A DNA stretch of 50,450 nucleotides from Burkholderiales bacterium. GTDB taxonomy: Bacteria; Pseudomonadota; Gammaproteobacteria; Burkholderiales; Burkholderiaceae_C. The notes under the pieces were generated by a model. It worked only from the letters and a program-made list of their open reading frames with translations, ran no database searches and was not told where the DNA came from. Of this stretch, positions 1-50,450 are shown piece by piece. Every line of letters starts with the position of its first letter. Position 1 is the first letter of the stretch. The translations under genes and the position numbers were made by a program. The stretch covers positions 1 to 50,450 of the forward strand of contig JACPYV010000139.1 in assembly GCA_016195825.1 (NCBI GenBank). The letters run 5' to 3'.

Positions 1-534
1 GCCGGAGTCGCCGCTGATGCCCGCGAGCTGGCGGTAGTAACGCCAGCGGTAGACCAGACCGGCGCCGTTGAGCTGGGCGGCCTCCACCGCCATCAGCTGC
101 TTGCGGGCCTCGCGCAGGTCGCCATGGGCGCGCAGGTATTCGGCGCCGATGCTGGCCGCGGCGACGCTGGCGGCGGCGCGCTGCTCGCCGGCGGGCCAGT
201 CGCGCAGTTGCTGGGCCAGCTGGTCGCTCAGCGCGCGGTCGCGCGCGTAGGCCGCCAGCAGGCCGCGCAGCGCGATCACGTCGAGCTGGCCGGCGCTGCC
301 CGGCGCCATGGCTGCGCCGCGGGTGCGCAGTTCCAACTCGTACTGCGCCGGCTTGGCGCGCGCGGCGCGCTCGATGCGTTCGAGGTCATGCGCCAGGCCC
401 GCGTCGCCCGGCACCGCGGCAGGCACGGCGGGCACGCCGGAGCCGCCGTCGCCACGGGGCGAGCAGGCACAGCACAGCAGCAGCGCGGCCAGCGCCGCGC
501 ACAGCGTCGATCGTGAGGCCAAGGGTCGAGTCAT
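1..534 (-). CDS. Partial lipoprotein of unknown function (left edge)
   Basis: An open frame of 178 codons runs from an ATG at 534 to the window edge with no stop, so the gene continues to the left. The first ~25 residues form a lipoprotein signal: a basic start (MTRPLASR), a Leu/Ala-rich core and a lipobox ending in Cys (LLCCAC). The rest is alanine- and arginine-rich and looks alpha-helical (for example LRGLLAAYARDRALSDQLAQ), as in TPR-like helical repeats. No catalytic motif is visible in the part present. It lies downstream of the ABC ATPase gene on the same strand, 114 bases away. An outer-membrane or periplasmic sensor or scaffold is possible, but I do not recognise the family. Confidence 0.7.
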   Translation of the reverse strand, partial: MTRPLASRSTLCAALAALLLCCACSPRGDGGSGVPAVPAAVPGDAGLAHDLERIERAARAKPAQYELELRTRGAAMAPGSAGQLDVIALRGLLAAYARDRALSDQLAQQLRDWPAGEQRAAASVAAASIGAEYLRAHGDLREARKQLMAVEAAQLNGAGLVYRWRYYRQLAGISGDSG

Positions 535-557
535 TGCGACGGCAGGAACTTGTGGTC

Positions 558-585
558 CCGAACCACTCATTTCAGCGCGGTTCGG
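558..585. repeat. Inverted repeat between ABC ATPase gene and lipoprotein gene
   Basis: A perfect 7-base inverted repeat (CCGAACC / GGTTCGG) with a 14-base spacer lies in the 114-base gap between two minus-strand genes. There is no T-run after it, so an intrinsic terminator is not supported. It could be an operator for the lipoprotein gene or a weak RNA hairpin. Confidence 0.3.
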
Positions 586-648
586 CCCGACTGTCGCGGA
601 TGGCAGGCCCAGGACCGTTCAAATTCCACGTGTGCCGCCCGATCGCCG

Positions 649-2339
<1,691 letters not shown>

Positions 2340-2343
<4 letters not shown>

Positions 2344-3365
2344 TCGAGACCTCGCAGCTTGGGGTCAAGCGCGTCGCGCAGCGCATCCGTGAACAACGCA
2401 AACGCGGTGACAAAAACGGCCATGAAGCCGGCCACGACGGCCAGTTGCCACCAGTAGCCCAGGATCAGCTCGTTCTGTGCCTCGGCCAGCATGGTTCCCC
2501 AGGACACCTGGTCCACGCCCACGCCCAGGCCCAGGTAGCTGAGGATGACCTCGCTCTTGATGAAGCTGACCACATGCAGCGACAGCTGCACCAGCGCCAC
2601 GTGCGACACGTTGGGCAGGATGTGCCTGAACATGCGCGACCACTGGCTGGCGCCGATGGCCTCGGCCGAGCGCACGTATTCGCGCACGCGGTGCTTCATG
2701 AACTCGGCGCGGATGAGGCGGTAGATGCCGGTCCAGCCGGTCAGCGCGAGGATGAGCACCACCGAGCCCACGCCGCGGTGGAAGATGGCCGCGAACGCGA
2801 AGATCAGCAGGATGCTGGGGATGGCGGTGAAGACGTTGTAGACCCACTCCAGCAGGTCACCGACCTTGCCGCCGAAAAAGCCCGACACGGCGCCCAGCAT
2901 GGTCCCGATCAGCGTCGCCACAAGGGCCGCGGCCAGGCCCACAAAGATGGACACCTCGGCGCCCTTGATGACCTTGGCCAGCACATCGCGGCCCAGGCGG
3001 TCGCCGCCCAGAGGCAGCGTCTCGGCCTTCGTGATCTCGTCGGTCTTGAAGGCCTTGGCCCGCTCGGCCCATTCCGCGTAGCGGGGGCTGAGCGGGTCGA
3101 TGTCCGACAGGTCCACGTTCGGGCCCTTGGGCGCGGCGATGGTGCCGGTATCTTCGGCCGGCTGCGGGCCCAGCAGCGTGGGCGGCGCGTTGGGCACGCC
3201 GACTTCCTTCTGCCAGCCCGAGGCGACCAGTTGGGTCGCGGCCAGCAGCACGAGCACGAGGAAGGCGCCGACGATGGCCATGGAGATGACGCCCACGCGG
3301 TCGGTCTTCAGCCGCCGCCAGGAGGCAGCCCACACGCCGCCGGAAGAATTCGACACGGCGCTCAT
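2340..3365 (-). CDS. ABC transporter permease, OppC/YejE type
   Basis: A 341-residue inner-membrane permease, the second of the two channel subunits. It has an N-terminal membrane segment (~18-45), a long periplasmic stretch and then a five-helix permease domain from about residue 125. The EAA-type loop that contacts the ATPase is visible (EYVRSAEAIGAS, then ILPNV). The end, DALRDALDPKLRG, is typical of the OppC family. The start overlaps the upstream permease stop by ATGA and the stop overlaps the ATPase start, so translation is probably coupled. Confidence 0.92.
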
Positions 3366-4300
3366 TTGAGGACCACCCGTGGGTCGACGAGTTTGTACAG
3401 CAGGTCGACAAGAAGGTTGACCGTCATCGTCAGCGCGGCCAGGTAGATGGCGAAGGCCTGGATGACGGGGTAGTCGCCGCGGTTGACGGCCAGCAGCAGC
3501 TCGCGGCCCAGGCCGGGGATGGAGAAGAACACCTCGATCAGGAACGACCCCACCAACACGCCGGGCAGCAGCACCGACACATTGGTCAGGATCGGGATCA
3601 TCGCGTTACGCAGCACGTGCTTGAGCAGCACCGTGCCCTCGGTCATGCCCTTGGCGCGCGCGGTGCGCACGTAGTCGTGGCCGATCTCGTCGAGGAAGAA
3701 GCTGCGGTAAAGGCGGATCTGAGGCGCCAGCGACACGGCCACCGCGACCAGCACCGGCAGCGGCGCATAGGTCGTCAGGTTGGTCCAGTGGCTGCCCGTC
3801 CAGCCCTGCACGGGGAACCAGCCGAGCCGGAAGGCGAACACGTATTGCGCCAGGATGACGTAGACCAGCAGCGAGATGGATACGGCCACGGTCGTGCAGA
3901 TCATCACGGCGCGGTCGGTCAGGCTGCCGCGCACGGTGGCCACGGCCATCGCGAACGGGATGGCCAGCATCACTTCGAGGACCAGGATGGGCAGCGTCAC
4001 CGTTAGCGTGGCCGGCAGGCGCGTCGCGAACAGGTTGGCGACCGACTCGTTCGTAGCCCAGCTCTTGCCCCAGTCGAAGCTGACGATCTGCTTGATGAAG
4101 ATCCACAGCTGCTCCCAGACAGGCTTGTTCAGGCCCAGCTGTTCGCGGATGGCATCGATCTGCTCGGGGCTCGCGTTCAGGCCGCCGAGGATGATGGCCG
4201 GATCGCTGCCGAAATACTTGAACAGGAAGAACACCAGCAGCACGACGCCGAGCAGCGTCGGGATCATCTGCCACAGGCGTCGGACGAGATAGGCCGCCAT
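3362..4300 (-). CDS. ABC transporter permease, OppB/YejB type
   Basis: A 312-residue inner-membrane permease, first gene of the minus-strand transporter operon. It begins with the classic DppB/OppB pattern (YLVRRLWQMIPTLLGV, one membrane helix). It then has the periplasmic loop with REQLGLNKPVWEQ, five more helices and the EAA loop DYVRTARAKGM...VLLKHVLRNAMIPI. The family ending VDLLYKLVDPRVVLK is intact, so the gene looks full length. It is divergent from two solute-binding protein genes, which are its likely partners. Confidence 0.92.
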   Translation of the reverse strand: MAAYLVRRLWQMIPTLLGVVLLVFFLFKYFGSDPAIILGGLNASPEQIDAIREQLGLNKPVWEQLWIFIKQIVSFDWGKSWATNESVANLFATRLPATLTVTLPILVLEVMLAIPFAMAVATVRGSLTDRAVMICTTVAVSISLLVYVILAQYVFAFRLGWFPVQGWTGSHWTNLTTYAPLPVLVAVAVSLAPQIRLYRSFFLDEIGHDYVRTARAKGMTEGTVLLKHVLRNAMIPILTNVSVLLPGVLVGSFLIEVFFSIPGLGRELLLAVNRGDYPVIQAFAIYLAALTMTVNLLVDLLYKLVDPRVVLK

Positions 4301-4320
4301 TCAGGGCTCCAGAAACCACG

Positions 4321-4343
4321 AACCCCGCCGTGGCAGCGGGGTT
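4321..4343. promoter_or_regulatory. Perfect hairpin in the leader of the permease operon
   Basis: An 8-base perfect inverted repeat (AACCCCGC / GCGGGGTT) with a 7-base loop sits 21 bases upstream of the OppB-type start codon, inside the presumed leader of the minus-strand operon. It could be an operator or an RNA hairpin that tunes translation. No T-run follows on either strand. Confidence 0.4.
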
Positions 4344-4358
4344 GCACGAGAAAACGGG

Positions 4359-4414
4359 GCGGAGTCTATGCGAGCGCCGACGCCTGCCGGCATGCCGGTT
4401 TCACTAGACTCCGC
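4359..4414. promoter_or_regulatory. Divergent promoter pair between permease operon and binding-protein genes
   Basis: The same 10-mer, TAGACTCCGC, occurs once on each strand: plus at 4405-4414 and minus at 4368-4359. Each reads as a -10 box (TAGACT) followed by a start-site region and points towards its own operon. The two -10 boxes are about 37 bases apart, back to back. No good -35 boxes are seen, so activator-dependent or extended -10 promoters are possible. Confidence 0.4.
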
Positions 4415-4442
4415 GACTTTCCCGCCCACGCCGCGCCCTCCG

Positions 4443-6239
4443 ATGAAGCTCCCGCCCCTGCTGACCGCCCTGCTGCTGGCCTGCGCGCTGACCGCCGCAC
4501 AAGCCCAGGACAAGGTACTGCGCTATGCCTTCAACGTCGCCGAGACCGGCTTCGACCCGGCCCAGATCACCGACCTGTACTCCAAGGCCATCGCCGCCGG
4601 CATCTTCGACGCGCCGCTGGAATACGACTTCGGCGCCCGCCCGTTCAAGCTGCGCCCGGCCACGCTGGCGGAGATGCCGGAGATCAGCGCCGACTTCAAG
4701 ACCATCACGATGCGGGTCAAACCCGGCATCTACTTCTCCGACGACCCGGCGTTCAAGGGCGCCAGGCGCGAGCTGACCGCCGCCGACTACGTCTACAGGA
4801 TCAAGCGCCACTACGACCCGCGCTGGAAGAGCGGCAACCTCTACCTGCTGGAGAACGTCAAGATCGTGGGCCTGTCGGAGCTGCGCAGCGAGTTGATGAA
4901 GGCCAGGAAGCCCTTCGACTACGACCGCCCGGTGGAGGGGCTGAAGACGCTGGACCGCTACACCTTCCAGCTCAAGCTTGGCGTGGCCGACCCGCGGTTC
5001 ATCTACCAGTTCAGCGATGCCGGCTTCCTGGGCGCCATGGCGCGCGAGGTGGTCGAGTTCTACGGCGACAAGGTCATGGAGCACCCGGTCGGCACCAATG
5101 CCTGGCGGCTGGGCGAATGGCGGCGCAGCTCGCGCGTCGTACTCGAGAAGAACCCGAACTTCCGCGACCAGCGCTACGCCGAGATCGCGCCGCCGGACGC
5201 CAGCGACAAGCTCAAGGCCGAGGTCGCCGCGTTGCAGGGCAGGAAGCTGCCGCTGGTGGACCGCGTCGAGATCGACATCATCGAGGAGGCCCAGCCGCGC
5301 TGGCTGTCCTTCCTGCGCGGCGAGGCCGACCTCATCGAAGAGGTGCCCATCGACTTCGCCAGCGTGGCCATGCCCGGCAACCACCTGGCCCCCAACCTGG
5401 CCAAGCAGGGCATCACGATGACGCGCTACCCGCGCGCCGACATCTCGCTGAGCTACTTCAACATGGAGGACCCGGTCGTCGGCGGCTACACGCCTGAGCG
5501 CATCGCACTGCGCCGGGCCATCAACCTGGCGGTGGACCTGGACAAGGAGATCCGCCTGGTGCGTCGTGGCCAGGCGCTGAAGAGCCAGGGGCCGGTGCCG
5601 ACCACGGTGTTCGGCTTCGACCCGGCCTTCAAGTCCGAGATGAGCGAATACGGCCTCGCCAAGGCCAAAGCACTGCTGGACATGTACGGCTACAAGGACG
5701 TCGACGGCGACGGCTGGCGCGAGCAGCCCGATGGCAAGCCGCTGACCATCGAATACTCGACGCTGGCCGACGGCGAACGCCGTCAGCTGGCCGAGCAGTG
5801 GCAGAAGAACATGACGGCCCTGGGCATCCGCATGACGTTCAAGATCGGCAAGTTCCCCGAGCAGCTCAAGGCCGCCAACGCCGGCAAGCTGCAGATGTGG
5901 GGCGTGGGCTGGGTGGGGTCGACGCCGGATGGCGACACCTTCCTGGCACTGGGCTCCAGCGCGGCCAAGGGCAAGGCCAACAAGGCGCGCTTCGACCTGC
6001 CGGCCTTCGAGGCCCTCTACGAGAAGCAGAAGTCCCTGCCCGACGGCCCCGAGCGGCTGGCGCTGATGACCGAGGGCCAGCGCCTGCTGGTGGCCTACGC
6101 GCCGTACAAGTTCCACGTGCACCGCATCTGGACCGACATGGCCCAGCCCTGGGTCAGGGGCTACAGCCGCAACATCTTTGTGCGCGACTTCTGGAAGTAC
6201 ATCGACGTCGAGCCCGCCGCCAGCCCGAAGGCCAAGTGA
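4443..6239 (+). CDS. ABC solute-binding protein, family 5 (first of two)
   Basis: A 598-residue periplasmic binding protein that presumably delivers peptides or a similar ligand to the divergent permeases. The ATG at 4443 is chosen because a signal peptide (MKLPPLLTALLLACALTAAQA) begins there. The frame is open further upstream, but that stretch is proline-rich and has no signal character. SBP_bac_5 hallmarks are present: ETGFDPAQITDLYS early, then FSDDPAF, DYVYRIKRHYDP, EHPVGTNAWRLGEWRR and a C-terminal YKFHVHRIWTD. Its stop overlaps the next start as TGATG. The next protein is a clear paralogue, so two ligands or two affinities may share one membrane complex. Confidence 0.9.
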   Translation: MKLPPLLTALLLACALTAAQAQDKVLRYAFNVAETGFDPAQITDLYSKAIAAGIFDAPLEYDFGARPFKLRPATLAEMPEISADFKTITMRVKPGIYFSDDPAFKGARRELTAADYVYRIKRHYDPRWKSGNLYLLENVKIVGLSELRSELMKARKPFDYDRPVEGLKTLDRYTFQLKLGVADPRFIYQFSDAGFLGAMAREVVEFYGDKVMEHPVGTNAWRLGEWRRSSRVVLEKNPNFRDQRYAEIAPPDASDKLKAEVAALQGRKLPLVDRVEIDIIEEAQPRWLSFLRGEADLIEEVPIDFASVAMPGNHLAPNLAKQGITMTRYPRADISLSYFNMEDPVVGGYTPERIALRRAINLAVDLDKEIRLVRRGQALKSQGPVPTTVFGFDPAFKSEMSEYGLAKAKALLDMYGYKDVDGDGWREQPDGKPLTIEYSTLADGERRQLAEQWQKNMTALGIRMTFKIGKFPEQLKAANAGKLQMWGVGWVGSTPDGDTFLALGSSAAKGKANKARFDLPAFEALYEKQKSLPDGPERLALMTEGQRLLVAYAPYKFHVHRIWTDMAQPWVRGYSRNIFVRDFWKYIDVEPAASPKAK

Positions 6240-8059
6240 TGAAACAACTGCTCGCCGCGCTGGCCGCCTGTGCCGCACTCGCCGCGCTGATCTCGCCGGC
6301 CCGCGCGGCAGACACGCCCCACACGGCGCCGCCGAAAACCCTGCGCTATGCCTTCATGATTGCGGAGACCGGCTTCGATCCGGTGCGCATCTCCGACATC
6401 TACTCGCGCAGCGTCACGGCCCACATCTTCGAGAGCCTCTTCACCTACGACCCGCTGGCGCGGCCCACGCGCGTCGTGCCGCTAATCGCCGCCGGCGAGC
6501 CCGAGATCAGCGCCGACTTCAAGACCTTCACCGTCAAGCTGACACCGGGCATCCACTTCTCGGACGACCCGGCCTTCAACGGAAGGAAGCGCGAGGTCAC
6601 AGCCCAGGACTTCGTCTACAGCATCAAGCGCTACGCCGACCCGGCCAACAACGCCCAGGGCTGGACCCAATACGAGGAGGCCGGCCTCGTGGGCCTGAAC
6701 GAGCTGCGCGAGCAGGTGCTCAAGAGCAAGAAACCGTTCCCCTACGACACCGAGGTGGCGGGCCTCAAGGCGCTGGACCGCTACACGCTGCAACTGCGGA
6801 CCCACGAGGCCCGGCCGCGCCTGGTCGAATCCATCCTGACCGGCAACGACCTCTACGGCGCCGTCGCGCGCGAGGTGGTCGAGTTCTACGGCGACACCAT
6901 CATGGAGCACCCGGTGGGCACCGGCCCCTTCGTGCTGAAGGACTGGCGGCGCAGCTCGCAGATGGTGCTGGAGCGCAACGCCAGCTACCGCGAGCGCCAC
7001 TACGAGGCCCAGCCGGCGCCCGATGACGCCGAAGGCCAGGCCATCCTCGCCAGGTTCAAGGGCCGGCGCCTCCCGATGATCGACCGCGTCGTCATCGACG
7101 TCATCGCCGAGCGCCAGCCGCGCTGGCTGGCCTTCCTGAACAACGAGCACGACTTCATCGAACGCGTGCCCGAGGAGTTCATCACCCAGGCGGCGCCGGG
7201 CGGCAAGCTGGCCCCCAACCTCGTCAAGCGCGGCATGACCGGCATCTTCACAGTCGCGCCGGACATGACGCTGACCTGCTTCAACATGGAAGACCCCGTG
7301 GTGGGCGGCATGGCGCCGGAGAAGGTCGCGTTGCGCCGGGCGCTTTCGCTGTCGTACGACGTGCGGCGCGAGATCCCCATCGTGCGCCGCGGCCAGGCCG
7401 TGCCGGCGCAGAGCCCCATCGTGCCGCACACCACCGGCTACGACGCGGCGTTCAAGAGCGAGATGAGCGACTACGACCCGGCCCGCGCCCGCGCGCTGCT
7501 GGACATGTACGGCTACGTCGACAAGGACGGCGATGGCTGGCGTGATCTGCCGGATGGCAGCCCGCTCGTGCTGACGCGCAACACGCAGTCTGATTCGCTG
7601 AGCCGCGCCATCGACGAGTTGTGGGACAAGGCGCTGCGCGCGATCGGCATCCGCATGCAGATCAAGATCCAGCAGTGGCCTGAGAACCTCAAGGCCGTGC
7701 AGGCCGGCAACTTCCAGATGTGGCCGGTGGGCTCCACGGCGGCGCAGTCCGATGGCCAAGGTGCGCTGCAGCGCTACTACGGCCCGGCCAGCGGCACGCA
7801 GAACCTGCCGCGCTTCAAGGATGCGCGCTTCGACGCCCTTTACGACCGCATGCAGTCCATTCCCGACGGCCCCGCACGCGAGGCGCTGTTCAAGGAGGCC
7901 AAGCGACTGGCGGTGGCCTATATGCCGTACAAGGTCCACGTCCACCGCATCCTCACGGACATCGAGCAGCCATGGATGAGCGGCTTCCGCCGCCCGTTGT
8001 TCTGGCAGGACTTCTGGCAGTTCGTCGACATCGACGAAAGCAAACGGCCTGTCCATTGA
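6239..8059 (+). CDS. ABC solute-binding protein, family 5 (second of two)
   Basis: A 606-residue paralogue of the preceding protein; segments such as LRYAF..AETGFDP, EISADFKT, FSDDPAF and DPVVGG are shared nearly word for word. The start ATG at 6239 overlaps the previous stop by one base and opens a signal peptide (MKQLLAALAACAALAALISPARAA). Compared with the first copy, the middle and C-terminal halves are more divergent (for example PVGSTAAQSDGQGALQRYYG in place of GVGWVGSTPDGDTFLALG), and this part of the fold contacts the ligand. Tandem duplication followed by specificity change is the simplest explanation. Confidence 0.9.
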   Translation: MKQLLAALAACAALAALISPARAADTPHTAPPKTLRYAFMIAETGFDPVRISDIYSRSVTAHIFESLFTYDPLARPTRVVPLIAAGEPEISADFKTFTVKLTPGIHFSDDPAFNGRKREVTAQDFVYSIKRYADPANNAQGWTQYEEAGLVGLNELREQVLKSKKPFPYDTEVAGLKALDRYTLQLRTHEARPRLVESILTGNDLYGAVAREVVEFYGDTIMEHPVGTGPFVLKDWRRSSQMVLERNASYRERHYEAQPAPDDAEGQAILARFKGRRLPMIDRVVIDVIAERQPRWLAFLNNEHDFIERVPEEFITQAAPGGKLAPNLVKRGMTGIFTVAPDMTLTCFNMEDPVVGGMAPEKVALRRALSLSYDVRREIPIVRRGQAVPAQSPIVPHTTGYDAAFKSEMSDYDPARARALLDMYGYVDKDGDGWRDLPDGSPLVLTRNTQSDSLSRAIDELWDKALRAIGIRMQIKIQQWPENLKAVQAGNFQMWPVGSTAAQSDGQGALQRYYGPASGTQNLPRFKDARFDALYDRMQSIPDGPAREALFKEAKRLAVAYMPYKVHVHRILTDIEQPWMSGFRRPLFWQDFWQFVDIDESKRPVH

Positions 8060-8127
8060 AATCGGCGGACGCGTCCCACGATTTCGACCGACTGTCGCAA
8101 GCCACTCGTCCAGCGCTGCAAGCCCGC

Positions 8128-8133
8128 TAGGCT
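8128..8133 (+). promoter_or_regulatory. Candidate -10 box of the PspC/SHOCT gene
   Basis: TAGGCT followed by TCGCTCCATC lies 36 bases before the start codon of the small PspC-domain gene. Almost the same run (TAGCCT then TCGCTCCATC) precedes the old yellow enzyme gene at 26163, at nearly the same distance from the start. No clear -35 is seen. Confidence 0.4.
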
Positions 8134-8163
8134 TCGCTCCATCAACACCGAAAGGAGCCCACC

Positions 8164-8496
8164 ATGAACGACGCAGAAGAACTCAGCAAACTGGCCGACC
8201 TGCATGCCCGCGGCGTGCTGAACGATGAAGAGTTCGCCAAGGCCAAGGCCCGGTTGCTGGCCGGCCAACCCAGTGGCTACACGACTGGCGCCGCACCCGC
8301 GCCGAACCTGGGCGCCGTCAACGGCCTGCGCCGTGCCCGCGTGGACCGTTGGATCGGCGGCGTCTGCGGCGGCATCGCCCGCGCCACGGGGCTGGACTCC
8401 TGGGTCTGGCGCCTGATCTTCACGGTGCTCTTCCTGGCCTTCGGTAGCGGCATCCTCGTCTACATCCTGCTCTGGATCTTCGTACCGGAAGAATGA
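8164..8496 (+). CDS. SHOCT-PspC domain small membrane protein
   Basis: A 110-residue protein with two modules. Residues ~5-32 (LSKLADLHARGVLNDEEFAKAKARLL) are a SHOCT-type short oligomerisation helix pair. Residues ~52-110 are a PspC domain (RVDRWIGGVCGGIARATGLDSWVWRLIF, then one membrane segment ending IFVPEE). PspC proteins act at the inner membrane in the phage-shock or envelope-stress response. A good ribosome site (AAAGGAG) sits 8 bases before the ATG. No pspA or pspF is nearby, so this is probably a stand-alone family member. Confidence 0.88.
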   Translation: MNDAEELSKLADLHARGVLNDEEFAKAKARLLAGQPSGYTTGAAPAPNLGAVNGLRRARVDRWIGGVCGGIARATGLDSWVWRLIFTVLFLAFGSGILVYILLWIFVPEE

Positions 8497-8576
8497 TCGG
8501 GCGGGGTCGGCCCCAAGGGGCCGGCCCGGATTCGGCGGGTATGCTGGGCTGACAGAAGAGCCCAGGAGACGCCTCG

Positions 8577-10202
8577 ATGAAACAGCTCGCCGGCCTCGAC
8601 GCCAGCTTCCTCTACCTGGAAACGCCGCAGATGCCGATGCATGTCGGCGCGCTGCACCTGCTGGAGCTGCCGGTCGGCTACGACGGCGACTACGTCGAAG
8701 ACCTGCGCGAGCACATGCGCGCCCGCATGCCGCTGCTGCCGGCCCTGCGCCGCCGCCTCGTCGCGATGCCGCTGGGCCTGTCCAACCCCGGCTGGGTGGA
8801 TGCCGACCCCGACCTCGACGATCACATCGTCGAGATCCCCTTGCCCGAGGGCAGCGGCATGGCCGAGCTGGAGGCGCAGGTCGGCGCGCTGCACCCGGTG
8901 CTGCTGGACCGCAGCCGGCCGTTGTGGAAGTTCCATGTCTTCACCGGGGTGGAGTCCGGTCCCGAGGGCCAGCCCCGCGTGGCGCTGTACACCCAGTTGC
9001 ACCACGCTGCCGTGGACGGCCAGGCCGCCGTCGCGCTGGCCCAGGTCATCCTGGACCTGAGCCCCGAGCCACGCAGCATCGAAGCCCTCGCGGCGCGCGG
9101 CAGGAAGCGCGGCCAGCTCGGCACCGTGGGCATGCTGCGCGCGGCCGTCTCGCAGCAGTGGAAGCAGACCGTCAAGCTGGCCCGCTCGCTGCCCAACGCG
9201 GCCAGCATCCTGGGCGGCATGGCGGTCAAGTCGCTGGGCGGCGCCGCGGCCGAGGCCTCGGTGGACAAGCTGCGCACGCTGCTGGCCGGCGTCGCCGCGC
9301 AGACCACGGCCGTCGTGCGCGGCAAGAAGGCCGTTTCCAGCCTGGGCCCGGCGCCACGCACGCGCTTCAACGTCAGCTTGTCCGACACGCGCTCGTTCGC
9401 CGGCGTCACGCTGCCGTTGGCCGAGCTCAACCGCACGCGCAAGCGTCACCAGGCCAGCCTCAATGACGCGGTGCTCTTCGTCATCGGCGGTGCGCTGCGG
9501 CGCTACTTCGCCAAGCACGGCCCGCTGCCGCGCAAGAGTCTGATCGCCGCCGTGCCCGTGTCCACCCGCGCAGCTGGCGACACCACGTCCAATAACCAGG
9601 CCACCATGACCTTCATGAGCCTGGGCACGCACCTGAGCAACCCTGGCGAACGCCTGGCGCATGTCATCGAGGTCAGCAAGGCGATGAAGGCGCAGATGAG
9701 CCAGCTCAAGAGCCTGATGCCGACCGACTTCCCCAGCCTGGGCATCCCCTGGCTGATGCAGGCCGGCGCCATGCTCTATGGCCGCGCCAAGGTGGCCGAG
9801 AAGCTGCCGGTGGTGGCCAACGTCGTCATCTCCAACGTCCCTGGCCCGCAGGTGCCGCTGTACCTGGCTGGCGCACAAATGCTGACCAATTACCCCACCT
9901 CCATCGCCGTGCATGGCCTGGCGTTGAACGTGACAGTGCAGACCTACAACCAGTCGCTGGACATAGGTCTGATGGCCTGCGGCGAGGCGTTGCCCGAGAC
10001 GGCCGAACTGGCGGCCTACGTCGAGGCGGCGTTCATGGAGTTCCAGGCGCTGCCGGTGGCGGAGGTGGAGGCCGAGCCGGCGCCGGTGGTGCTCAAGCGC
10101 GCACCGGCGAAGAGGGCGCCCGCCAGGAAGACGACGACCAGGACGGCGGCGAAGAAAGCGCCCGCCGCGAAAGCCGCCGCGCCGGCCAGACGCCGGACGT
10201 GA
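8577..10202 (+). CDS. WS/DGAT wax ester synthase / diacylglycerol acyltransferase
   Basis: A 541-residue acyltransferase expected to esterify fatty alcohols or diacylglycerol with acyl-CoA to make storage lipids. The catalytic HHxxxDG motif is present as HHAAVDG at residues 142-148, and the N-terminus (LDASFLYLETPQMPMHVGAL) is typical. The C-terminal WES_acyltransf half carries NVVISNVPGP. The ATG at 8577 follows an AGGAGA ribosome site. Odd point: the last ~38 residues form a Lys/Ala/Pro/Arg-rich, histone H1-like tail (repeats of KRAPA, KKAPAAK) not needed for catalysis. An alpha/beta hydrolase gene follows. Confidence 0.9.
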   Translation: MKQLAGLDASFLYLETPQMPMHVGALHLLELPVGYDGDYVEDLREHMRARMPLLPALRRRLVAMPLGLSNPGWVDADPDLDDHIVEIPLPEGSGMAELEAQVGALHPVLLDRSRPLWKFHVFTGVESGPEGQPRVALYTQLHHAAVDGQAAVALAQVILDLSPEPRSIEALAARGRKRGQLGTVGMLRAAVSQQWKQTVKLARSLPNAASILGGMAVKSLGGAAAEASVDKLRTLLAGVAAQTTAVVRGKKAVSSLGPAPRTRFNVSLSDTRSFAGVTLPLAELNRTRKRHQASLNDAVLFVIGGALRRYFAKHGPLPRKSLIAAVPVSTRAAGDTTSNNQATMTFMSLGTHLSNPGERLAHVIEVSKAMKAQMSQLKSLMPTDFPSLGIPWLMQAGAMLYGRAKVAEKLPVVANVVISNVPGPQVPLYLAGAQMLTNYPTSIAVHGLALNVTVQTYNQSLDIGLMACGEALPETAELAAYVEAAFMEFQALPVAEVEAEPAPVVLKRAPAKRAPARKTTTRTAAKKAPAAKAAAPARRRT

Positions 10203-10370
10203 TCGAGTCCGCCGCAGCCTGCGAGCGGCGCCCGGGCGCTAATCGTTGACTTCACCACGCCGGCCCTGCGCGCCGTCGCCAACGCGACACCCCAGCCCCG
10301 GGCAAGCACGCCCCGGCGCGCAGCCACAGCTGGCTAACATGACTGGGCTTTGCCTGCTCCCGCCTTTCGC

Positions 10371-11195
10371 ATGCCCGCCTCCCGCTCGCCGCGCTTCTCG
10401 CGCTGGCAACAGACGCCCTCCCTCAACCCCGACTGGTCCGACCTGCGCGCTCCCAACGCCTGGCTGCTGATGCTGGAGGGCCGCGCGCCGTGGGAATACG
10501 CCGCGCTGCTGGCCACCACGCCCTGGCTGCGCAAGCTGCCCCACGGCGACGGCCATCCGGTGCTGGTCTTTCCCGGCCTGGGCGCCCACGACTTCACGAC
10601 GGCCCCGCTGCGCGCCATGCTGGATTCGCTGGGCTACGCCACCCAGCCTTGGGGCCAGGGCTTCAACTTCGGCCCGCGTGCCGGCGTGCTGGAGCAGTGC
10701 AAGAACGACCTGCAGGCGCTGTACCGCCGCCATCACCGCAAGGTCAGCCTGCTGGGCTGGAGCCTGGGCGGCATCTACGCCCGCGAACTGGCCAAGGAAT
10801 GCCCGGAGCTGACGCGCTGCGTCGTCACGCTGGGCACGCCCTTCACCGGCCACCCGCGGGCGACCAATGCCTGGCGCTTCTTCGAGATGGTCAGCGGCCA
10901 CGCCTCCAACGACCCCGAGCTGATGGCACAGATCCGGCAGGCCCCGCCGGTGCCGACGACCTCCATCTACTCCAAGAGCGACGGCGTCGTCGCCTGGCGC
11001 TGCAGCGTCAACGAGCCCTCGCCGCTGGCCGAGAACATCGAGGTCCAGGCCAGCCACATCGGGCTGGGCGTGAACCCGATCGCGCTCTACGCGCTGGCGG
11101 ACCGGCTGGCGCAGCCGGAAGGGCAGTGGAAGCACTTCGAGCCCAAAGGCGCGCGGCGGTGGTTCTACAGGACGCCGGCCAGTTCGGGCGAATGA
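10371..11195 (+). CDS. Alpha/beta hydrolase, esterase/lipase type
   Basis: A 274-residue alpha/beta-fold hydrolase. The nucleophile elbow is GWSLGG (Ser131). An oxyanion-side motif VLVFPGLGAHDF comes before it, and the likely acid and base lie in YSKSDGVVAW and QASHIGLG near the end. The reading frame also opens at a TTG at 10350, but the ATG at 10371 is preferred; neither has a strong ribosome site. The gene follows the WS/DGAT gene and may act on the same lipid pool, which is inference. There is no signal peptide, so the protein is cytoplasmic. Confidence 0.82.
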   Translation: MPASRSPRFSRWQQTPSLNPDWSDLRAPNAWLLMLEGRAPWEYAALLATTPWLRKLPHGDGHPVLVFPGLGAHDFTTAPLRAMLDSLGYATQPWGQGFNFGPRAGVLEQCKNDLQALYRRHHRKVSLLGWSLGGIYARELAKECPELTRCVVTLGTPFTGHPRATNAWRFFEMVSGHASNDPELMAQIRQAPPVPTTSIYSKSDGVVAWRCSVNEPSPLAENIEVQASHIGLGVNPIALYALADRLAQPEGQWKHFEPKGARRWFYRTPASSGE

Positions 11196-11242
11196 CGGAC
11201 TGACCACGGCATCCAGGGCCATGCGCCAGGAGCCTCAGCGCG

Positions 11243-11701
11243 ATGGACAGCTCGAACCCGCCCACCTTCTCGATCCGCTGCTATTGCTCGGCCGTGAGCC
11301 TCAAGGCCGAGGCTGCGCCAAGCAGCGTGGTCGATTGCCACTGCGGCCAGTGCCGCCGCTTGAGCGGCGCCGCCTTCACCACCTGGGCCAGTTTTCCGAG
11401 AACCGCCATCGCCACCACCGGCGATGAGCCGCTGAGATCGTTCGCCGTCACCGCCAACGTCACGCGGTATAGCTGTCGCGTCTGTGGATCGCATGTGTTC
11501 ACGGCCGACGTTCGCCTGCCCACGATCCTGGGCGTGCCGGCGGGCGCCCTTGAAGGCGCAGCCCTGAGCCCGCCCAGCGTGCACTACTTCGTTGATCACA
11601 AGGCGCCCTGGCAGACCATCTGCGATGGCCAGCCTCAGTTCGGGGGCGAATCGGGCATGACGCCATCGGCCGCCTCGTGCGCCGACCCAGGAGACACTTG
11701 A
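11243..11701 (+). CDS. GFA / CENP-V family zinc protein
   Basis: A 152-residue protein of the GFA (glutathione-dependent formaldehyde-activating enzyme-like, CENP-V/Mss4-like) fold. Zinc ligands are visible: CYC near residue 14, CHCGQC near residue 33 and CRVC near residue 79. Most members of this family are not proven formaldehyde enzymes, so no reaction is assigned. AGGAG lies 10 bases upstream of the ATG. The last ~20 residues, after GQPQFGG, look like an unstructured tail. Confidence 0.82.
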   Translation: MDSSNPPTFSIRCYCSAVSLKAEAAPSSVVDCHCGQCRRLSGAAFTTWASFPRTAIATTGDEPLRSFAVTANVTRYSCRVCGSHVFTADVRLPTILGVPAGALEGAALSPPSVHYFVDHKAPWQTICDGQPQFGGESGMTPSAASCADPGDT

Positions 11702-11733
11702 GGGCTGAAGCGCCACTGTCCCGACTGCCCTGC

Positions 11734-11755
11734 GCATCTCGTGGCAAGGTGGCGC
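11734..11755 (+). repeat. 22-base element, copy 1 (before DUF4184 gene)
   Basis: This stretch matches 12595-12616 at 18 of 22 positions (both start GCATCTCG and contain AAGGT). Both copies lie just upstream of a gene start, which suggests a shared promoter element with a CAAGGT/TAAGGT -10-like core. Confidence 0.35.
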
Positions 11756-11790
11756 ACCTCCACCGCCTCCGCCCGCAGCGCCTCCGAACC

Positions 11791-12573
11791 GTGCCCTGGA
11801 CCTTCGCCCATCCCGCAGCCATCCTGCCGCTGCGGTCCCTCTGCCCGCGGTGGCTCTCGTTTCCCGGCCTGATCCTCGGTGCGATGGCGCCCGACATGAG
11901 CTACTACGTGGGTCTGCACGGCAAGTGGTCGGCTTTCTGCCACACACCGGAGGGCGTCGCCACCGTCTGCCTGCCGCTAGGCCTGCTGCTGCTCGCGCTG
12001 CTGCTGCGGTTTTCAATGCCGCTGACCGTCCTGTTGCCGCAGCCCCACCGGGCCCTCGTGCGCCACCAGTTGCAGCCGCCGGCGCGTGCGATCTGGCCGA
12101 GCCTGGCGGTCGCGGTGCTGTCCATCCTGCTGGGCGCGGCCAGCCACCTGCTGTGGGACTCGTTCACGCACCCGGGCCGCTGGGGCGCCGAGCTGCTGCC
12201 CTGGCTGGAGCAACCGGTCGTCGGCGCCGACGACCGGGAGTTCCGCGTCGTGACCCTGCTGCAGCACCTGAGCACGTTCGCGGGCGTGGTGGCGCTGGCC
12301 GTCGTCTATCGGCGCGCGCTCGCCGCCCGGGCGATGGCCGCGCCACCCCGGCATGACGCGCGGCACGACACCCAGCGGATTCGGCTGCTGCTCGCCTGCC
12401 TGGCCGTCGCGGTCACCGTGGGCGCGCTGTCGGCCAACGCCCTCACGCCGGCTACCCTGCCGGCCTACACCTCGCATCTCATCGTGCGCACGGTCGTCTG
12501 GAGCACCAGTTGCTTCACCGCACTCTTTGTCGCCGTCAGCCTGGCCTGGTGGCACCGCCTGGGCGACGCCTGA
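11791..12573 (+). CDS. DUF4184 family membrane protein
   Basis: A 260-residue integral membrane protein. The GTG at 11791 is chosen because DUF4184 proteins begin with M-P-x-T-x-x-H-P-A-A, and here the frame reads VPWTFAHPAAILPL directly from that GTG. The 38 upstream codons that are also open are Arg-rich and unlike the family. The conserved GAMAPDMSYY follows at ~30-39, with HLLWDSFTHPGRWG at ~115-128. About six membrane segments are apparent. Function is unknown; the His/Asp pattern resembles membrane metal-dependent hydrolases (YdjM-like), but this is only a resemblance. Confidence 0.83.
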   Translation: MPWTFAHPAAILPLRSLCPRWLSFPGLILGAMAPDMSYYVGLHGKWSAFCHTPEGVATVCLPLGLLLLALLLRFSMPLTVLLPQPHRALVRHQLQPPARAIWPSLAVAVLSILLGAASHLLWDSFTHPGRWGAELLPWLEQPVVGADDREFRVVTLLQHLSTFAGVVALAVVYRRALAARAMAAPPRHDARHDTQRIRLLLACLAVAVTVGALSANALTPATLPAYTSHLIVRTVVWSTSCFTALFVAVSLAWWHRLGDA

Positions 12574-12594
12574 CCCTTCGCTCACGCCGCTGCC

Positions 12595-12616
12595 GCATCT
12601 CGCGGTAAGGTATCGC
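12595..12616 (+). promoter_or_regulatory. 22-base element, copy 2, with TAAGGT -10 box
   Basis: This is the second copy of the element at 11734-11755 (18 of 22 identical). It contains TAAGGT at 12606-12611, 31 bases before the start codon of the ClpP-like gene, a spacing that fits a -10 box with a short leader. Confidence 0.35.
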
Positions 12617-12636
12617 CCTCAACCCGGACCCGCCCC

Positions 12637-13233
12637 ATGCAACACCACACCCTCGCCGCCGAAGACAAGGCCGCCAAGAAAGACGCTCCCGAGAAGCACG
12701 AAGAGCAGCTGCTCTTCAAGGGCCGCTTCGTCATGATCTTCGGCGAGATCGACGACAAGATGGCGCTGGCCACCTGCCGCCGCCTGCTGGCCCTCTCCCA
12801 GGAGTCCGACGCGCCGATCACGCTGCTGATCTCCAGCCCCGGCGGCCACGTGGAGAGCGGCGACGCCATCCACGACATGATCCGCTTCGTGCGCGCACCG
12901 GTCAGCGTGGTGGGCACGGGCTGGGTGGCCAGCGCCGGCACCCACATCTACCTGGCCGCGCCCAAGGAACGCCGCTTCGCGCTGCCCAACACGCGGTTCA
13001 TGATCCACCAGCCCGCAGGCGGCGCCGGCGGCCAGGCCAGCGACATCGCCATCCAGGCCCGCGAGATCATCCGCACCCGCGAACGCATCGCCGCCACCAT
13101 CGCCAAGGAGACCGGCCAGCCGCTGTCGCGCGTGGCCGTCGACATCGAACGCGACTTCTGGATGAGCACCGACGAAGCCATCGAGTACGGCCTGGTCTCC
13201 CGCGTCATCGAACGCCAGTCGGATCTCGGCTGA
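12637..13233 (+). CDS. ClpP-like serine protease (orphan)
   Basis: A 198-residue ClpP-fold protease with a complete catalytic triad: Ser99 in GWVASAG, His124 in FMIHQPAGG and Asp173 in IERDFWMS. The SSPGG oxyanion loop is at ~66-70. The usual ClpP nucleophile context is AASMG; here it is VASAG. The N-terminus is Lys/Glu-rich (KAAKKDAPEKHEEQ) and lacks the normal ClpP axial-loop sequence. No clpX, clpA or trigger factor gene is adjacent, so this is probably a second, divergent ClpP rather than the housekeeping one. Partner ATPase and substrates are unknown. The next gene starts 5 bases after the stop. Confidence 0.85.
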   Translation: MQHHTLAAEDKAAKKDAPEKHEEQLLFKGRFVMIFGEIDDKMALATCRRLLALSQESDAPITLLISSPGGHVESGDAIHDMIRFVRAPVSVVGTGWVASAGTHIYLAAPKERRFALPNTRFMIHQPAGGAGGQASDIAIQAREIIRTRERIAATIAKETGQPLSRVAVDIERDFWMSTDEAIEYGLVSRVIERQSDLG

Positions 13234-13237
13234 TCCG

Positions 13238-14134
13238 ATGCAGGTCTCGGCCAACGGCGTCCGCATCGAAGTCGACATCCACGGCCCCGACAGCGGCGAG
13301 CCGCTGCTGATGATCATGGGCCTGGGCATGCAGCTCATCGCCTGGCCCGAGGGCCTGGTCGAGCAGCTGGTGGCCCAGGGCTTTCGCGTCATCCGCTTCG
13401 ACAACCGCGACGTGGGCCTGTCCCAGCCCTTTGACCAGCTGGGCGTGCCCAACATCCCGCTGGCGGCGCTGCTGCACACGCTGCGCCTGCCGGTGCAGGC
13501 GCCGTACCAGATCGCGGACCTGGCGCGCGACGCGGTCGGCGTGCTGGATGCCCTGGGGCTGCCCAAGGCCCACATCTGCGGCGCATCCATGGGTGGCATG
13601 GTGGCCCAGCACCTGGGCTTCGCGCACGCCTCGCGCGTGAAGAGCCTGACGCTGATGATGACCACCAGCGGCCACCGCAGCCTGCCCAAGGAAAGCCTCA
13701 AGGTGCGTCGTGCGATGCTGTCGCGCCCCCGGCCGGGCACCACGCCCGAGCAGAAGTTCGAGAACGTCCTCGATCACTATGTGAGCCTGTACGGCGTCAT
13801 CGGCAGCCCCGGCTACCCGCCCGAGCCGCGCCAGCTGCGTGAGCGCATCGCGCGCGGCATCCGGCGCGCCTTCCGGCCGCAGGCGGTGGCGCGCCAGCTC
13901 GTCGCCATCGCCGCTGACCGCCACCGCGCCGAACGGCTGCCACGCATCACGGCGCCTACGCTGGTCATCCATGGCGAGCACGACGCGCTGATCCCCGTGG
14001 CTGCCGCGCACGACCTGGCGCACCGCATCCCCGGCGCCAGGCTGGAGATCATCCCGGGCTGGGGCCATGACCTGCCCGAAGCGCTGTGGCCGCGCCTGGC
14101 GGCCGAGGTCGCCGCCACCGCCAGGCGCGCCTGA
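13238..14134 (+). CDS. Alpha/beta hydrolase
   Basis: A 298-residue hydrolase with all three catalytic residues visible: Ser117 in GASMGG, Asp249 in HGEHDALIP and His277 in GWGHDLP. The LLMIMGLGMQLIAWP oxyanion region and FDNRDVGLS are typical of the group that includes haloperoxidase-like and proline iminopeptidase-like esterases. It lies 5 bases after the ClpP-like gene and is probably co-transcribed. The substrate is unknown and there is no signal peptide. Confidence 0.86.
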   Translation: MQVSANGVRIEVDIHGPDSGEPLLMIMGLGMQLIAWPEGLVEQLVAQGFRVIRFDNRDVGLSQPFDQLGVPNIPLAALLHTLRLPVQAPYQIADLARDAVGVLDALGLPKAHICGASMGGMVAQHLGFAHASRVKSLTLMMTTSGHRSLPKESLKVRRAMLSRPRPGTTPEQKFENVLDHYVSLYGVIGSPGYPPEPRQLRERIARGIRRAFRPQAVARQLVAIAADRHRAERLPRITAPTLVIHGEHDALIPVAAAHDLAHRIPGARLEIIPGWGHDLPEALWPRLAAEVAATARRA

Positions 14135-14238
14135 ACACGCCTGAGCGCGTCGGCGCGCTTTACACACGGCGCCGCACCGGGGCGGCGCATGCGCAGAAAC
14201 TGCCATGGCATCAAGGACTTGGCGCTGGTCGCAGGGCA

Positions 14239-14253
14239 AGGCACGCCTTATGC
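14239..14253 (+). promoter_or_regulatory. Sigma-54-type promoter before PEP-CTERM gene
   Basis: AGGCACGCCTTATGC has the invariant GG (14240-14241) and GC (14252-14253) exactly ten bases apart, and the -24 half GGCACG matches the sigma-54 consensus well. The -12 half (ATGCG) is weaker than TTGCA. It lies ~85 bases before the start codon. PEP-CTERM genes in floc-forming betaproteobacteria are known to depend on RpoN and the PrsK/PrsR two-component system, which makes this site plausible. Confidence 0.5.
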
Positions 14254-14336
14254 GTGGGTTAACAGCGACCCCGTGGCTGTTCTAGCGGGACTCCCACCCC
14301 CCATGGGCCGGCCGCCGGCCCCAAAAGGAAGTCACG

Positions 14337-14984
14337 ATGCCTCGTTTCACTGCCCTCAAGCCCCTGGCCGCCGGCCTTTGCATGGCCTTCGCGGCCCTGT
14401 CCGCCTCGGCCACCATCGTCAGCGGCGCCGTCACTGGCGGCAACACCGGTGGCATCTTCGTGAAGCTGTCCATTCCCATCAACGGCTCCAACTCGGTCGG
14501 CAACGACGACTTCAATTCGCCCAATCTCTACGGCTTTGACGAGAGCCAGAACATCCTGCTCGCCGCCACGCTGAACATGGACATCGGCGGCCCCGTCGCC
14601 GCCGGCACGCAGGTGGCCAGCCACTACGTCTTCTTCGACCCCGCCACGACCAATCCGGCCGGCCACATCATCGGCACCGTCGACTTCGACTCCGACATCC
14701 TGGGCATCATCACCAGCACCGGCCTGCTGCTGGCCAGCGACATCCTGGCCAACACCAGCGTGCATTACCAGAACCCGGCGCAACGCGGCCTGGAGGCCGG
14801 CGACTCGGTGACCATCAGCAACACGCGCCAGATCAAGTTCGACACCTTCGCCACCTCGCCGGGCGACTACGTGCGCGTCATCACGGCCTTCTCGCCGGGC
14901 GCCACGGTGCCGGAGCCGGCCTCCATCGCGCTGACGCTGGCCGCGCTGGCTGGCGTGGCCGCCGCCCGCCGCCGTCGCGGCTGA
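14337..14984 (+). CDS. PEP-CTERM sorting domain protein
   Basis: A 215-residue secreted protein that an exosortase should process. It has an N-terminal signal peptide (about 26 residues, ending SASA), a beta-rich body, and a C-terminal PEP-CTERM signal from ~191: VPEP, a hydrophobic helix, then RRRR. The body has no cysteine and many Asn/Thr/Asp residues, typical of exported surface proteins in exopolysaccharide producers. The ribosome site AAAGGAAG precedes the ATG. No exosortase gene is in the window. The body domain is not one I recognise. Confidence 0.9.
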   Translation: MPRFTALKPLAAGLCMAFAALSASATIVSGAVTGGNTGGIFVKLSIPINGSNSVGNDDFNSPNLYGFDESQNILLAATLNMDIGGPVAAGTQVASHYVFFDPATTNPAGHIIGTVDFDSDILGIITSTGLLLASDILANTSVHYQNPAQRGLEAGDSVTISNTRQIKFDTFATSPGDYVRVITAFSPGATVPEPASIALTLAALAGVAAARRRRG

Positions 14985-14990
14985 GCCTGA

Positions 14991-15010
14991 GCCGCGCCGC
15001 AGGGCGCGGC
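14991..15010. terminator. Bidirectional hairpin between convergent genes
   Basis: An 8-base perfect stem (GCCGCGCC / GGCGCGGC) with a 4-base loop lies in the 42-base gap between two convergent genes. Only TT follows on the plus strand, so termination strength is uncertain. Confidence 0.5.
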
Positions 15011-15026
15011 TTGCCGCACGGTCGGG

Positions 15027-15458
15027 TCAGCGGGGCGTGCGCGCCTCGGCCTTGATCTCGACCGTTGCGCGCTGCCTGTCCTCACTCTCCACAGTCAACG
15101 TCAGCGGCACGGTCTCGCCGGCCTTGATCGGGCCCTTCAGGCCCATCAGCATGACGTGGTAGCTGCCCGGTTTCAGCGCGACGGCCTGGCCGGCCGGCAG
15201 CGGCAGCGCGTCGACGGCGCGCATCTTCATGACGCCGTCCTCCATCTTCATCTCGTGGATCTCGACCGAGGCCGCCACCGGCGAGCTGGCCGACACCACC
15301 TTGAGCGGCTTGGCCGCCGTCAGCTGCATGAAGGCACCCGTGGCCTTCTGCGGCGCGACTGTGGCGCGCACCCAGGGGTCGTCGACCTTGACGACAGGAC
15401 TTTGCGCCTGGGCGACAAAAGAGGCGAGCAGAGCGGTGGCAATGAGCAAGCGACGCAT
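15027..15458 (-). CDS. PCu(A)C periplasmic copper chaperone
   Basis: A 143-residue periplasmic copper chaperone that hands Cu(I) to cytochrome oxidase maturation. A signal peptide covers ~1-19 (ending AQA). The full copper motif is present with exact family spacing: His68, Met79 ten residues on, then His101-x-Met103 twenty-one residues on. It is divergent from the GntR regulator gene, and the GntR operator at 15524-15545 lies in the shared gap, so joint control is possible. No SenC/Sco gene is adjacent. Confidence 0.92.
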   Translation of the reverse strand: MRRLLIATALLASFVAQAQSPVVKVDDPWVRATVAPQKATGAFMQLTAAKPLKVVSASSPVAASVEIHEMKMEDGVMKMRAVDALPLPAGQAVALKPGSYHVMLMGLKGPIKAGETVPLTLTVESEDRQRATVEIKAEARTPR

Positions 15459-15505
15459 GACGATGGACTGAAAGAGGAAGGCTGCATTGTGCGCAGCCCT
15501 GGGGC

Positions 15506-15535
15506 TTGACGGGCACTGTCCACGTGTACTATCGT
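15506..15535 (+). promoter_or_regulatory. Promoter of the GntR-ABC operon
   Basis: TTGACG (15506-15511), an 18-base spacer and TATCGT (15530-15535) make a good sigma-70-type promoter. The -10 box lies inside the inverted repeat at 15524-15545, so a bound repressor would block it. The leader to the ATG is only about 17 bases. Confidence 0.6.
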
Positions 15536-15545
15536 ACTAGTACAC
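15524..15545. promoter_or_regulatory. GntR/YtrA-type operator
   Basis: A perfect inverted repeat with 8-base arms (GTGTACTA / TAGTACAC) and a 6-base centre lies 13 bases upstream of the regulator start codon and covers the -10 box. GntR regulators of the YtrA branch usually bind such AT-rich GTxTA-type palindromes in their own promoters. The AT content stands out against the GC-rich background. Autorepression is inferred. Confidence 0.65.
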
Positions 15546-15558
15546 ATTGTCAGTACCC

Positions 15559-15954
15559 ATGGACCCCACCCATTTCGTCCACATCAACACCGGCTCGCCC
15601 GAGCCCATCTACCGCCAGTTGATCGAACAGGTCCGGCGGCGCGTGGCAGCCGGCCAGCTGAAGGCGGGCGACGAGATCCCGTCGGTGCGCGAGCTGGCCC
15701 AGGCGCTGGCCGTGCACCCGATGACGGTCTCCAAGGCCTATTCGATGCTCGAGGCCGACGGCGTGCTGGAGCGCCGCCGCGGCCTGTCCATGGTGGTGGC
15801 TGCCCAGCACCAGGGCGCCCAGCCCACCGCCGACCGCGTCGAGCTGCTGCGCCCGACGCTGGAGCAGGCCGCTGCCGAGGCCCGCCAGCTGCAACTGCCC
15901 AAGGCCCAGGCCCTGGGCCTGTTCAAAGACATCCTCGACCAGGACGCCCCATGA
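15559..15954 (+). CDS. GntR family regulator, YtrA type
   Basis: A 131-residue repressor. The winged helix-turn-helix lies at ~10-75 (IYRQLIEQVRRRVAAGQLKAG, then PSVRELA and MTVSKAYSMLEADGVL). The effector part is only a short C-terminal helix pair, which defines the small YtrA branch. The ATG at 15559 is preferred over an in-frame TTG at 15547 because it lies beyond the operator. Its stop overlaps the ABC ATPase start (ATGA), so regulator and transporter form one operon. The inducer is unknown; YtrA-type systems often respond to cell-wall stress. Confidence 0.9.
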   Translation: MDPTHFVHINTGSPEPIYRQLIEQVRRRVAAGQLKAGDEIPSVRELAQALAVHPMTVSKAYSMLEADGVLERRRGLSMVVAAQHQGAQPTADRVELLRPTLEQAAAEARQLQLPKAQALGLFKDILDQDAP

Positions 15955-16838
15955 CCAGCCCCCACTTCCCCCACACCGAGACCGCCAGCGCCGAACTGGC
16001 CGGCGTGAGCCTGTCCTATGCCGAGGGCAGCAGCGTGCTGCACAACCTCGACTGGCAGCTGCTGCCCGGCCAGGTCGTCGGCCTGTTGGGCCGCAACGGC
16101 GCCGGCAAGACCACGCTGCTGGAGACGCTGTTGGGCCTGCGCGAGCCCCAGTCCGGCCGCGTGCAGGTCTTCGGCCAAGACGCCGCGCGGCTTGACGACG
16201 CGGCGCGCGGGCGCATCGGCTACGTGCCCCAGCACAACGACTTGTTCGAGGCCTTCACCGCGGCGCAGCTGCTGGCCTATTTCAAGAGCTTCTACCCGCG
16301 CTGGAACGAGTCGCGCGTGGAGGGCCTGTTGTCGCGCTGGGACATCGACCGCCACAAGCCCATCCGCAAGCTCTCCGGCGGTCAGCAGCAGCGCCTGTCC
16401 ATCATCCGGGCGCTGGCCCACGAGCCCGACCTGCTGGTGCTGGACGAGCCCGTCGCCAGCCTGGACCCGGTGGGCCGGCGCGACTTCCTGCGCGAGCTGG
16501 TCGACCAGGTGCTGGACCGCGGCACGACGGTGGTGTTCTCCACCCACATCCTGTCCGACCTGGAACGTGTGGCCTTCAACCTCGCCTTCCTGAGCCGTGG
16601 CCGCATCGCGCTGCAGGCGCCGCTGGACGACCTGTTGGACCAGGTGCGCGCCTTCACTGGCAGCGTCTCCGAGATGGCCGGCCTGATGGGCCGCTTGGGT
16701 GCCGTGCCGCTCAAGCGCACGCCGCTGGAAGCCGGCCGCGAGCGCGTGCTGGCGCGGCTGCCGGCCAACGCCGCGCTGCCGGCCGGCGTGGCGGCCGACC
16801 GCGTCAACCTGGACGACCTGTTCGCGGAGCTGACCTGA
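15951..16838 (+). CDS. ABC transporter ATPase of the GntR operon
   Basis: A 295-residue single ATPase domain: Walker A GRNGAGKT at ~47-54, Q-loop YVPQHND at ~91-97, signature LSGGQQQ at ~141-147, Walker B LLVLDEP at ~161-167 and switch His in STHIL. The C-terminal third is the short regulatory tail seen in export-type and YtrB-like ATPases. It overlaps the regulator gene by four bases and lies 2 bases before the membrane subunit gene, its likely partner. The exported substrate is unknown. Confidence 0.92.
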   Translation: MTSPHFPHTETASAELAGVSLSYAEGSSVLHNLDWQLLPGQVVGLLGRNGAGKTTLLETLLGLREPQSGRVQVFGQDAARLDDAARGRIGYVPQHNDLFEAFTAAQLLAYFKSFYPRWNESRVEGLLSRWDIDRHKPIRKLSGGQQQRLSIIRALAHEPDLLVLDEPVASLDPVGRRDFLRELVDQVLDRGTTVVFSTHILSDLERVAFNLAFLSRGRIALQAPLDDLLDQVRAFTGSVSEMAGLMGRLGAVPLKRTPLEAGRERVLARLPANAALPAGVAADRVNLDDLFAELT

Positions 16839-16840
16839 CC

Positions 16841-18295
16841 ATGGACGCAAGCCTCCACCAGATCCTGCTGGCGTTCTGGCGCCAGATGGACACTGAAAAA
16901 AACTGGGGCCGACGCGTGTTCTACGGGCTGCTGCTGGCCGGCCTGGCCGTCGCGCTCTGGTTCATGCCGAACATGACGGCCCGCCTGATCATCATCTGGT
17001 GCGTGCTCGCCGCCTGCGCTGTCGGGTTCTGGATCGCACTCTTCATCAACCTGATGCAGCAGAACCAGCCCCAGGCAGCCCGCCTCGTGCCTGGCCACCT
17101 GCGCCGGCTGCGCCAAGCGGTACTGCTGGCCTGGCTGGTACCGAGCTGCGCGCTAGGCCTGCTCATCTGGTTCACGACGATGCAGGTCGTGTCGCTGCCT
17201 TTCGTGCTGCTCTGTGCCACCACGATCGCCTTCTGCACGGCCTGGGCGCAGCGCTACTGGGTAGCGACATTGCTGCTGATCTTCGGGCCGACCTTCCTCG
17301 GCTCGCTTCACCAGCGGGAGCGCTGGGCGCCTCTATGGCGCGCGCTTGCCGACGCCTGGGGTCAGCAGCCCTGGGCCTGGCTGGTGGTGTGCCTCGTCAT
17401 CATGGGCTGGCTGTTGACACGATCGTTCGGCAGCGGCGATGCCGCGCATCGGGCCTTCTACGCACGCCGCCAGCGCATGCAGAAAGCCGCCCTCGATGGC
17501 ATGACGGGCAACCGCGCCGGCATCGCCATCTTCGGCCGGCCCGGCGAATGGCTGGGCCGACCCTTCGACAAAGTCTGCGCCGCCTGGCTGGCGCACCTGC
17601 TGGCTCGCGCGCGGCCCAGGCAGGCCAGCGTGATGGCGCGCGCCGAAATCGCGCTGCACGGCCTGCAGCACTGGCTGCGCCAACTGCTGGGCCTGAGCCT
17701 GACGGTCCTGTGCGTGGGCTTGGGCTTCGCGATGACTTTCGCGCTGGTCGGCCACGCGACGGCCATGGGCCTGAAGAGCGGCGCGTTCGGCATCGCCATC
17801 GGCCTGTCCGCCGCCGGCTTCAACCCCGGCTTCGCGCTGCACAACATGCTCTGGCACACCCGGCGCGAGCAGGCGCTGCTGGCGTTGCTGCCCGGCATGC
17901 CGCAGGGCCGCGCGCTGAACCAGGCGCTGGCGCGCATGCAGCTGCGCCACTTCCTGGTCGCCTCGGCGCTGACAACCTCGCTGCTGCTGGTTGTCGTGCA
18001 ATTGGCCGGCCAGCCCGCGCTGCTGTGCCTGCCGATCGCGGCGCTGCCCATCGGCGTGCTGAGCCTGATGCGCCCGCCAGCAGCCATGCGGGCGCCTACC
18101 GGCTGGTCGGCCTCGAAGCCGGTGCTCGGCTTCTTCCTGCTGGCCGGCGTGCTGTGGGGTCTGTGCACCTGGCTGGACGACCTGGTCTGGCCGCTGGCCG
18201 GCATCAGCCTGATGCTGAGCGCAACCCTGATGGCCTGGCGCTGGCGCGCGATCAGCCAGGCGCCATCGGCCCTGCCGGCCGGCCGCGCGGCCTGA
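16841..18295 (+). CDS. Multi-pass membrane protein, probable ABC permease
   Basis: A 484-residue integral membrane protein with roughly ten to twelve hydrophobic segments in two blocks (~25-200 and ~285-475) separated by a cytoplasmic stretch rich in Arg. It has no recognised catalytic motif. Position directly after the ATPase (2 bases) makes it the membrane subunit of an ABC-2-like exporter. A sequence match to a named permease family cannot be claimed by eye. Confidence 0.75.
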   Translation: MDASLHQILLAFWRQMDTEKNWGRRVFYGLLLAGLAVALWFMPNMTARLIIIWCVLAACAVGFWIALFINLMQQNQPQAARLVPGHLRRLRQAVLLAWLVPSCALGLLIWFTTMQVVSLPFVLLCATTIAFCTAWAQRYWVATLLLIFGPTFLGSLHQRERWAPLWRALADAWGQQPWAWLVVCLVIMGWLLTRSFGSGDAAHRAFYARRQRMQKAALDGMTGNRAGIAIFGRPGEWLGRPFDKVCAAWLAHLLARARPRQASVMARAEIALHGLQHWLRQLLGLSLTVLCVGLGFAMTFALVGHATAMGLKSGAFGIAIGLSAAGFNPGFALHNMLWHTRREQALLALLPGMPQGRALNQALARMQLRHFLVASALTTSLLLVVVQLAGQPALLCLPIAALPIGVLSLMRPPAAMRAPTGWSASKPVLGFFLLAGVLWGLCTWLDDLVWPLAGISLMLSATLMAWRWRAISQAPSALPAGRAA

Positions 18296-18337
18296 GCAAG
18301 GCCGCCGCAAGCTTGGAAAACCGCCCGTCGCAAGCTA

Positions 18338-18356
18338 CCCACCGCTCACCGGGTGG
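18338..18356 (+). terminator. Weak hairpin after the ABC operon
   Basis: A 6-base stem (CCCACC / GGTGGG) with a 7-base loop lies 43 bases after the permease stop. It has G-rich rather than T-rich downstream sequence, so it is only a possible terminator or Rho-pausing site. Confidence 0.3.
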
Positions 18357-18410
18357 GGGTGCCGGTTCGTGAACTGGCTCACGGACGTGACAACGCTTGC
18401 ATCTGCACAC

Positions 18411-18506
18411 TGCGACCCATGCAGTCGGCAAACCCGTCGAAAGGCGGGGACGCAAAGCCACCGGTCTTCGTGCCCTCCCAAGGGCAACAGACAGCGGGGC
18501 CGCCCT
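18411..18506 (+). ncRNA. Cyclic-di-GMP-I (GEMM-I) riboswitch
   Basis: The strand shows the GEMM-I aptamer in order. GGCAAACC at 18428-18434 is followed by a 6-base stem (18433-18438 with 18443-18448) capped by a GAAA tetraloop. Next comes the near-invariant GACGCAAAGCC run (18449-18459). A second arm has GTCT/AGAC (18464-18467 with 18489-18492) and TGCCC/GGGCA (18471-18475 with 18482-18486) stems. The closing AGCGGGG follows at 18493-18499. The pieces match the Vibrio Vc2 aptamer closely, and the stems pair although their sequence differs. Outer boundaries are approximate. It leads the secreted-protein gene at 18601. Confidence 0.9.
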
Positions 18507-18508
18507 GG

Positions 18509-18568
18509 GCGGACAAGGACATGTCCGCAGCGTGGCACACGGGGAGGTGCCGGCTACTGCCCGTAGCC
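18509..18568 (+). promoter_or_regulatory. Expression platform hairpins of the c-di-GMP riboswitch
   Basis: Two perfect hairpins follow the aptamer: GCGGACA/TGTCCGC (18509-18528, 6-base loop) and GGCTAC/GTAGCC (18552-18568, 5-base loop). Neither is followed by a T-run, so a classic intrinsic terminator is not obvious. Control of translation, or Rho-dependent control, is more likely. The only ribosome-site-like run is GGAAG at 18588-18592. Confidence 0.5.
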
Positions 18569-18600
18569 CCAACCTCGCAACCACCCGGAAGAACCCCGCC

Positions 18601-19416
18601 ATGAAGACCGCCCTCACCACCATCGCCCTTGCCCTGCTTGCCCAGGCCGGCTTCGCCGCCGACGCGCCCACCGCCCAACTGACGGGCGTGGTGCGCATCG
18701 TCAAGAGCGACGGCAAGACCGTCATCGCCCAAGCCGCGCCGCTGCTGGTGACTGCCAACATGACGACGAGCAAGCTGCCCGAGTTCAACGTCAGTGAAAA
18801 GGACGCCTTCCTGACCGCCCTGGGCCGCTGCGCCTTCAACTTCCAGTACGACGAGGTCAGCGCCACGGCCGTCGCCGGCAGCACCAATCGCCTTTTCAGC
18901 AACGACGCGCTGATCGCTCAGAACACGCAGGTCGCGCTCACGCCCAAGGCCGTCAAGACGATCTGGACCCAGCCCTACCTGGTGGCCGGCGCGAACAACG
19001 TGAAGATCGTCGTCAACGCCGACTCGGCCACGCCCAGCACGGGTTGGGTGCGCATCAACGTGACCGGCACCTGCGGCAAGCCCGCCGTGACGCCGGCGCC
19101 GACCCCTGCTCCCGCACCGGTCGCCAAGCCGCCGGCACCCGTCGTCGTCTACATCCAGCCCGGCTCCGGTGACTGGAACAACCTCAACACCGCCTGGGGC
19201 TACAGCAACTACGCGGTGACCCAGCTCAAGGGCAAGGGCTATGCGAAGTACGACGAGGTGGTCCGCCTGAACACGGCGCTCACCAACGCGATCAGCGCCA
19301 AAAAGGTCTCGACCGGTGACTATGCATCAATGATGGCGGCGTGGAACGCACTGCAGGCCGACCCTGCCTTCAGGGCCGCCATGACGGCCATCGTGCCCAT
19401 GCCGGGCAAGAAATAA
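18601..19416 (+). CDS. Secreted protein of unknown function under c-di-GMP riboswitch
   Basis: A 271-residue exported protein. The start is ATG 18601: a signal peptide (MKTALTTIALALLAQAGFAA) begins there, and the open frame further upstream runs through the riboswitch, so it is not coding. Residues ~25-155 form a beta-rich domain with two cysteines (GRCAF and GTCGK) that could form a disulfide. Residues ~160-178 are a Pro/Ala linker. Residues ~180-271 form a helical C-terminal domain starting VVVYIQPGSGDWNN. The family is not recognised. Riboswitch control implies a role in the biofilm/motility switch, for example a matrix or surface factor. Confidence 0.85.
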   Translation: MKTALTTIALALLAQAGFAADAPTAQLTGVVRIVKSDGKTVIAQAAPLLVTANMTTSKLPEFNVSEKDAFLTALGRCAFNFQYDEVSATAVAGSTNRLFSNDALIAQNTQVALTPKAVKTIWTQPYLVAGANNVKIVVNADSATPSTGWVRINVTGTCGKPAVTPAPTPAPAPVAKPPAPVVVYIQPGSGDWNNLNTAWGYSNYAVTQLKGKGYAKYDEVVRLNTALTNAISAKKVSTGDYASMMAAWNALQADPAFRAAMTAIVPMPGKK

Positions 19417-19431
19417 GGCGGAGCGCACCGC

Positions 19432-19875
19432 CTACTGCCGGATCTCCGGCTCGGCGAGCTGGGCCAGCAGCGTCAGCGACTCCTGCCAACCCAAGTAGCA
19501 GGCCTCGGCCGGGATCACGGCCGGGATGCCTTCCTGCCGGATGTGGACCTCGGTGCCGCAGAACACCGCGCGCAGCTCGACGGTGGTCTGCATCTCGCCA
19601 GGCAGATTGGCGTCGTCGAAGGTGGCCGTGTAGCGCAGCTTCTCGCCGGGCACCAGCTCCAGGTAGCGCCCGCCGAAGCTGTGCCCGCCGCCGGTCGTGA
19701 AGTTGGTGAACGACATCTTGTAGCTGCCGCCCACCACCGGGTTCATCTCATGCACGGTGGCGGTGAAGCCGTGCGGCGGCAGCCACTTGGCCATGGCCGC
19801 GGGCGTCGTGAAGGCGCGGTAGACGCGGTCCGGCGGGCAACGCAGCACGCGGTGCAGGGTGACGGTGTGGGTCAT
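19432..19875 (-). CDS. SRPBCC family protein (AHSA1-like)
   Basis: A 147-residue START/Bet v1-like protein of the AHSA1 group. Typical pieces are LRCPPDRVYRAFTTPAAMAKWLPPHGF and GGSYKMSFTN, ending with QESLTLLAQL. The start at 19875 is chosen because AGGAA lies just upstream and the sequence MTHTVTLHRVL matches family starts. The frame extends 17 codons further upstream without family similarity. Such proteins bind small hydrophobic ligands; the specific role is unknown. It is convergent with the riboswitch-controlled gene, 15 bases apart. Confidence 0.88.
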   Translation of the reverse strand: MTHTVTLHRVLRCPPDRVYRAFTTPAAMAKWLPPHGFTATVHEMNPVVGGSYKMSFTNFTTGGGHSFGGRYLELVPGEKLRYTATFDDANLPGEMQTTVELRAVFCGTEVHIRQEGIPAVIPAEACYLGWQESLTLLAQLAEPEIRQ

Positions 19876-19953
19876 GGTGTGTTCCTGGGAGCAAGAGGAC
19901 GACCCTCTGCAGTGACGACGATCCACGCGTGCCTGAATCGACAGCGCGGCGCC

Positions 19954-20430
19954 CTACAGCGGCAACTCGGTGAAATACCGCCCGCCGTGGAAGATCAGCG
20001 GCTGCGCGCCGGGTCGGGCCGTGCAGCGCTCTACCGCGCCCACGAAGATGACGTGGTCGCCCTCCTCGTACTGGCTGCGGTTGGCGCACTCGAAGGTGGC
20101 GACCGTGCCGTCCAGCACCGGCGCGCCGCCCGCACCCTCCCGCCAGGGCACGCCGGCGAAGCGATCGATGTCGCGCGTCGCGAAACGCTGGGCCAGGTCC
20201 TTCTGGTCGGCCGCCAGGATGTTGATGGCGTAGTGGGTGCCGCGCGCAAACACCGGCAGCGAGCCGGCGCGGCGCGCCAGGCTCCACAGCACCAGCGGCG
20301 GGTCCAGCGACACGGAATTGAAGGAATTGGCCGTCAGGCCCACGAGGCCGCCGTCCGCCGACCGTACGGTGACGATGGTCACGCCGGTGGCGAACATGCC
20401 GAGGGCGGCGCGGAATTGCTGGCTGTCCAT
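19954..20430 (-). CDS. Flavin reductase-like FMN-binding protein
   Basis: A 158-residue flavin reductase domain protein. The start MDSQQFRAALGMFATGVTIVT and the core GLTANSFNSVSLDPPLVLWSL are hallmark FMN-binding segments, with HYAINIL and a C-terminal FHGGRYFTEL. Such proteins supply reduced FMN to monooxygenases or act as NAD(P)H:flavin oxidoreductases. No monooxygenase gene is adjacent. The ATG at 20430 replaces a longer open frame on the same strand that runs into the divergent protease gene. Confidence 0.9.
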   Translation of the reverse strand: MDSQQFRAALGMFATGVTIVTVRSADGGLVGLTANSFNSVSLDPPLVLWSLARRAGSLPVFARGTHYAINILAADQKDLAQRFATRDIDRFAGVPWREGAGGAPVLDGTVATFECANRSQYEEGDHVIFVGAVERCTARPGAQPLIFHGGRYFTELPL

Positions 20431-20503
20431 GGGACCTGATTGTCGCCAGGAGATGCGGCCTCGTCCTGCGAACGGTTGCGCGCTGCCATCGCACAATGCC
20501 GGC

Positions 20504-21472
20504 ATGGACGCCGACGACTTCATCGTTACCCACGATTTGCAGCTGACCCACGCACCGGCACGCCGCTTCGGCACCTGCGCCAACTGTGCCGCAGGCCGCT
20601 GCGCGCCGCCCAGCCAGCGCAGCCGGCGCCTGTTCACCGGACTGCTGGCCGTCACGGGTACGGCGGCCTTCATGCCGGCTTGGGCGCGCGAGGGCGTGGA
20701 CGTGGGGCCCAAGAGCAAGTTCACCGGTTTTGTGTCGGCCGAGCAACTGGAGCGCGACGGCGGCCAGCAGTACGCGCTGATGATGAACCAGGCCCGTCAA
20801 CAACAGGCGCTGGCCCCGATGAATCACCCGCAGGCACAGCGGCTGCGGTACATCGCCCAGCGCATCATCCCGTTCAGCTACGAATGGAACGACCGCGCGC
20901 GGCAGTGGAAGTGGGAAGTCAACCTGCTTGGCAGCCCCGAACTGAACGCCTTCTGCATCCCGGGCGGCAAGATCGCCTTCTATTACGGCATCCTTGAAAA
21001 GCTCAAGCTGGAGGACGACGAGGTCGCCGCCATCATGGGCCATGAGGTGGCGCATGCGCTGCGCGAGCATGCCCGCGAGCGCGTGGGCAAGTCGGCCGCA
21101 ACCAACGCGGTGGTCGAGCTGGGCTCGGCGCTGCTGGGCCTGGGTAGCCTGGGCCGCACCGCGGCGGGCATGGGCGCGCAACTGTTCAGCTTGAAATTCA
21201 GCCGCGACGACGAGACCGAGGCCGACCTGGTCGGCATCGAGCTGGCCGCCCGCGCCGGCTACGACCCCTCGGCCGCCGTGCGGCTGTGGGAAAAGATGAT
21301 GAGCGCCAACAAGGGTGCGCCGCCGCAGTGGATGTCCACCCACCCGGCCAATGCCACGCGCATCCGCGACATCCAGGCCAACCTGCCCAAGGTGGAGGGG
21401 CTCTACGCCCGAGCCCCGAAGCCGGAGCAGCGTTTCCCGGTGGCGCTGCCGCTCAAGGCACGCCAGGGCTGA
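20504..21472 (+). CDS. M48 family metallopeptidase
   Basis: A 322-residue zinc protease. The HExxH motif is in MGHEVAHALREHARE (~180-194) and the third ligand Glu is in RDDETEADLVGIEL (~236-249). The N-terminus has 37 residues with a CANCAAGRC cysteine cluster, then RRLFTGLLAVTGTAAF, a twin-Arg-like or membrane anchor segment. The catalytic domain is probably periplasmic. This resembles the periplasmic M48 (YcaL/LoiP/BepA) group without the TPR tail. The start at 20504 is the first ATG giving this N-terminus. It is convergent with the Crp/Fnr gene, 14 bases apart. Confidence 0.9.
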   Translation: MDADDFIVTHDLQLTHAPARRFGTCANCAAGRCAPPSQRSRRLFTGLLAVTGTAAFMPAWAREGVDVGPKSKFTGFVSAEQLERDGGQQYALMMNQARQQQALAPMNHPQAQRLRYIAQRIIPFSYEWNDRARQWKWEVNLLGSPELNAFCIPGGKIAFYYGILEKLKLEDDEVAAIMGHEVAHALREHARERVGKSAATNAVVELGSALLGLGSLGRTAAGMGAQLFSLKFSRDDETEADLVGIELAARAGYDPSAAVRLWEKMMSANKGAPPQWMSTHPANATRIRDIQANLPKVEGLYARAPKPEQRFPVALPLKARQG

Positions 21473-21486
21473 CCGCCCTCGCCGCC

Positions 21487-22119
21487 TTACCAGCGGGCCG
21501 GCAGGCTCTTGAGGCGCTGGTACTCGCCGGCGGCGACGCGACGCAGGTAGCCGCCCAGCTCCAGGTCCTTCACGAGCTTGGACACCATTTCGCGCGAGCA
21601 GCCCAGCCGCTGGGCCATGCCCTGGTGGGTCAGCGCCAGGTGCTGGCCGTCACCGGTGAAGTCGTCGACGAGGTTCTTCAACCGGCCGTAGACGTCGTTC
21701 AGCGCCAGCTGCTTGGTCGACAGCGTCGCAGCGCGCGCGCGGCGGATGACCTTGGTCAGCAGCTCGAAGGCGAACTCGGGGTGCTCGCTGATGTGCGTCA
21801 GCAGGCTGGCTCGCGTGACCATGACCAGCCGGCTGCCTGCTTCGGTGATGACGCTGGCCGAGCGCGGCCCGCCGTCCAGGCTCATCTCGCCGACGTATTC
21901 ACCGGGGCCGTAGACGCCGTAGGTGATCTCGCGGCCGCGCGCATCGCTGCTGAACGCCCGCAGCGAGCCGGACAGGATGAGGTAGAGGTTGTCGCCGACC
22001 GAGCCCTCCTCGATCAGCACGATGCCCTTGCGGTAGCTGCGCGCCATGCCGCGTGCGGCAAGCAGCCGCAGCGACGGCGGCAGGGCCAGGAATTCGGTGT
22101 CGAGAGTGGCTTCAGGCAT
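21487..22119 (-). CDS. Crp/Fnr family transcription regulator
   Basis: A 210-residue regulator. The cyclic-nucleotide-binding-like barrel spans ~10-125 (RKGIVLIEEGSVGDNLYLILSG, GEYVGEMSLDGGPRSASV). The helix-turn-helix lies at ~165-190 (HQGMAQRLGCSREMVSKLVKDL). There is no N-terminal cysteine cluster, so it is not an Fnr-type oxygen sensor. The RSAS segment resembles the cAMP-binding site of Crp, so cAMP or c-di-GMP binding is possible. It is preceded by a perfect palindrome at 22181-22194. Confidence 0.9.
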   Translation of the reverse strand: MPEATLDTEFLALPPSLRLLAARGMARSYRKGIVLIEEGSVGDNLYLILSGSLRAFSSDARGREITYGVYGPGEYVGEMSLDGGPRSASVITEAGSRLVMVTRASLLTHISEHPEFAFELLTKVIRRARAATLSTKQLALNDVYGRLKNLVDDFTGDGQHLALTHQGMAQRLGCSREMVSKLVKDLELGGYLRRVAAGEYQRLKSLPARW

Positions 22120-22160
22120 CCAGGCGGCGCTGCGGGCAATGGGCCCGCGACGCGCCGGAT

Positions 22161-22194
22161 TCTAGGCAACCCGTGCTGCACCCCGAATTCGGGG
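22161..22194 (-). promoter_or_regulatory. Promoter and palindrome upstream of the Crp/Fnr gene
   Basis: On the minus strand TAGAAT (22166-22161) is a good -10 box about 42 bases before the start codon. Upstream of it lies CCCCGAATTCGGGG, a perfect 14-base palindrome at 22181-22194 that covers the expected -35 position. A regulator bound there would affect this promoter. The palindrome could alternatively be a weak terminator for the upstream LuxR-type gene. Confidence 0.4.
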
Positions 22195-22214
22195 CGACCT
22201 GGGCGCCCCCGGCG

Positions 22215-22892
22215 TCAGCTCGACAGCCGGTTCGGCCGCAGCGACGACACCAGCGGCGGCAGCAGCGCCAGCTGGCGCATCAGCTCGCCGATGCTGTCAG
22301 CGCCGCTCTTGGCGCGGATGCTCTGGATCTGGCTGCGCACCGTCGAGATGGCCACGCCCTGGCGGGCCGCCACCTCGGTGGGCTTCACGCCGTTGGACAG
22401 CGCTTTCAGCACTTCGGTCTCGGCCGGTGTCAGCTGATAGCGCAGTGCGAACCATTGCGCGGCCAGGTCGCCGCAGAGCTGGCGGCGTTCCAGGATCAGC
22501 AGCACGGCCGCCTGGCTGACGTCGCGGTTCAGCGGCACGACGACCACGTTGGCGCGGCCGCACTCGGCACGGTCATCGCCCAGGCGCAGCAGGCAGCGGC
22601 GCCCGCTTGCCTCGGCGCCCTCCAGCGCCTCGGCCAGCGGCACGGCGTCGGTCAACAGGCGGGCGCGCAGGTGCGGGCCGACCAGCTCCAGCGGGTGGTT
22701 GTCGTCCAGCGACGCGCGGGCCGCCAGATTGGTGTGCAGTACGCGGCCGGCGCCGTTGAGCAGCACGACTCCATGGTCGAGCTCCTCCAGCACCAGGCCC
22801 ATCCACTGGCTGGACAGGGAAGCCGCCGCGCGCCTTTCGGCGGGGCGGGTACCGGGCAGTTGACCCGGTTGGGCAAGTTCGGTCATCCACAT
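22215..22892 (-). CDS. PAS-like LuxR-type transcription regulator
   Basis: A 225-residue regulator. An N-terminal PAS-like sensor (~27-140: LVLEELDHGVVLLNGAGRVLHTN) is followed by a LuxR helix-turn-helix (~160-215: YQLTPAETEVLKALSNG, then STVRSQIQSIRAKSG). There is no receiver domain. The start at 22892 is chosen because GAGGAG lies 7 bases upstream; a longer frame begins at 22934 with no ribosome site. It lies upstream of the Crp/Fnr gene on the same strand, 95 bases apart. The signal it senses is unknown. Confidence 0.85.
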   Translation of the reverse strand: MWMTELAQPGQLPGTRPAERRAAASLSSQWMGLVLEELDHGVVLLNGAGRVLHTNLAARASLDDNHPLELVGPHLRARLLTDAVPLAEALEGAEASGRRCLLRLGDDRAECGRANVVVVPLNRDVSQAAVLLILERRQLCGDLAAQWFALRYQLTPAETEVLKALSNGVKPTEVAARQGVAISTVRSQIQSIRAKSGADSIGELMRQLALLPPLVSSLRPNRLSS

Positions 22893-23091
22893 CGCAGGGC
22901 TCCTCGGCTCGTCGGACTGGCGAGCCATCCCCAAAGCGTAGGAGGCCGCGCCGGTGCCTGGTTGTAAATGTTGCAGGGTGTGTATGTGAACGAATTACGG
23001 CGTGGCGTCTTTGGGACGTCAGGAGCAAACATAGGGATTGCGGACCAGGTCGTCTTGGAGTTGGCCAAACGCGTGCACATGCAACGCACGG

Positions 23092-23131
23092 CATGAGCTC
23101 ATGACAAACACTTCGTTGGTCTTTTTGTCAT
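23092..23131. promoter_or_regulatory. Cluster of palindromes before the amidotransferase gene
   Basis: Two perfect symmetric elements lie side by side: the 12-base palindrome CATGAGCTCATG (23092-23103) and an 8-base inverted repeat ATGACAAA / TTTGTCAT (23101-23108 with 23124-23131). The 292-base gap between the LuxR-type and amidotransferase genes is clearly more AT-rich than its surroundings. Operator use is likely, but the protein that binds is unknown. Confidence 0.4.
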
Positions 23132-23184
23132 CCGCCGCCAGACTGGCAGCGTTCAACCTTGACCCGCGCTGCCCCACCACCCCG

Positions 23185-23985
23185 ATGTGTGAGCTTTTCG
23201 CCCTCAATAGCCGCCTGGCCGCCGCCGCCAACTTCTCGCTGCGCGGCTTCGCGGCCCGCGGCGGGCGCACGGCGGACCATGTCGACGGCTGGGGCGTGGC
23301 CTTCCACGATGGCGACCACTGCGAGGTGGTCGTGGAGGACCAGCCGGCGGCTCACTCGGACCTGGCCTCCCACTTCGGTCATCACCCGGTGCACGCCCGC
23401 AACATCATTGCCCACATCCGCAAGGCCACGCAGGGCGTGCGAGCGATGGAGAACTGCCACCCCTTTCGCCGCGACTGGGCGGGGCGCACCTGGGTGTTCG
23501 CCCACAACGGCGACCTGAAGGACTTCCACCCCGCGCTGAGCGGCGCCTTCACACCCGCCGGGCAGACGGACAGCGAGCGCGCCTTCTGCTGGCTGATGCA
23601 GCGGCTGCAGCAGCGCTTCGGCGAGCAGTTGCCCGATTGGCCTGCGCTGGCCGAGACGCTGACGCCCTGGCTGCACGAGATCGCCGAGCACGGCCGCTTC
23701 AACCTGCTGCTGAGCGACGGCCGCGCGCTACTGGCGCACGCATCGACGCGGCTGCACTGGCTGCGCCGCCAGCCGCCCTTCACCCACGTGCGGCTGCGCG
23801 ACGGCGACCTCAGCGTGGACCTGGCGACGCTGAACGGCCCGCGTGACCGCATGACGCTGGTGGCCACCGAGCCGCTGACGCACGACGAGGCCTGGGAGGC
23901 CTTCCAGCCCGGAGAGGTGCGCGTGTTCGAGCAGGGCGACTGCCTGTTCGTGCGGGAAGGCATCGCCGCACGGGCAGCGGCCTAG
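23185..23985 (+). CDS. Class II glutamine amidotransferase, YafJ type
   Basis: A 266-residue Ntn-type glutamine amidohydrolase. The start MCELFALNS gives a catalytic Cys2 after Met removal, which fixes the ATG at 23185. Other class II motifs are DGWGVAFHDG (~37-46), HIRKATQG (~77-84), NCHPF (~89-93) and FAHNGDL (~103-109). Members without a synthetase domain, such as E. coli YafJ, have unclear substrates. It is convergent with rlmJ, with only 3 bases between the stops. Confidence 0.9.
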   Translation: MCELFALNSRLAAAANFSLRGFAARGGRTADHVDGWGVAFHDGDHCEVVVEDQPAAHSDLASHFGHHPVHARNIIAHIRKATQGVRAMENCHPFRRDWAGRTWVFAHNGDLKDFHPALSGAFTPAGQTDSERAFCWLMQRLQQRFGEQLPDWPALAETLTPWLHEIAEHGRFNLLLSDGRALLAHASTRLHWLRRQPPFTHVRLRDGDLSVDLATLNGPRDRMTLVATEPLTHDEAWEAFQPGEVRVFEQGDCLFVREGIAARAAA

Positions 23986-23988
23986 GGA

Positions 23989-24843
23989 TCAACCGGCCTT
24001 CTGTTCCAGCACGAAGTTCGCGCCGTCGTACTGTCCCAGCCGCTCGACCAGCACCGGCAGGCACTCGGCCAGCTCGTCGTGCAGCGTGAACGGCGGGTTG
24101 ACGACCAACATGCCGCTGCCCAGCATGCCAAAGCCGCGCTCGTCCGCCTGCGCGACCGTCAGGCGGGCGTGCAGCCAGCCCTTCTTGGCACCGGCGTCGG
24201 CACTGGCCTTCAGGCGTGCGGCGAGCTGCGTGGACTCCAGCAGCTGCAGCTGCGGGTACCAGATCATGACCACCGTGTCGGCCGCCCGCTCCAGCGCCTC
24301 GCGCAGCGCGGTCAGCACCTTGCCGTAGTCGGTCTTGATCTCGTAGGACGGGTCCATCAGCAGCGCCGCGCGCCGCGTGGGCGAGGGCAGCTCGGCCTTG
24401 ATGGCCGAGAAGCCGTCGCGGTCGCTGACCTGGGTGTTGGGCCGGCTCTCCAGGTAGCTGGCGAGGATGCGGTGGTCCGTCGAATGCAGCTCGTAGGCGC
24501 GCAGCCGGTCGGTCTCGCGCAGCAGCAAGTTGGCGATGGCCGGCGAGCCCGGGTACTGGCGCAGCTGGCCATCGGGGTTGAAGGCACGCACCAGGCCAAC
24601 ATAGTCGGCCAGCGGCGCGGGCAGGTCTTTGCGGTCATAGAGCTTGGCGATGCCTTCGCCGTACTCGCCCTTCTTCTGCGCGTAGCGGCCCTCGACGGAG
24701 TAACCGCCGGCGCCGGCGTGGGTGTCGATCAAGGTGTAGGGCTTGTCCTTTTCACCCATGTAGCGCAGCACGCGGGTCAGCACCAGGTGCTTGAGGACGT
24801 CGGCATGGTTGCCGGCATGGAAGGCGTGGCGGTAGGCGAGCAT
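23989..24843 (-). CDS. rlmJ: 23S rRNA (adenine-2030 N6)-methyltransferase RlmJ
   Basis: A 284-residue methyltransferase that modifies A2030 of 23S rRNA using SAM. The diagnostic N-terminus MLAYRHAFHAGNHADVLKH is present. The SAM region IDTHAGAGGYS is at ~39-49. The catalytic motif reads DPSYE at 164-168 where E. coli has DPPYE, a small change in the N6-adenine methylase motif IV. The length matches the family (about 280). Confidence 0.95.
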   Translation of the reverse strand: MLAYRHAFHAGNHADVLKHLVLTRVLRYMGEKDKPYTLIDTHAGAGGYSVEGRYAQKKGEYGEGIAKLYDRKDLPAPLADYVGLVRAFNPDGQLRQYPGSPAIANLLLRETDRLRAYELHSTDHRILASYLESRPNTQVSDRDGFSAIKAELPSPTRRAALLMDPSYEIKTDYGKVLTALREALERAADTVVMIWYPQLQLLESTQLAARLKASADAGAKKGWLHARLTVAQADERGFGMLGSGMLVVNPPFTLHDELAECLPVLVERLGQYDGANFVLEQKAG

Positions 24844-24864
24844 GGGGCGATTGTCGCTAAGCCG

Positions 24865-26076
24865 TCACGCCGCGGTACGCGCAAAGATGCCGGCCACGGT
24901 CGCGGCGACCGGGCCGGGGTCGACGGCCTGCTGGTTGGTCAACACCAGCACCGAACGGGTGGGCGCGCCGGAGCCACCCACGTCGCGCAGGTAGGCCGCG
25001 CGAAAGCCGGGGATGAAGCCGCCATGTCCCACCCGCAGCCCGCTCGCGGCGTTGTGAGCCACGGTCCAGCCCAGGCCGTAGGCCAGCGGCCGGCCGTCTT
25101 CGCCCAGGCCCTGGCCCATGGGCACGGGGCGAGCCCACAGCTGCGGCAGCCGCGCGAGGTGGGCGGCAAAGCGCGGCGGCAGTGCCGTGCCGGCCAGCGT
25201 GCGGCCGCCCAGGCCGGCGTCCCAGCGCATCAGGTCACGCAGGCTGAGCTGCAGGCCGCCGCAGCCGCCGGCGTAGAAGACCTTGTTGACGGGCGGCAGC
25301 TGCGCCCGGGCATCCAGCACGCGGCCATCGGGTGCCACATCGCAGGGGGCGGCCATGTCGTCGAAGTCGGTGTCGGCGCCCAGCAAGCGGGCCGACGTCA
25401 TGCCCAGCGGTTCGAACAGGCGCTGCTGCATGAAGGCGTCGTACGCGCCGCCGGTCACGCGGCCCACCACGCTGGCAAGCACGTTGTAGCCGGCGTTGCT
25501 GTACTGGAATCGCTGGCCCGGGCGGGTGCGCAGCGGGAAGCCTTGCAGCACGGCCAGTTGCTCGGCCTCGGAAAACGGTGCACCGCCCCGCGCCTGGATC
25601 TGCCGGCGCAGGCCGGCGTCGGCCAGCATGTCGTCGGGCTGCGTGGGGTCGCCCGCGCTGCGCAACCCGGACGTGTGGTTAAGCAGCTGGCGCACGGTGA
25701 TGGCCCGCCAGTGCGCAGGCACAGGGCCGAGGTGGCGCTGGACGCGATCGTCCAGCCGCAGCCGCCCGTCCTGCACCAGCATCAGCACGGCCTGCGCCAG
25801 CAACGGCTTGGACAACGAGCCCAGGCAAAAGCGCGTGTCTTCGTCGATCGCACTCGGCGCGCCGGGCCGGGCGTTGCCCCAGCAACGCGTAAACACGGGC
25901 CGGCCCTCGCGCATCACCGCCAGCGCCAGGCCGGGCAGGCGTTGTGCGGCGACCAGGTCGCCGACGAACTGTTCGGCCTGCTGCGCGGGGTCGTCTGCCG
26001 CACGCGCCAGCCCCAGCCCGCCGGCCAGCCCCCAGGTGAGAACGTGGCGGCGCAGCAGAAGGTCGGCAGAGGTCAT
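24865..26076 (-). CDS. Serine hydrolase, class C beta-lactamase-like (S12)
   Basis: A 403-residue penicillin-binding/beta-lactamase-fold hydrolase. The SxxK motif is Ser87-Lys90 (SLSK), the second motif YSN is at 192-194, and a third GHGG motif lies near the C-terminus. The N-terminus LLLRRHVLTWGLAGGLGLARA looks like a twin-arginine signal, so it should act in the periplasm as an esterase or D-peptidase. The ATG at 26076 fits this signal; the open frame further upstream overlaps the divergent gene. It is divergent from the old yellow enzyme gene. Confidence 0.88.
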   Translation of the reverse strand: MTSADLLLRRHVLTWGLAGGLGLARAADDPAQQAEQFVGDLVAAQRLPGLALAVMREGRPVFTRCWGNARPGAPSAIDEDTRFCLGSLSKPLLAQAVLMLVQDGRLRLDDRVQRHLGPVPAHWRAITVRQLLNHTSGLRSAGDPTQPDDMLADAGLRRQIQARGGAPFSEAEQLAVLQGFPLRTRPGQRFQYSNAGYNVLASVVGRVTGGAYDAFMQQRLFEPLGMTSARLLGADTDFDDMAAPCDVAPDGRVLDARAQLPPVNKVFYAGGCGGLQLSLRDLMRWDAGLGGRTLAGTALPPRFAAHLARLPQLWARPVPMGQGLGEDGRPLAYGLGWTVAHNAASGLRVGHGGFIPGFRAAYLRDVGGSGAPTRSVLVLTNQQAVDPGPVAATVAGIFARTAA

Positions 26077-26162
26077 TGAAAGATTCTGCCGGCGCGGGCA
26101 TTGCGATCGGCGTAACACATCCCACATCAACCGCACGCCCCACAAGGCTGGCACGGCTTGCG

Positions 26163-26168
26163 TAGCCT
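26163..26168 (+). promoter_or_regulatory. Candidate -10 box of the old yellow enzyme gene
   Basis: TAGCCT followed by TCGCTCCATC lies 38 bases before the ATG. Its sequence and spacing are almost the same as at the PspC/SHOCT gene (8128). No clear -35 is seen. Confidence 0.4.
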
Positions 26169-26200
26169 TCGCTCCATCGTTTATCTCGACCGTTTTCACC

Positions 26201-27295
26201 ATGCCCACCCTCTTCGACCCCGTCCGCTTCGGCGACATCCAGCTGGCCAACCGCGTCGTCATGGCGCCCCTGACGCGCAACCGCGCGCGCCAGCAGACGC
26301 CGCATGACCTGCACGTGGAGTACTACCGCCAGCGCGCCAGCGCCGGGCTGCTGATCACCGAGGCAACGCAGATCCGCCCCGATGGCCAGGGCTATTTCGA
26401 CACGCCCGGCATCCACACGCCCGAGCAGGTTGCAGCCTGGAAGCAGGTCACCGACGCCGTGCATGCCGAGGGCGGCAAGATCGTCGTGCAGCTCTGGCAC
26501 GTGGGCCGCATCTCGCTGAACAGTCTGCAGCCCGGCGGCCAACAGCCGGTGTCATCGACCAACCGTGCGGCCAAGACCAAGACCTATGCGGCCTACGGCG
26601 AGCTGGTGCCCACCGATGTGCCGCGCGCGCTGGCCACGCACGAGATCCCGCAGCTGATCGCCGACTACGTGCAGGCGGCCAAAAACGCCATCGCCGCGGG
26701 CTTTGACGGCGTGGAAGTGCACAGCGCCAACGGCTATCTGCTGGACCAGTTCCTGCGCGACAGCGCCAACGACCGCACGGACGAATACGGCGGCTCCATC
26801 GAAAACCGCGCGCGGCTGCTGATCGAGGTCATGACCGCCGTGGCCAACACCATCGGCGCGGGCCGCACGGCGCTGCGCCTGAGTCCTGTCACGCCCAGCA
26901 ACGACATCGGGCAGGACAGCAACCCGCAGGCGCTGTTCAACCACGTGGCCGAGCAGCTGGCACCGCTGAAGCTGGCGTTCATGGAAGTGGTGGAAGGCGC
27001 CACCGGCGGCCCGCGCGACGTGGCGCCGTTCGACTACGCCGAGCTCCGCCGCCGCTTCAACGGCCCGTGGATCGTCAATAACGGCTACGACCGCGCGATG
27101 GCGCTCGACGCCGTGGCCAGCGGCCATGCGGACGCGGTGGCCATCGGCCGGCCCTTCATCTCCAACCCGGACCTGGTCGAGCGCCTGAAGAACGACCTGC
27201 CGTGGACGCCCTTCCAGAAGGAAACCTTCTATGGCGGCGGCGCCGAGGGCTACACGGACTACCCCGTCGCCGCACCGGAGCTCAAGCGGGCCTGA
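26201..27295 (+). CDS. Old yellow enzyme family NADH:flavin oxidoreductase
   Basis: A 364-residue FMN-dependent ene-reductase that reduces activated C=C bonds or nitro groups with NAD(P)H. It is a full-length TIM barrel: LFDPVRFGDIQLANRVVMAPLTRNRA at the start, QLWHVGR at ~95-101, the HSANGYLLDQFL active-site strand at ~180-191, and phosphate-binding NNGYD and AIGRPFISNP near the end. It resembles NemA and xenobiotic reductases. The ATG at 26201 is the family start. Its 3' end overlaps the convergent LysR gene by 14 bases. Confidence 0.94.
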   Translation: MPTLFDPVRFGDIQLANRVVMAPLTRNRARQQTPHDLHVEYYRQRASAGLLITEATQIRPDGQGYFDTPGIHTPEQVAAWKQVTDAVHAEGGKIVVQLWHVGRISLNSLQPGGQQPVSSTNRAAKTKTYAAYGELVPTDVPRALATHEIPQLIADYVQAAKNAIAAGFDGVEVHSANGYLLDQFLRDSANDRTDEYGGSIENRARLLIEVMTAVANTIGAGRTALRLSPVTPSNDIGQDSNPQALFNHVAEQLAPLKLAFMEVVEGATGGPRDVAPFDYAELRRRFNGPWIVNNGYDRAMALDAVASGHADAVAIGRPFISNPDLVERLKNDLPWTPFQKETFYGGGAEGYTDYPVAAPELKRA

Positions 27296-28202
27296 GCCCG
27301 GCGTTCACCTCGCGCACCAGCGCGAGGAAGGTCGCTGTCGGACCGACCGGGTCGGCCTGACGCGACACCAGCGTCATCGGCGCGCGCAGCGGCGCGGCGC
27401 CGGGCAGCTCGGCGATCTCGCAGTAGGCCACCGCGTGCGCGTGCACGCCGCGCATGGATGCCGGCACCACGCTGATGCCGGCACCCGCCGCGACAAGGTT
27501 GAGGTTGGTCAGCATGCGCGGCACCTCGGCCACCACGCGGGGCTCGAAGCCAGCGCGGCGGCACTGCGCCAGCAGCTCCGCGTACAGGCCCGGCGCGCCC
27601 GGGCGGCGCACAAGAATGAAGCCCTCGTCGCGCAGCGCCGCCAACGGCACGGCGCTGCCGTCGGCCGGCACCCGCGGGTGGTCGTTGGGCAGGACCAGCA
27701 GCGCCGGCTCGTCGAACAATGTCTCGAAGACCAACCCCTCAGGTGCAGCCACCGGAACGCGCAGGAAGCCGCAGTGCAGACGGCTTTCCAGCACCGCCTC
27801 GGTCAGCTCGGCGGCGTTGAACTCGGCCAGCTCCAGGCGGATGCCCGGATATTGCTGGCGGCATTCGCGCAGCACGCGCGGCAGGAAGGCGTGCGCCGCC
27901 GCGGAACTCGTGAAGCCCAGTGCCAGCGGCCCCTGCCGCCCGGCGGCCACCTGGGCCATGCGGCGTTCCAGCGTATCGGCCTGCGCCACGAGCCGCTGCG
28001 CCTCGTCACGCAGCAGCCGGCCGGCTTCGGTCAGTGCGACGCCCTTGGCGTGGCGCTCGAACAGCGTCAGCGAGAGCCGCGCCTCCAGCGCCTTGATCTG
28101 CTGGCTCAGCGGCGGCTGCTGCATGCCCAGCTGCTCGGCCGCGCGCGTGATGTGGCCGGTGTCGGCCACGGCTAGGAAGTAGCGCAGCTGCCGCAGGTCC
28201 AT
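27282..28202 (-). CDS. LysR family transcription regulator
   Basis: A 306-residue LysR regulator. The helix-turn-helix lies at ~1-60 (MDLRQLRYFLAVADTGHITRAAEQLGMQ, then PPLSQQIKALE) and the effector domain at ~90-300. The start is ATG 28202; a TTG two codons upstream is also in frame. The start codon lies inside a CATATG-N5-CATATG symmetric site, so the regulator probably represses itself. It is divergent from the SGNH PEP-CTERM gene, its most likely target. Confidence 0.92.
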   Translation of the reverse strand: MDLRQLRYFLAVADTGHITRAAEQLGMQQPPLSQQIKALEARLSLTLFERHAKGVALTEAGRLLRDEAQRLVAQADTLERRMAQVAAGRQGPLALGFTSSAAAHAFLPRVLRECRQQYPGIRLELAEFNAAELTEAVLESRLHCGFLRVPVAAPEGLVFETLFDEPALLVLPNDHPRVPADGSAVPLAALRDEGFILVRRPGAPGLYAELLAQCRRAGFEPRVVAEVPRMLTNLNLVAAGAGISVVPASMRGVHAHAVAYCEIAELPGAAPLRAPMTLVSRQADPVGPTATFLALVREVNAGLRPA

Positions 28203-28216
28203 ATGCAAATCATATG
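28200..28216. promoter_or_regulatory. LysR-type binding site (T-N11-A)
   Basis: CATATG, CAAAT, CATATG form a 17-base symmetric site holding a TATG...CATA core with the T-N11-A pattern of LysR operators. It covers the LysR start codon. Its centre is about 65 bases upstream of the predicted start site of the divergent gene, the usual position of a LysR recognition site. Confidence 0.6.
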
Positions 28217-28237
28217 AGAGCAGCGCTTGCCAGATAT

Positions 28238-28266
28238 TTGACGACTGCAGACGCGGTCTCTACTGT
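28238..28266 (+). promoter_or_regulatory. Promoter of the SGNH PEP-CTERM gene
   Basis: TTGACG (28238-28243), exactly 17 bases, then TACTGT (28261-28266). The -35 matches the consensus at five of six positions, the -10 at three. The predicted start site is near 28273, with GGAG at 28301-28304 before the ATG. Confidence 0.6.
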
Positions 28267-28309
28267 TCGGCCGTTCGCGCGACGCCCCAAAAACAGATTC
28301 GGAGACCCC

Positions 28310-29587
28310 ATGACACGACTTCTCGCCCTGGCCCTTGCGGCCAGTCTCGCAACGCCCGCACTGGCAGCCGACCCCATCAAGATCCTCTTCGTCGGCAACA
28401 GCTACACCTTCGGCCGCGTCGACCCGGTGCTGACCTACAACGCCGCCGCCGTGCACGACATGACGGCCGGCTTCAACGCCCTCAACCCGACCGGCACCAA
28501 CAGCTACCCTGCCGGCACACCGGGCTTCGGCAGCTTCGAGCCCCACCCCTGGGGTGGTGTGCCGGGCATCTTCAAGAAGATGACCGACCAAGCCGGCCTC
28601 AACTACGACGTGTCGCTGTCCACCCGCAACGCGGCCTCGCTGCGCGGCCAGTTCCTGGACACGGCAAACAGCGACTGGAAGCTGCGCGAGAACGTCGCCA
28701 GCCAGACCTGGGACACCGTGGTGCTGCAAGAGCAGAGCGACGCCGCCCTGCCCGCCGGCAAGGGCAAGAACGCCAACCTGGCCACCTTCAACGCCTATGC
28801 GGACCAGTTCGAGCGTTTCATCCACCACGGCACGGCGCAGAGCTACAAGGAGGCCGACCTGTTCGGCGGACTGGCCGCCTGCATGGCCACGGGACTCTCG
28901 CAGGCCAGCTGCAACACGACGCGCAACATCGCCGCCAACACCCACGCCAGCCCGGCCACCCAGGTCTACCTGGAACAGAGCTGGGCGCGGCCCGACATGG
29001 TGGAGGCGCACAGGGTCACCAAGCCCGACATCACGAGCGCCGACGGCCGCCCCATCGTGGACACCGGCAGCGCTGGCGGTGCCGCGACGCTGTACTACGA
29101 CAGCCTGGCCGGCATGACGAGCGACCTGCACGCCTCGTTCTACGGCAAGGCCGCGTCCAACCCGGGCTTCGCCGGCGTGGTGCCAGTGGGCGACGCCTTC
29201 CAGCGTGCGGTGGACCAGGGCCTGGCCCAGCGCAGCGGCTTCTACGGCGCCGACGGCACGTTTGCCGAGGCGGCCGGCGCGCTCAACCTGTGGTGGCTGG
29301 ACCGCACGCATGCCAGCAAGTACGGCTCGTACCTGAGCGCGCTGACCCTGTTCGGCAGCCTTACGGGCCGTGACCCGCTGACGCTGGGCGCGGGCGAGCA
29401 GGCGGCCATCGACCTGGGGCTGGACGCGACGACCGCCCGGGCCCTGCAGCGCGTGGCGAGCGTTCAGCTGGGCTTCACGGCTGCCGTGCCGGAGCCGCAG
29501 ACGGTGGCGATGCTGCTGGCCGGCCTGGGCGTCGTCGCCATGCGGCTCAGGCCTGGAACGCCCCCGGGTGCCGCGCCGGCCCGCTGA
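28310..29587 (+). CDS. PEP-CTERM protein with SGNH-hydrolase-like domain
   Basis: A 425-residue exported protein. A signal peptide (~1-20, ending ALAA) leads into DPIKILFVGNSYTF, the block I serine (Ser31) of an SGNH/DUF4886-like hydrolase. The matching catalytic pair is Asp331-x-x-His334 in WWLDRTHASKYG. The PEP-CTERM signal starts with VPEP at 393-396, followed by a hydrophobic helix and the tail MRLRPGTPPGAAPAR, longer than the usual short Arg cluster. The frame is open upstream of 28310, but the ribosome site GGAG and the signal peptide fix the start. Probably a surface esterase or deacetylase acting on polysaccharide, by inference. Confidence 0.88.
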   Translation: MTRLLALALAASLATPALAADPIKILFVGNSYTFGRVDPVLTYNAAAVHDMTAGFNALNPTGTNSYPAGTPGFGSFEPHPWGGVPGIFKKMTDQAGLNYDVSLSTRNAASLRGQFLDTANSDWKLRENVASQTWDTVVLQEQSDAALPAGKGKNANLATFNAYADQFERFIHHGTAQSYKEADLFGGLAACMATGLSQASCNTTRNIAANTHASPATQVYLEQSWARPDMVEAHRVTKPDITSADGRPIVDTGSAGGAATLYYDSLAGMTSDLHASFYGKAASNPGFAGVVPVGDAFQRAVDQGLAQRSGFYGADGTFAEAAGALNLWWLDRTHASKYGSYLSALTLFGSLTGRDPLTLGAGEQAAIDLGLDATTARALQRVASVQLGFTAAVPEPQTVAMLLAGLGVVAMRLRPGTPPGAAPAR

Positions 29588-30689
29588 GGGCCACGCTGCC
29601 GTGCGGGTGCTTGTACTCGCGTGACGGGCCGAGCCTCAACCCCTCGGCCTCGCCCATGTCCTGCGCCTTGCCGCGCAGGCCGGAGCCAGGCTTGAGGCGG
29701 AAATCATCGCGCGCGGCACGCACGAACTCGTCCCAATCGGCCGTGAAGTTGGCGCGTCGCGTCCAGTGGCCTTCGGCGGCCAGCTTCGGGCTGCCGACGA
29801 GCAGGTTGTTGGCCAGCATGACCTCGGTCTGCGACGGCGTCACGCGCAGCCAGATGCCGCCGCTGGACAGCTGATCCACCAGGGTGTTGTGGACGAGGTA
29901 GAGCGCCTGTTTCGGCCACTTCGCACCCTCGACGCCGAAGGAGATGACGTGCGGGTTCTCCGTCGTGGCGCTTTGCATGATGAGGTTGCCCATCACGACG
30001 GCGACGCCGCCGTTGGGGAACTCCAGCTCGTAGCTCGCTCGCCCCCCAATCTCGTCGGTCAGCCGGTTGTAGAGGATGTGGTTGACGGCCGCGCGGCTCT
30101 TCAACAGGTGACCCAGCAGGCCGTCGTGGAAGTAGCTGCCCGTCACGGCCAGCCGCCTGATGGCGCCGACGTAGAGGTTGTGGGTGAGGCCGCTGCGCAG
30201 CGCGATGGCACCGAAGTCGCAGTCGACGATGTCCAGCTCGATGCTGTCGTCGTTGGCCGTGAGCACGCCGTTCTCGTTGTCGCGGAAGCCGCAGTCCACC
30301 AACGTCAACGAACCGGACTCGACGCGGATGCCCGCGCCGTTGCGGTCGGGCACCGTGCAGCCGATGAAATCGAAGCCCTCGATGCGCTGGCGCCGCCCGG
30401 TCATGACGAACAAGCCCTTGCCCTGCGCATGCGCGCCGGCCGCGATGAGCCGCACCCGGCCGCCCACGGCGTACAGGGTCAGGTCGTGCTGAGGCCAGGT
30501 GGCCACGTCGGCGACGTAGTCACCCGCGTCGACCTCGACCCGCATGCCGTCCCTGGCCTGGTGCGCAGCGGCGGCCAGCGACTTGACGGCCCGGCGCGGC
30601 CCGACCTTGAGGACCAGGCCGGCCTGCGCGGCCGAAGTGAACAGGGGCAGCAGCCCGGCCGTCGCCAGCCACTCGCGGCGACGCATCAT
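29547..30689 (-). CDS. Right-handed beta-helix repeat protein, exported
   Basis: A 380-residue protein with a twin-Arg-like signal (MMRRREWLATAGLLPLFTSAAQA). It then has a parallel beta-helix: rungs such as IEGFDFIGCTV, LTLVDCGFRDNENGV, LDIVDCDFGAIALRS and VMGNLIMQSA recur through ~100-290. This fold is shared by pectate lyases, alginate lyases/epimerases and glycan-binding proteins, but no catalytic set is recognised. It overlaps the MOSC stop (ATGA) upstream. Its last 41 bases overlap, on the opposite strand, the end of the PEP-CTERM gene. A partnership with the SGNH hydrolase on a polysaccharide is a reasonable guess. Confidence 0.82.
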   Translation of the reverse strand: MMRRREWLATAGLLPLFTSAAQAGLVLKVGPRRAVKSLAAAAHQARDGMRVEVDAGDYVADVATWPQHDLTLYAVGGRVRLIAAGAHAQGKGLFVMTGRRQRIEGFDFIGCTVPDRNGAGIRVESGSLTLVDCGFRDNENGVLTANDDSIELDIVDCDFGAIALRSGLTHNLYVGAIRRLAVTGSYFHDGLLGHLLKSRAAVNHILYNRLTDEIGGRASYELEFPNGGVAVVMGNLIMQSATTENPHVISFGVEGAKWPKQALYLVHNTLVDQLSSGGIWLRVTPSQTEVMLANNLLVGSPKLAAEGHWTRRANFTADWDEFVRAARDDFRLKPGSGLRGKAQDMGEAEGLRLGPSREYKHPHGSVALSGPARHPGAFQA

Positions 30690-31252
30690 GCCTGCTTCTT
30701 CGCCTTGGCCTTGAACAACTCGCTGATGCCGACCTCGCGCGGCCCGGGGACCAGCTCGAACGGCTCGCCGGCCGCGATCGTCCCTTCCCGCTTCACGGCC
30801 AGGTAGAAGCCGCAGTAGCCGCTCTGCACCATCATCTTCACGGCGTGCTTGAAGCCCATGTGGGCGGCCAGCTTGAAGCAGGGATAGCGCGGCTCCGAGA
30901 CGATCAGCTCGCAGTCCGGAAAGCGCAGCACATCGCCGCTCCAGACTTGGCTTTCCATCAGGCCCGTGATGGTCAGGTTTTCGCCCAGGTCACCCGGCTG
31001 CAGCGCGGCCTCGACCTTCGCCTGGCCGCGCAACGTGGCCCAGACCGCAAAGTGTTCCAGCGGGTAGGCGTACACCGCCTTCGCCGGGCCGCCGTGGTAT
31101 CTCGGGTCAGCCTGCTCGTCACCCGCCAGGCCCAGCATGCCGACGGCGATGCGGCCCTCGCGCGAGCGCTTGCGGATGGCCGAATCCAGCGTCTCGCCGT
31201 TGGTTGCGACGAAGTGCTCGATGCGGGCCGTATTGACGCTGGTGATCTGCAT
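30686..31252 (-). CDS. MOSC domain protein, YiiM-like
   Basis: A 188-residue MOSC-domain protein. Key pieces are GLAGDEQADPRYHGGPAKAVYAYPLEH (~47-73), GDLGENLTITGL (~91-102) and PRYPCFKL with a Cys that would bind a molybdenum-cofactor or sulfur ligand. E. coli YiiM and related mARC-type proteins detoxify N-hydroxylated bases. The start MQITSVNTARIEHFV at 31252 is preferred over upstream in-frame ATGs at 31261 and beyond because it matches the family start. It is co-transcribed with the beta-helix gene. Confidence 0.85.
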   Translation of the reverse strand: MQITSVNTARIEHFVATNGETLDSAIRKRSREGRIAVGMLGLAGDEQADPRYHGGPAKAVYAYPLEHFAVWATLRGQAKVEAALQPGDLGENLTITGLMESQVWSGDVLRFPDCELIVSEPRYPCFKLAAHMGFKHAVKMMVQSGYCGFYLAVKREGTIAAGEPFELVPGPREVGISELFKAKAKKQA

Positions 31253-31325
31253 GGTCGCCATTGTCCGAGAGGCGCGGTGCGTCATTTCGGGGTGTTGGCC
31301 TACAAGGTGGCTGGTGACACCCATC

Positions 31326-31331
31326 TAGGCT
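31326..31331 (+). promoter_or_regulatory. Candidate -10 box of the antiporter gene
   Basis: TAGGCT followed by TGGCC lies 33 bases before the antiporter ATG, the same class of element and spacing as at 4405, 8128 and 26163. Confidence 0.35.
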
Positions 31332-31358
31332 TGGCCGGAAGTCCGAAAAGGGAGACCC

Positions 31359-32606
31359 ATGACTGCACTCGACAGTGGTGCCCGGGTGTGGGCCGGTCTG
31401 GCCGTCACCCCCTCCAGCGAGTTGATCTTCATCGTCGGCGTGCTGCTGGCCGGCGCGCTGGCCGGCGAGTTCATCGCCGCCACGACACGGCTGCCGCGCG
31501 TGGTCGGCTACACGCTGGCCGGCTGTTTTGCGGCGGCCTTCGGCCATGGCGTGACCATGCCGCTGGGCGGCGCGGCGCAGACGGTCACCGACCTGGCACT
31601 GGGCCTGCTGCTGTTCGAGATCGGCTGCCGCGTGCACCTGCGCTGGCTGGCTCGCAACCCGGGCCTGGCCGTGACCAGCCTGGCCGAGGCTTTGCTCAGC
31701 GCAGTGGCCGTGGCCCTGGTGCTGCGGCTGTTCAACGTCGGCTGGCAGACAGCCGTTGCGTGCGCCATCCTGGCCATGCCGGCACCGGCCGCCGTGTCGG
31801 GCCGCGTGGCGCTGGAGGTGGGCGCCGAGGGCCAGGTCACGCAGCGTGCCTCGGTATTGACGGCGCTGAACACGCTGTATGCCGCCGTGGCGTTGACGCT
31901 GATGCGCACCTGGTGGGCCGCTGACGACGGCGGCAGCCTGCCGCAGGCGCTGGCTGGCCTGGCCATCTCGCTGCTGACGACGCTGGGCGTCGCCGCGCTG
32001 CTGGCCGGAGCCGTCTACCTGGCCGCCCGCCGGCTGGACCTGCGCAACGAGAGCGCCGCGCTGCTGCTGTTCGGCTTGGTCGCCTTCGCCATCGTGGCGG
32101 CACGCTCCATCGGCGTGTCGACGCTGCTGATGCCGCTGCTGGCCGGCCTGCTGCTGCGCAATACCAGCGAACGGCCGTGGGTGTGGCCGCGCCACTTCGG
32201 CACCTCGGGTGGCGCGCTGGTGCTGATGCTGTTCGTCATCGTCGGCTCGGCCTGGACGCCCAAGATCCTGGTGGCCGGCGGCTTCGCGGCGCTGGCGCTG
32301 CTGGTGACCCGCTTCATCACGAAGAGCGTCGTCATCGTCGCGCTATCGCCTGCCGCCAAGGCCAGCTGGCGCCAGGGCCTGGCGCTGTCGATCACCATGA
32401 CGCCGCTGTCGGCCACAGCGCTGGTCATGCTCAGCGAGCTGATGCGCGCCGAGCCCGAGCTGGCAGCCGGCGCGGTGCCCATCATCCTGGCCGCCATCGC
32501 GGTGCTCGAGCTGATCGGGCCCATCGCCGTGCAGTTCGCGCTGCGGCTGGCAGGGGAGTTGCCGCCTGCACCTCGCCGCGCACAGCGCAAGAAGGAGAGT
32601 GAGTGA
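31359..32606 (+). CDS. Cation:proton antiporter, CPA2 family
   Basis: A 415-residue integral membrane protein with about 11-12 helices. It carries the Na+/H+ exchanger core ([32 protein letters not shown], then [15 protein letters not shown] at ~138-152) and ends in a Lys/Arg-rich cytoplasmic tail. There is no TrkA-N or RCK domain, unlike KefB/KefC. It probably exchanges K+ or Na+ for protons. The stop overlaps the next start as TGATG. Confidence 0.87.
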
Positions 32607-33721
32607 TGAGCCTGGAGACGTTCTCGAAATCGCAGCCGCTGACGCTGGGCGTCGAGCTGGAGCTGCAGATCGTCAACAGCAACGACTACGACCTGGCGCC
32701 TGTCTCGGCCGACCTGCTGCGACTGATGGAAAAGCGCAGCATCCCGGGCGACGTGAAGCCCGAGATCACAAGCAGCATGATCGAGCTGGCCACCGGCGTG
32801 TGCACGGGCTTCGGCCAGGTGCTGTCGGAGCTGGGCCAGATTCGCGACGCGCTGGTGGACTGCGCCGAGCAGCTGGACGTGGGCCTGTGCGGCGGCGGCA
32901 CCCACCCCTTCCAGCACTGGAAGCGCCAGCGCATCTTCGAGACGCCGCGCTTTCATGAGCTGTCGTCGCTGTACGGCTACCTGTCCAAGCAGTTCACCAT
33001 CTTCGGCCAGCATGTGCACATCGGCTGCCCCAGCGCGGACGAGGCGCTGGTGCTGCTGCACGGCATGAGCCGCTTCATCCCGCACCTGATCGCGCTCGCC
33101 GCCTCGTCGCCGTTCGTGCAGGGTGAAGACACGGGCTTCGACTCGGCGCGGCTGAACTCGGTGTTCGCATTCCCGCTGTCGGGCCGTGCGCCCTTCGTGC
33201 AGACCTGGGACGACTTCGGCAGCTTCTTCACCAAGATGACCCGCACCGGCGTGGTCTCGGGTATGAAGGACTTCTATTGGGACATCCGCCCCAAGCCCGA
33301 GTTCGGCACCATCGAGGTCCGCGTGCTGGACACGCCGCTGACCATCGAGAAGGCCGCGGCGCTGGCGGGGCTGATCCAGTGCCTGGCGCGCTGGATCACT
33401 GTCGAGAAGCCATTCACGCTCAGCGAGGACGACTACCTGCCCTACACCTTCAACCGCTTCCAGGCCTGCCGCTTCGGGCTGGACGGCACCTTCGTGGACC
33501 CGGAGACCGGCGAGCACCGCGTTCTGCGCGACGACCTGATCGCCGTACTGTCGCGCCTGGACACGCACGCCGGCGACCTGCGCGCTGAGGCCGCTCTTCA
33601 GTACCTGCGCCGCGAGATCAACGGCCTGGGCAACGACGCCACCTGGCTGCGCCGCATCGAAGCCGAGAACCACTTGCTGCCCGAGGTGGTGCGCCGCGCC
33701 ACCAGCCGCTGGCACGGCTGA
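32606..33721 (+). CDS. YbdK-type carboxylate-amine ligase (GCS2 family)
   Basis: A 371-residue ATP-dependent ligase of the glutamate-cysteine ligase 2 family. Diagnostic segments are [18 protein letters not shown] (~13-30), [14 protein letters not shown] (~51-64), GTHPF (~98-102), [11 protein letters not shown] (~133-143) and [14 protein letters not shown] (~233-246). E. coli YbdK makes gamma-glutamylcysteine weakly in vitro and its true substrate is unknown. AAGGAGAG lies just before the ATG, which overlaps the antiporter stop by one base. Confidence 0.93.
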
Positions 33722-33806
33722 GCGCTGGCGGGCGGCCAGCGGGCATTCAGCCCGCCCGGCGGCGCCGGGCTGGCAACATGCCGGGTTGCCAGCCCCATCT
33801 GCCTCC

Positions 33807-34985
33807 ATGACCGACGCCCCTGCCCGCACCCGCTGGGCCCTCGTGCTGCTCCTGTGCGCCTGCGGCGTGCTTGCCGGAGGCCAGTTCGCCAAGATCTCGG
33901 TCGAGTTCATCCGGCTGCAGGCGGCCTATGGCGTGTCACCCGCCGTCATGGGGCTGGTGCTGTCCACCGTGGGCATGGTGGGGCTGATGTGCGGCGTGGT
34001 GACGGGCTGGCTGGCGCCGCGGGTGGGCTACCGCCGCCTGCTGCTGGCCGGGCTGGGCGGCGGTGCGCTGCTGTCCGGCCTGCAAGCGCTGCTGCCGCCG
34101 TTCGGGCTGTTCTGGGCCAGCCGGGTGCCCGAGGGCGCTGCCCACCTGGCCATCATGGTGGCCACCCCCACGCTGCTCATCCGCAGCAGCGCCCTGCACC
34201 ACCGCACCGCCGTGATGGGCCTGTGGACCACGGTCGTGGGGCTGTCCTTCGCCGTGATGTCGGGGGTGGACCGGCTGCTGCCCGCCGGCCTGGGCCCGCG
34301 CGAGGCGTTGGCCGGCCACGGGCTGCTGCTGGCGCTGGCGGCCCTGGCCGTGCGTGCCTCGGTGGCAGAGGTCGGCGCTGAAGCGACCTCGGCGCTGCCA
34401 CCCGCCCCACGCGGCGTGCTGGCCCTGCATCGCGAGGCCTACGCCGACCTGCGCACCGCATTGCCGGGCCTGGGCTTTTTCTTCTATGCCTTCCCCACCA
34501 TCGCGCTGATCACCTTCGTGCCCCGCTTTGCCGGCCAGGGCAGCGCTGGCTTCCAGGCCACCCTGCCGCTGATGGCCACTGCCGGAACCCTGTTGGCCGG
34601 GTGGGCGGCCCGCCGCTTCGCCGGCGGCGCAGCCCTGTTGCGCGGGGCCTACGGAGCTTTTGCCTTGTCGGCCTCGGCATTGCTTGCCGCTGCCCTCGCC
34701 GGCTTCACCACCGAGGCGCTGGCCCTGCTGACGCTGACCTGCGCCGGTTTTTGCGGCGGCGCGGCGGCCACCCTCATCCCTCAGCTCAACCCCACGCCTT
34801 CGGCCCAAGCCCGCGCCTCGGGCGTGCTGGTGCAGTTGGGCAACCTCGGTTCGGTCAGCGGCCCACCCCTGTTTGCGGCCCTGGCCGACCGCTTCGCCCT
34901 GCCCGGCCTGGCCGGCCTGGCGGTGGTGACGGCCATCGTGGCGCTGGCGGTGCTGGGGCGTCTGGGACGACGGCTCGGCGCCTGA
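33807..34985 (+). CDS. MFS transporter
   Basis: A 392-residue twelve-helix major facilitator transporter of the CynX/NarK-like branch. The loop between helices 2 and 3 reads GWLAPRVGYRRLLLAG, the family signature. ALADRF marks the equivalent loop in the second half. The ATG at 33807 is preferred to an in-frame TTG at 33786. The substrate is unknown and the flanking genes give no hint. Confidence 0.85.
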   Translation: MTDAPARTRWALVLLLCACGVLAGGQFAKISVEFIRLQAAYGVSPAVMGLVLSTVGMVGLMCGVVTGWLAPRVGYRRLLLAGLGGGALLSGLQALLPPFGLFWASRVPEGAAHLAIMVATPTLLIRSSALHHRTAVMGLWTTVVGLSFAVMSGVDRLLPAGLGPREALAGHGLLLALAALAVRASVAEVGAEATSALPPAPRGVLALHREAYADLRTALPGLGFFFYAFPTIALITFVPRFAGQGSAGFQATLPLMATAGTLLAGWAARRFAGGAALLRGAYGAFALSASALLAAALAGFTTEALALLTLTCAGFCGGAAATLIPQLNPTPSAQARASGVLVQLGNLGSVSGPPLFAALADRFALPGLAGLAVVTAIVALAVLGRLGRRLGA

Positions 34986-35115
34986 CCCGGCCCCACTCAG
35001 GCGCATGAGTTGCGCCAGATTACACACAGCCTTCGCGTAAACCCCAGGCCCACTTCGCCACCGCCGTGAGCCTCGCGCCCAGGCCCGCATGGCGTTATTC
35101 CTGTTTTGCATGACC

Positions 35116-35164
35116 CCACCGATCCCGGTGGTTACGGCGTGATTACATTGGATTCGACAATCCA
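35116..35164. promoter_or_regulatory. Inverted repeats upstream of the PEP carboxykinase gene
   Basis: Two perfect small inverted repeats occur here: CCACCG/CGGTGG (35116-35131, 4-base loop) and TGGATT/AATCCA (35149-35164, 4-base centre). They lie in the 250-base gap before the gene. They may be operators or leader hairpins; I see no decisive promoter. Confidence 0.35.
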
Positions 35165-35235
35165 CCTCCCGGGCGAGGTGTGCTTGGGCCAGCTCCGACA
35201 GCTGCCCCAAACACATCACCATGATTGGAGCTCCC

Positions 35236-36876
35236 ATGAACCAACCCGCGATGCAGGGCTTGCGCCTGAACCTGCCCGCCTACGTCAAGAACGCCCGGCT
35301 GATCGCCTGGGTGGCCGAGATCGCGGCCTTGACCGAGGCCGCCGACGTCTACTGGTGCGACGGCAGTACCGAGGAATACCAGCGGCTGTGCGAACAGCTC
35401 GTCGCCGCCGGCACGTTCAAGAAGCTCAACCCCGCCCTGCGCCCCGGCAGCTACCTGGCCAACTCCGACCCCAGCGACGTCGCCCGCGTCGAGGACCGGA
35501 CCTACATCTGCTCCGAGCGCAAGGAAAACGCCGGCCCGACCAACAACTGGATGGCCCCGGCCGAGATGCGCGAGCTGCTGCAGACCGGTGACAAGGCGCT
35601 GTTCAAGGGCTGCATGCGAGGCCGCACGCTTTATGTCGTGCCCTTCAGCATGGGCCCTCTGGGCTCGCCCATCGCGCACATCGGCGTGGAACTGAGCGAC
35701 AGCCCCTATGTCGCCGTCAATATGCGCACGATGACGCGCATGGGTCGCGCGGTGATCGAGCTGCTGGGTACCGAGGGCGACTTCGTGCCCTGCGTGCACA
35801 CGGTGGGCGCGCCGCTGGAAGCCGGCCAGGCCGACGTGAGCTGGCCCTGCAACAAGACCAAGTACATCGTCCACTATCCCGAGACGCGCACCACCATCGG
35901 CGACGACATCGCCTGGATCAAGCCGGGCGCCGACGGCAAGCTGTACGCCATCAACCCCGAGGCAGGCTACTTCGGCGTCGCCCCCGGCACCAACTCGCAC
36001 ACCAACCCCAACTGCATGGCCAGCCTGGAACGCGACGTGATCTTCACGAACGTGGCCCTGACCGATGACGGCGACGTGTGGTGGGAAGGCATGACCGACG
36101 CGCCACCGGCCCACGCCATCGACTGGCAGGGCAAGGACTGGACGCCCGCCATTGCCAAGGAGACCGGCGCCAAGGCCGCACATCCGAATGCGCGCTTCAC
36201 GGTCGCCGCGACCAACAATCCGGCGCTGGACGAGAACTGGGACAACCCCGCCGGTGTCGCGATCGACGCCTTCATCTTCGGCGGCCGCCGCTCCACCACC
36301 GTGCCGCTGGTGACCGAGGCGCGCGACTGGACTGAAGGCGTCTACATGGCCGCCACCATGGGCAGCGAGACCACCGCCGCCGCGGCCGGCCAGCAGGGCA
36401 TCGTGCGCCGCGACCCGTTCGCGATGCTGCCCTTCATGGGCTACAACATGGCCGACTACTTCCAGCACTGGCTGGACCTGGGCGCCAAGCTGCAAGCGGT
36501 CTGTGAAAAGACAGGCGCCAAGCTGCCGGCCATCTACTGCGTCAACTGGTTCCGCAAGGGCGCCGATGGCAAGTTCGTCTGGCCTGGCTACGGCGAGAAC
36601 ATGCGCGTGCTGAAGTGGATGCTGGACCGCCTGGAAGGCAAGGGCGGCGGCGAGGAGCATGTGTTCGGCGTGACACCGGGCTACGGCGACCTGAACTGGG
36701 ACGGCCTGGACTTCTCGCAGGAGAAGTTCGACACCGTGACCCGCATCGACGCTGCCGAGTGGCATGCCGAGATGAAGCTGCACGACGAGCTGTTCGCACA
36801 GCTGGCGCAGGGCCTGCCGCAGGCGCTGCCCGCCACCAAGGCCAGGATCGAAGCCAGGCTGGCCGAGCTGGGCTGA
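35236..36876 (+). CDS. pckG: GTP-type PEP carboxykinase with internal in-frame deletion
   Basis: A 546-residue product, against about 600-620 for the family, which converts oxaloacetate and GTP to PEP in gluconeogenesis. The N-terminal half is normal ([18 protein letters not shown]). The C-terminal half is also normal ([45 protein letters not shown]). Between Arg218 and Thr219 (35889/35890) about 79 residues are missing. In the family that stretch holds GYGGN, GKKC with the metal-binding Lys, the metal-binding His (AEHML) and the GTP P-loop FPSACGKTN. The frame is intact on both sides. As written the enzyme should be inactive. The ATG at 35236 follows GGAG and is preferred to one at 35221. 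Confidence 0.9.
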
Positions 36877-36898
36877 CCGGCGCTGTACTCCATCTGCA

Positions 36899-36924
36899 GC
36901 GGGCGCCTTCGGGCGCCCGTTTTC
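36899..36924 (+). terminator. Rho-independent terminator after pckG
   Basis: A perfect GC stem (CGGGCGCC / GGCGCCCG) with a TTCG tetraloop is followed at once by TTTT. It lies 23 bases after the stop and is the clearest intrinsic terminator in the window. Confidence 0.9.
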
Positions 36925-36980
36925 GTTGGTGTCGGCGGCGCTCGCGGGCCCGAGCGGCACCCGAATTGCACCGCAATCGA

Positions 36981-36994
36981 TGTCATCGATGTCA
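36981..36994. promoter_or_regulatory. LacI-type operator 1, TonB/trehalase operon
   Basis: TGTCATCGATGTCA has the central CG and near-perfect symmetry of LacI-family operators (CATCGATG core). Its centre is 43 bases, about four helical turns, upstream of the second site at 37022-37039, so one dimer pair could bind both on the same face. Confidence 0.55.
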
Positions 36995-37007
36995 CGCACC
37001 CGCCACA

Positions 37008-37036
37008 TTGGTGTTTACCCAAATGACATCGATAAC
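37008..37036 (+). promoter_or_regulatory. Candidate promoter of the trehalose operon
   Basis: TTGGTG (37008-37013), 17 bases, then GATAAC (37031-37036). The -10 lies inside the second LacI-type operator, as expected for repression. Both boxes are weak matches. Confidence 0.4.
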
Positions 37037-37039
37037 ATT
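37022..37039. promoter_or_regulatory. LacI-type operator 2, TonB/trehalase operon
   Basis: AATGACATCGATAACATT is an 18-base even palindrome with central CG, flanked by AATG and CATT, and mismatched at only two symmetric pairs. This is the typical LacI/GalR-family operator form. Together with site 1 it also forms an 11-base inverted repeat (ATCGATGTCAT at 36976-36986 with ATGACATCGAT at 37023-37033). Confidence 0.65.
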
Positions 37040-37121
37040 TGCGCTCAAAGTCCCGTACATCGAGAGTCGATGGCGGCCGCGCCGGCTTTCGGGACGTACA
37101 ACAACCACCGGAGACAAACCC

Positions 37122-39653
37122 ATGCCCAGCAGCTTCAATGCCGCGCCGCGCGCCTGCGCCCGCCTCGTCCGCACCGCCTTCCGTCCCCAGCTGATCGCTC
37201 TTGCCGCCGCAGCCCTTTGCGGCGCGACCCAGGCGCAGGACGCCGCCAAGCCCACCGACAAGTCGCCCGAAGTCAAGGAACTCGACGCCGTGGTCGTCAC
37301 CGGCACCGCGCGCCGCGAAGGCGTGCGCAAGCTGGAGGCCGGCTTCTCGATCACCACCGCCACCGAAGAACAGATCAAGCAGGCAGCGCCCACCAGCACG
37401 GCCGACATCCTGAAGACCGTGCCAGGCATCTTTGTCGAGACCTCAGGCGGCCAGGCCGGCGCCAACATCCGCGTGCGCGGCTTCCCGACGCCCGGTGACG
37501 GCCCCTACTCCACCTTTCAGCTCAACGGCGCGCCGCTGTACCACCTGCCCACGTTGAGCTTCTTCGAGCACTCGCAGCTGTTCCGCCTGGATGACACCAT
37601 CGACCGCATGGAGGTGCTGCGCGGCGGTCCCAGCCCCATCTTCGGCAGCGGCCAGCCCGGCGTGACGGTCAACTTCATCCAGAAGGACGGCCGCAACCCC
37701 GAAGGCAGCCTGCGCGTGACGACCGGCACCGGCAATCTCAAGCGCGTGGACGGCGTCTACGCCGGCAAGCTCAGCGACCAGTGGAACGTGATGGTCGGCG
37801 GCTTCTGGCGCCAGAGCGACGGCGTGCGCGACACGCAGTTCCCCGCCGACGACGGCGGTCAGGCCAACGTGGTGCTGAGCCGCAAGCTGGAGACGGGGAG
37901 TCTGCAGCTCTACGCCCGTGCGCTGCGCGACCGCAACGCCTTCATCACGGCGATCCCCGTCGTGGGCGGCAGCGACGGCAAGAGCGTGTCCAGCTACCCC
38001 GGCTTCAACGCGAGCAAGGACTACTTCTACGGCAACGAACTGCGCAGCATCGTGCTGGAGACCGGCCGCGCGACCGGCCGCACGCTGCCCAGCGGCAAGC
38101 CCGAGATCCTGCGCAGCACGGTGACCAAGGACCTCGCCGACGGCCGCGGCGCCGACGTGCAGACCTATGGCGCCAACCTCGACACCAAGCTGGGCGACTG
38201 GACGCTGACCAACAAGCTCAGCCACACGACCGGCGACACGCCGACCTACGCGCTGTTCTCCGGCGCGAACCCGCAGACGCTGTCCAGCTACATCACGTCG
38301 CAGGTCACCGCCGCCAACGCGGACGCTGCTGTCGTGACCGCTGCCGGCCGCGCGGCCACGACCGGCACGGCCACCTTCACCAACGGCGGCGGTGCGGTAG
38401 CCGGCAGCACGCCGGTCATCGTCAACGGCATGTGGGCGGTGGACAAGGCGCTGCGCTCGACCAGCAACGAGACCCGACTGTCACGCGAGATCGCGCCCGG
38501 CAACAACCTCACCGTGGGCCTGTACCTCGCCGGCTACAGCTCGCACGATGTCTGGACGCTGGGCCAGGCGCAGCTGATGACGGTGCAGTCGCACGCCCGC
38601 CTCGTCGACGTGCAGCTGGACAACGGCGTCAAGGCCTCGCGCAACGGCTACGTCACGCCGCCGTTCTCCTTCAACCTCGATGCGTCCTACAGCGGCAACA
38701 CGCACGCCTTTTTCGTCGCCGACGAGTGGCAGCTGAGCAAGGAGCTGCGCGTGGACCTGGGCGCGCGCCGCGAGACCCAGCGCATCACCGGCACCATCGC
38801 CAACGTCAGCAACGGTGACCTGGATGCCGACCCGACGACGATCTACAACAACAACCTCGCCTACTTCAACGGCACGAACACGCTGATCGACAGCAAGCTG
38901 ACGCGCAACTCCTTCACCGGCGGCGCCAACTACGCCCTGAGCCGCGAGTTCAGCGCCTTCGTGCGGGTCAACAAGGGCCACCGCCTGCCCGACTTCGACG
39001 TGCTGCGCGGCCGTGGCGCCAACGAGACCAAGGACTCTGTCGAGGACATCACGCAGTACGAGATCGGCCTGAAGACCGCAACCAAGCTCTACAGCGCCTT
39101 CCTGACGGCCTATGCCAACAAACTGACCAACTCGCAGACCCAGCAGTTCACGAATGCCGGCAACGTCGTGCTGCGCCCCAACAGCAAGGCCACCGGTCTG
39201 GAGTTCGAGCTGGCGCTGCGTCCGGGCTACGGTTTCGAGATCGCCGCGACGGGCAACTTCCAGGATGCCAAGTACAAGGACTTCCAGCAGTTCACCGGCA
39301 ACCGCGTGGAGCGGGCGCCGAAGTTCCAGGCGCGCTTGACACCCAGCTGGCAGACGCAGACCGGCTTCGGCCAGCTGCGCACCTTCGCGACCTTCAGCCA
39401 CGTGGGCGAGCGCTTCGCGGACCAGACCAACACGCTCAAGCTGCCGGCCTACCGCACGATCGACGCGGGCGCCGTGTTCGCGATGGACAACGGCCTGGAG
39501 CTGCGCCTGACCGGCACCAACCTGACCAACAAGATCGGCCTGACGGAAGGCAACTTCCGCGTGCCGGGCCAGGGCGTCGGGCAGGACGGCGTGTTCTTGG
39601 CGCGACCCTTGTTCGGCCGGGCCTACGAGCTCAGCGTCGGCTTCCAGTTCTGA
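37122..39653 (+). CDS. TonB-dependent receptor, probable trehalose uptake
   Basis: An 843-residue outer-membrane receptor. A signal peptide (~1-39, ending ATQAQ) is followed by the TonB-box region LDAVVVTGTARR (~54-65). Next are the plug (~75-185: TADILKTVPGIFVETSGGQAG, RVRGF, MEVLRGGPSPIFGSGQPG) and a 22-strand-type barrel ending in the terminal aromatic SVGFQF. The ATG at 37122 follows GGAG; a longer open frame upstream runs through the operators and is not coding. MFS and trehalase genes follow with almost no gap, so disaccharide import is inferred. Confidence 0.93.
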   Translation: MPSSFNAAPRACARLVRTAFRPQLIALAAAALCGATQAQDAAKPTDKSPEVKELDAVVVTGTARREGVRKLEAGFSITTATEEQIKQAAPTSTADILKTVPGIFVETSGGQAGANIRVRGFPTPGDGPYSTFQLNGAPLYHLPTLSFFEHSQLFRLDDTIDRMEVLRGGPSPIFGSGQPGVTVNFIQKDGRNPEGSLRVTTGTGNLKRVDGVYAGKLSDQWNVMVGGFWRQSDGVRDTQFPADDGGQANVVLSRKLETGSLQLYARALRDRNAFITAIPVVGGSDGKSVSSYPGFNASKDYFYGNELRSIVLETGRATGRTLPSGKPEILRSTVTKDLADGRGADVQTYGANLDTKLGDWTLTNKLSHTTGDTPTYALFSGANPQTLSSYITSQVTAANADAAVVTAAGRAATTGTATFTNGGGAVAGSTPVIVNGMWAVDKALRSTSNETRLSREIAPGNNLTVGLYLAGYSSHDVWTLGQAQLMTVQSHARLVDVQLDNGVKASRNGYVTPPFSFNLDASYSGNTHAFFVADEWQLSKELRVDLGARRETQRITGTIANVSNGDLDADPTTIYNNNLAYFNGTNTLIDSKLTRNSFTGGANYALSREFSAFVRVNKGHRLPDFDVLRGRGANETKDSVEDITQYEIGLKTATKLYSAFLTAYANKLTNSQTQQFTNAGNVVLRPNSKATGLEFELALRPGYGFEIAATGNFQDAKYKDFQQFTGNRVERAPKFQARLTPSWQTQTGFGQLRTFATFSHVGERFADQTNTLKLPAYRTIDAGAVFAMDNGLELRLTGTNLTNKIGLTEGNFRVPGQGVGQDGVFLARPLFGRAYELSVGFQF

Positions 39654-39661
39654 CGCGCAAG

Positions 39662-40936
39662 ATGGCCGGCCCCGATCACCCAGCAGCCCTCGACATGAGC
39701 ACCACTTCCATTCCCCTGTCGAGCGGCGGACTGCGCATCCGGCTGGCCATCATCCTGACCTACATGCTGTTCGGCGCCATGCTCAACAGCGTCGGCGCCG
39801 TCAACCTGCTGGTCGTGCAGACCCTCGCCGTGCCCCGTGCCGAGGCCGCGCTGCTGGACGCGTGGAAGGACCTGCCCATCGCGCTGACGTCCTTCCTTGT
39901 CGCCTCGCTGCTGCCCCGTCTGGGTCTCAAGCGGTCCATGCTGCTGGCGGTCGCCGCCGTCGGCGCGGCCTGCCTGGCCATGCCGGTGCTATCGGCCTTC
40001 TGGGCCATCAAGCTGCTGTTCTGCACGCTGGGCGCCGGCTTCGCGCTGGTGAAGGTGTCGGCCTATTCCATGATCGGCCTCGTCACCCAGGACCGTGCCG
40101 GCCATGCGCGCTTCACCAACCTGCTGGAAGGCTTGTTCATGGTCGGCGTGCTGGGCGGCTTCCTGCTGTTCAGCAACGCCGCCCACGCCAAGGGCACCGG
40201 CTGGCTGCAGGTCTACCCCATGCTTGCGGCCATCGCCGCCGCGGCCTTCGTGCTGCTGCTGGCCAGCCCGCTGGACGAAGGCCCCGTCCAGTCGCCCGAC
40301 ACCACGCTGCGGCAGGACCTGCTGGCGATGGCACCACTGCTCAGGCTGGGCCTGGTCGTCGTCTTCCTGTTGTCCGCCTTCCTCTACGTGCTGATCGAGC
40401 AAGGCCTGTCGACCTGGCTGCCCAGCTTCAACAACGAGGTGCTGCACCTGCCCACCGCGATGAGCGTGGGCCTGGCTGTCATCATGCCGGCGACGACCGC
40501 ACTGGGGCGGTTGACCAGCGCCGCCGTGATCGGCCGACTGGGCTGGTTCGCAGTCGTCATGGCCTGCCTCGTCGGTATCGCGGCGCTCATCCTCGTGGCG
40601 CTGCCGCTGTCGCGCGGCGCCGCGCCGCTGGGTGGCGACGTCGGCTGGCTCAACGCACCGGCGGCCGCCTACCTGCTGCCTCTGACCGGCCTGCTGCTGG
40701 CGCCCATCTACCCGGCCATCAACTCCGCCATGCTCAGCGCGCTGCCTCAGCGCCAGCACGCTGCCATGACCGGCCTCATCGTCGTCTTCTCGGCGCTGGG
40801 CGGCACGCTGGGCAGCTTCATCACCGGCCGCCTCTTCGTCGCCTTCGACGGCGCTACCGCCTTCGCTCTGCTGCTGGTCCCTGTCGCGGCGCTGGCCGTC
40901 TCGCTCTCCCGGCTGCGCCGGGCTCTCTCCTCATGA
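39662..40936 (+). CDS. MFS sugar transporter of the trehalase operon
   Basis: A 424-residue, twelve-helix MFS protein lying 8 bases after the TonB receptor gene. It has features of the fucose/glucose-galactose (FucP-like) branch: AAVGAACLAMPV, then VKVSAYSMIGLV and APIYPAINSAMLSALPQRQHAAMTG. It probably carries the periplasmic disaccharide into the cytoplasm. Start is uncertain between ATG 39662 and ATG 39695 (MSTTSIPLSS). Its stop overlaps the trehalase start (ATGA). Confidence 0.88.
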   Translation: MAGPDHPAALDMSTTSIPLSSGGLRIRLAIILTYMLFGAMLNSVGAVNLLVVQTLAVPRAEAALLDAWKDLPIALTSFLVASLLPRLGLKRSMLLAVAAVGAACLAMPVLSAFWAIKLLFCTLGAGFALVKVSAYSMIGLVTQDRAGHARFTNLLEGLFMVGVLGGFLLFSNAAHAKGTGWLQVYPMLAAIAAAAFVLLLASPLDEGPVQSPDTTLRQDLLAMAPLLRLGLVVVFLLSAFLYVLIEQGLSTWLPSFNNEVLHLPTAMSVGLAVIMPATTALGRLTSAAVIGRLGWFAVVMACLVGIAALILVALPLSRGAAPLGGDVGWLNAPAAAYLLPLTGLLLAPIYPAINSAMLSALPQRQHAAMTGLIVVFSALGGTLGSFITGRLFVAFDGATAFALLLVPVAALAVSLSRLRRALSS

Positions 40937-42504
40937 CCCCCTCCCGCCCGCGAGACCTGCTCGCCGCCGCGCCCCTCCAAGCCGTCGCGCCCACCGCGCA
41001 CAGCACCGCGGCCACGCCCTACGAGCTGTACGGCGAACTGTTCGTCGCCGTGCAGATGACGCGCGTCTTCGGCGACGGCAAGAGCTTCGTCGACGCGCGG
41101 CCCAGGAGCGCGCCGGCCCTGATCCGCGCACGCTTCGAGGTCGAACGCCGCGGATCCGGCTTCTCGCTGGCCGACTTCGTGCACGCCCATTTCGTGCTGC
41201 CGGAGCATGACGCCGCCATCGGACCGCAGTTGGGCATCCGCGAGCACATCCAGGCCCTGTGGCCGCTGCTGGTGCGCGAACACGCCCAGGCGCAGGAGGG
41301 CGAAAGCCTGCTCGCGCTGCCCCATCCCTACGTCGTGCCGGGCGGGCGCTTCCGCGAGCTGTACTACTGGGACAGCTACTTCACGATGCTGGGCTTGGTG
41401 GCCGATGGCCGGCGCGACCTGGCCGAGCACATGCTCGCCAACTTCGCGCACCTGATCGCCACCCACGGCTTCATCCCCAACAGCAGCCGCAGCTACATGC
41501 TGAGCCGCTCGCAGCCGCCGTTCTTCTTCAAGATGGTGGAGCTGCTGCACGCCGACGACTCGGCGGCTGGCTTTGCAACTCACCTGACTGCCCTGAAGGC
41601 CGAGCACGCCTTCTGGATGGACGGCGAGGCCACGCTCGCGCCCGGCCAGGCCCACCGCCGCGTGCTGCGCACGGCCGATGGCGCACTGTTGAACCGCTAC
41701 TGGGACGACCGCTGCACGCCGCGTGAGGAGAGCTGGCGCGAGGACGTGCTGACGGCCGAGGCCGGTGGCCGCACGCCCACCGACGTCTGGCGCGACATTC
41801 GCGCCGCCGCGGAAAGCGGCTGGGACTTCTCCGGCCGCTGGTGCGCCGATCCGGCCGACATCGCCACCATCGAGACCACGGCGCTTGCGCCGGTGGACCT
41901 GAACGCGCTGCTGGGCGGCCTCGAAAGCGCCATCGCGCTGGGCGCCGCGCGCAGCGGCGACACGGTCACGGCCACGGCCTTCGACGCGCGCGCCGTGGCC
42001 CGCCGCCGGCTGCTGCAGACCCGACTCTGGCGCCCGGACGTCGGCCACTTCGCCGACCTGAACTGGCGCGACCCGCTGGACCCACGCCCGTTGACGGCGG
42101 CCGCCCTGGTGCCGCTGTATCTCGGCCTGGCCACCCAGCCCCAGGCCGACGCGATGGCCGCCCAGGTGCAGCGCCACTTGATCGGCGCCAATGGCCTGCT
42201 GACCACGGACGTCGACACCGGCCAGCAGTGGGACGCTCCCAACGGCTGGGCACCACTGCAATGGATGGCCGTGCAAGGCCTGGCCCGCTACGGCCACCCG
42301 GCCCTGGCGCGCGACATCGCCGAGCGCTGGTGCGCCAGCGTGCACCGCGTCTACCTGGCCACCGGCCGGCTGCTGGAAAAGTACGACGTCGCCAAGGACC
42401 GCCCGGGTGGCGGCGGCGAGTACGAGACCCAGGACGGCTTCGGCTGGACGAACGGCGTCTACGTCGCGTTCAAGGACGGCTTGCTGAAAGCCCCGGCCGC
42501 CTGA
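40933..42504 (+). CDS. Alpha,alpha-trehalase, GH37
   Basis: A 523-residue trehalase that splits trehalose into two glucose units. Both family signatures are present: PGGRFRELYYWDSYF at 136-150 and QWDAPNGWAPLQ at 432-443. Also visible are the VFGDGKSFVDARP segment (~45-57) and the glycine-rich GGGGEYETQDGFGWTNGV (~492-509). The likely acid is Asp298 (GWDFS) and the base Glu496. There is no signal peptide, so it is cytoplasmic, like TreF. It completes a receptor/permease/hydrolase operon. Confidence 0.95.
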   Translation: MTPSRPRDLLAAAPLQAVAPTAHSTAATPYELYGELFVAVQMTRVFGDGKSFVDARPRSAPALIRARFEVERRGSGFSLADFVHAHFVLPEHDAAIGPQLGIREHIQALWPLLVREHAQAQEGESLLALPHPYVVPGGRFRELYYWDSYFTMLGLVADGRRDLAEHMLANFAHLIATHGFIPNSSRSYMLSRSQPPFFFKMVELLHADDSAAGFATHLTALKAEHAFWMDGEATLAPGQAHRRVLRTADGALLNRYWDDRCTPREESWREDVLTAEAGGRTPTDVWRDIRAAAESGWDFSGRWCADPADIATIETTALAPVDLNALLGGLESAIALGAARSGDTVTATAFDARAVARRRLLQTRLWRPDVGHFADLNWRDPLDPRPLTAAALVPLYLGLATQPQADAMAAQVQRHLIGANGLLTTDVDTGQQWDAPNGWAPLQWMAVQGLARYGHPALARDIAERWCASVHRVYLATGRLLEKYDVAKDRPGGGGEYETQDGFGWTNGVYVAFKDGLLKAPAA

Positions 42505-42570
42505 GCCCCCTGATCCGAAGGATCGGCGCCACCCGTGCCGTCATCACCCCGGGCTAAGCTGCCGGCTCAC

Positions 42571-43254
42571 ATGCCCGCCGCCCAACCCTCGCTCAGTCCC
42601 GCGGCCCTCGCACGCTGCATCCCGTTCTTCGTCTTCATGGCGTTGCTCGCGCTGCGCGGCTACCTGCCTGCCAGCCTGGGGCTGGACGCGCGCTGGATCT
42701 ACGGCGGCCAGGCCGTCATCGTCGCCGGCCTGCTGGCCTGGTACTGGCGCGGCTACGGCGAGCTGGTGCGCCAGACCCTGCCCGACGCCCGTGAGACCGG
42801 CTGGGCCGTGGTGGTGGGCATTGCCGTGTTCGCCATCTGGGTGCAGCTGGACGCGCCCTGGATGCAGCTCGGCGAGGCCACCGCCAGCTTCGTGCCGCTG
42901 AACGCCGACGGCCAGCCCATCTGGGCCTTGATCGCGCTGCGTCTGGCCGGCGCGGCGCTGGTCGTGCCAGTCATGGAGGAGCTGTTCTGGCGCAGCTTCC
43001 TGATGCGCTGGATAGACCACCCGGGCTTCGAGCGCGTCGACCCGCAACGCGTGGGCATGAAGGCCATCGCGCTGTCCACCTTCGTCTTCACGCTGGCCCA
43101 CACGCTGTGGCTGGCCGCCGTCGTCGCGGGCCTTGCCTACGCATGGCTATACAGGCGCAGCGGCAAGCTCTGGACGGCCGTCATCGCGCACGCGGTGACG
43201 AATGCGTTGCTTGGCATTTGGGTGATCTGGACCGGGCGCTGGGAGTTCTGGTGA
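42571..43254 (+). CDS. CPBP/CAAX-type intramembrane protease
   Basis: A 227-residue membrane protein with about seven helices and the CPBP (Abi/CAAX) motifs: EELFWRSFLMRW (motif 1, ~140-151), FTLAHTLW (motif 2, ~174-181) and IAHAVTNALL (motif 3, ~208-217). The version EExxWRSFLMRW is found in a CAAX-protease-related subgroup often seen in genomes with exosortase/PEP-CTERM systems. The ATG at 42571 is preferred over GTG 42535; a TAAGCT -10-like box lies 17-22 bases before it. The substrate is unknown. Confidence 0.85.
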   Translation: MPAAQPSLSPAALARCIPFFVFMALLALRGYLPASLGLDARWIYGGQAVIVAGLLAWYWRGYGELVRQTLPDARETGWAVVVGIAVFAIWVQLDAPWMQLGEATASFVPLNADGQPIWALIALRLAGAALVVPVMEELFWRSFLMRWIDHPGFERVDPQRVGMKAIALSTFVFTLAHTLWLAAVVAGLAYAWLYRRSGKLWTAVIAHAVTNALLGIWVIWTGRWEFW

Positions 43255-43275
43255 CCCCCCGGTCATGGGGCCTGC

Positions 43276-43346
43276 GGTTCTAGGGAGAACCCTGAAAACG
43301 GGCCAACGAGCTTCCTACACTGCGCCCGCCCTGCACCCATGCAGGG
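43276..43346 (+). promoter_or_regulatory. Promoter and hairpins before the Ig-repeat lipoprotein gene
   Basis: CTGAAA (43292-43297), 18 bases, then TACACT (43316-43321) is a candidate promoter with four of six matches in each box. A perfect hairpin GGTTCT/AGAACC (43276-43291) lies just upstream and may end transcription of the protease gene. Another, CCCTGC/GCAGGG (43329-43346), lies in the leader. Confidence 0.45.
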
Positions 43347-43394
43347 CCGCCAGACGCGAGACAGCGCCGGCGCCGTTCAGCTCAGGGACCCCCG

Positions 43395-46091
43395 ATGCCA
43401 ACCCATTTCTCGCGCCTGCTTGGCGCCTTTGCCAGTCTGTGCCTGGTCGCCTCCCTGAGCGGCTGCGGCGGCGGTGGCAGCACCCCCGAAACCCCCACAC
43501 CCGCCCCCGCGGCCACCTGCCAGATCAGCGGCCAGGTGCTCAGCGCCGCTGACGCCAGCCCGGTGCCCGGCGCACGCATCACCGCCGCCGGCACCAGCAC
43601 CGTCAGTGACGCGCAGGGCCGCTTCACGCTCGGCAGCCTTGCACCCGCCAGCGCCACCGTCCTGCGCATCCAGGCAGACGGCCACCTCGACGCCGTGCTG
43701 CCGCTGCCCGTGACAGCCAACCAGGCCACCACCATCACTCAGCGCCTGGTGGCTGCCGGCAGCGCGCAGACCTTCAGCGCCGCCGCGCCCGGCACGCTGC
43801 GCGCCGCCAACTCGCTGGCCAGCGTGGACCTGCCGGCCGACGGCTTCGTCGTGGCCGGTGGCAGCACCGCGGCCACCGGCACGCTGACCGCAAGGCTCAG
43901 CGTCATCGACCCCGCCCGCGATCCCGCCGCCATGCCCGGCCGTTATGTCGCCAGCACCGGCCGCGCGATCGAGAGCTTCGGCGCCGTCACCGTGGACCTG
44001 CGCGACGCCGCCGGCAACCAGCTCAACCTGAAGGCCGGCGCCACCGCCACCGTGCGCATCCCGCTGTCCAGCCGCTCGGCCACGCCACCGGCCACGGTGC
44101 CGCTGTTCCACCTCGACGAGGCCACCGGCCAATGGGTGCAGGAGGGCCAGGCCACGCTGAAGATCACCGCCGAAGGCAGCTACTACGAAGGGACGGTCAG
44201 CCACTTCAGCAGCTGGAATGCCGACATGGAGATGGACACCATCTTCGTCAACGGCTGCGTCAACGACAGCGCCGGCAAGCCTGCCGTCTGGACTTATGTG
44301 CAAGCCACCGGCGTGGACTATTCGGGCATGGACGCCGCCGTGACCGATGCCGCGGGCAAGTTCCGCGTCGCCATCCGCAAGAATTCGCTGGCTGAACTGT
44401 TGGCCACGGCGGGCGACCGCAGCAGCGCGACCGTGCCTGTGGGCCCCTCGGCCACGGACATCACGCTGCCCAACTGCCTGGTGCTCGCCGACGCCGCCGC
44501 GCCCAAGCTGCTGGGCACGCTGGTGGACCGCACCGTGGTGGCCGGCCAGCAGGCCTACTTCCGCGTCAACGCCAGCGGCAGCGCGCTGCGCTACCAATGG
44601 CAGCGCAACGGCGCCGACCTGCCCGGCGAGACCTTCGACACCCTGAACCTCACCGCCCGCCTGGCGGACGACGGCGCCCGCTACAGCTGCGTGGTGCGCA
44701 ACGGCCTGGGCCAGGTCACCAGCGCCGCCGCCGTGCTGCACGTCAACCCGGCCACACTGCCAGTCATCACCGAGTCGCCGAGAAGCACCAGCGCACTCGT
44801 CGGCGCCACCGCCAGCTTCACCGCCACGGTCGCCGGCAGCGCGCCGCTCAGCTACCAGTGGCAGCGCAACGGCGTGGATATCGCCGGCGCCACGACGGCG
44901 TCCTACATCACGCCCGCGCTGACGCTGGCCGACCAGGGCGCCCGCTACCGCCTCGTGGTGCGCAATGCCTACGGGAACGCCACCAGCGCCGAAGCCACGT
45001 TGAGCGTCACCGCCACGGTGCTGGCCGCGCCCAGCATCACCAGCCAGCCCGCCGACCTCACCAAGGCCCCCGGCCAGACGGCCACCTTCACCGTGCTCGC
45101 CAGCGGCAACCCCGCGCCCACCTACCAGTGGCTGAAGAACGGCACCGCCATCACAGGCGCCACGTCGGCCGGCTACACCACGCCCGTGCTCACGCTGGCC
45201 GACAACGGTGCGGTCTACAGCGTGCGGCTCAGCAATTCGCAGGGCGAGCTGCTCAGCGCCAACGCGCTGCTGACCGTGCAGGCCGGCACCGGCAGCGAGT
45301 CCGACCAGGCCAACCTGATGCGCCTGCTGGGCGCCAGCGGCGTGTGGCTGCAGGCCATCAGCGCGCCGCTGGAGGTCAGCGACGATCAGGGCCGCGTGCT
45401 CGGCAGCGCCGCCGTGTGCCAGACGGGCAGCGTCAGCGCCACGCTGGGCGGCGCATCGCTCGTGGCGGGCCAGACCCTGCCGGCCAACGGCGTGCTGGCC
45501 ACCCGCTTCACCGACTGCGTCAGCGACGGCACCCGCTACAACGGGAGCGGCACAGCCGACTACCGCCTCAGCAGCCTGGCCGCGCCGGTCAACGGCAGCG
45601 CCACCATCACGCTGGCCAACCTGCGCATGGACGACGCGGGCGCCAACAGCGACTACACCGTGGACGGTGGCGCCAGCGTCTCGCTGGCCGGCAGCCTGGA
45701 CAGCGGCAGCCTCACGCAGACCGCCATCCTCACGCCGGCCAGCGGCACCAGCATCACCAACAACCTCCTCGGCCTGCGCGCCACACTGGCCGGCGGCAGC
45801 TTCACGGTCAGCAGCACGACGCGCACCAGCGACGACCAGCTCACCGCCTCGCGCGTCAGCTACAGCAACTTCGCCTTCAGCGTGGCCGGCACGCCCTACC
45901 TGGCCCAGGGCAGCCTGGCGCTGGTCTACAACGGCATCAACGGTGGACTGGCCAACGGCAACGGCGAGATCACGCTGTTCAGCAACAGCGTCAAGATCGG
46001 GCGGCTCTACTTCGCCAACGGTGGCTTGCAGATCGAGGTCAACGGCCGCGTGCAGCCATTCGGGGCCGTGCGGGCACGCGCGACTCGCTGA
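43395..46091 (+). CDS. Large lipoprotein with carboxypeptidase-regulatory and Ig-like domains
   Basis: An 898-residue lipoprotein. The lipobox LSGC lies at ~21-24, followed by a Gly/Pro/Thr linker. Residues ~42-120 form a carboxypeptidase-regulatory-like (CarboxypepD_reg) domain (ISGQVLSAADASPVPGARI). A beta-sandwich follows at ~130-275, and a second regulatory-like domain at ~280-365 has VTDAAGKFRVAI. Three Ig-like repeats start near 370, 455 and 545, each with YQW followed by G. The final ~265 residues are Ser/Thr/Asn-rich beta structure. Probably surface-exposed for adhesion or carbohydrate binding. No enzyme motif is seen. Confidence 0.87.
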   Translation: MPTHFSRLLGAFASLCLVASLSGCGGGGSTPETPTPAPAATCQISGQVLSAADASPVPGARITAAGTSTVSDAQGRFTLGSLAPASATVLRIQADGHLDAVLPLPVTANQATTITQRLVAAGSAQTFSAAAPGTLRAANSLASVDLPADGFVVAGGSTAATGTLTARLSVIDPARDPAAMPGRYVASTGRAIESFGAVTVDLRDAAGNQLNLKAGATATVRIPLSSRSATPPATVPLFHLDEATGQWVQEGQATLKITAEGSYYEGTVSHFSSWNADMEMDTIFVNGCVNDSAGKPAVWTYVQATGVDYSGMDAAVTDAAGKFRVAIRKNSLAELLATAGDRSSATVPVGPSATDITLPNCLVLADAAAPKLLGTLVDRTVVAGQQAYFRVNASGSALRYQWQRNGADLPGETFDTLNLTARLADDGARYSCVVRNGLGQVTSAAAVLHVNPATLPVITESPRSTSALVGATASFTATVAGSAPLSYQWQRNGVDIAGATTASYITPALTLADQGARYRLVVRNAYGNATSAEATLSVTATVLAAPSITSQPADLTKAPGQTATFTVLASGNPAPTYQWLKNGTAITGATSAGYTTPVLTLADNGAVYSVRLSNSQGELLSANALLTVQAGTGSESDQANLMRLLGASGVWLQAISAPLEVSDDQGRVLGSAAVCQTGSVSATLGGASLVAGQTLPANGVLATRFTDCVSDGTRYNGSGTADYRLSSLAAPVNGSATITLANLRMDDAGANSDYTVDGGASVSLAGSLDSGSLTQTAILTPASGTSITNNLLGLRATLAGGSFTVSSTTRTSDDQLTASRVSYSNFAFSVAGTPYLAQGSLALVYNGINGGLANGNGEITLFSNSVKIGRLYFANGGLQIEVNGRVQPFGAVRARATR

Positions 46092-46094
46092 ACC

Positions 46095-46853
46095 TCAGCT
46101 GCGCCGCATGCCCAGCCCGGGTCTTTCGAGGTCCCTGAAGGCCTCAAAGACCCAGGACCGCAGCCCGATGACTACGCTGTAGGGGCGCTTGTCGGCCGAC
46201 GGCAGCTTCTGGTCCAGCAGGTGCTGGCGGGCGAAATCGTCGGCCGCGCGCTGCAAACGCTCGGCCAGTTCGCGCGCATGGCCGGCGCCGAACTCGCCGT
46301 GCACCAGCGTCAGCAGCTCGCCCTCGCCGTCGAAGCCGCCGGCGAAGAAGTCCGCCATGACGCGCTCGCGGAAGAAGGTCATCACCGGGCCCTGCGCGCG
46401 CCAGCGCAGCGTCTTGGCCACCAGCAGCTTGTAGCGGTTGTGGGGCCGCAGCTCGATGACGCCCAGCCGGTCCAGCTGAGCCAGCGCCGCCACGGCCTCG
46501 GCCTCGGCGACGCGGTAGCGCGACAGCACGTCCTCCAGCGCCCAGTGGCTGAGACAGCAGATTGCGATCAGCAGCAGCTTGGGGTCGGCCACGACGGCCT
46601 TCTCCTGCTCCAGGCTCAGCTCGCGCAGCTCGGGCGCCTGGGCCGCCAAGCGGCCGGCCAGCTCAGCAAAGTCCAGCCTGAGCACGCGACAGACCTCGTC
46701 CACGCGTGACAGCGGCATCTCCCCGCCGGGCGCCAGCATGCGCTTCACACTGGACTCCGACAGGTCCAGCTCCCGGGCCAGTTCCGCGTAGCTCAGCCCC
46801 TGGCTCTTGAGCTCGGCCTTGATCAGCGCCACCAGTGATTGCGTGCTCGACAT
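46095..46853 (-). CDS. XRE-type helix-turn-helix regulator
   Basis: A 252-residue DNA-binding protein. The XRE helix-turn-helix is at ~8-62 (LIKAELKSQGLSYAELARELDLSESSVKRML). The C-terminal ~160 residues form a helical domain with HWALEDVLSRYRVAEAEAVAALAQLDRLGVI, possibly a second winged-helix-like sensing domain. Its role is unknown. It is convergent with the lipoprotein gene, 3 bases apart, and divergent from the YiaA/B operon. Confidence 0.85.
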   Translation of the reverse strand: MSSTQSLVALIKAELKSQGLSYAELARELDLSESSVKRMLAPGGEMPLSRVDEVCRVLRLDFAELAGRLAAQAPELRELSLEQEKAVVADPKLLLIAICCLSHWALEDVLSRYRVAEAEAVAALAQLDRLGVIELRPHNRYKLLVAKTLRWRAQGPVMTFFRERVMADFFAGGFDGEGELLTLVHGEFGAGHARELAERLQRAADDFARQHLLDQKLPSADKRPYSVVIGLRSWVFEAFRDLERPGLGMRRS

Positions 46854-47031
46854 GGGTCAGACGGTAGCGCATGGCGCGCCCTGAACGGCCCAGGAAACCC
46901 CGGAAACCGGCCATGCGGTATCAGTTCACGCTACCGCCCGGCGCTCGCCACGCGCCTTGGAACTATTCCCGAGGCCAGCCTGTGCGGCTTCGCGCAAGAT
47001 CGCGCCCATTCCAAACACAGGGAGTTCTTGA

Positions 47032-47499
47032 ATGCCTTCACCCATGTCCATCCGTCGCGACACCGGCGCCTGGCGCCTGCAGGTCTGGGTGTCCTTCGGC
47101 CTGAGCGTCATGCTCTGCGGCTCGGGCCTGGCCTGGCTGCCGGGGCAGGACCTGGACCGTGCCTTCATGGTGATGGGTTATGTGTTCTGTCTTTCCACCG
47201 CCTTCGCGCTGGCCAAGTTCATCCGCGACAACCAGGACCGCCACGTCGACACGCCGATGTGGCGCCTCGTCGTGTGGAGCGGCTTCGCACTGGCCATGGG
47301 CCTGACCGGCTGGGGCCTGTGGCGCATGGAGATCCAGCCGGTCTGGAAGGCGTATCTCGGCGTGTGCTGGCTGTACCTCATCTCCAACGTCTTCACGCTG
47401 GCCAAGATGCTGCGCGACGCGCACGAGGCCGACCTGATGGAAGCCCGCCTGCAGGGTCGCCGTGAGGCCGCGATGCAGACGCAAGTCGAAACGCAGTAA
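47032..47499 (+). CDS. YiaA/YiaB family inner-membrane protein
   Basis: A 155-residue protein with four membrane segments in two YiaA/B-type pairs: WVSFGLSVMLCGSGLAWLPG...FVMGYVFCLSTAFALAKFIRDN and VVWSGFALAMGLTGWGLW...YLGVCWLYLISNVFTLAKMLRD. It ends in a charged C-terminal tail (~128-155). GGGAG lies before the ATG. E. coli YiaA/YiaB are inner-membrane proteins of unknown role. It is the first gene of an operon that continues to the right edge. Confidence 0.86.
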   Translation: MPSPMSIRRDTGAWRLQVWVSFGLSVMLCGSGLAWLPGQDLDRAFMVMGYVFCLSTAFALAKFIRDNQDRHVDTPMWRLVVWSGFALAMGLTGWGLWRMEIQPVWKAYLGVCWLYLISNVFTLAKMLRDAHEADLMEARLQGRREAAMQTQVETQ

Positions 47500-47514
47500 A
47501 CCGGAGAACCCACG

Positions 47515-47967
47515 ATGAAACGCCTGTTTGCCCTCACCAGCCTGTCCCTGTCCCTGTCCCTCGCGCTGAGCCTGCCCGCCCAGGCGCACACCAGCCCGTC
47601 GGAGGCCAGCGCGGCGCTGTCGCTCGCCCCCGTCGCGCTGTCGGTCGGCGCCGTCAGCGCCACTGGCGTCGCGCTCAGCGCCCTGCCCGTGGGCATCCTG
47701 TCGGCCGGTGTCACGCTGGTGGTCGTCAGCGTGGAGGTGGTCGGCGGCGCGACGGTCTGGGTGCTGGAACGCGCTTCGGACGGTGCCCGCATCAGCATCA
47801 AGGCCTCGGGCAAGCTGGCCGAGGGCGTCGTCGTGTCCACCGGCGCGGCCGTGACGGTGTCGGTCATCGGCGCCGGCACCATCCTGTCTGCCGCTGGCGA
47901 GGTCATTGCCTTCATCCCCAACGAGATCGGCAAGGCCCTGCTCTACAACGATCAGGTGAGCCGTTGA
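47515..47967 (+). CDS. Small exported hydrophobic protein, unknown
   Basis: A 150-residue protein. A signal peptide with a Leu-Ser repeat (LSLSLSLALS) covers ~1-24. The mature part is unusually hydrophobic, Val/Ser/Gly/Ala-rich, with two long segments (~35-80 and ~95-125) that could span a membrane. The signal peptide is encoded by three tandem CCTGTC repeats (47541-47558). It lies 15 bases after the YiaA/B gene and overlaps the DUF2145 start. I do not recognise the family. Confidence 0.78.
   Translation: MKRLFALTSLSLSLSLALSLPAQAHTSPSEASAALSLAPVALSVGAVSATGVALSALPVGILSAGVTLVVVSVEVVGGATVWVLERASDGARISIKASGKLAEGVVVSTGAAVTVSVIGAGTILSAAGEVIAFIPNEIGKALLYNDQVSR
47541..47558 (+). repeat. Three tandem CCTGTC repeats in a signal peptide
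   Basis: Three exact copies of a 6-base unit encode part of the Leu-Ser run of the signal peptide. Slippage would change the hydrophobic core by two residues per unit without a frameshift. Confidence 0.7.
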
Positions 47968-48746
47968 GGCGGCTGCTCGCCGTCGCGGCGCTCACGCTCG
48001 CCACGGCGGCCCACGCCGGCCGCAGCTGCGAGGAGAAGCCCCCGACAGTCCGCCAGATCGAGCAGGGCCTCAACCTCGCCCAGGCGACGGCCCGGCAGCT
48101 CGACGCCAGCGGCGCCCAGGTCGTCGTGCTGGCCCGCGCGGGGCAGGACTTATCCAAGTACGGCCTGCGTTGGTCCCACCTGGGCTTCGTCTACAAGGAT
48201 GCGACCCAGCAGCCGGCCGTCTGGCGCGTGATGCACAAGCTCAACCACTGCGGCACCGACCACGCGGCGCTGTACCGCCAGGGCCTGGGCGAGTTCTTCC
48301 TGGACAACCCCTACCGCTATGACGCCGCGTTCGTCGTCCTCAAGCCCGAGCTGCAGCAGGCGCTGCTGCCGGTGCTCACCGACAACGCCCGTGTTGCAGC
48401 CTTCAACGAGCGCCGCTACAGCATGGTGGCCTACGCCTTCGGCACCAAGTACCAGCAAAGCAACCAGTGGGTGCTGGAAACGCTGGCCGGGGCTGCGGCA
48501 CCCGGCGCCGTCAGTCGTCGCGCGGCGCAGGACTGGCTACGGAGCCAGGGCTACCAGCCCACCGACCTGCACCTGTCCACGCTGACCCGCCTGGGCGGTC
48601 GCATGACCCAGGCCAACATCGCTTTCGACGATCATCCCAGCGCGCGCCGCTTCAGCAGCCACATCGACACGGTCACCGTGGACTCGATGTTTGCGTGGTT
48701 GCCGCGCGCCAACCTGTCCGAACCACCGCAACTGGTCAAGCAATGA
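47964..48746 (+). CDS. DUF2145 family exported protein
   Basis: A 260-residue periplasmic protein. Translation begins at a TTG (47964) that overlaps the previous stop, with AGGTGAG just before it. The signal peptide is LLAVAALTLATAAHAG. Family segments are visible: RAGQDLSKYGLRWSHLGFVYKD (~59-80), HKLNHCGTDHAALYRQGLGEFF (~91-112) and YSMVAYAFGTKYQQSNQWVLE. The Ser-His, Cys and His pattern resembles a papain-like or NlpC/P60-type hydrolase, but activity is unproven. It is co-transcribed with the MFS-acyltransferase gene (ATGA overlap). Confidence 0.85.
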   Translation: MRRLLAVAALTLATAAHAGRSCEEKPPTVRQIEQGLNLAQATARQLDASGAQVVVLARAGQDLSKYGLRWSHLGFVYKDATQQPAVWRVMHKLNHCGTDHAALYRQGLGEFFLDNPYRYDAAFVVLKPELQQALLPVLTDNARVAAFNERRYSMVAYAFGTKYQQSNQWVLETLAGAAAPGAVSRRAAQDWLRSQGYQPTDLHLSTLTRLGGRMTQANIAFDDHPSARRFSSHIDTVTVDSMFAWLPRANLSEPPQLVKQ

Positions 48747-50450
48747 GCCACGACAGCCATCCGAATCAGTTCGCCCTGCTGGGCCAGCGCCGCTTCGCGC
48801 CGTTCTTCTGGACGCAGTTCCTCGGCGCCGCGAACGACAACGTCTTCAAGTTCGCGTTCACGTTGATGATCACCTACCAGCTGCAGCTGGACTGGCTGCC
48901 GCCGACCATGGCCGGCCTGGTCATAGGCGCTTTGTTCATCCTGCCCTACGTGCTGTTCTCGGCCACCAGCGGCCAGCTCGCCGACAAGCACGACAAGGCG
49001 CGGCTGATGCAGCTCGTGAAGAGCCTGGAGATCGCCATCATGGCCATCGCCGGCTGGGGCTTCTACTCCGCTAACGTGCCGGCGCTGCTGACCTGCGTGT
49101 TCCTGATGGGCCTGCACTCCACGCTGTTCGGCCCGGTCAAGTACGCCTACATGCCGCAGCAACTCAGCGAGCGTGAGCTGACCGGCGGCAACGGCATGGT
49201 GGAGATGGGAACCTTCGTCGCCATCCTGCTGGGCCAACTGCTGGGCGGCATCCTGGTCGACACGCCGGTCGTCGGCCCGCAGCACGTCGCCTGGGCGTGC
49301 ATGGCCCTGGCCATCGCCGGCCGCATCACCGCGCAAGCCATCCCTGCCAGCCCGTCGACCGACGCTCACCTCGTCATCAACTGGAACCCCATCACCGAGA
49401 CCTGGCGCAACCTCAAGCTGGCCCACGAAGGCCTGGCGGTGTTCCGGTCCCTCCTGGGCATTTCGTGGATGTGGTTCTTCGGCGCCGTGTTCCTCAGCAA
49501 CTTCCCGGCCTTCGCCAAGGAGGTGCTGCATGGCAGCCCGCAGGTGGCGTCGCTGCTGCTGGCGGTGTTCTCCATTGGCATCGGCATCGGCTCGCTGATG
49601 TGCGAGATGCTGTCCAAGCGCCACGTCGAGATCGGCCTGGTGCCGCTGGGCGCCATCGGCATGAGCGTGTTCGCCATCGACCTGTACTTCGCCGCCACTG
49701 GCCTGCCTGCCAGCGAGCCCTACAGCGTCGGCGCCTTCCTCGCCCTGCACGCTCACTGGCGCGTGCTGGCCGACCTGACGCTGCTGGCTCTGTTCGCCGG
49801 CCTGTACAGCGTGCCCATGTACGCGCTGATCCAGTTGCGCGCGCAGCCCACGCACCGCGCCCGCATCATCGCAGCCAACAACATCCTGAACGCCGTGTTC
49901 ATGATCGCCAGCTCCGTGATCGCCGGCGCGATGCTGGGCGCCGGGCTGAGCATCCCCCAGATCTTCCTGGCCGTGGGTATTGCCAACGCGGTCGTTGCGT
50001 TCTACATCTTCCTCATCGTGCCGGAGTACCTGCTGCGCTTCGTCGCCTTCGTGCTGACGCGCATAGTCTACCGCTTCAAGATCGTCAACGACGAGCGCAT
50101 CCCGACGACCGGCGCGGCCGTGCTGGTCTGCAACCACGTCAGCTTCGTCGACGCCGTACTGCTGATGGCGGCCAGCCCGCGGCCCATCCGTTTCTTGATG
50201 GACGCGCAGATCTTCCGCACGCCGGTGCTGGGCTGGATGTTCAAACTCGCCAAGGCCATCCCCATCGCGCCGGCCAAGAGCGACCCGGCCACTTACGAGG
50301 CCGCCTTCACCGCCGCCCGCGCCGTGCTTGCCGACGGCGAGATGGTGTGCATCTTCCCGGAGGGCGGCATCACGCGCGACGGCGAGCTGCAGCCCTTCAA
50401 GGGCGGCGTCATGAAGCTCATCGAGGGCCTGCCCGACGTGCCCGTCATTC
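48743..50450 (+). CDS. MFS transporter-acyltransferase fusion (right edge, partial)
   Basis: An open frame of 569 codons from ATG 48743 to the window end with no stop. Residues ~10-435 form a twelve-helix MFS domain like LplT, the lysophospholipid flippase (ANDNVFKFAFTLMITYQ and GPVKYAYMP). Residues ~450-569 begin a PlsC acyltransferase with the HX4D motif His465-Asp470 (NHVSFVD) and FPEGG at 538-542. Related proteins continue into an AMP-ligase domain (as in Aas), which would lie outside. The protein should import and re-acylate lysophospholipids at the inner membrane. Confidence 0.92.
   Translation, partial: MSHDSHPNQFALLGQRRFAPFFWTQFLGAANDNVFKFAFTLMITYQLQLDWLPPTMAGLVIGALFILPYVLFSATSGQLADKHDKARLMQLVKSLEIAIMAIAGWGFYSANVPALLTCVFLMGLHSTLFGPVKYAYMPQQLSERELTGGNGMVEMGTFVAILLGQLLGGILVDTPVVGPQHVAWACMALAIAGRITAQAIPASPSTDAHLVINWNPITETWRNLKLAHEGLAVFRSLLGISWMWFFGAVFLSNFPAFAKEVLHGSPQVASLLLAVFSIGIGIGSLMCEMLSKRHVEIGLVPLGAIGMSVFAIDLYFAATGLPASEPYSVGAFLALHAHWRVLADLTLLALFAGLYSVPMYALIQLRAQPTHRARIIAANNILNAVFMIASSVIAGAMLGAGLSIPQIFLAVGIANAVVAFYIFLIVPEYLLRFVAFVLTRIVYRFKIVNDERIPTTGAAVLVCNHVSFVDAVLLMAASPRPIRFLMDAQIFRTPVLGWMFKLAKAIPIAPAKSDPATYEAAFTAARAVLADGEMVCIFPEGGITRDGELQPFKGGVMKLIEGLPDVPVI

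What the first reader, a model, noticed from the sequence alone, without database searches (positions are those of the whole stretch)
35860..35920. PEP carboxykinase lacks its P-loop and metal ligands through a clean in-frame deletion
Read directly, the protein passes from HYPETR to TTIGDDIAW. In GTP-dependent PEPCKs these segments are separated by about 79 residues with the GYGGN/GKKC loop, the metal-binding Lys and His, and the GTP-binding P-loop FPSACGKTN. Both flanks are fully conserved, with no frameshift or stop. Three explanations: a recent inactivating deletion, an assembly error or edited sequence, or a protein kept for a non-catalytic role. Conservation elsewhere argues against an old pseudogene.
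Basis: partly seen in the sequence, partly recalled or inferred. Interest (0 to 1): 0.75.

Follow-up and report, generated by a model that had tools for sequence, protein, structure and literature searches.

The report
Metabolic enzyme gene missing its core
One copy of an ordinary bacterial metabolism gene (GTP-type PEP carboxykinase) lacks the 81-residue stretch that binds nucleotide and metal; it looks like a very recent gene-killing deletion, or an assembly error, and not a new kind of enzyme.

Summary
pckG (35221-36876, +, 551 aa) runs [12 protein letters not shown] at 35889/35890. All 16 congeneric genomes in which pckG was found carry the block missing here: 243 bp (81 codons) in 15, 267 bp in one, not 237. 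It holds GYGGN, GKKC, the AEHM histidine and the P-loop FPSACGKTN, so the product should be inactive (inference). The rest is untouched: 0 of 211 columns invariant in 28 relatives are changed, and amino-acid change is not raised. The deletion is therefore very young, or not real. It has 1 bp of microhomology. No second PEPCK and no copy of the block were found in this 93%-complete draft genome. A PEP-synthase/PPDK-type gene and two malic-enzyme-type genes are present. Absence of pckG recurs in the family: 9 of 224 good-quality genomes have no match. Best reading: a recent in-frame null allele. Main rival: an assembly artefact, which only reads can exclude. A kept non-catalytic role has no positive support. 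Ordinary; low interest.

The parts
35221..36876 (+). pckG, GTP-type PEP carboxykinase gene with an internal in-frame deletion (551 codons plus stop)
   Evidence: Pfam PF17297 260.2 bits and PF00821 451.4 bits; NCBIfam NF003253 803.1 bits against a cut-off of 504
35889..35890 (+). deletion junction: 243 bp (81 codons) present in relatives is absent here
   Evidence: alignment with 16 genus relatives; blastn pieces with 5 relatives break at 35887 or 35889 with 242-244 extra bases in the relative
35464..35505 (+). R-loop region [14 protein letters not shown], retained (which residues form the loop is recalled; position read off the translation)
36358..36414 (+). lid (omega-loop) region [19 protein letters not shown], retained (which residues form the lid is recalled; position read off the translation)
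35008..35220 (+). upstream region, part of the blastn alignments with relatives that run on into the gene (alignments begin at 35007-35035 in 4 of 5 relatives, at 33769 in G007)
37122..39653 (+). downstream TonB-dependent receptor gene with an open frame; next to pckG here and in G010, but separated by 20-26 kb in G005, G007, G008 and G009

Best explanation
A recent 243-bp in-frame deletion has knocked out the only pckG found in this genome. Shown: the encoded product lacks the GYGGN and GKKC loop, the AEHM histidine and the GTP-binding P-loop. Inferred: the protein is unstable or inert, and PEP from C4 acids would be made by malic enzyme to pyruvate and then by PEP synthase, gene candidates for both being in the genome. 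Inferred: the deletion arose by illegitimate joining with 1 bp of microhomology, after most of the divergence from its nearest known relatives, and kept the frame by chance (1 in 3).
For: The gap is seen in G000 only: 16 of 16 congeners in which pckG was found have the block. In 250 family genomes 239 match the intact query; of the 14 with split or weak matches that I re-examined, 10 cover the P-loop and in 4 the match stops before or after it; none shows an in-contig loss like this one. The deletion removes 57 columns invariant in 28 chosen relatives, while 0 of the 211 invariant columns outside it are changed. The window has 7 private replacements and 19 private synonymous codons, where about 61 replacements would be expected had the whole branch been neutral (3.23 non-synonymous sites per synonymous site); median pairwise dN/dS is 0.151 against 0.193 in 120 pairs among relatives. 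In 18,346 window bases aligned to at least 4 of 5 relatives, this is the only break in the middle of an identified gene (by eye). ATP-type PEPCK was found in 0 of 20 genus genomes, a PPDK_N match in 20 of 20, malic-enzyme matches in 19 of 20. pckG is not found in 3 of 19 congeners and in 9 of 224 good-quality family genomes. The best AlphaFold model has pLDDT 63.4 and pTM 0.60, against 76.1 and 0.81 for the intact relative.
Against: The absence of any decay is equally what an artefact would show. Only one genome of the species was at hand. The assembly is a 207-contig draft, 93.35% complete. Among the 14 re-examined family genomes, 3 of about 10 contig edges that cut this gene fall in residues 256-300 (G027, G241, G258), so this conserved stretch may be hard to assemble. 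The frame is kept, which a null allele does not need. The AlphaFold contrast is soft: the five intact models range from 44.8 to 76.1 in mean pLDDT, the five truncated ones from 59.0 to 63.4.
Confidence: 0.6

Rival explanations
1. Assembly or sequence artefact: the organism has an intact pckG and the contig joins the two flanks wrongly (chimeric reads, wrong gap closing, or a minority variant chosen by the assembler).
For: No sign of relaxed selection outside the gap; no relative examined shares it; fragmented, 93.35%-complete assembly; the missing block is denser in invariant columns than the rest (57 of 81 against 211 in the remainder), and 3 of about 10 contig edges cutting this gene in the re-examined draft genomes fall in residues 256-300.
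Against: Only 1 bp of microhomology and no exact direct repeat of 7 bp or more within 25 bp of the breakpoints, judged on the sequence of G010, so repeat collapse is unlikely; no Ns at the join; no other break in the middle of an identified gene in the aligned part of the window; the missing block is not found on another contig (best hit E 0.011, 37% identity over 38 residues).
Confidence: 0.34
2. The shortened protein is kept for a non-catalytic (pseudoenzyme) role.
For: Frame kept, upstream region still aligned to relatives, all 211 invariant columns outside the gap kept.
Against: Not shared by any relative examined, so there is no record of being kept through time; the block removed includes four whole strands and two helices of the intact model; retained conservation is explained by youth. 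Searches listed nothing on a bacterial PEPCK pseudoenzyme (listings only, two papers each).
Confidence: 0.05
3. Old pseudogene in decay.
For: Loss of catalytic motifs.
Against: Open frame, no change at invariant sites, ordinary dN/dS.
Confidence: 0.01

Closest known systems
GTP-dependent PEP carboxykinase (PckG; NCBIfam NF003253, Pfam PF17297 + PF00821), nearest solved chain 9e32
   Same: Both domains recognised, R-loop region, TTIGDD aspartates and lid region present; pckG in the same neighbourhood in the 5 congeners compared
   Different: Lacks 81 residues with the GYGGN/GKKC loop, the AEHM histidine and the P-loop
Recent loss-of-function (null) alleles in single strains (general knowledge, recalled)
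   Same: Single-genome deletion, no decay elsewhere, gene candidates for an alternative PEP-forming route present
   Different: Nothing notable; the in-frame length is a one-in-three outcome

Membership tests
GTP-dependent PEP carboxykinase (active enzyme) | Sequence similarity to the family over both domains | tested here: met
   Pfam and NCBIfam scores above curated cut-offs
GTP-dependent PEP carboxykinase (active enzyme) | P-loop FPSACGKTN that binds the nucleotide | tested here: not met
   Absent from the window protein, invariant in the 28 sequences of alignment A2; role of the P-loop from passages of PMC12529880
GTP-dependent PEP carboxykinase (active enzyme) | Metal-ligand Lys (GKKC) and His (AEHM) | tested here: not met
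   Both motifs lie in the deleted block; that they are the metal ligands is recalled
GTP-dependent PEP carboxykinase (active enzyme) | R-loop and lid | tested here: met
   Sequences retained; which residues form them is recalled
GTP-dependent PEP carboxykinase (active enzyme) | OAA to PEP activity | not testable with these tools
   needs an assay
Recent null allele / young pseudogene | Lesion absent from relatives, no decay elsewhere | tested here: met
Recent null allele / young pseudogene | Lesion present in the living organism's DNA | not testable with these tools
   needs reads or PCR

The most novel reading that the evidence does not exclude
The truncated PckG is expressed, folds without its nucleotide-binding core and serves a non-catalytic purpose, such as binding a partner or oxaloacetate.
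Probability: 0.03. Interest if true: 0.5.

Novelty: new member of a known kind. Interest (0 to 1): 0.12.

Why it matters
If real, it is one more case of a gluconeogenic entry point being lost in a lineage that still has gene candidates for the malic enzyme and PEP synthase bypass, caught at its very start. If an artefact, it is a caution against calling metabolic capacity from profile hits: the truncated gene still scores well above the curated cut-off for PEPCK (803.1 bits against 504), so a pipeline that relies on that cut-off alone would call the enzyme present.

Tried and rejected
A second PEPCK in the genome: not found, GTP type (one match only) or ATP type. A shared clade-level deletion: not found. 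Repeat-mediated deletion or repeat collapse: 1 bp of microhomology, no exact direct or inverted repeat of 7 bp or more within 25 bp of the breakpoints in G010; one exact 6-bp direct repeat (ACGGCT) and a few 8-10 bp matches with 1-2 mismatches exist, none of them at the join, and exact 7-mers occur at that spacing by chance in 29% of random places. The missing block on another contig: not found. pckG remnants at the matching locus of congeners G003 and G016: only weak tblastn hits (best E 0.19). There G003 has about 3 kb where the window has 33732-42553; the G016 contig end matches only up to window 33724 and then holds about 2.5 kb without a match. Plasmid records: 11 partial matches, none covering 80% of the query. 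Base composition around the gene: nothing unusual. One search was wasted on a wrong accession (PF03390, a carboxylate transporter family, in place of a malic enzyme family). Paper searches for Hylemonella PEPCK (no paper), a pckG pseudogene (2 papers), a natural PEPCK deletion (1 paper) and a PEPCK pseudoenzyme (2 papers) gave nothing that bears on it; only listings were seen. Passages of PMC12529880 and PMC8100219 were seen, not whole texts. No fold search was run.

Dropped or unseen rows: one search parsed 74 of 111 loci, two of them the window's own (the regular expressions missed 37: minus-strand copies and motif variants). One search kept 73 of 80 named loci with a complete frame. L092 (470-codon frame) was not followed. 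One search drew 250 genomes evenly from a larger family and lists only part of its match rows; genomes with a single match at E = 0 beyond the listing were not read row by row. In one search the match does not reach the P-loop in 4 of 14 genomes (G027, G058, G183, G241), so these say nothing about it. The alignment carried long N-terminal extensions; one search repeats the invariant count on 28 chosen relatives (9 of the 16 genus genomes and 19 of the 80 named loci). As a control, 15 of 16 intact congeners also show no change at sites invariant in all others, and G015 shows one.

Full report
Observation. The frame 35221-36876 on the + strand encodes 551 residues with no internal stop. It is a GTP-type PEP carboxykinase by Pfam (PF17297 and PF00821) and by NCBIfam (NF003253, 803.1 bits against a cut-off of 504). 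At 35889/35890 it passes from HYPETR to TTIGDDIAW. Against the best PDB chain, 9e32 (622 aa), phmmer gives two pieces, query 6-224 to chain 1-215 and query 223-548 to chain 295-621, whereas an intact congeneric protein, P0002, aligns to the same chain in one piece. The window is the whole of contig C192 of its genome, and the loci taken from that assembly are identical to it.

Size. In 15 of 16 genus relatives exactly 243 bp (81 codons) lie between the two flanks; in G018 it is 267 bp. The block contains GYGGN, GKKC, the AEHM histidine and FPSACGKTN. In 28 relatives 57 of its 81 columns are invariant. In the best AlphaFold model of P0002 (mean pLDDT 76.1) the block, residues 225-305, covers strands 225-229, 258-261, 263-269 and 275-281, helices 241-252 and 290-294, and the first residues of strand 304-309: more than a loop. 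The passages I saw of PMC12529880 say that the P-loop coordinates the nucleotide and the R-loop the substrate. That the GKKC lysine and the AEHM histidine are metal ligands is recalled.

Shared or not. In the genus search 17 of 20 genomes match, the window's own included; G003, G016 and G019 show no pckG. The 16 others all have the block. In the family search with the intact query 239 of 250 genomes match. Fourteen with split or weak matches were re-examined. Ten of them cover the P-loop. In the other four (G027, G058, G183, G241) the match stops before or after it, at contig edges for three, so they say nothing. None shows an in-contig loss of the block. Not every row was listed, so this is strong but not complete.

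Age. Outside the gap the gene shows no decay. None of 211 columns invariant in 28 chosen relatives is changed, and no site invariant in 89 other sequences is changed (15 of 16 intact congeners also show none, one shows one). The window has 7 private replacements and 19 private synonymous codons, ratio 0.37, inside the range of its congeners (0.08-1.33). With 3.23 non-synonymous sites per synonymous site, a whole terminal branch of neutral change would give about 61 replacements. Median dN/dS with relatives is 0.151, against 0.193 in the 120 pairs among relatives. So the deletion is younger than most of the branch to its nearest known relatives (about 90% DNA identity in this gene), or it is not real. 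This is a rough count, not a fitted branch model.

Real or artefact. Judged on G010, the join has 1 bp of microhomology and no exact direct or inverted repeat of 7 bp or more within 25 bp of the breakpoints, so repeat collapse is unlikely. In 18,346 window bases aligned to at least 4 of 5 congeners, the other indels found against all covering relatives are up to about 12 bp, and the other alignment breaks lie within about 50 bases of an end of a listed ORF (by eye). The block was not found elsewhere in the genome. Against this, the assembly is a 207-contig, 93.35%-complete draft, perhaps from a metagenome (inference). Of about 10 contig edges that cut this gene in the re-examined draft genomes, 3 fall in residues 256-300 (G027, G241, G258) and 7 elsewhere, so this conserved stretch may be somewhat prone to tangle assemblies. 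Reads would settle it; none are available here.

Consequence. No other GTP-type PEPCK was found in the genome and no ATP-type PEPCK in any of the 20 genus genomes. A strong PPDK_N match in a frame of about 820-900 codons, of PEP-synthase or PPDK type, is present in 20 of 20 (829 codons in the window's genome); I did not separate the two types. Malic-enzyme-type matches are present in 19 of 20, two of them in the window's genome. pckG is not found in 3 of 19 congeners, one of them only 83% complete, nor in 9 of 224 family genomes that are at least 90% complete and at most 5% contaminated. At the matching locus G003 lacks pckG and its downstream neighbours. Its absence is thus tolerated repeatedly, which makes a fresh null allele plausible. 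PMC8100219 (passages) gives gluconeogenesis as the main role of PEPCK in most organisms. The AlphaFold run on the truncated protein gives pLDDT 63.4 and pTM 0.60, with 11 of 13 ten-residue blocks from 211 to 340 under 50. The contrast with the intact relative is soft: its five models range from 44.8 to 76.1, and parts of its own C-terminal domain are near 60. It hints at, but does not prove, a protein that does not fold properly.

Verdict. The sequence feature is as described, with the size corrected to 243 bp. A very recent null allele is most likely (0.6), an assembly artefact second (0.34). A retained non-catalytic role is not excluded but has no positive support.

Noticed in passing
window 36876-36968: pckG and the TonB-dependent receptor gene are adjacent here and in G010, but 20-26 kb of other DNA lies between them in G005, G007, G008 and G009: a place of insertion or loss in the genus.
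   Followed up: no
window 43395-46088: Gene for an 898-residue protein with immunoglobulin-like domains and a carboxypeptidase regulatory-like domain. Its region is unaligned in the five congeneric loci compared but is matched in congener G003.
   Followed up: no
L137 (G003:C25): Congener G003, about 100% complete, shows no pckG; about 3 kb stands where the window has 33732-42553. The same genome has a second PPDK_N match containing one TAA.
   Followed up: partly
L092 (Piscinibacter aquaticus KACC 15278), about 3001-4865: The pckG relative there gives only a 470-codon open frame, perhaps a frameshift in the gene or the assembly.
   Followed up: no
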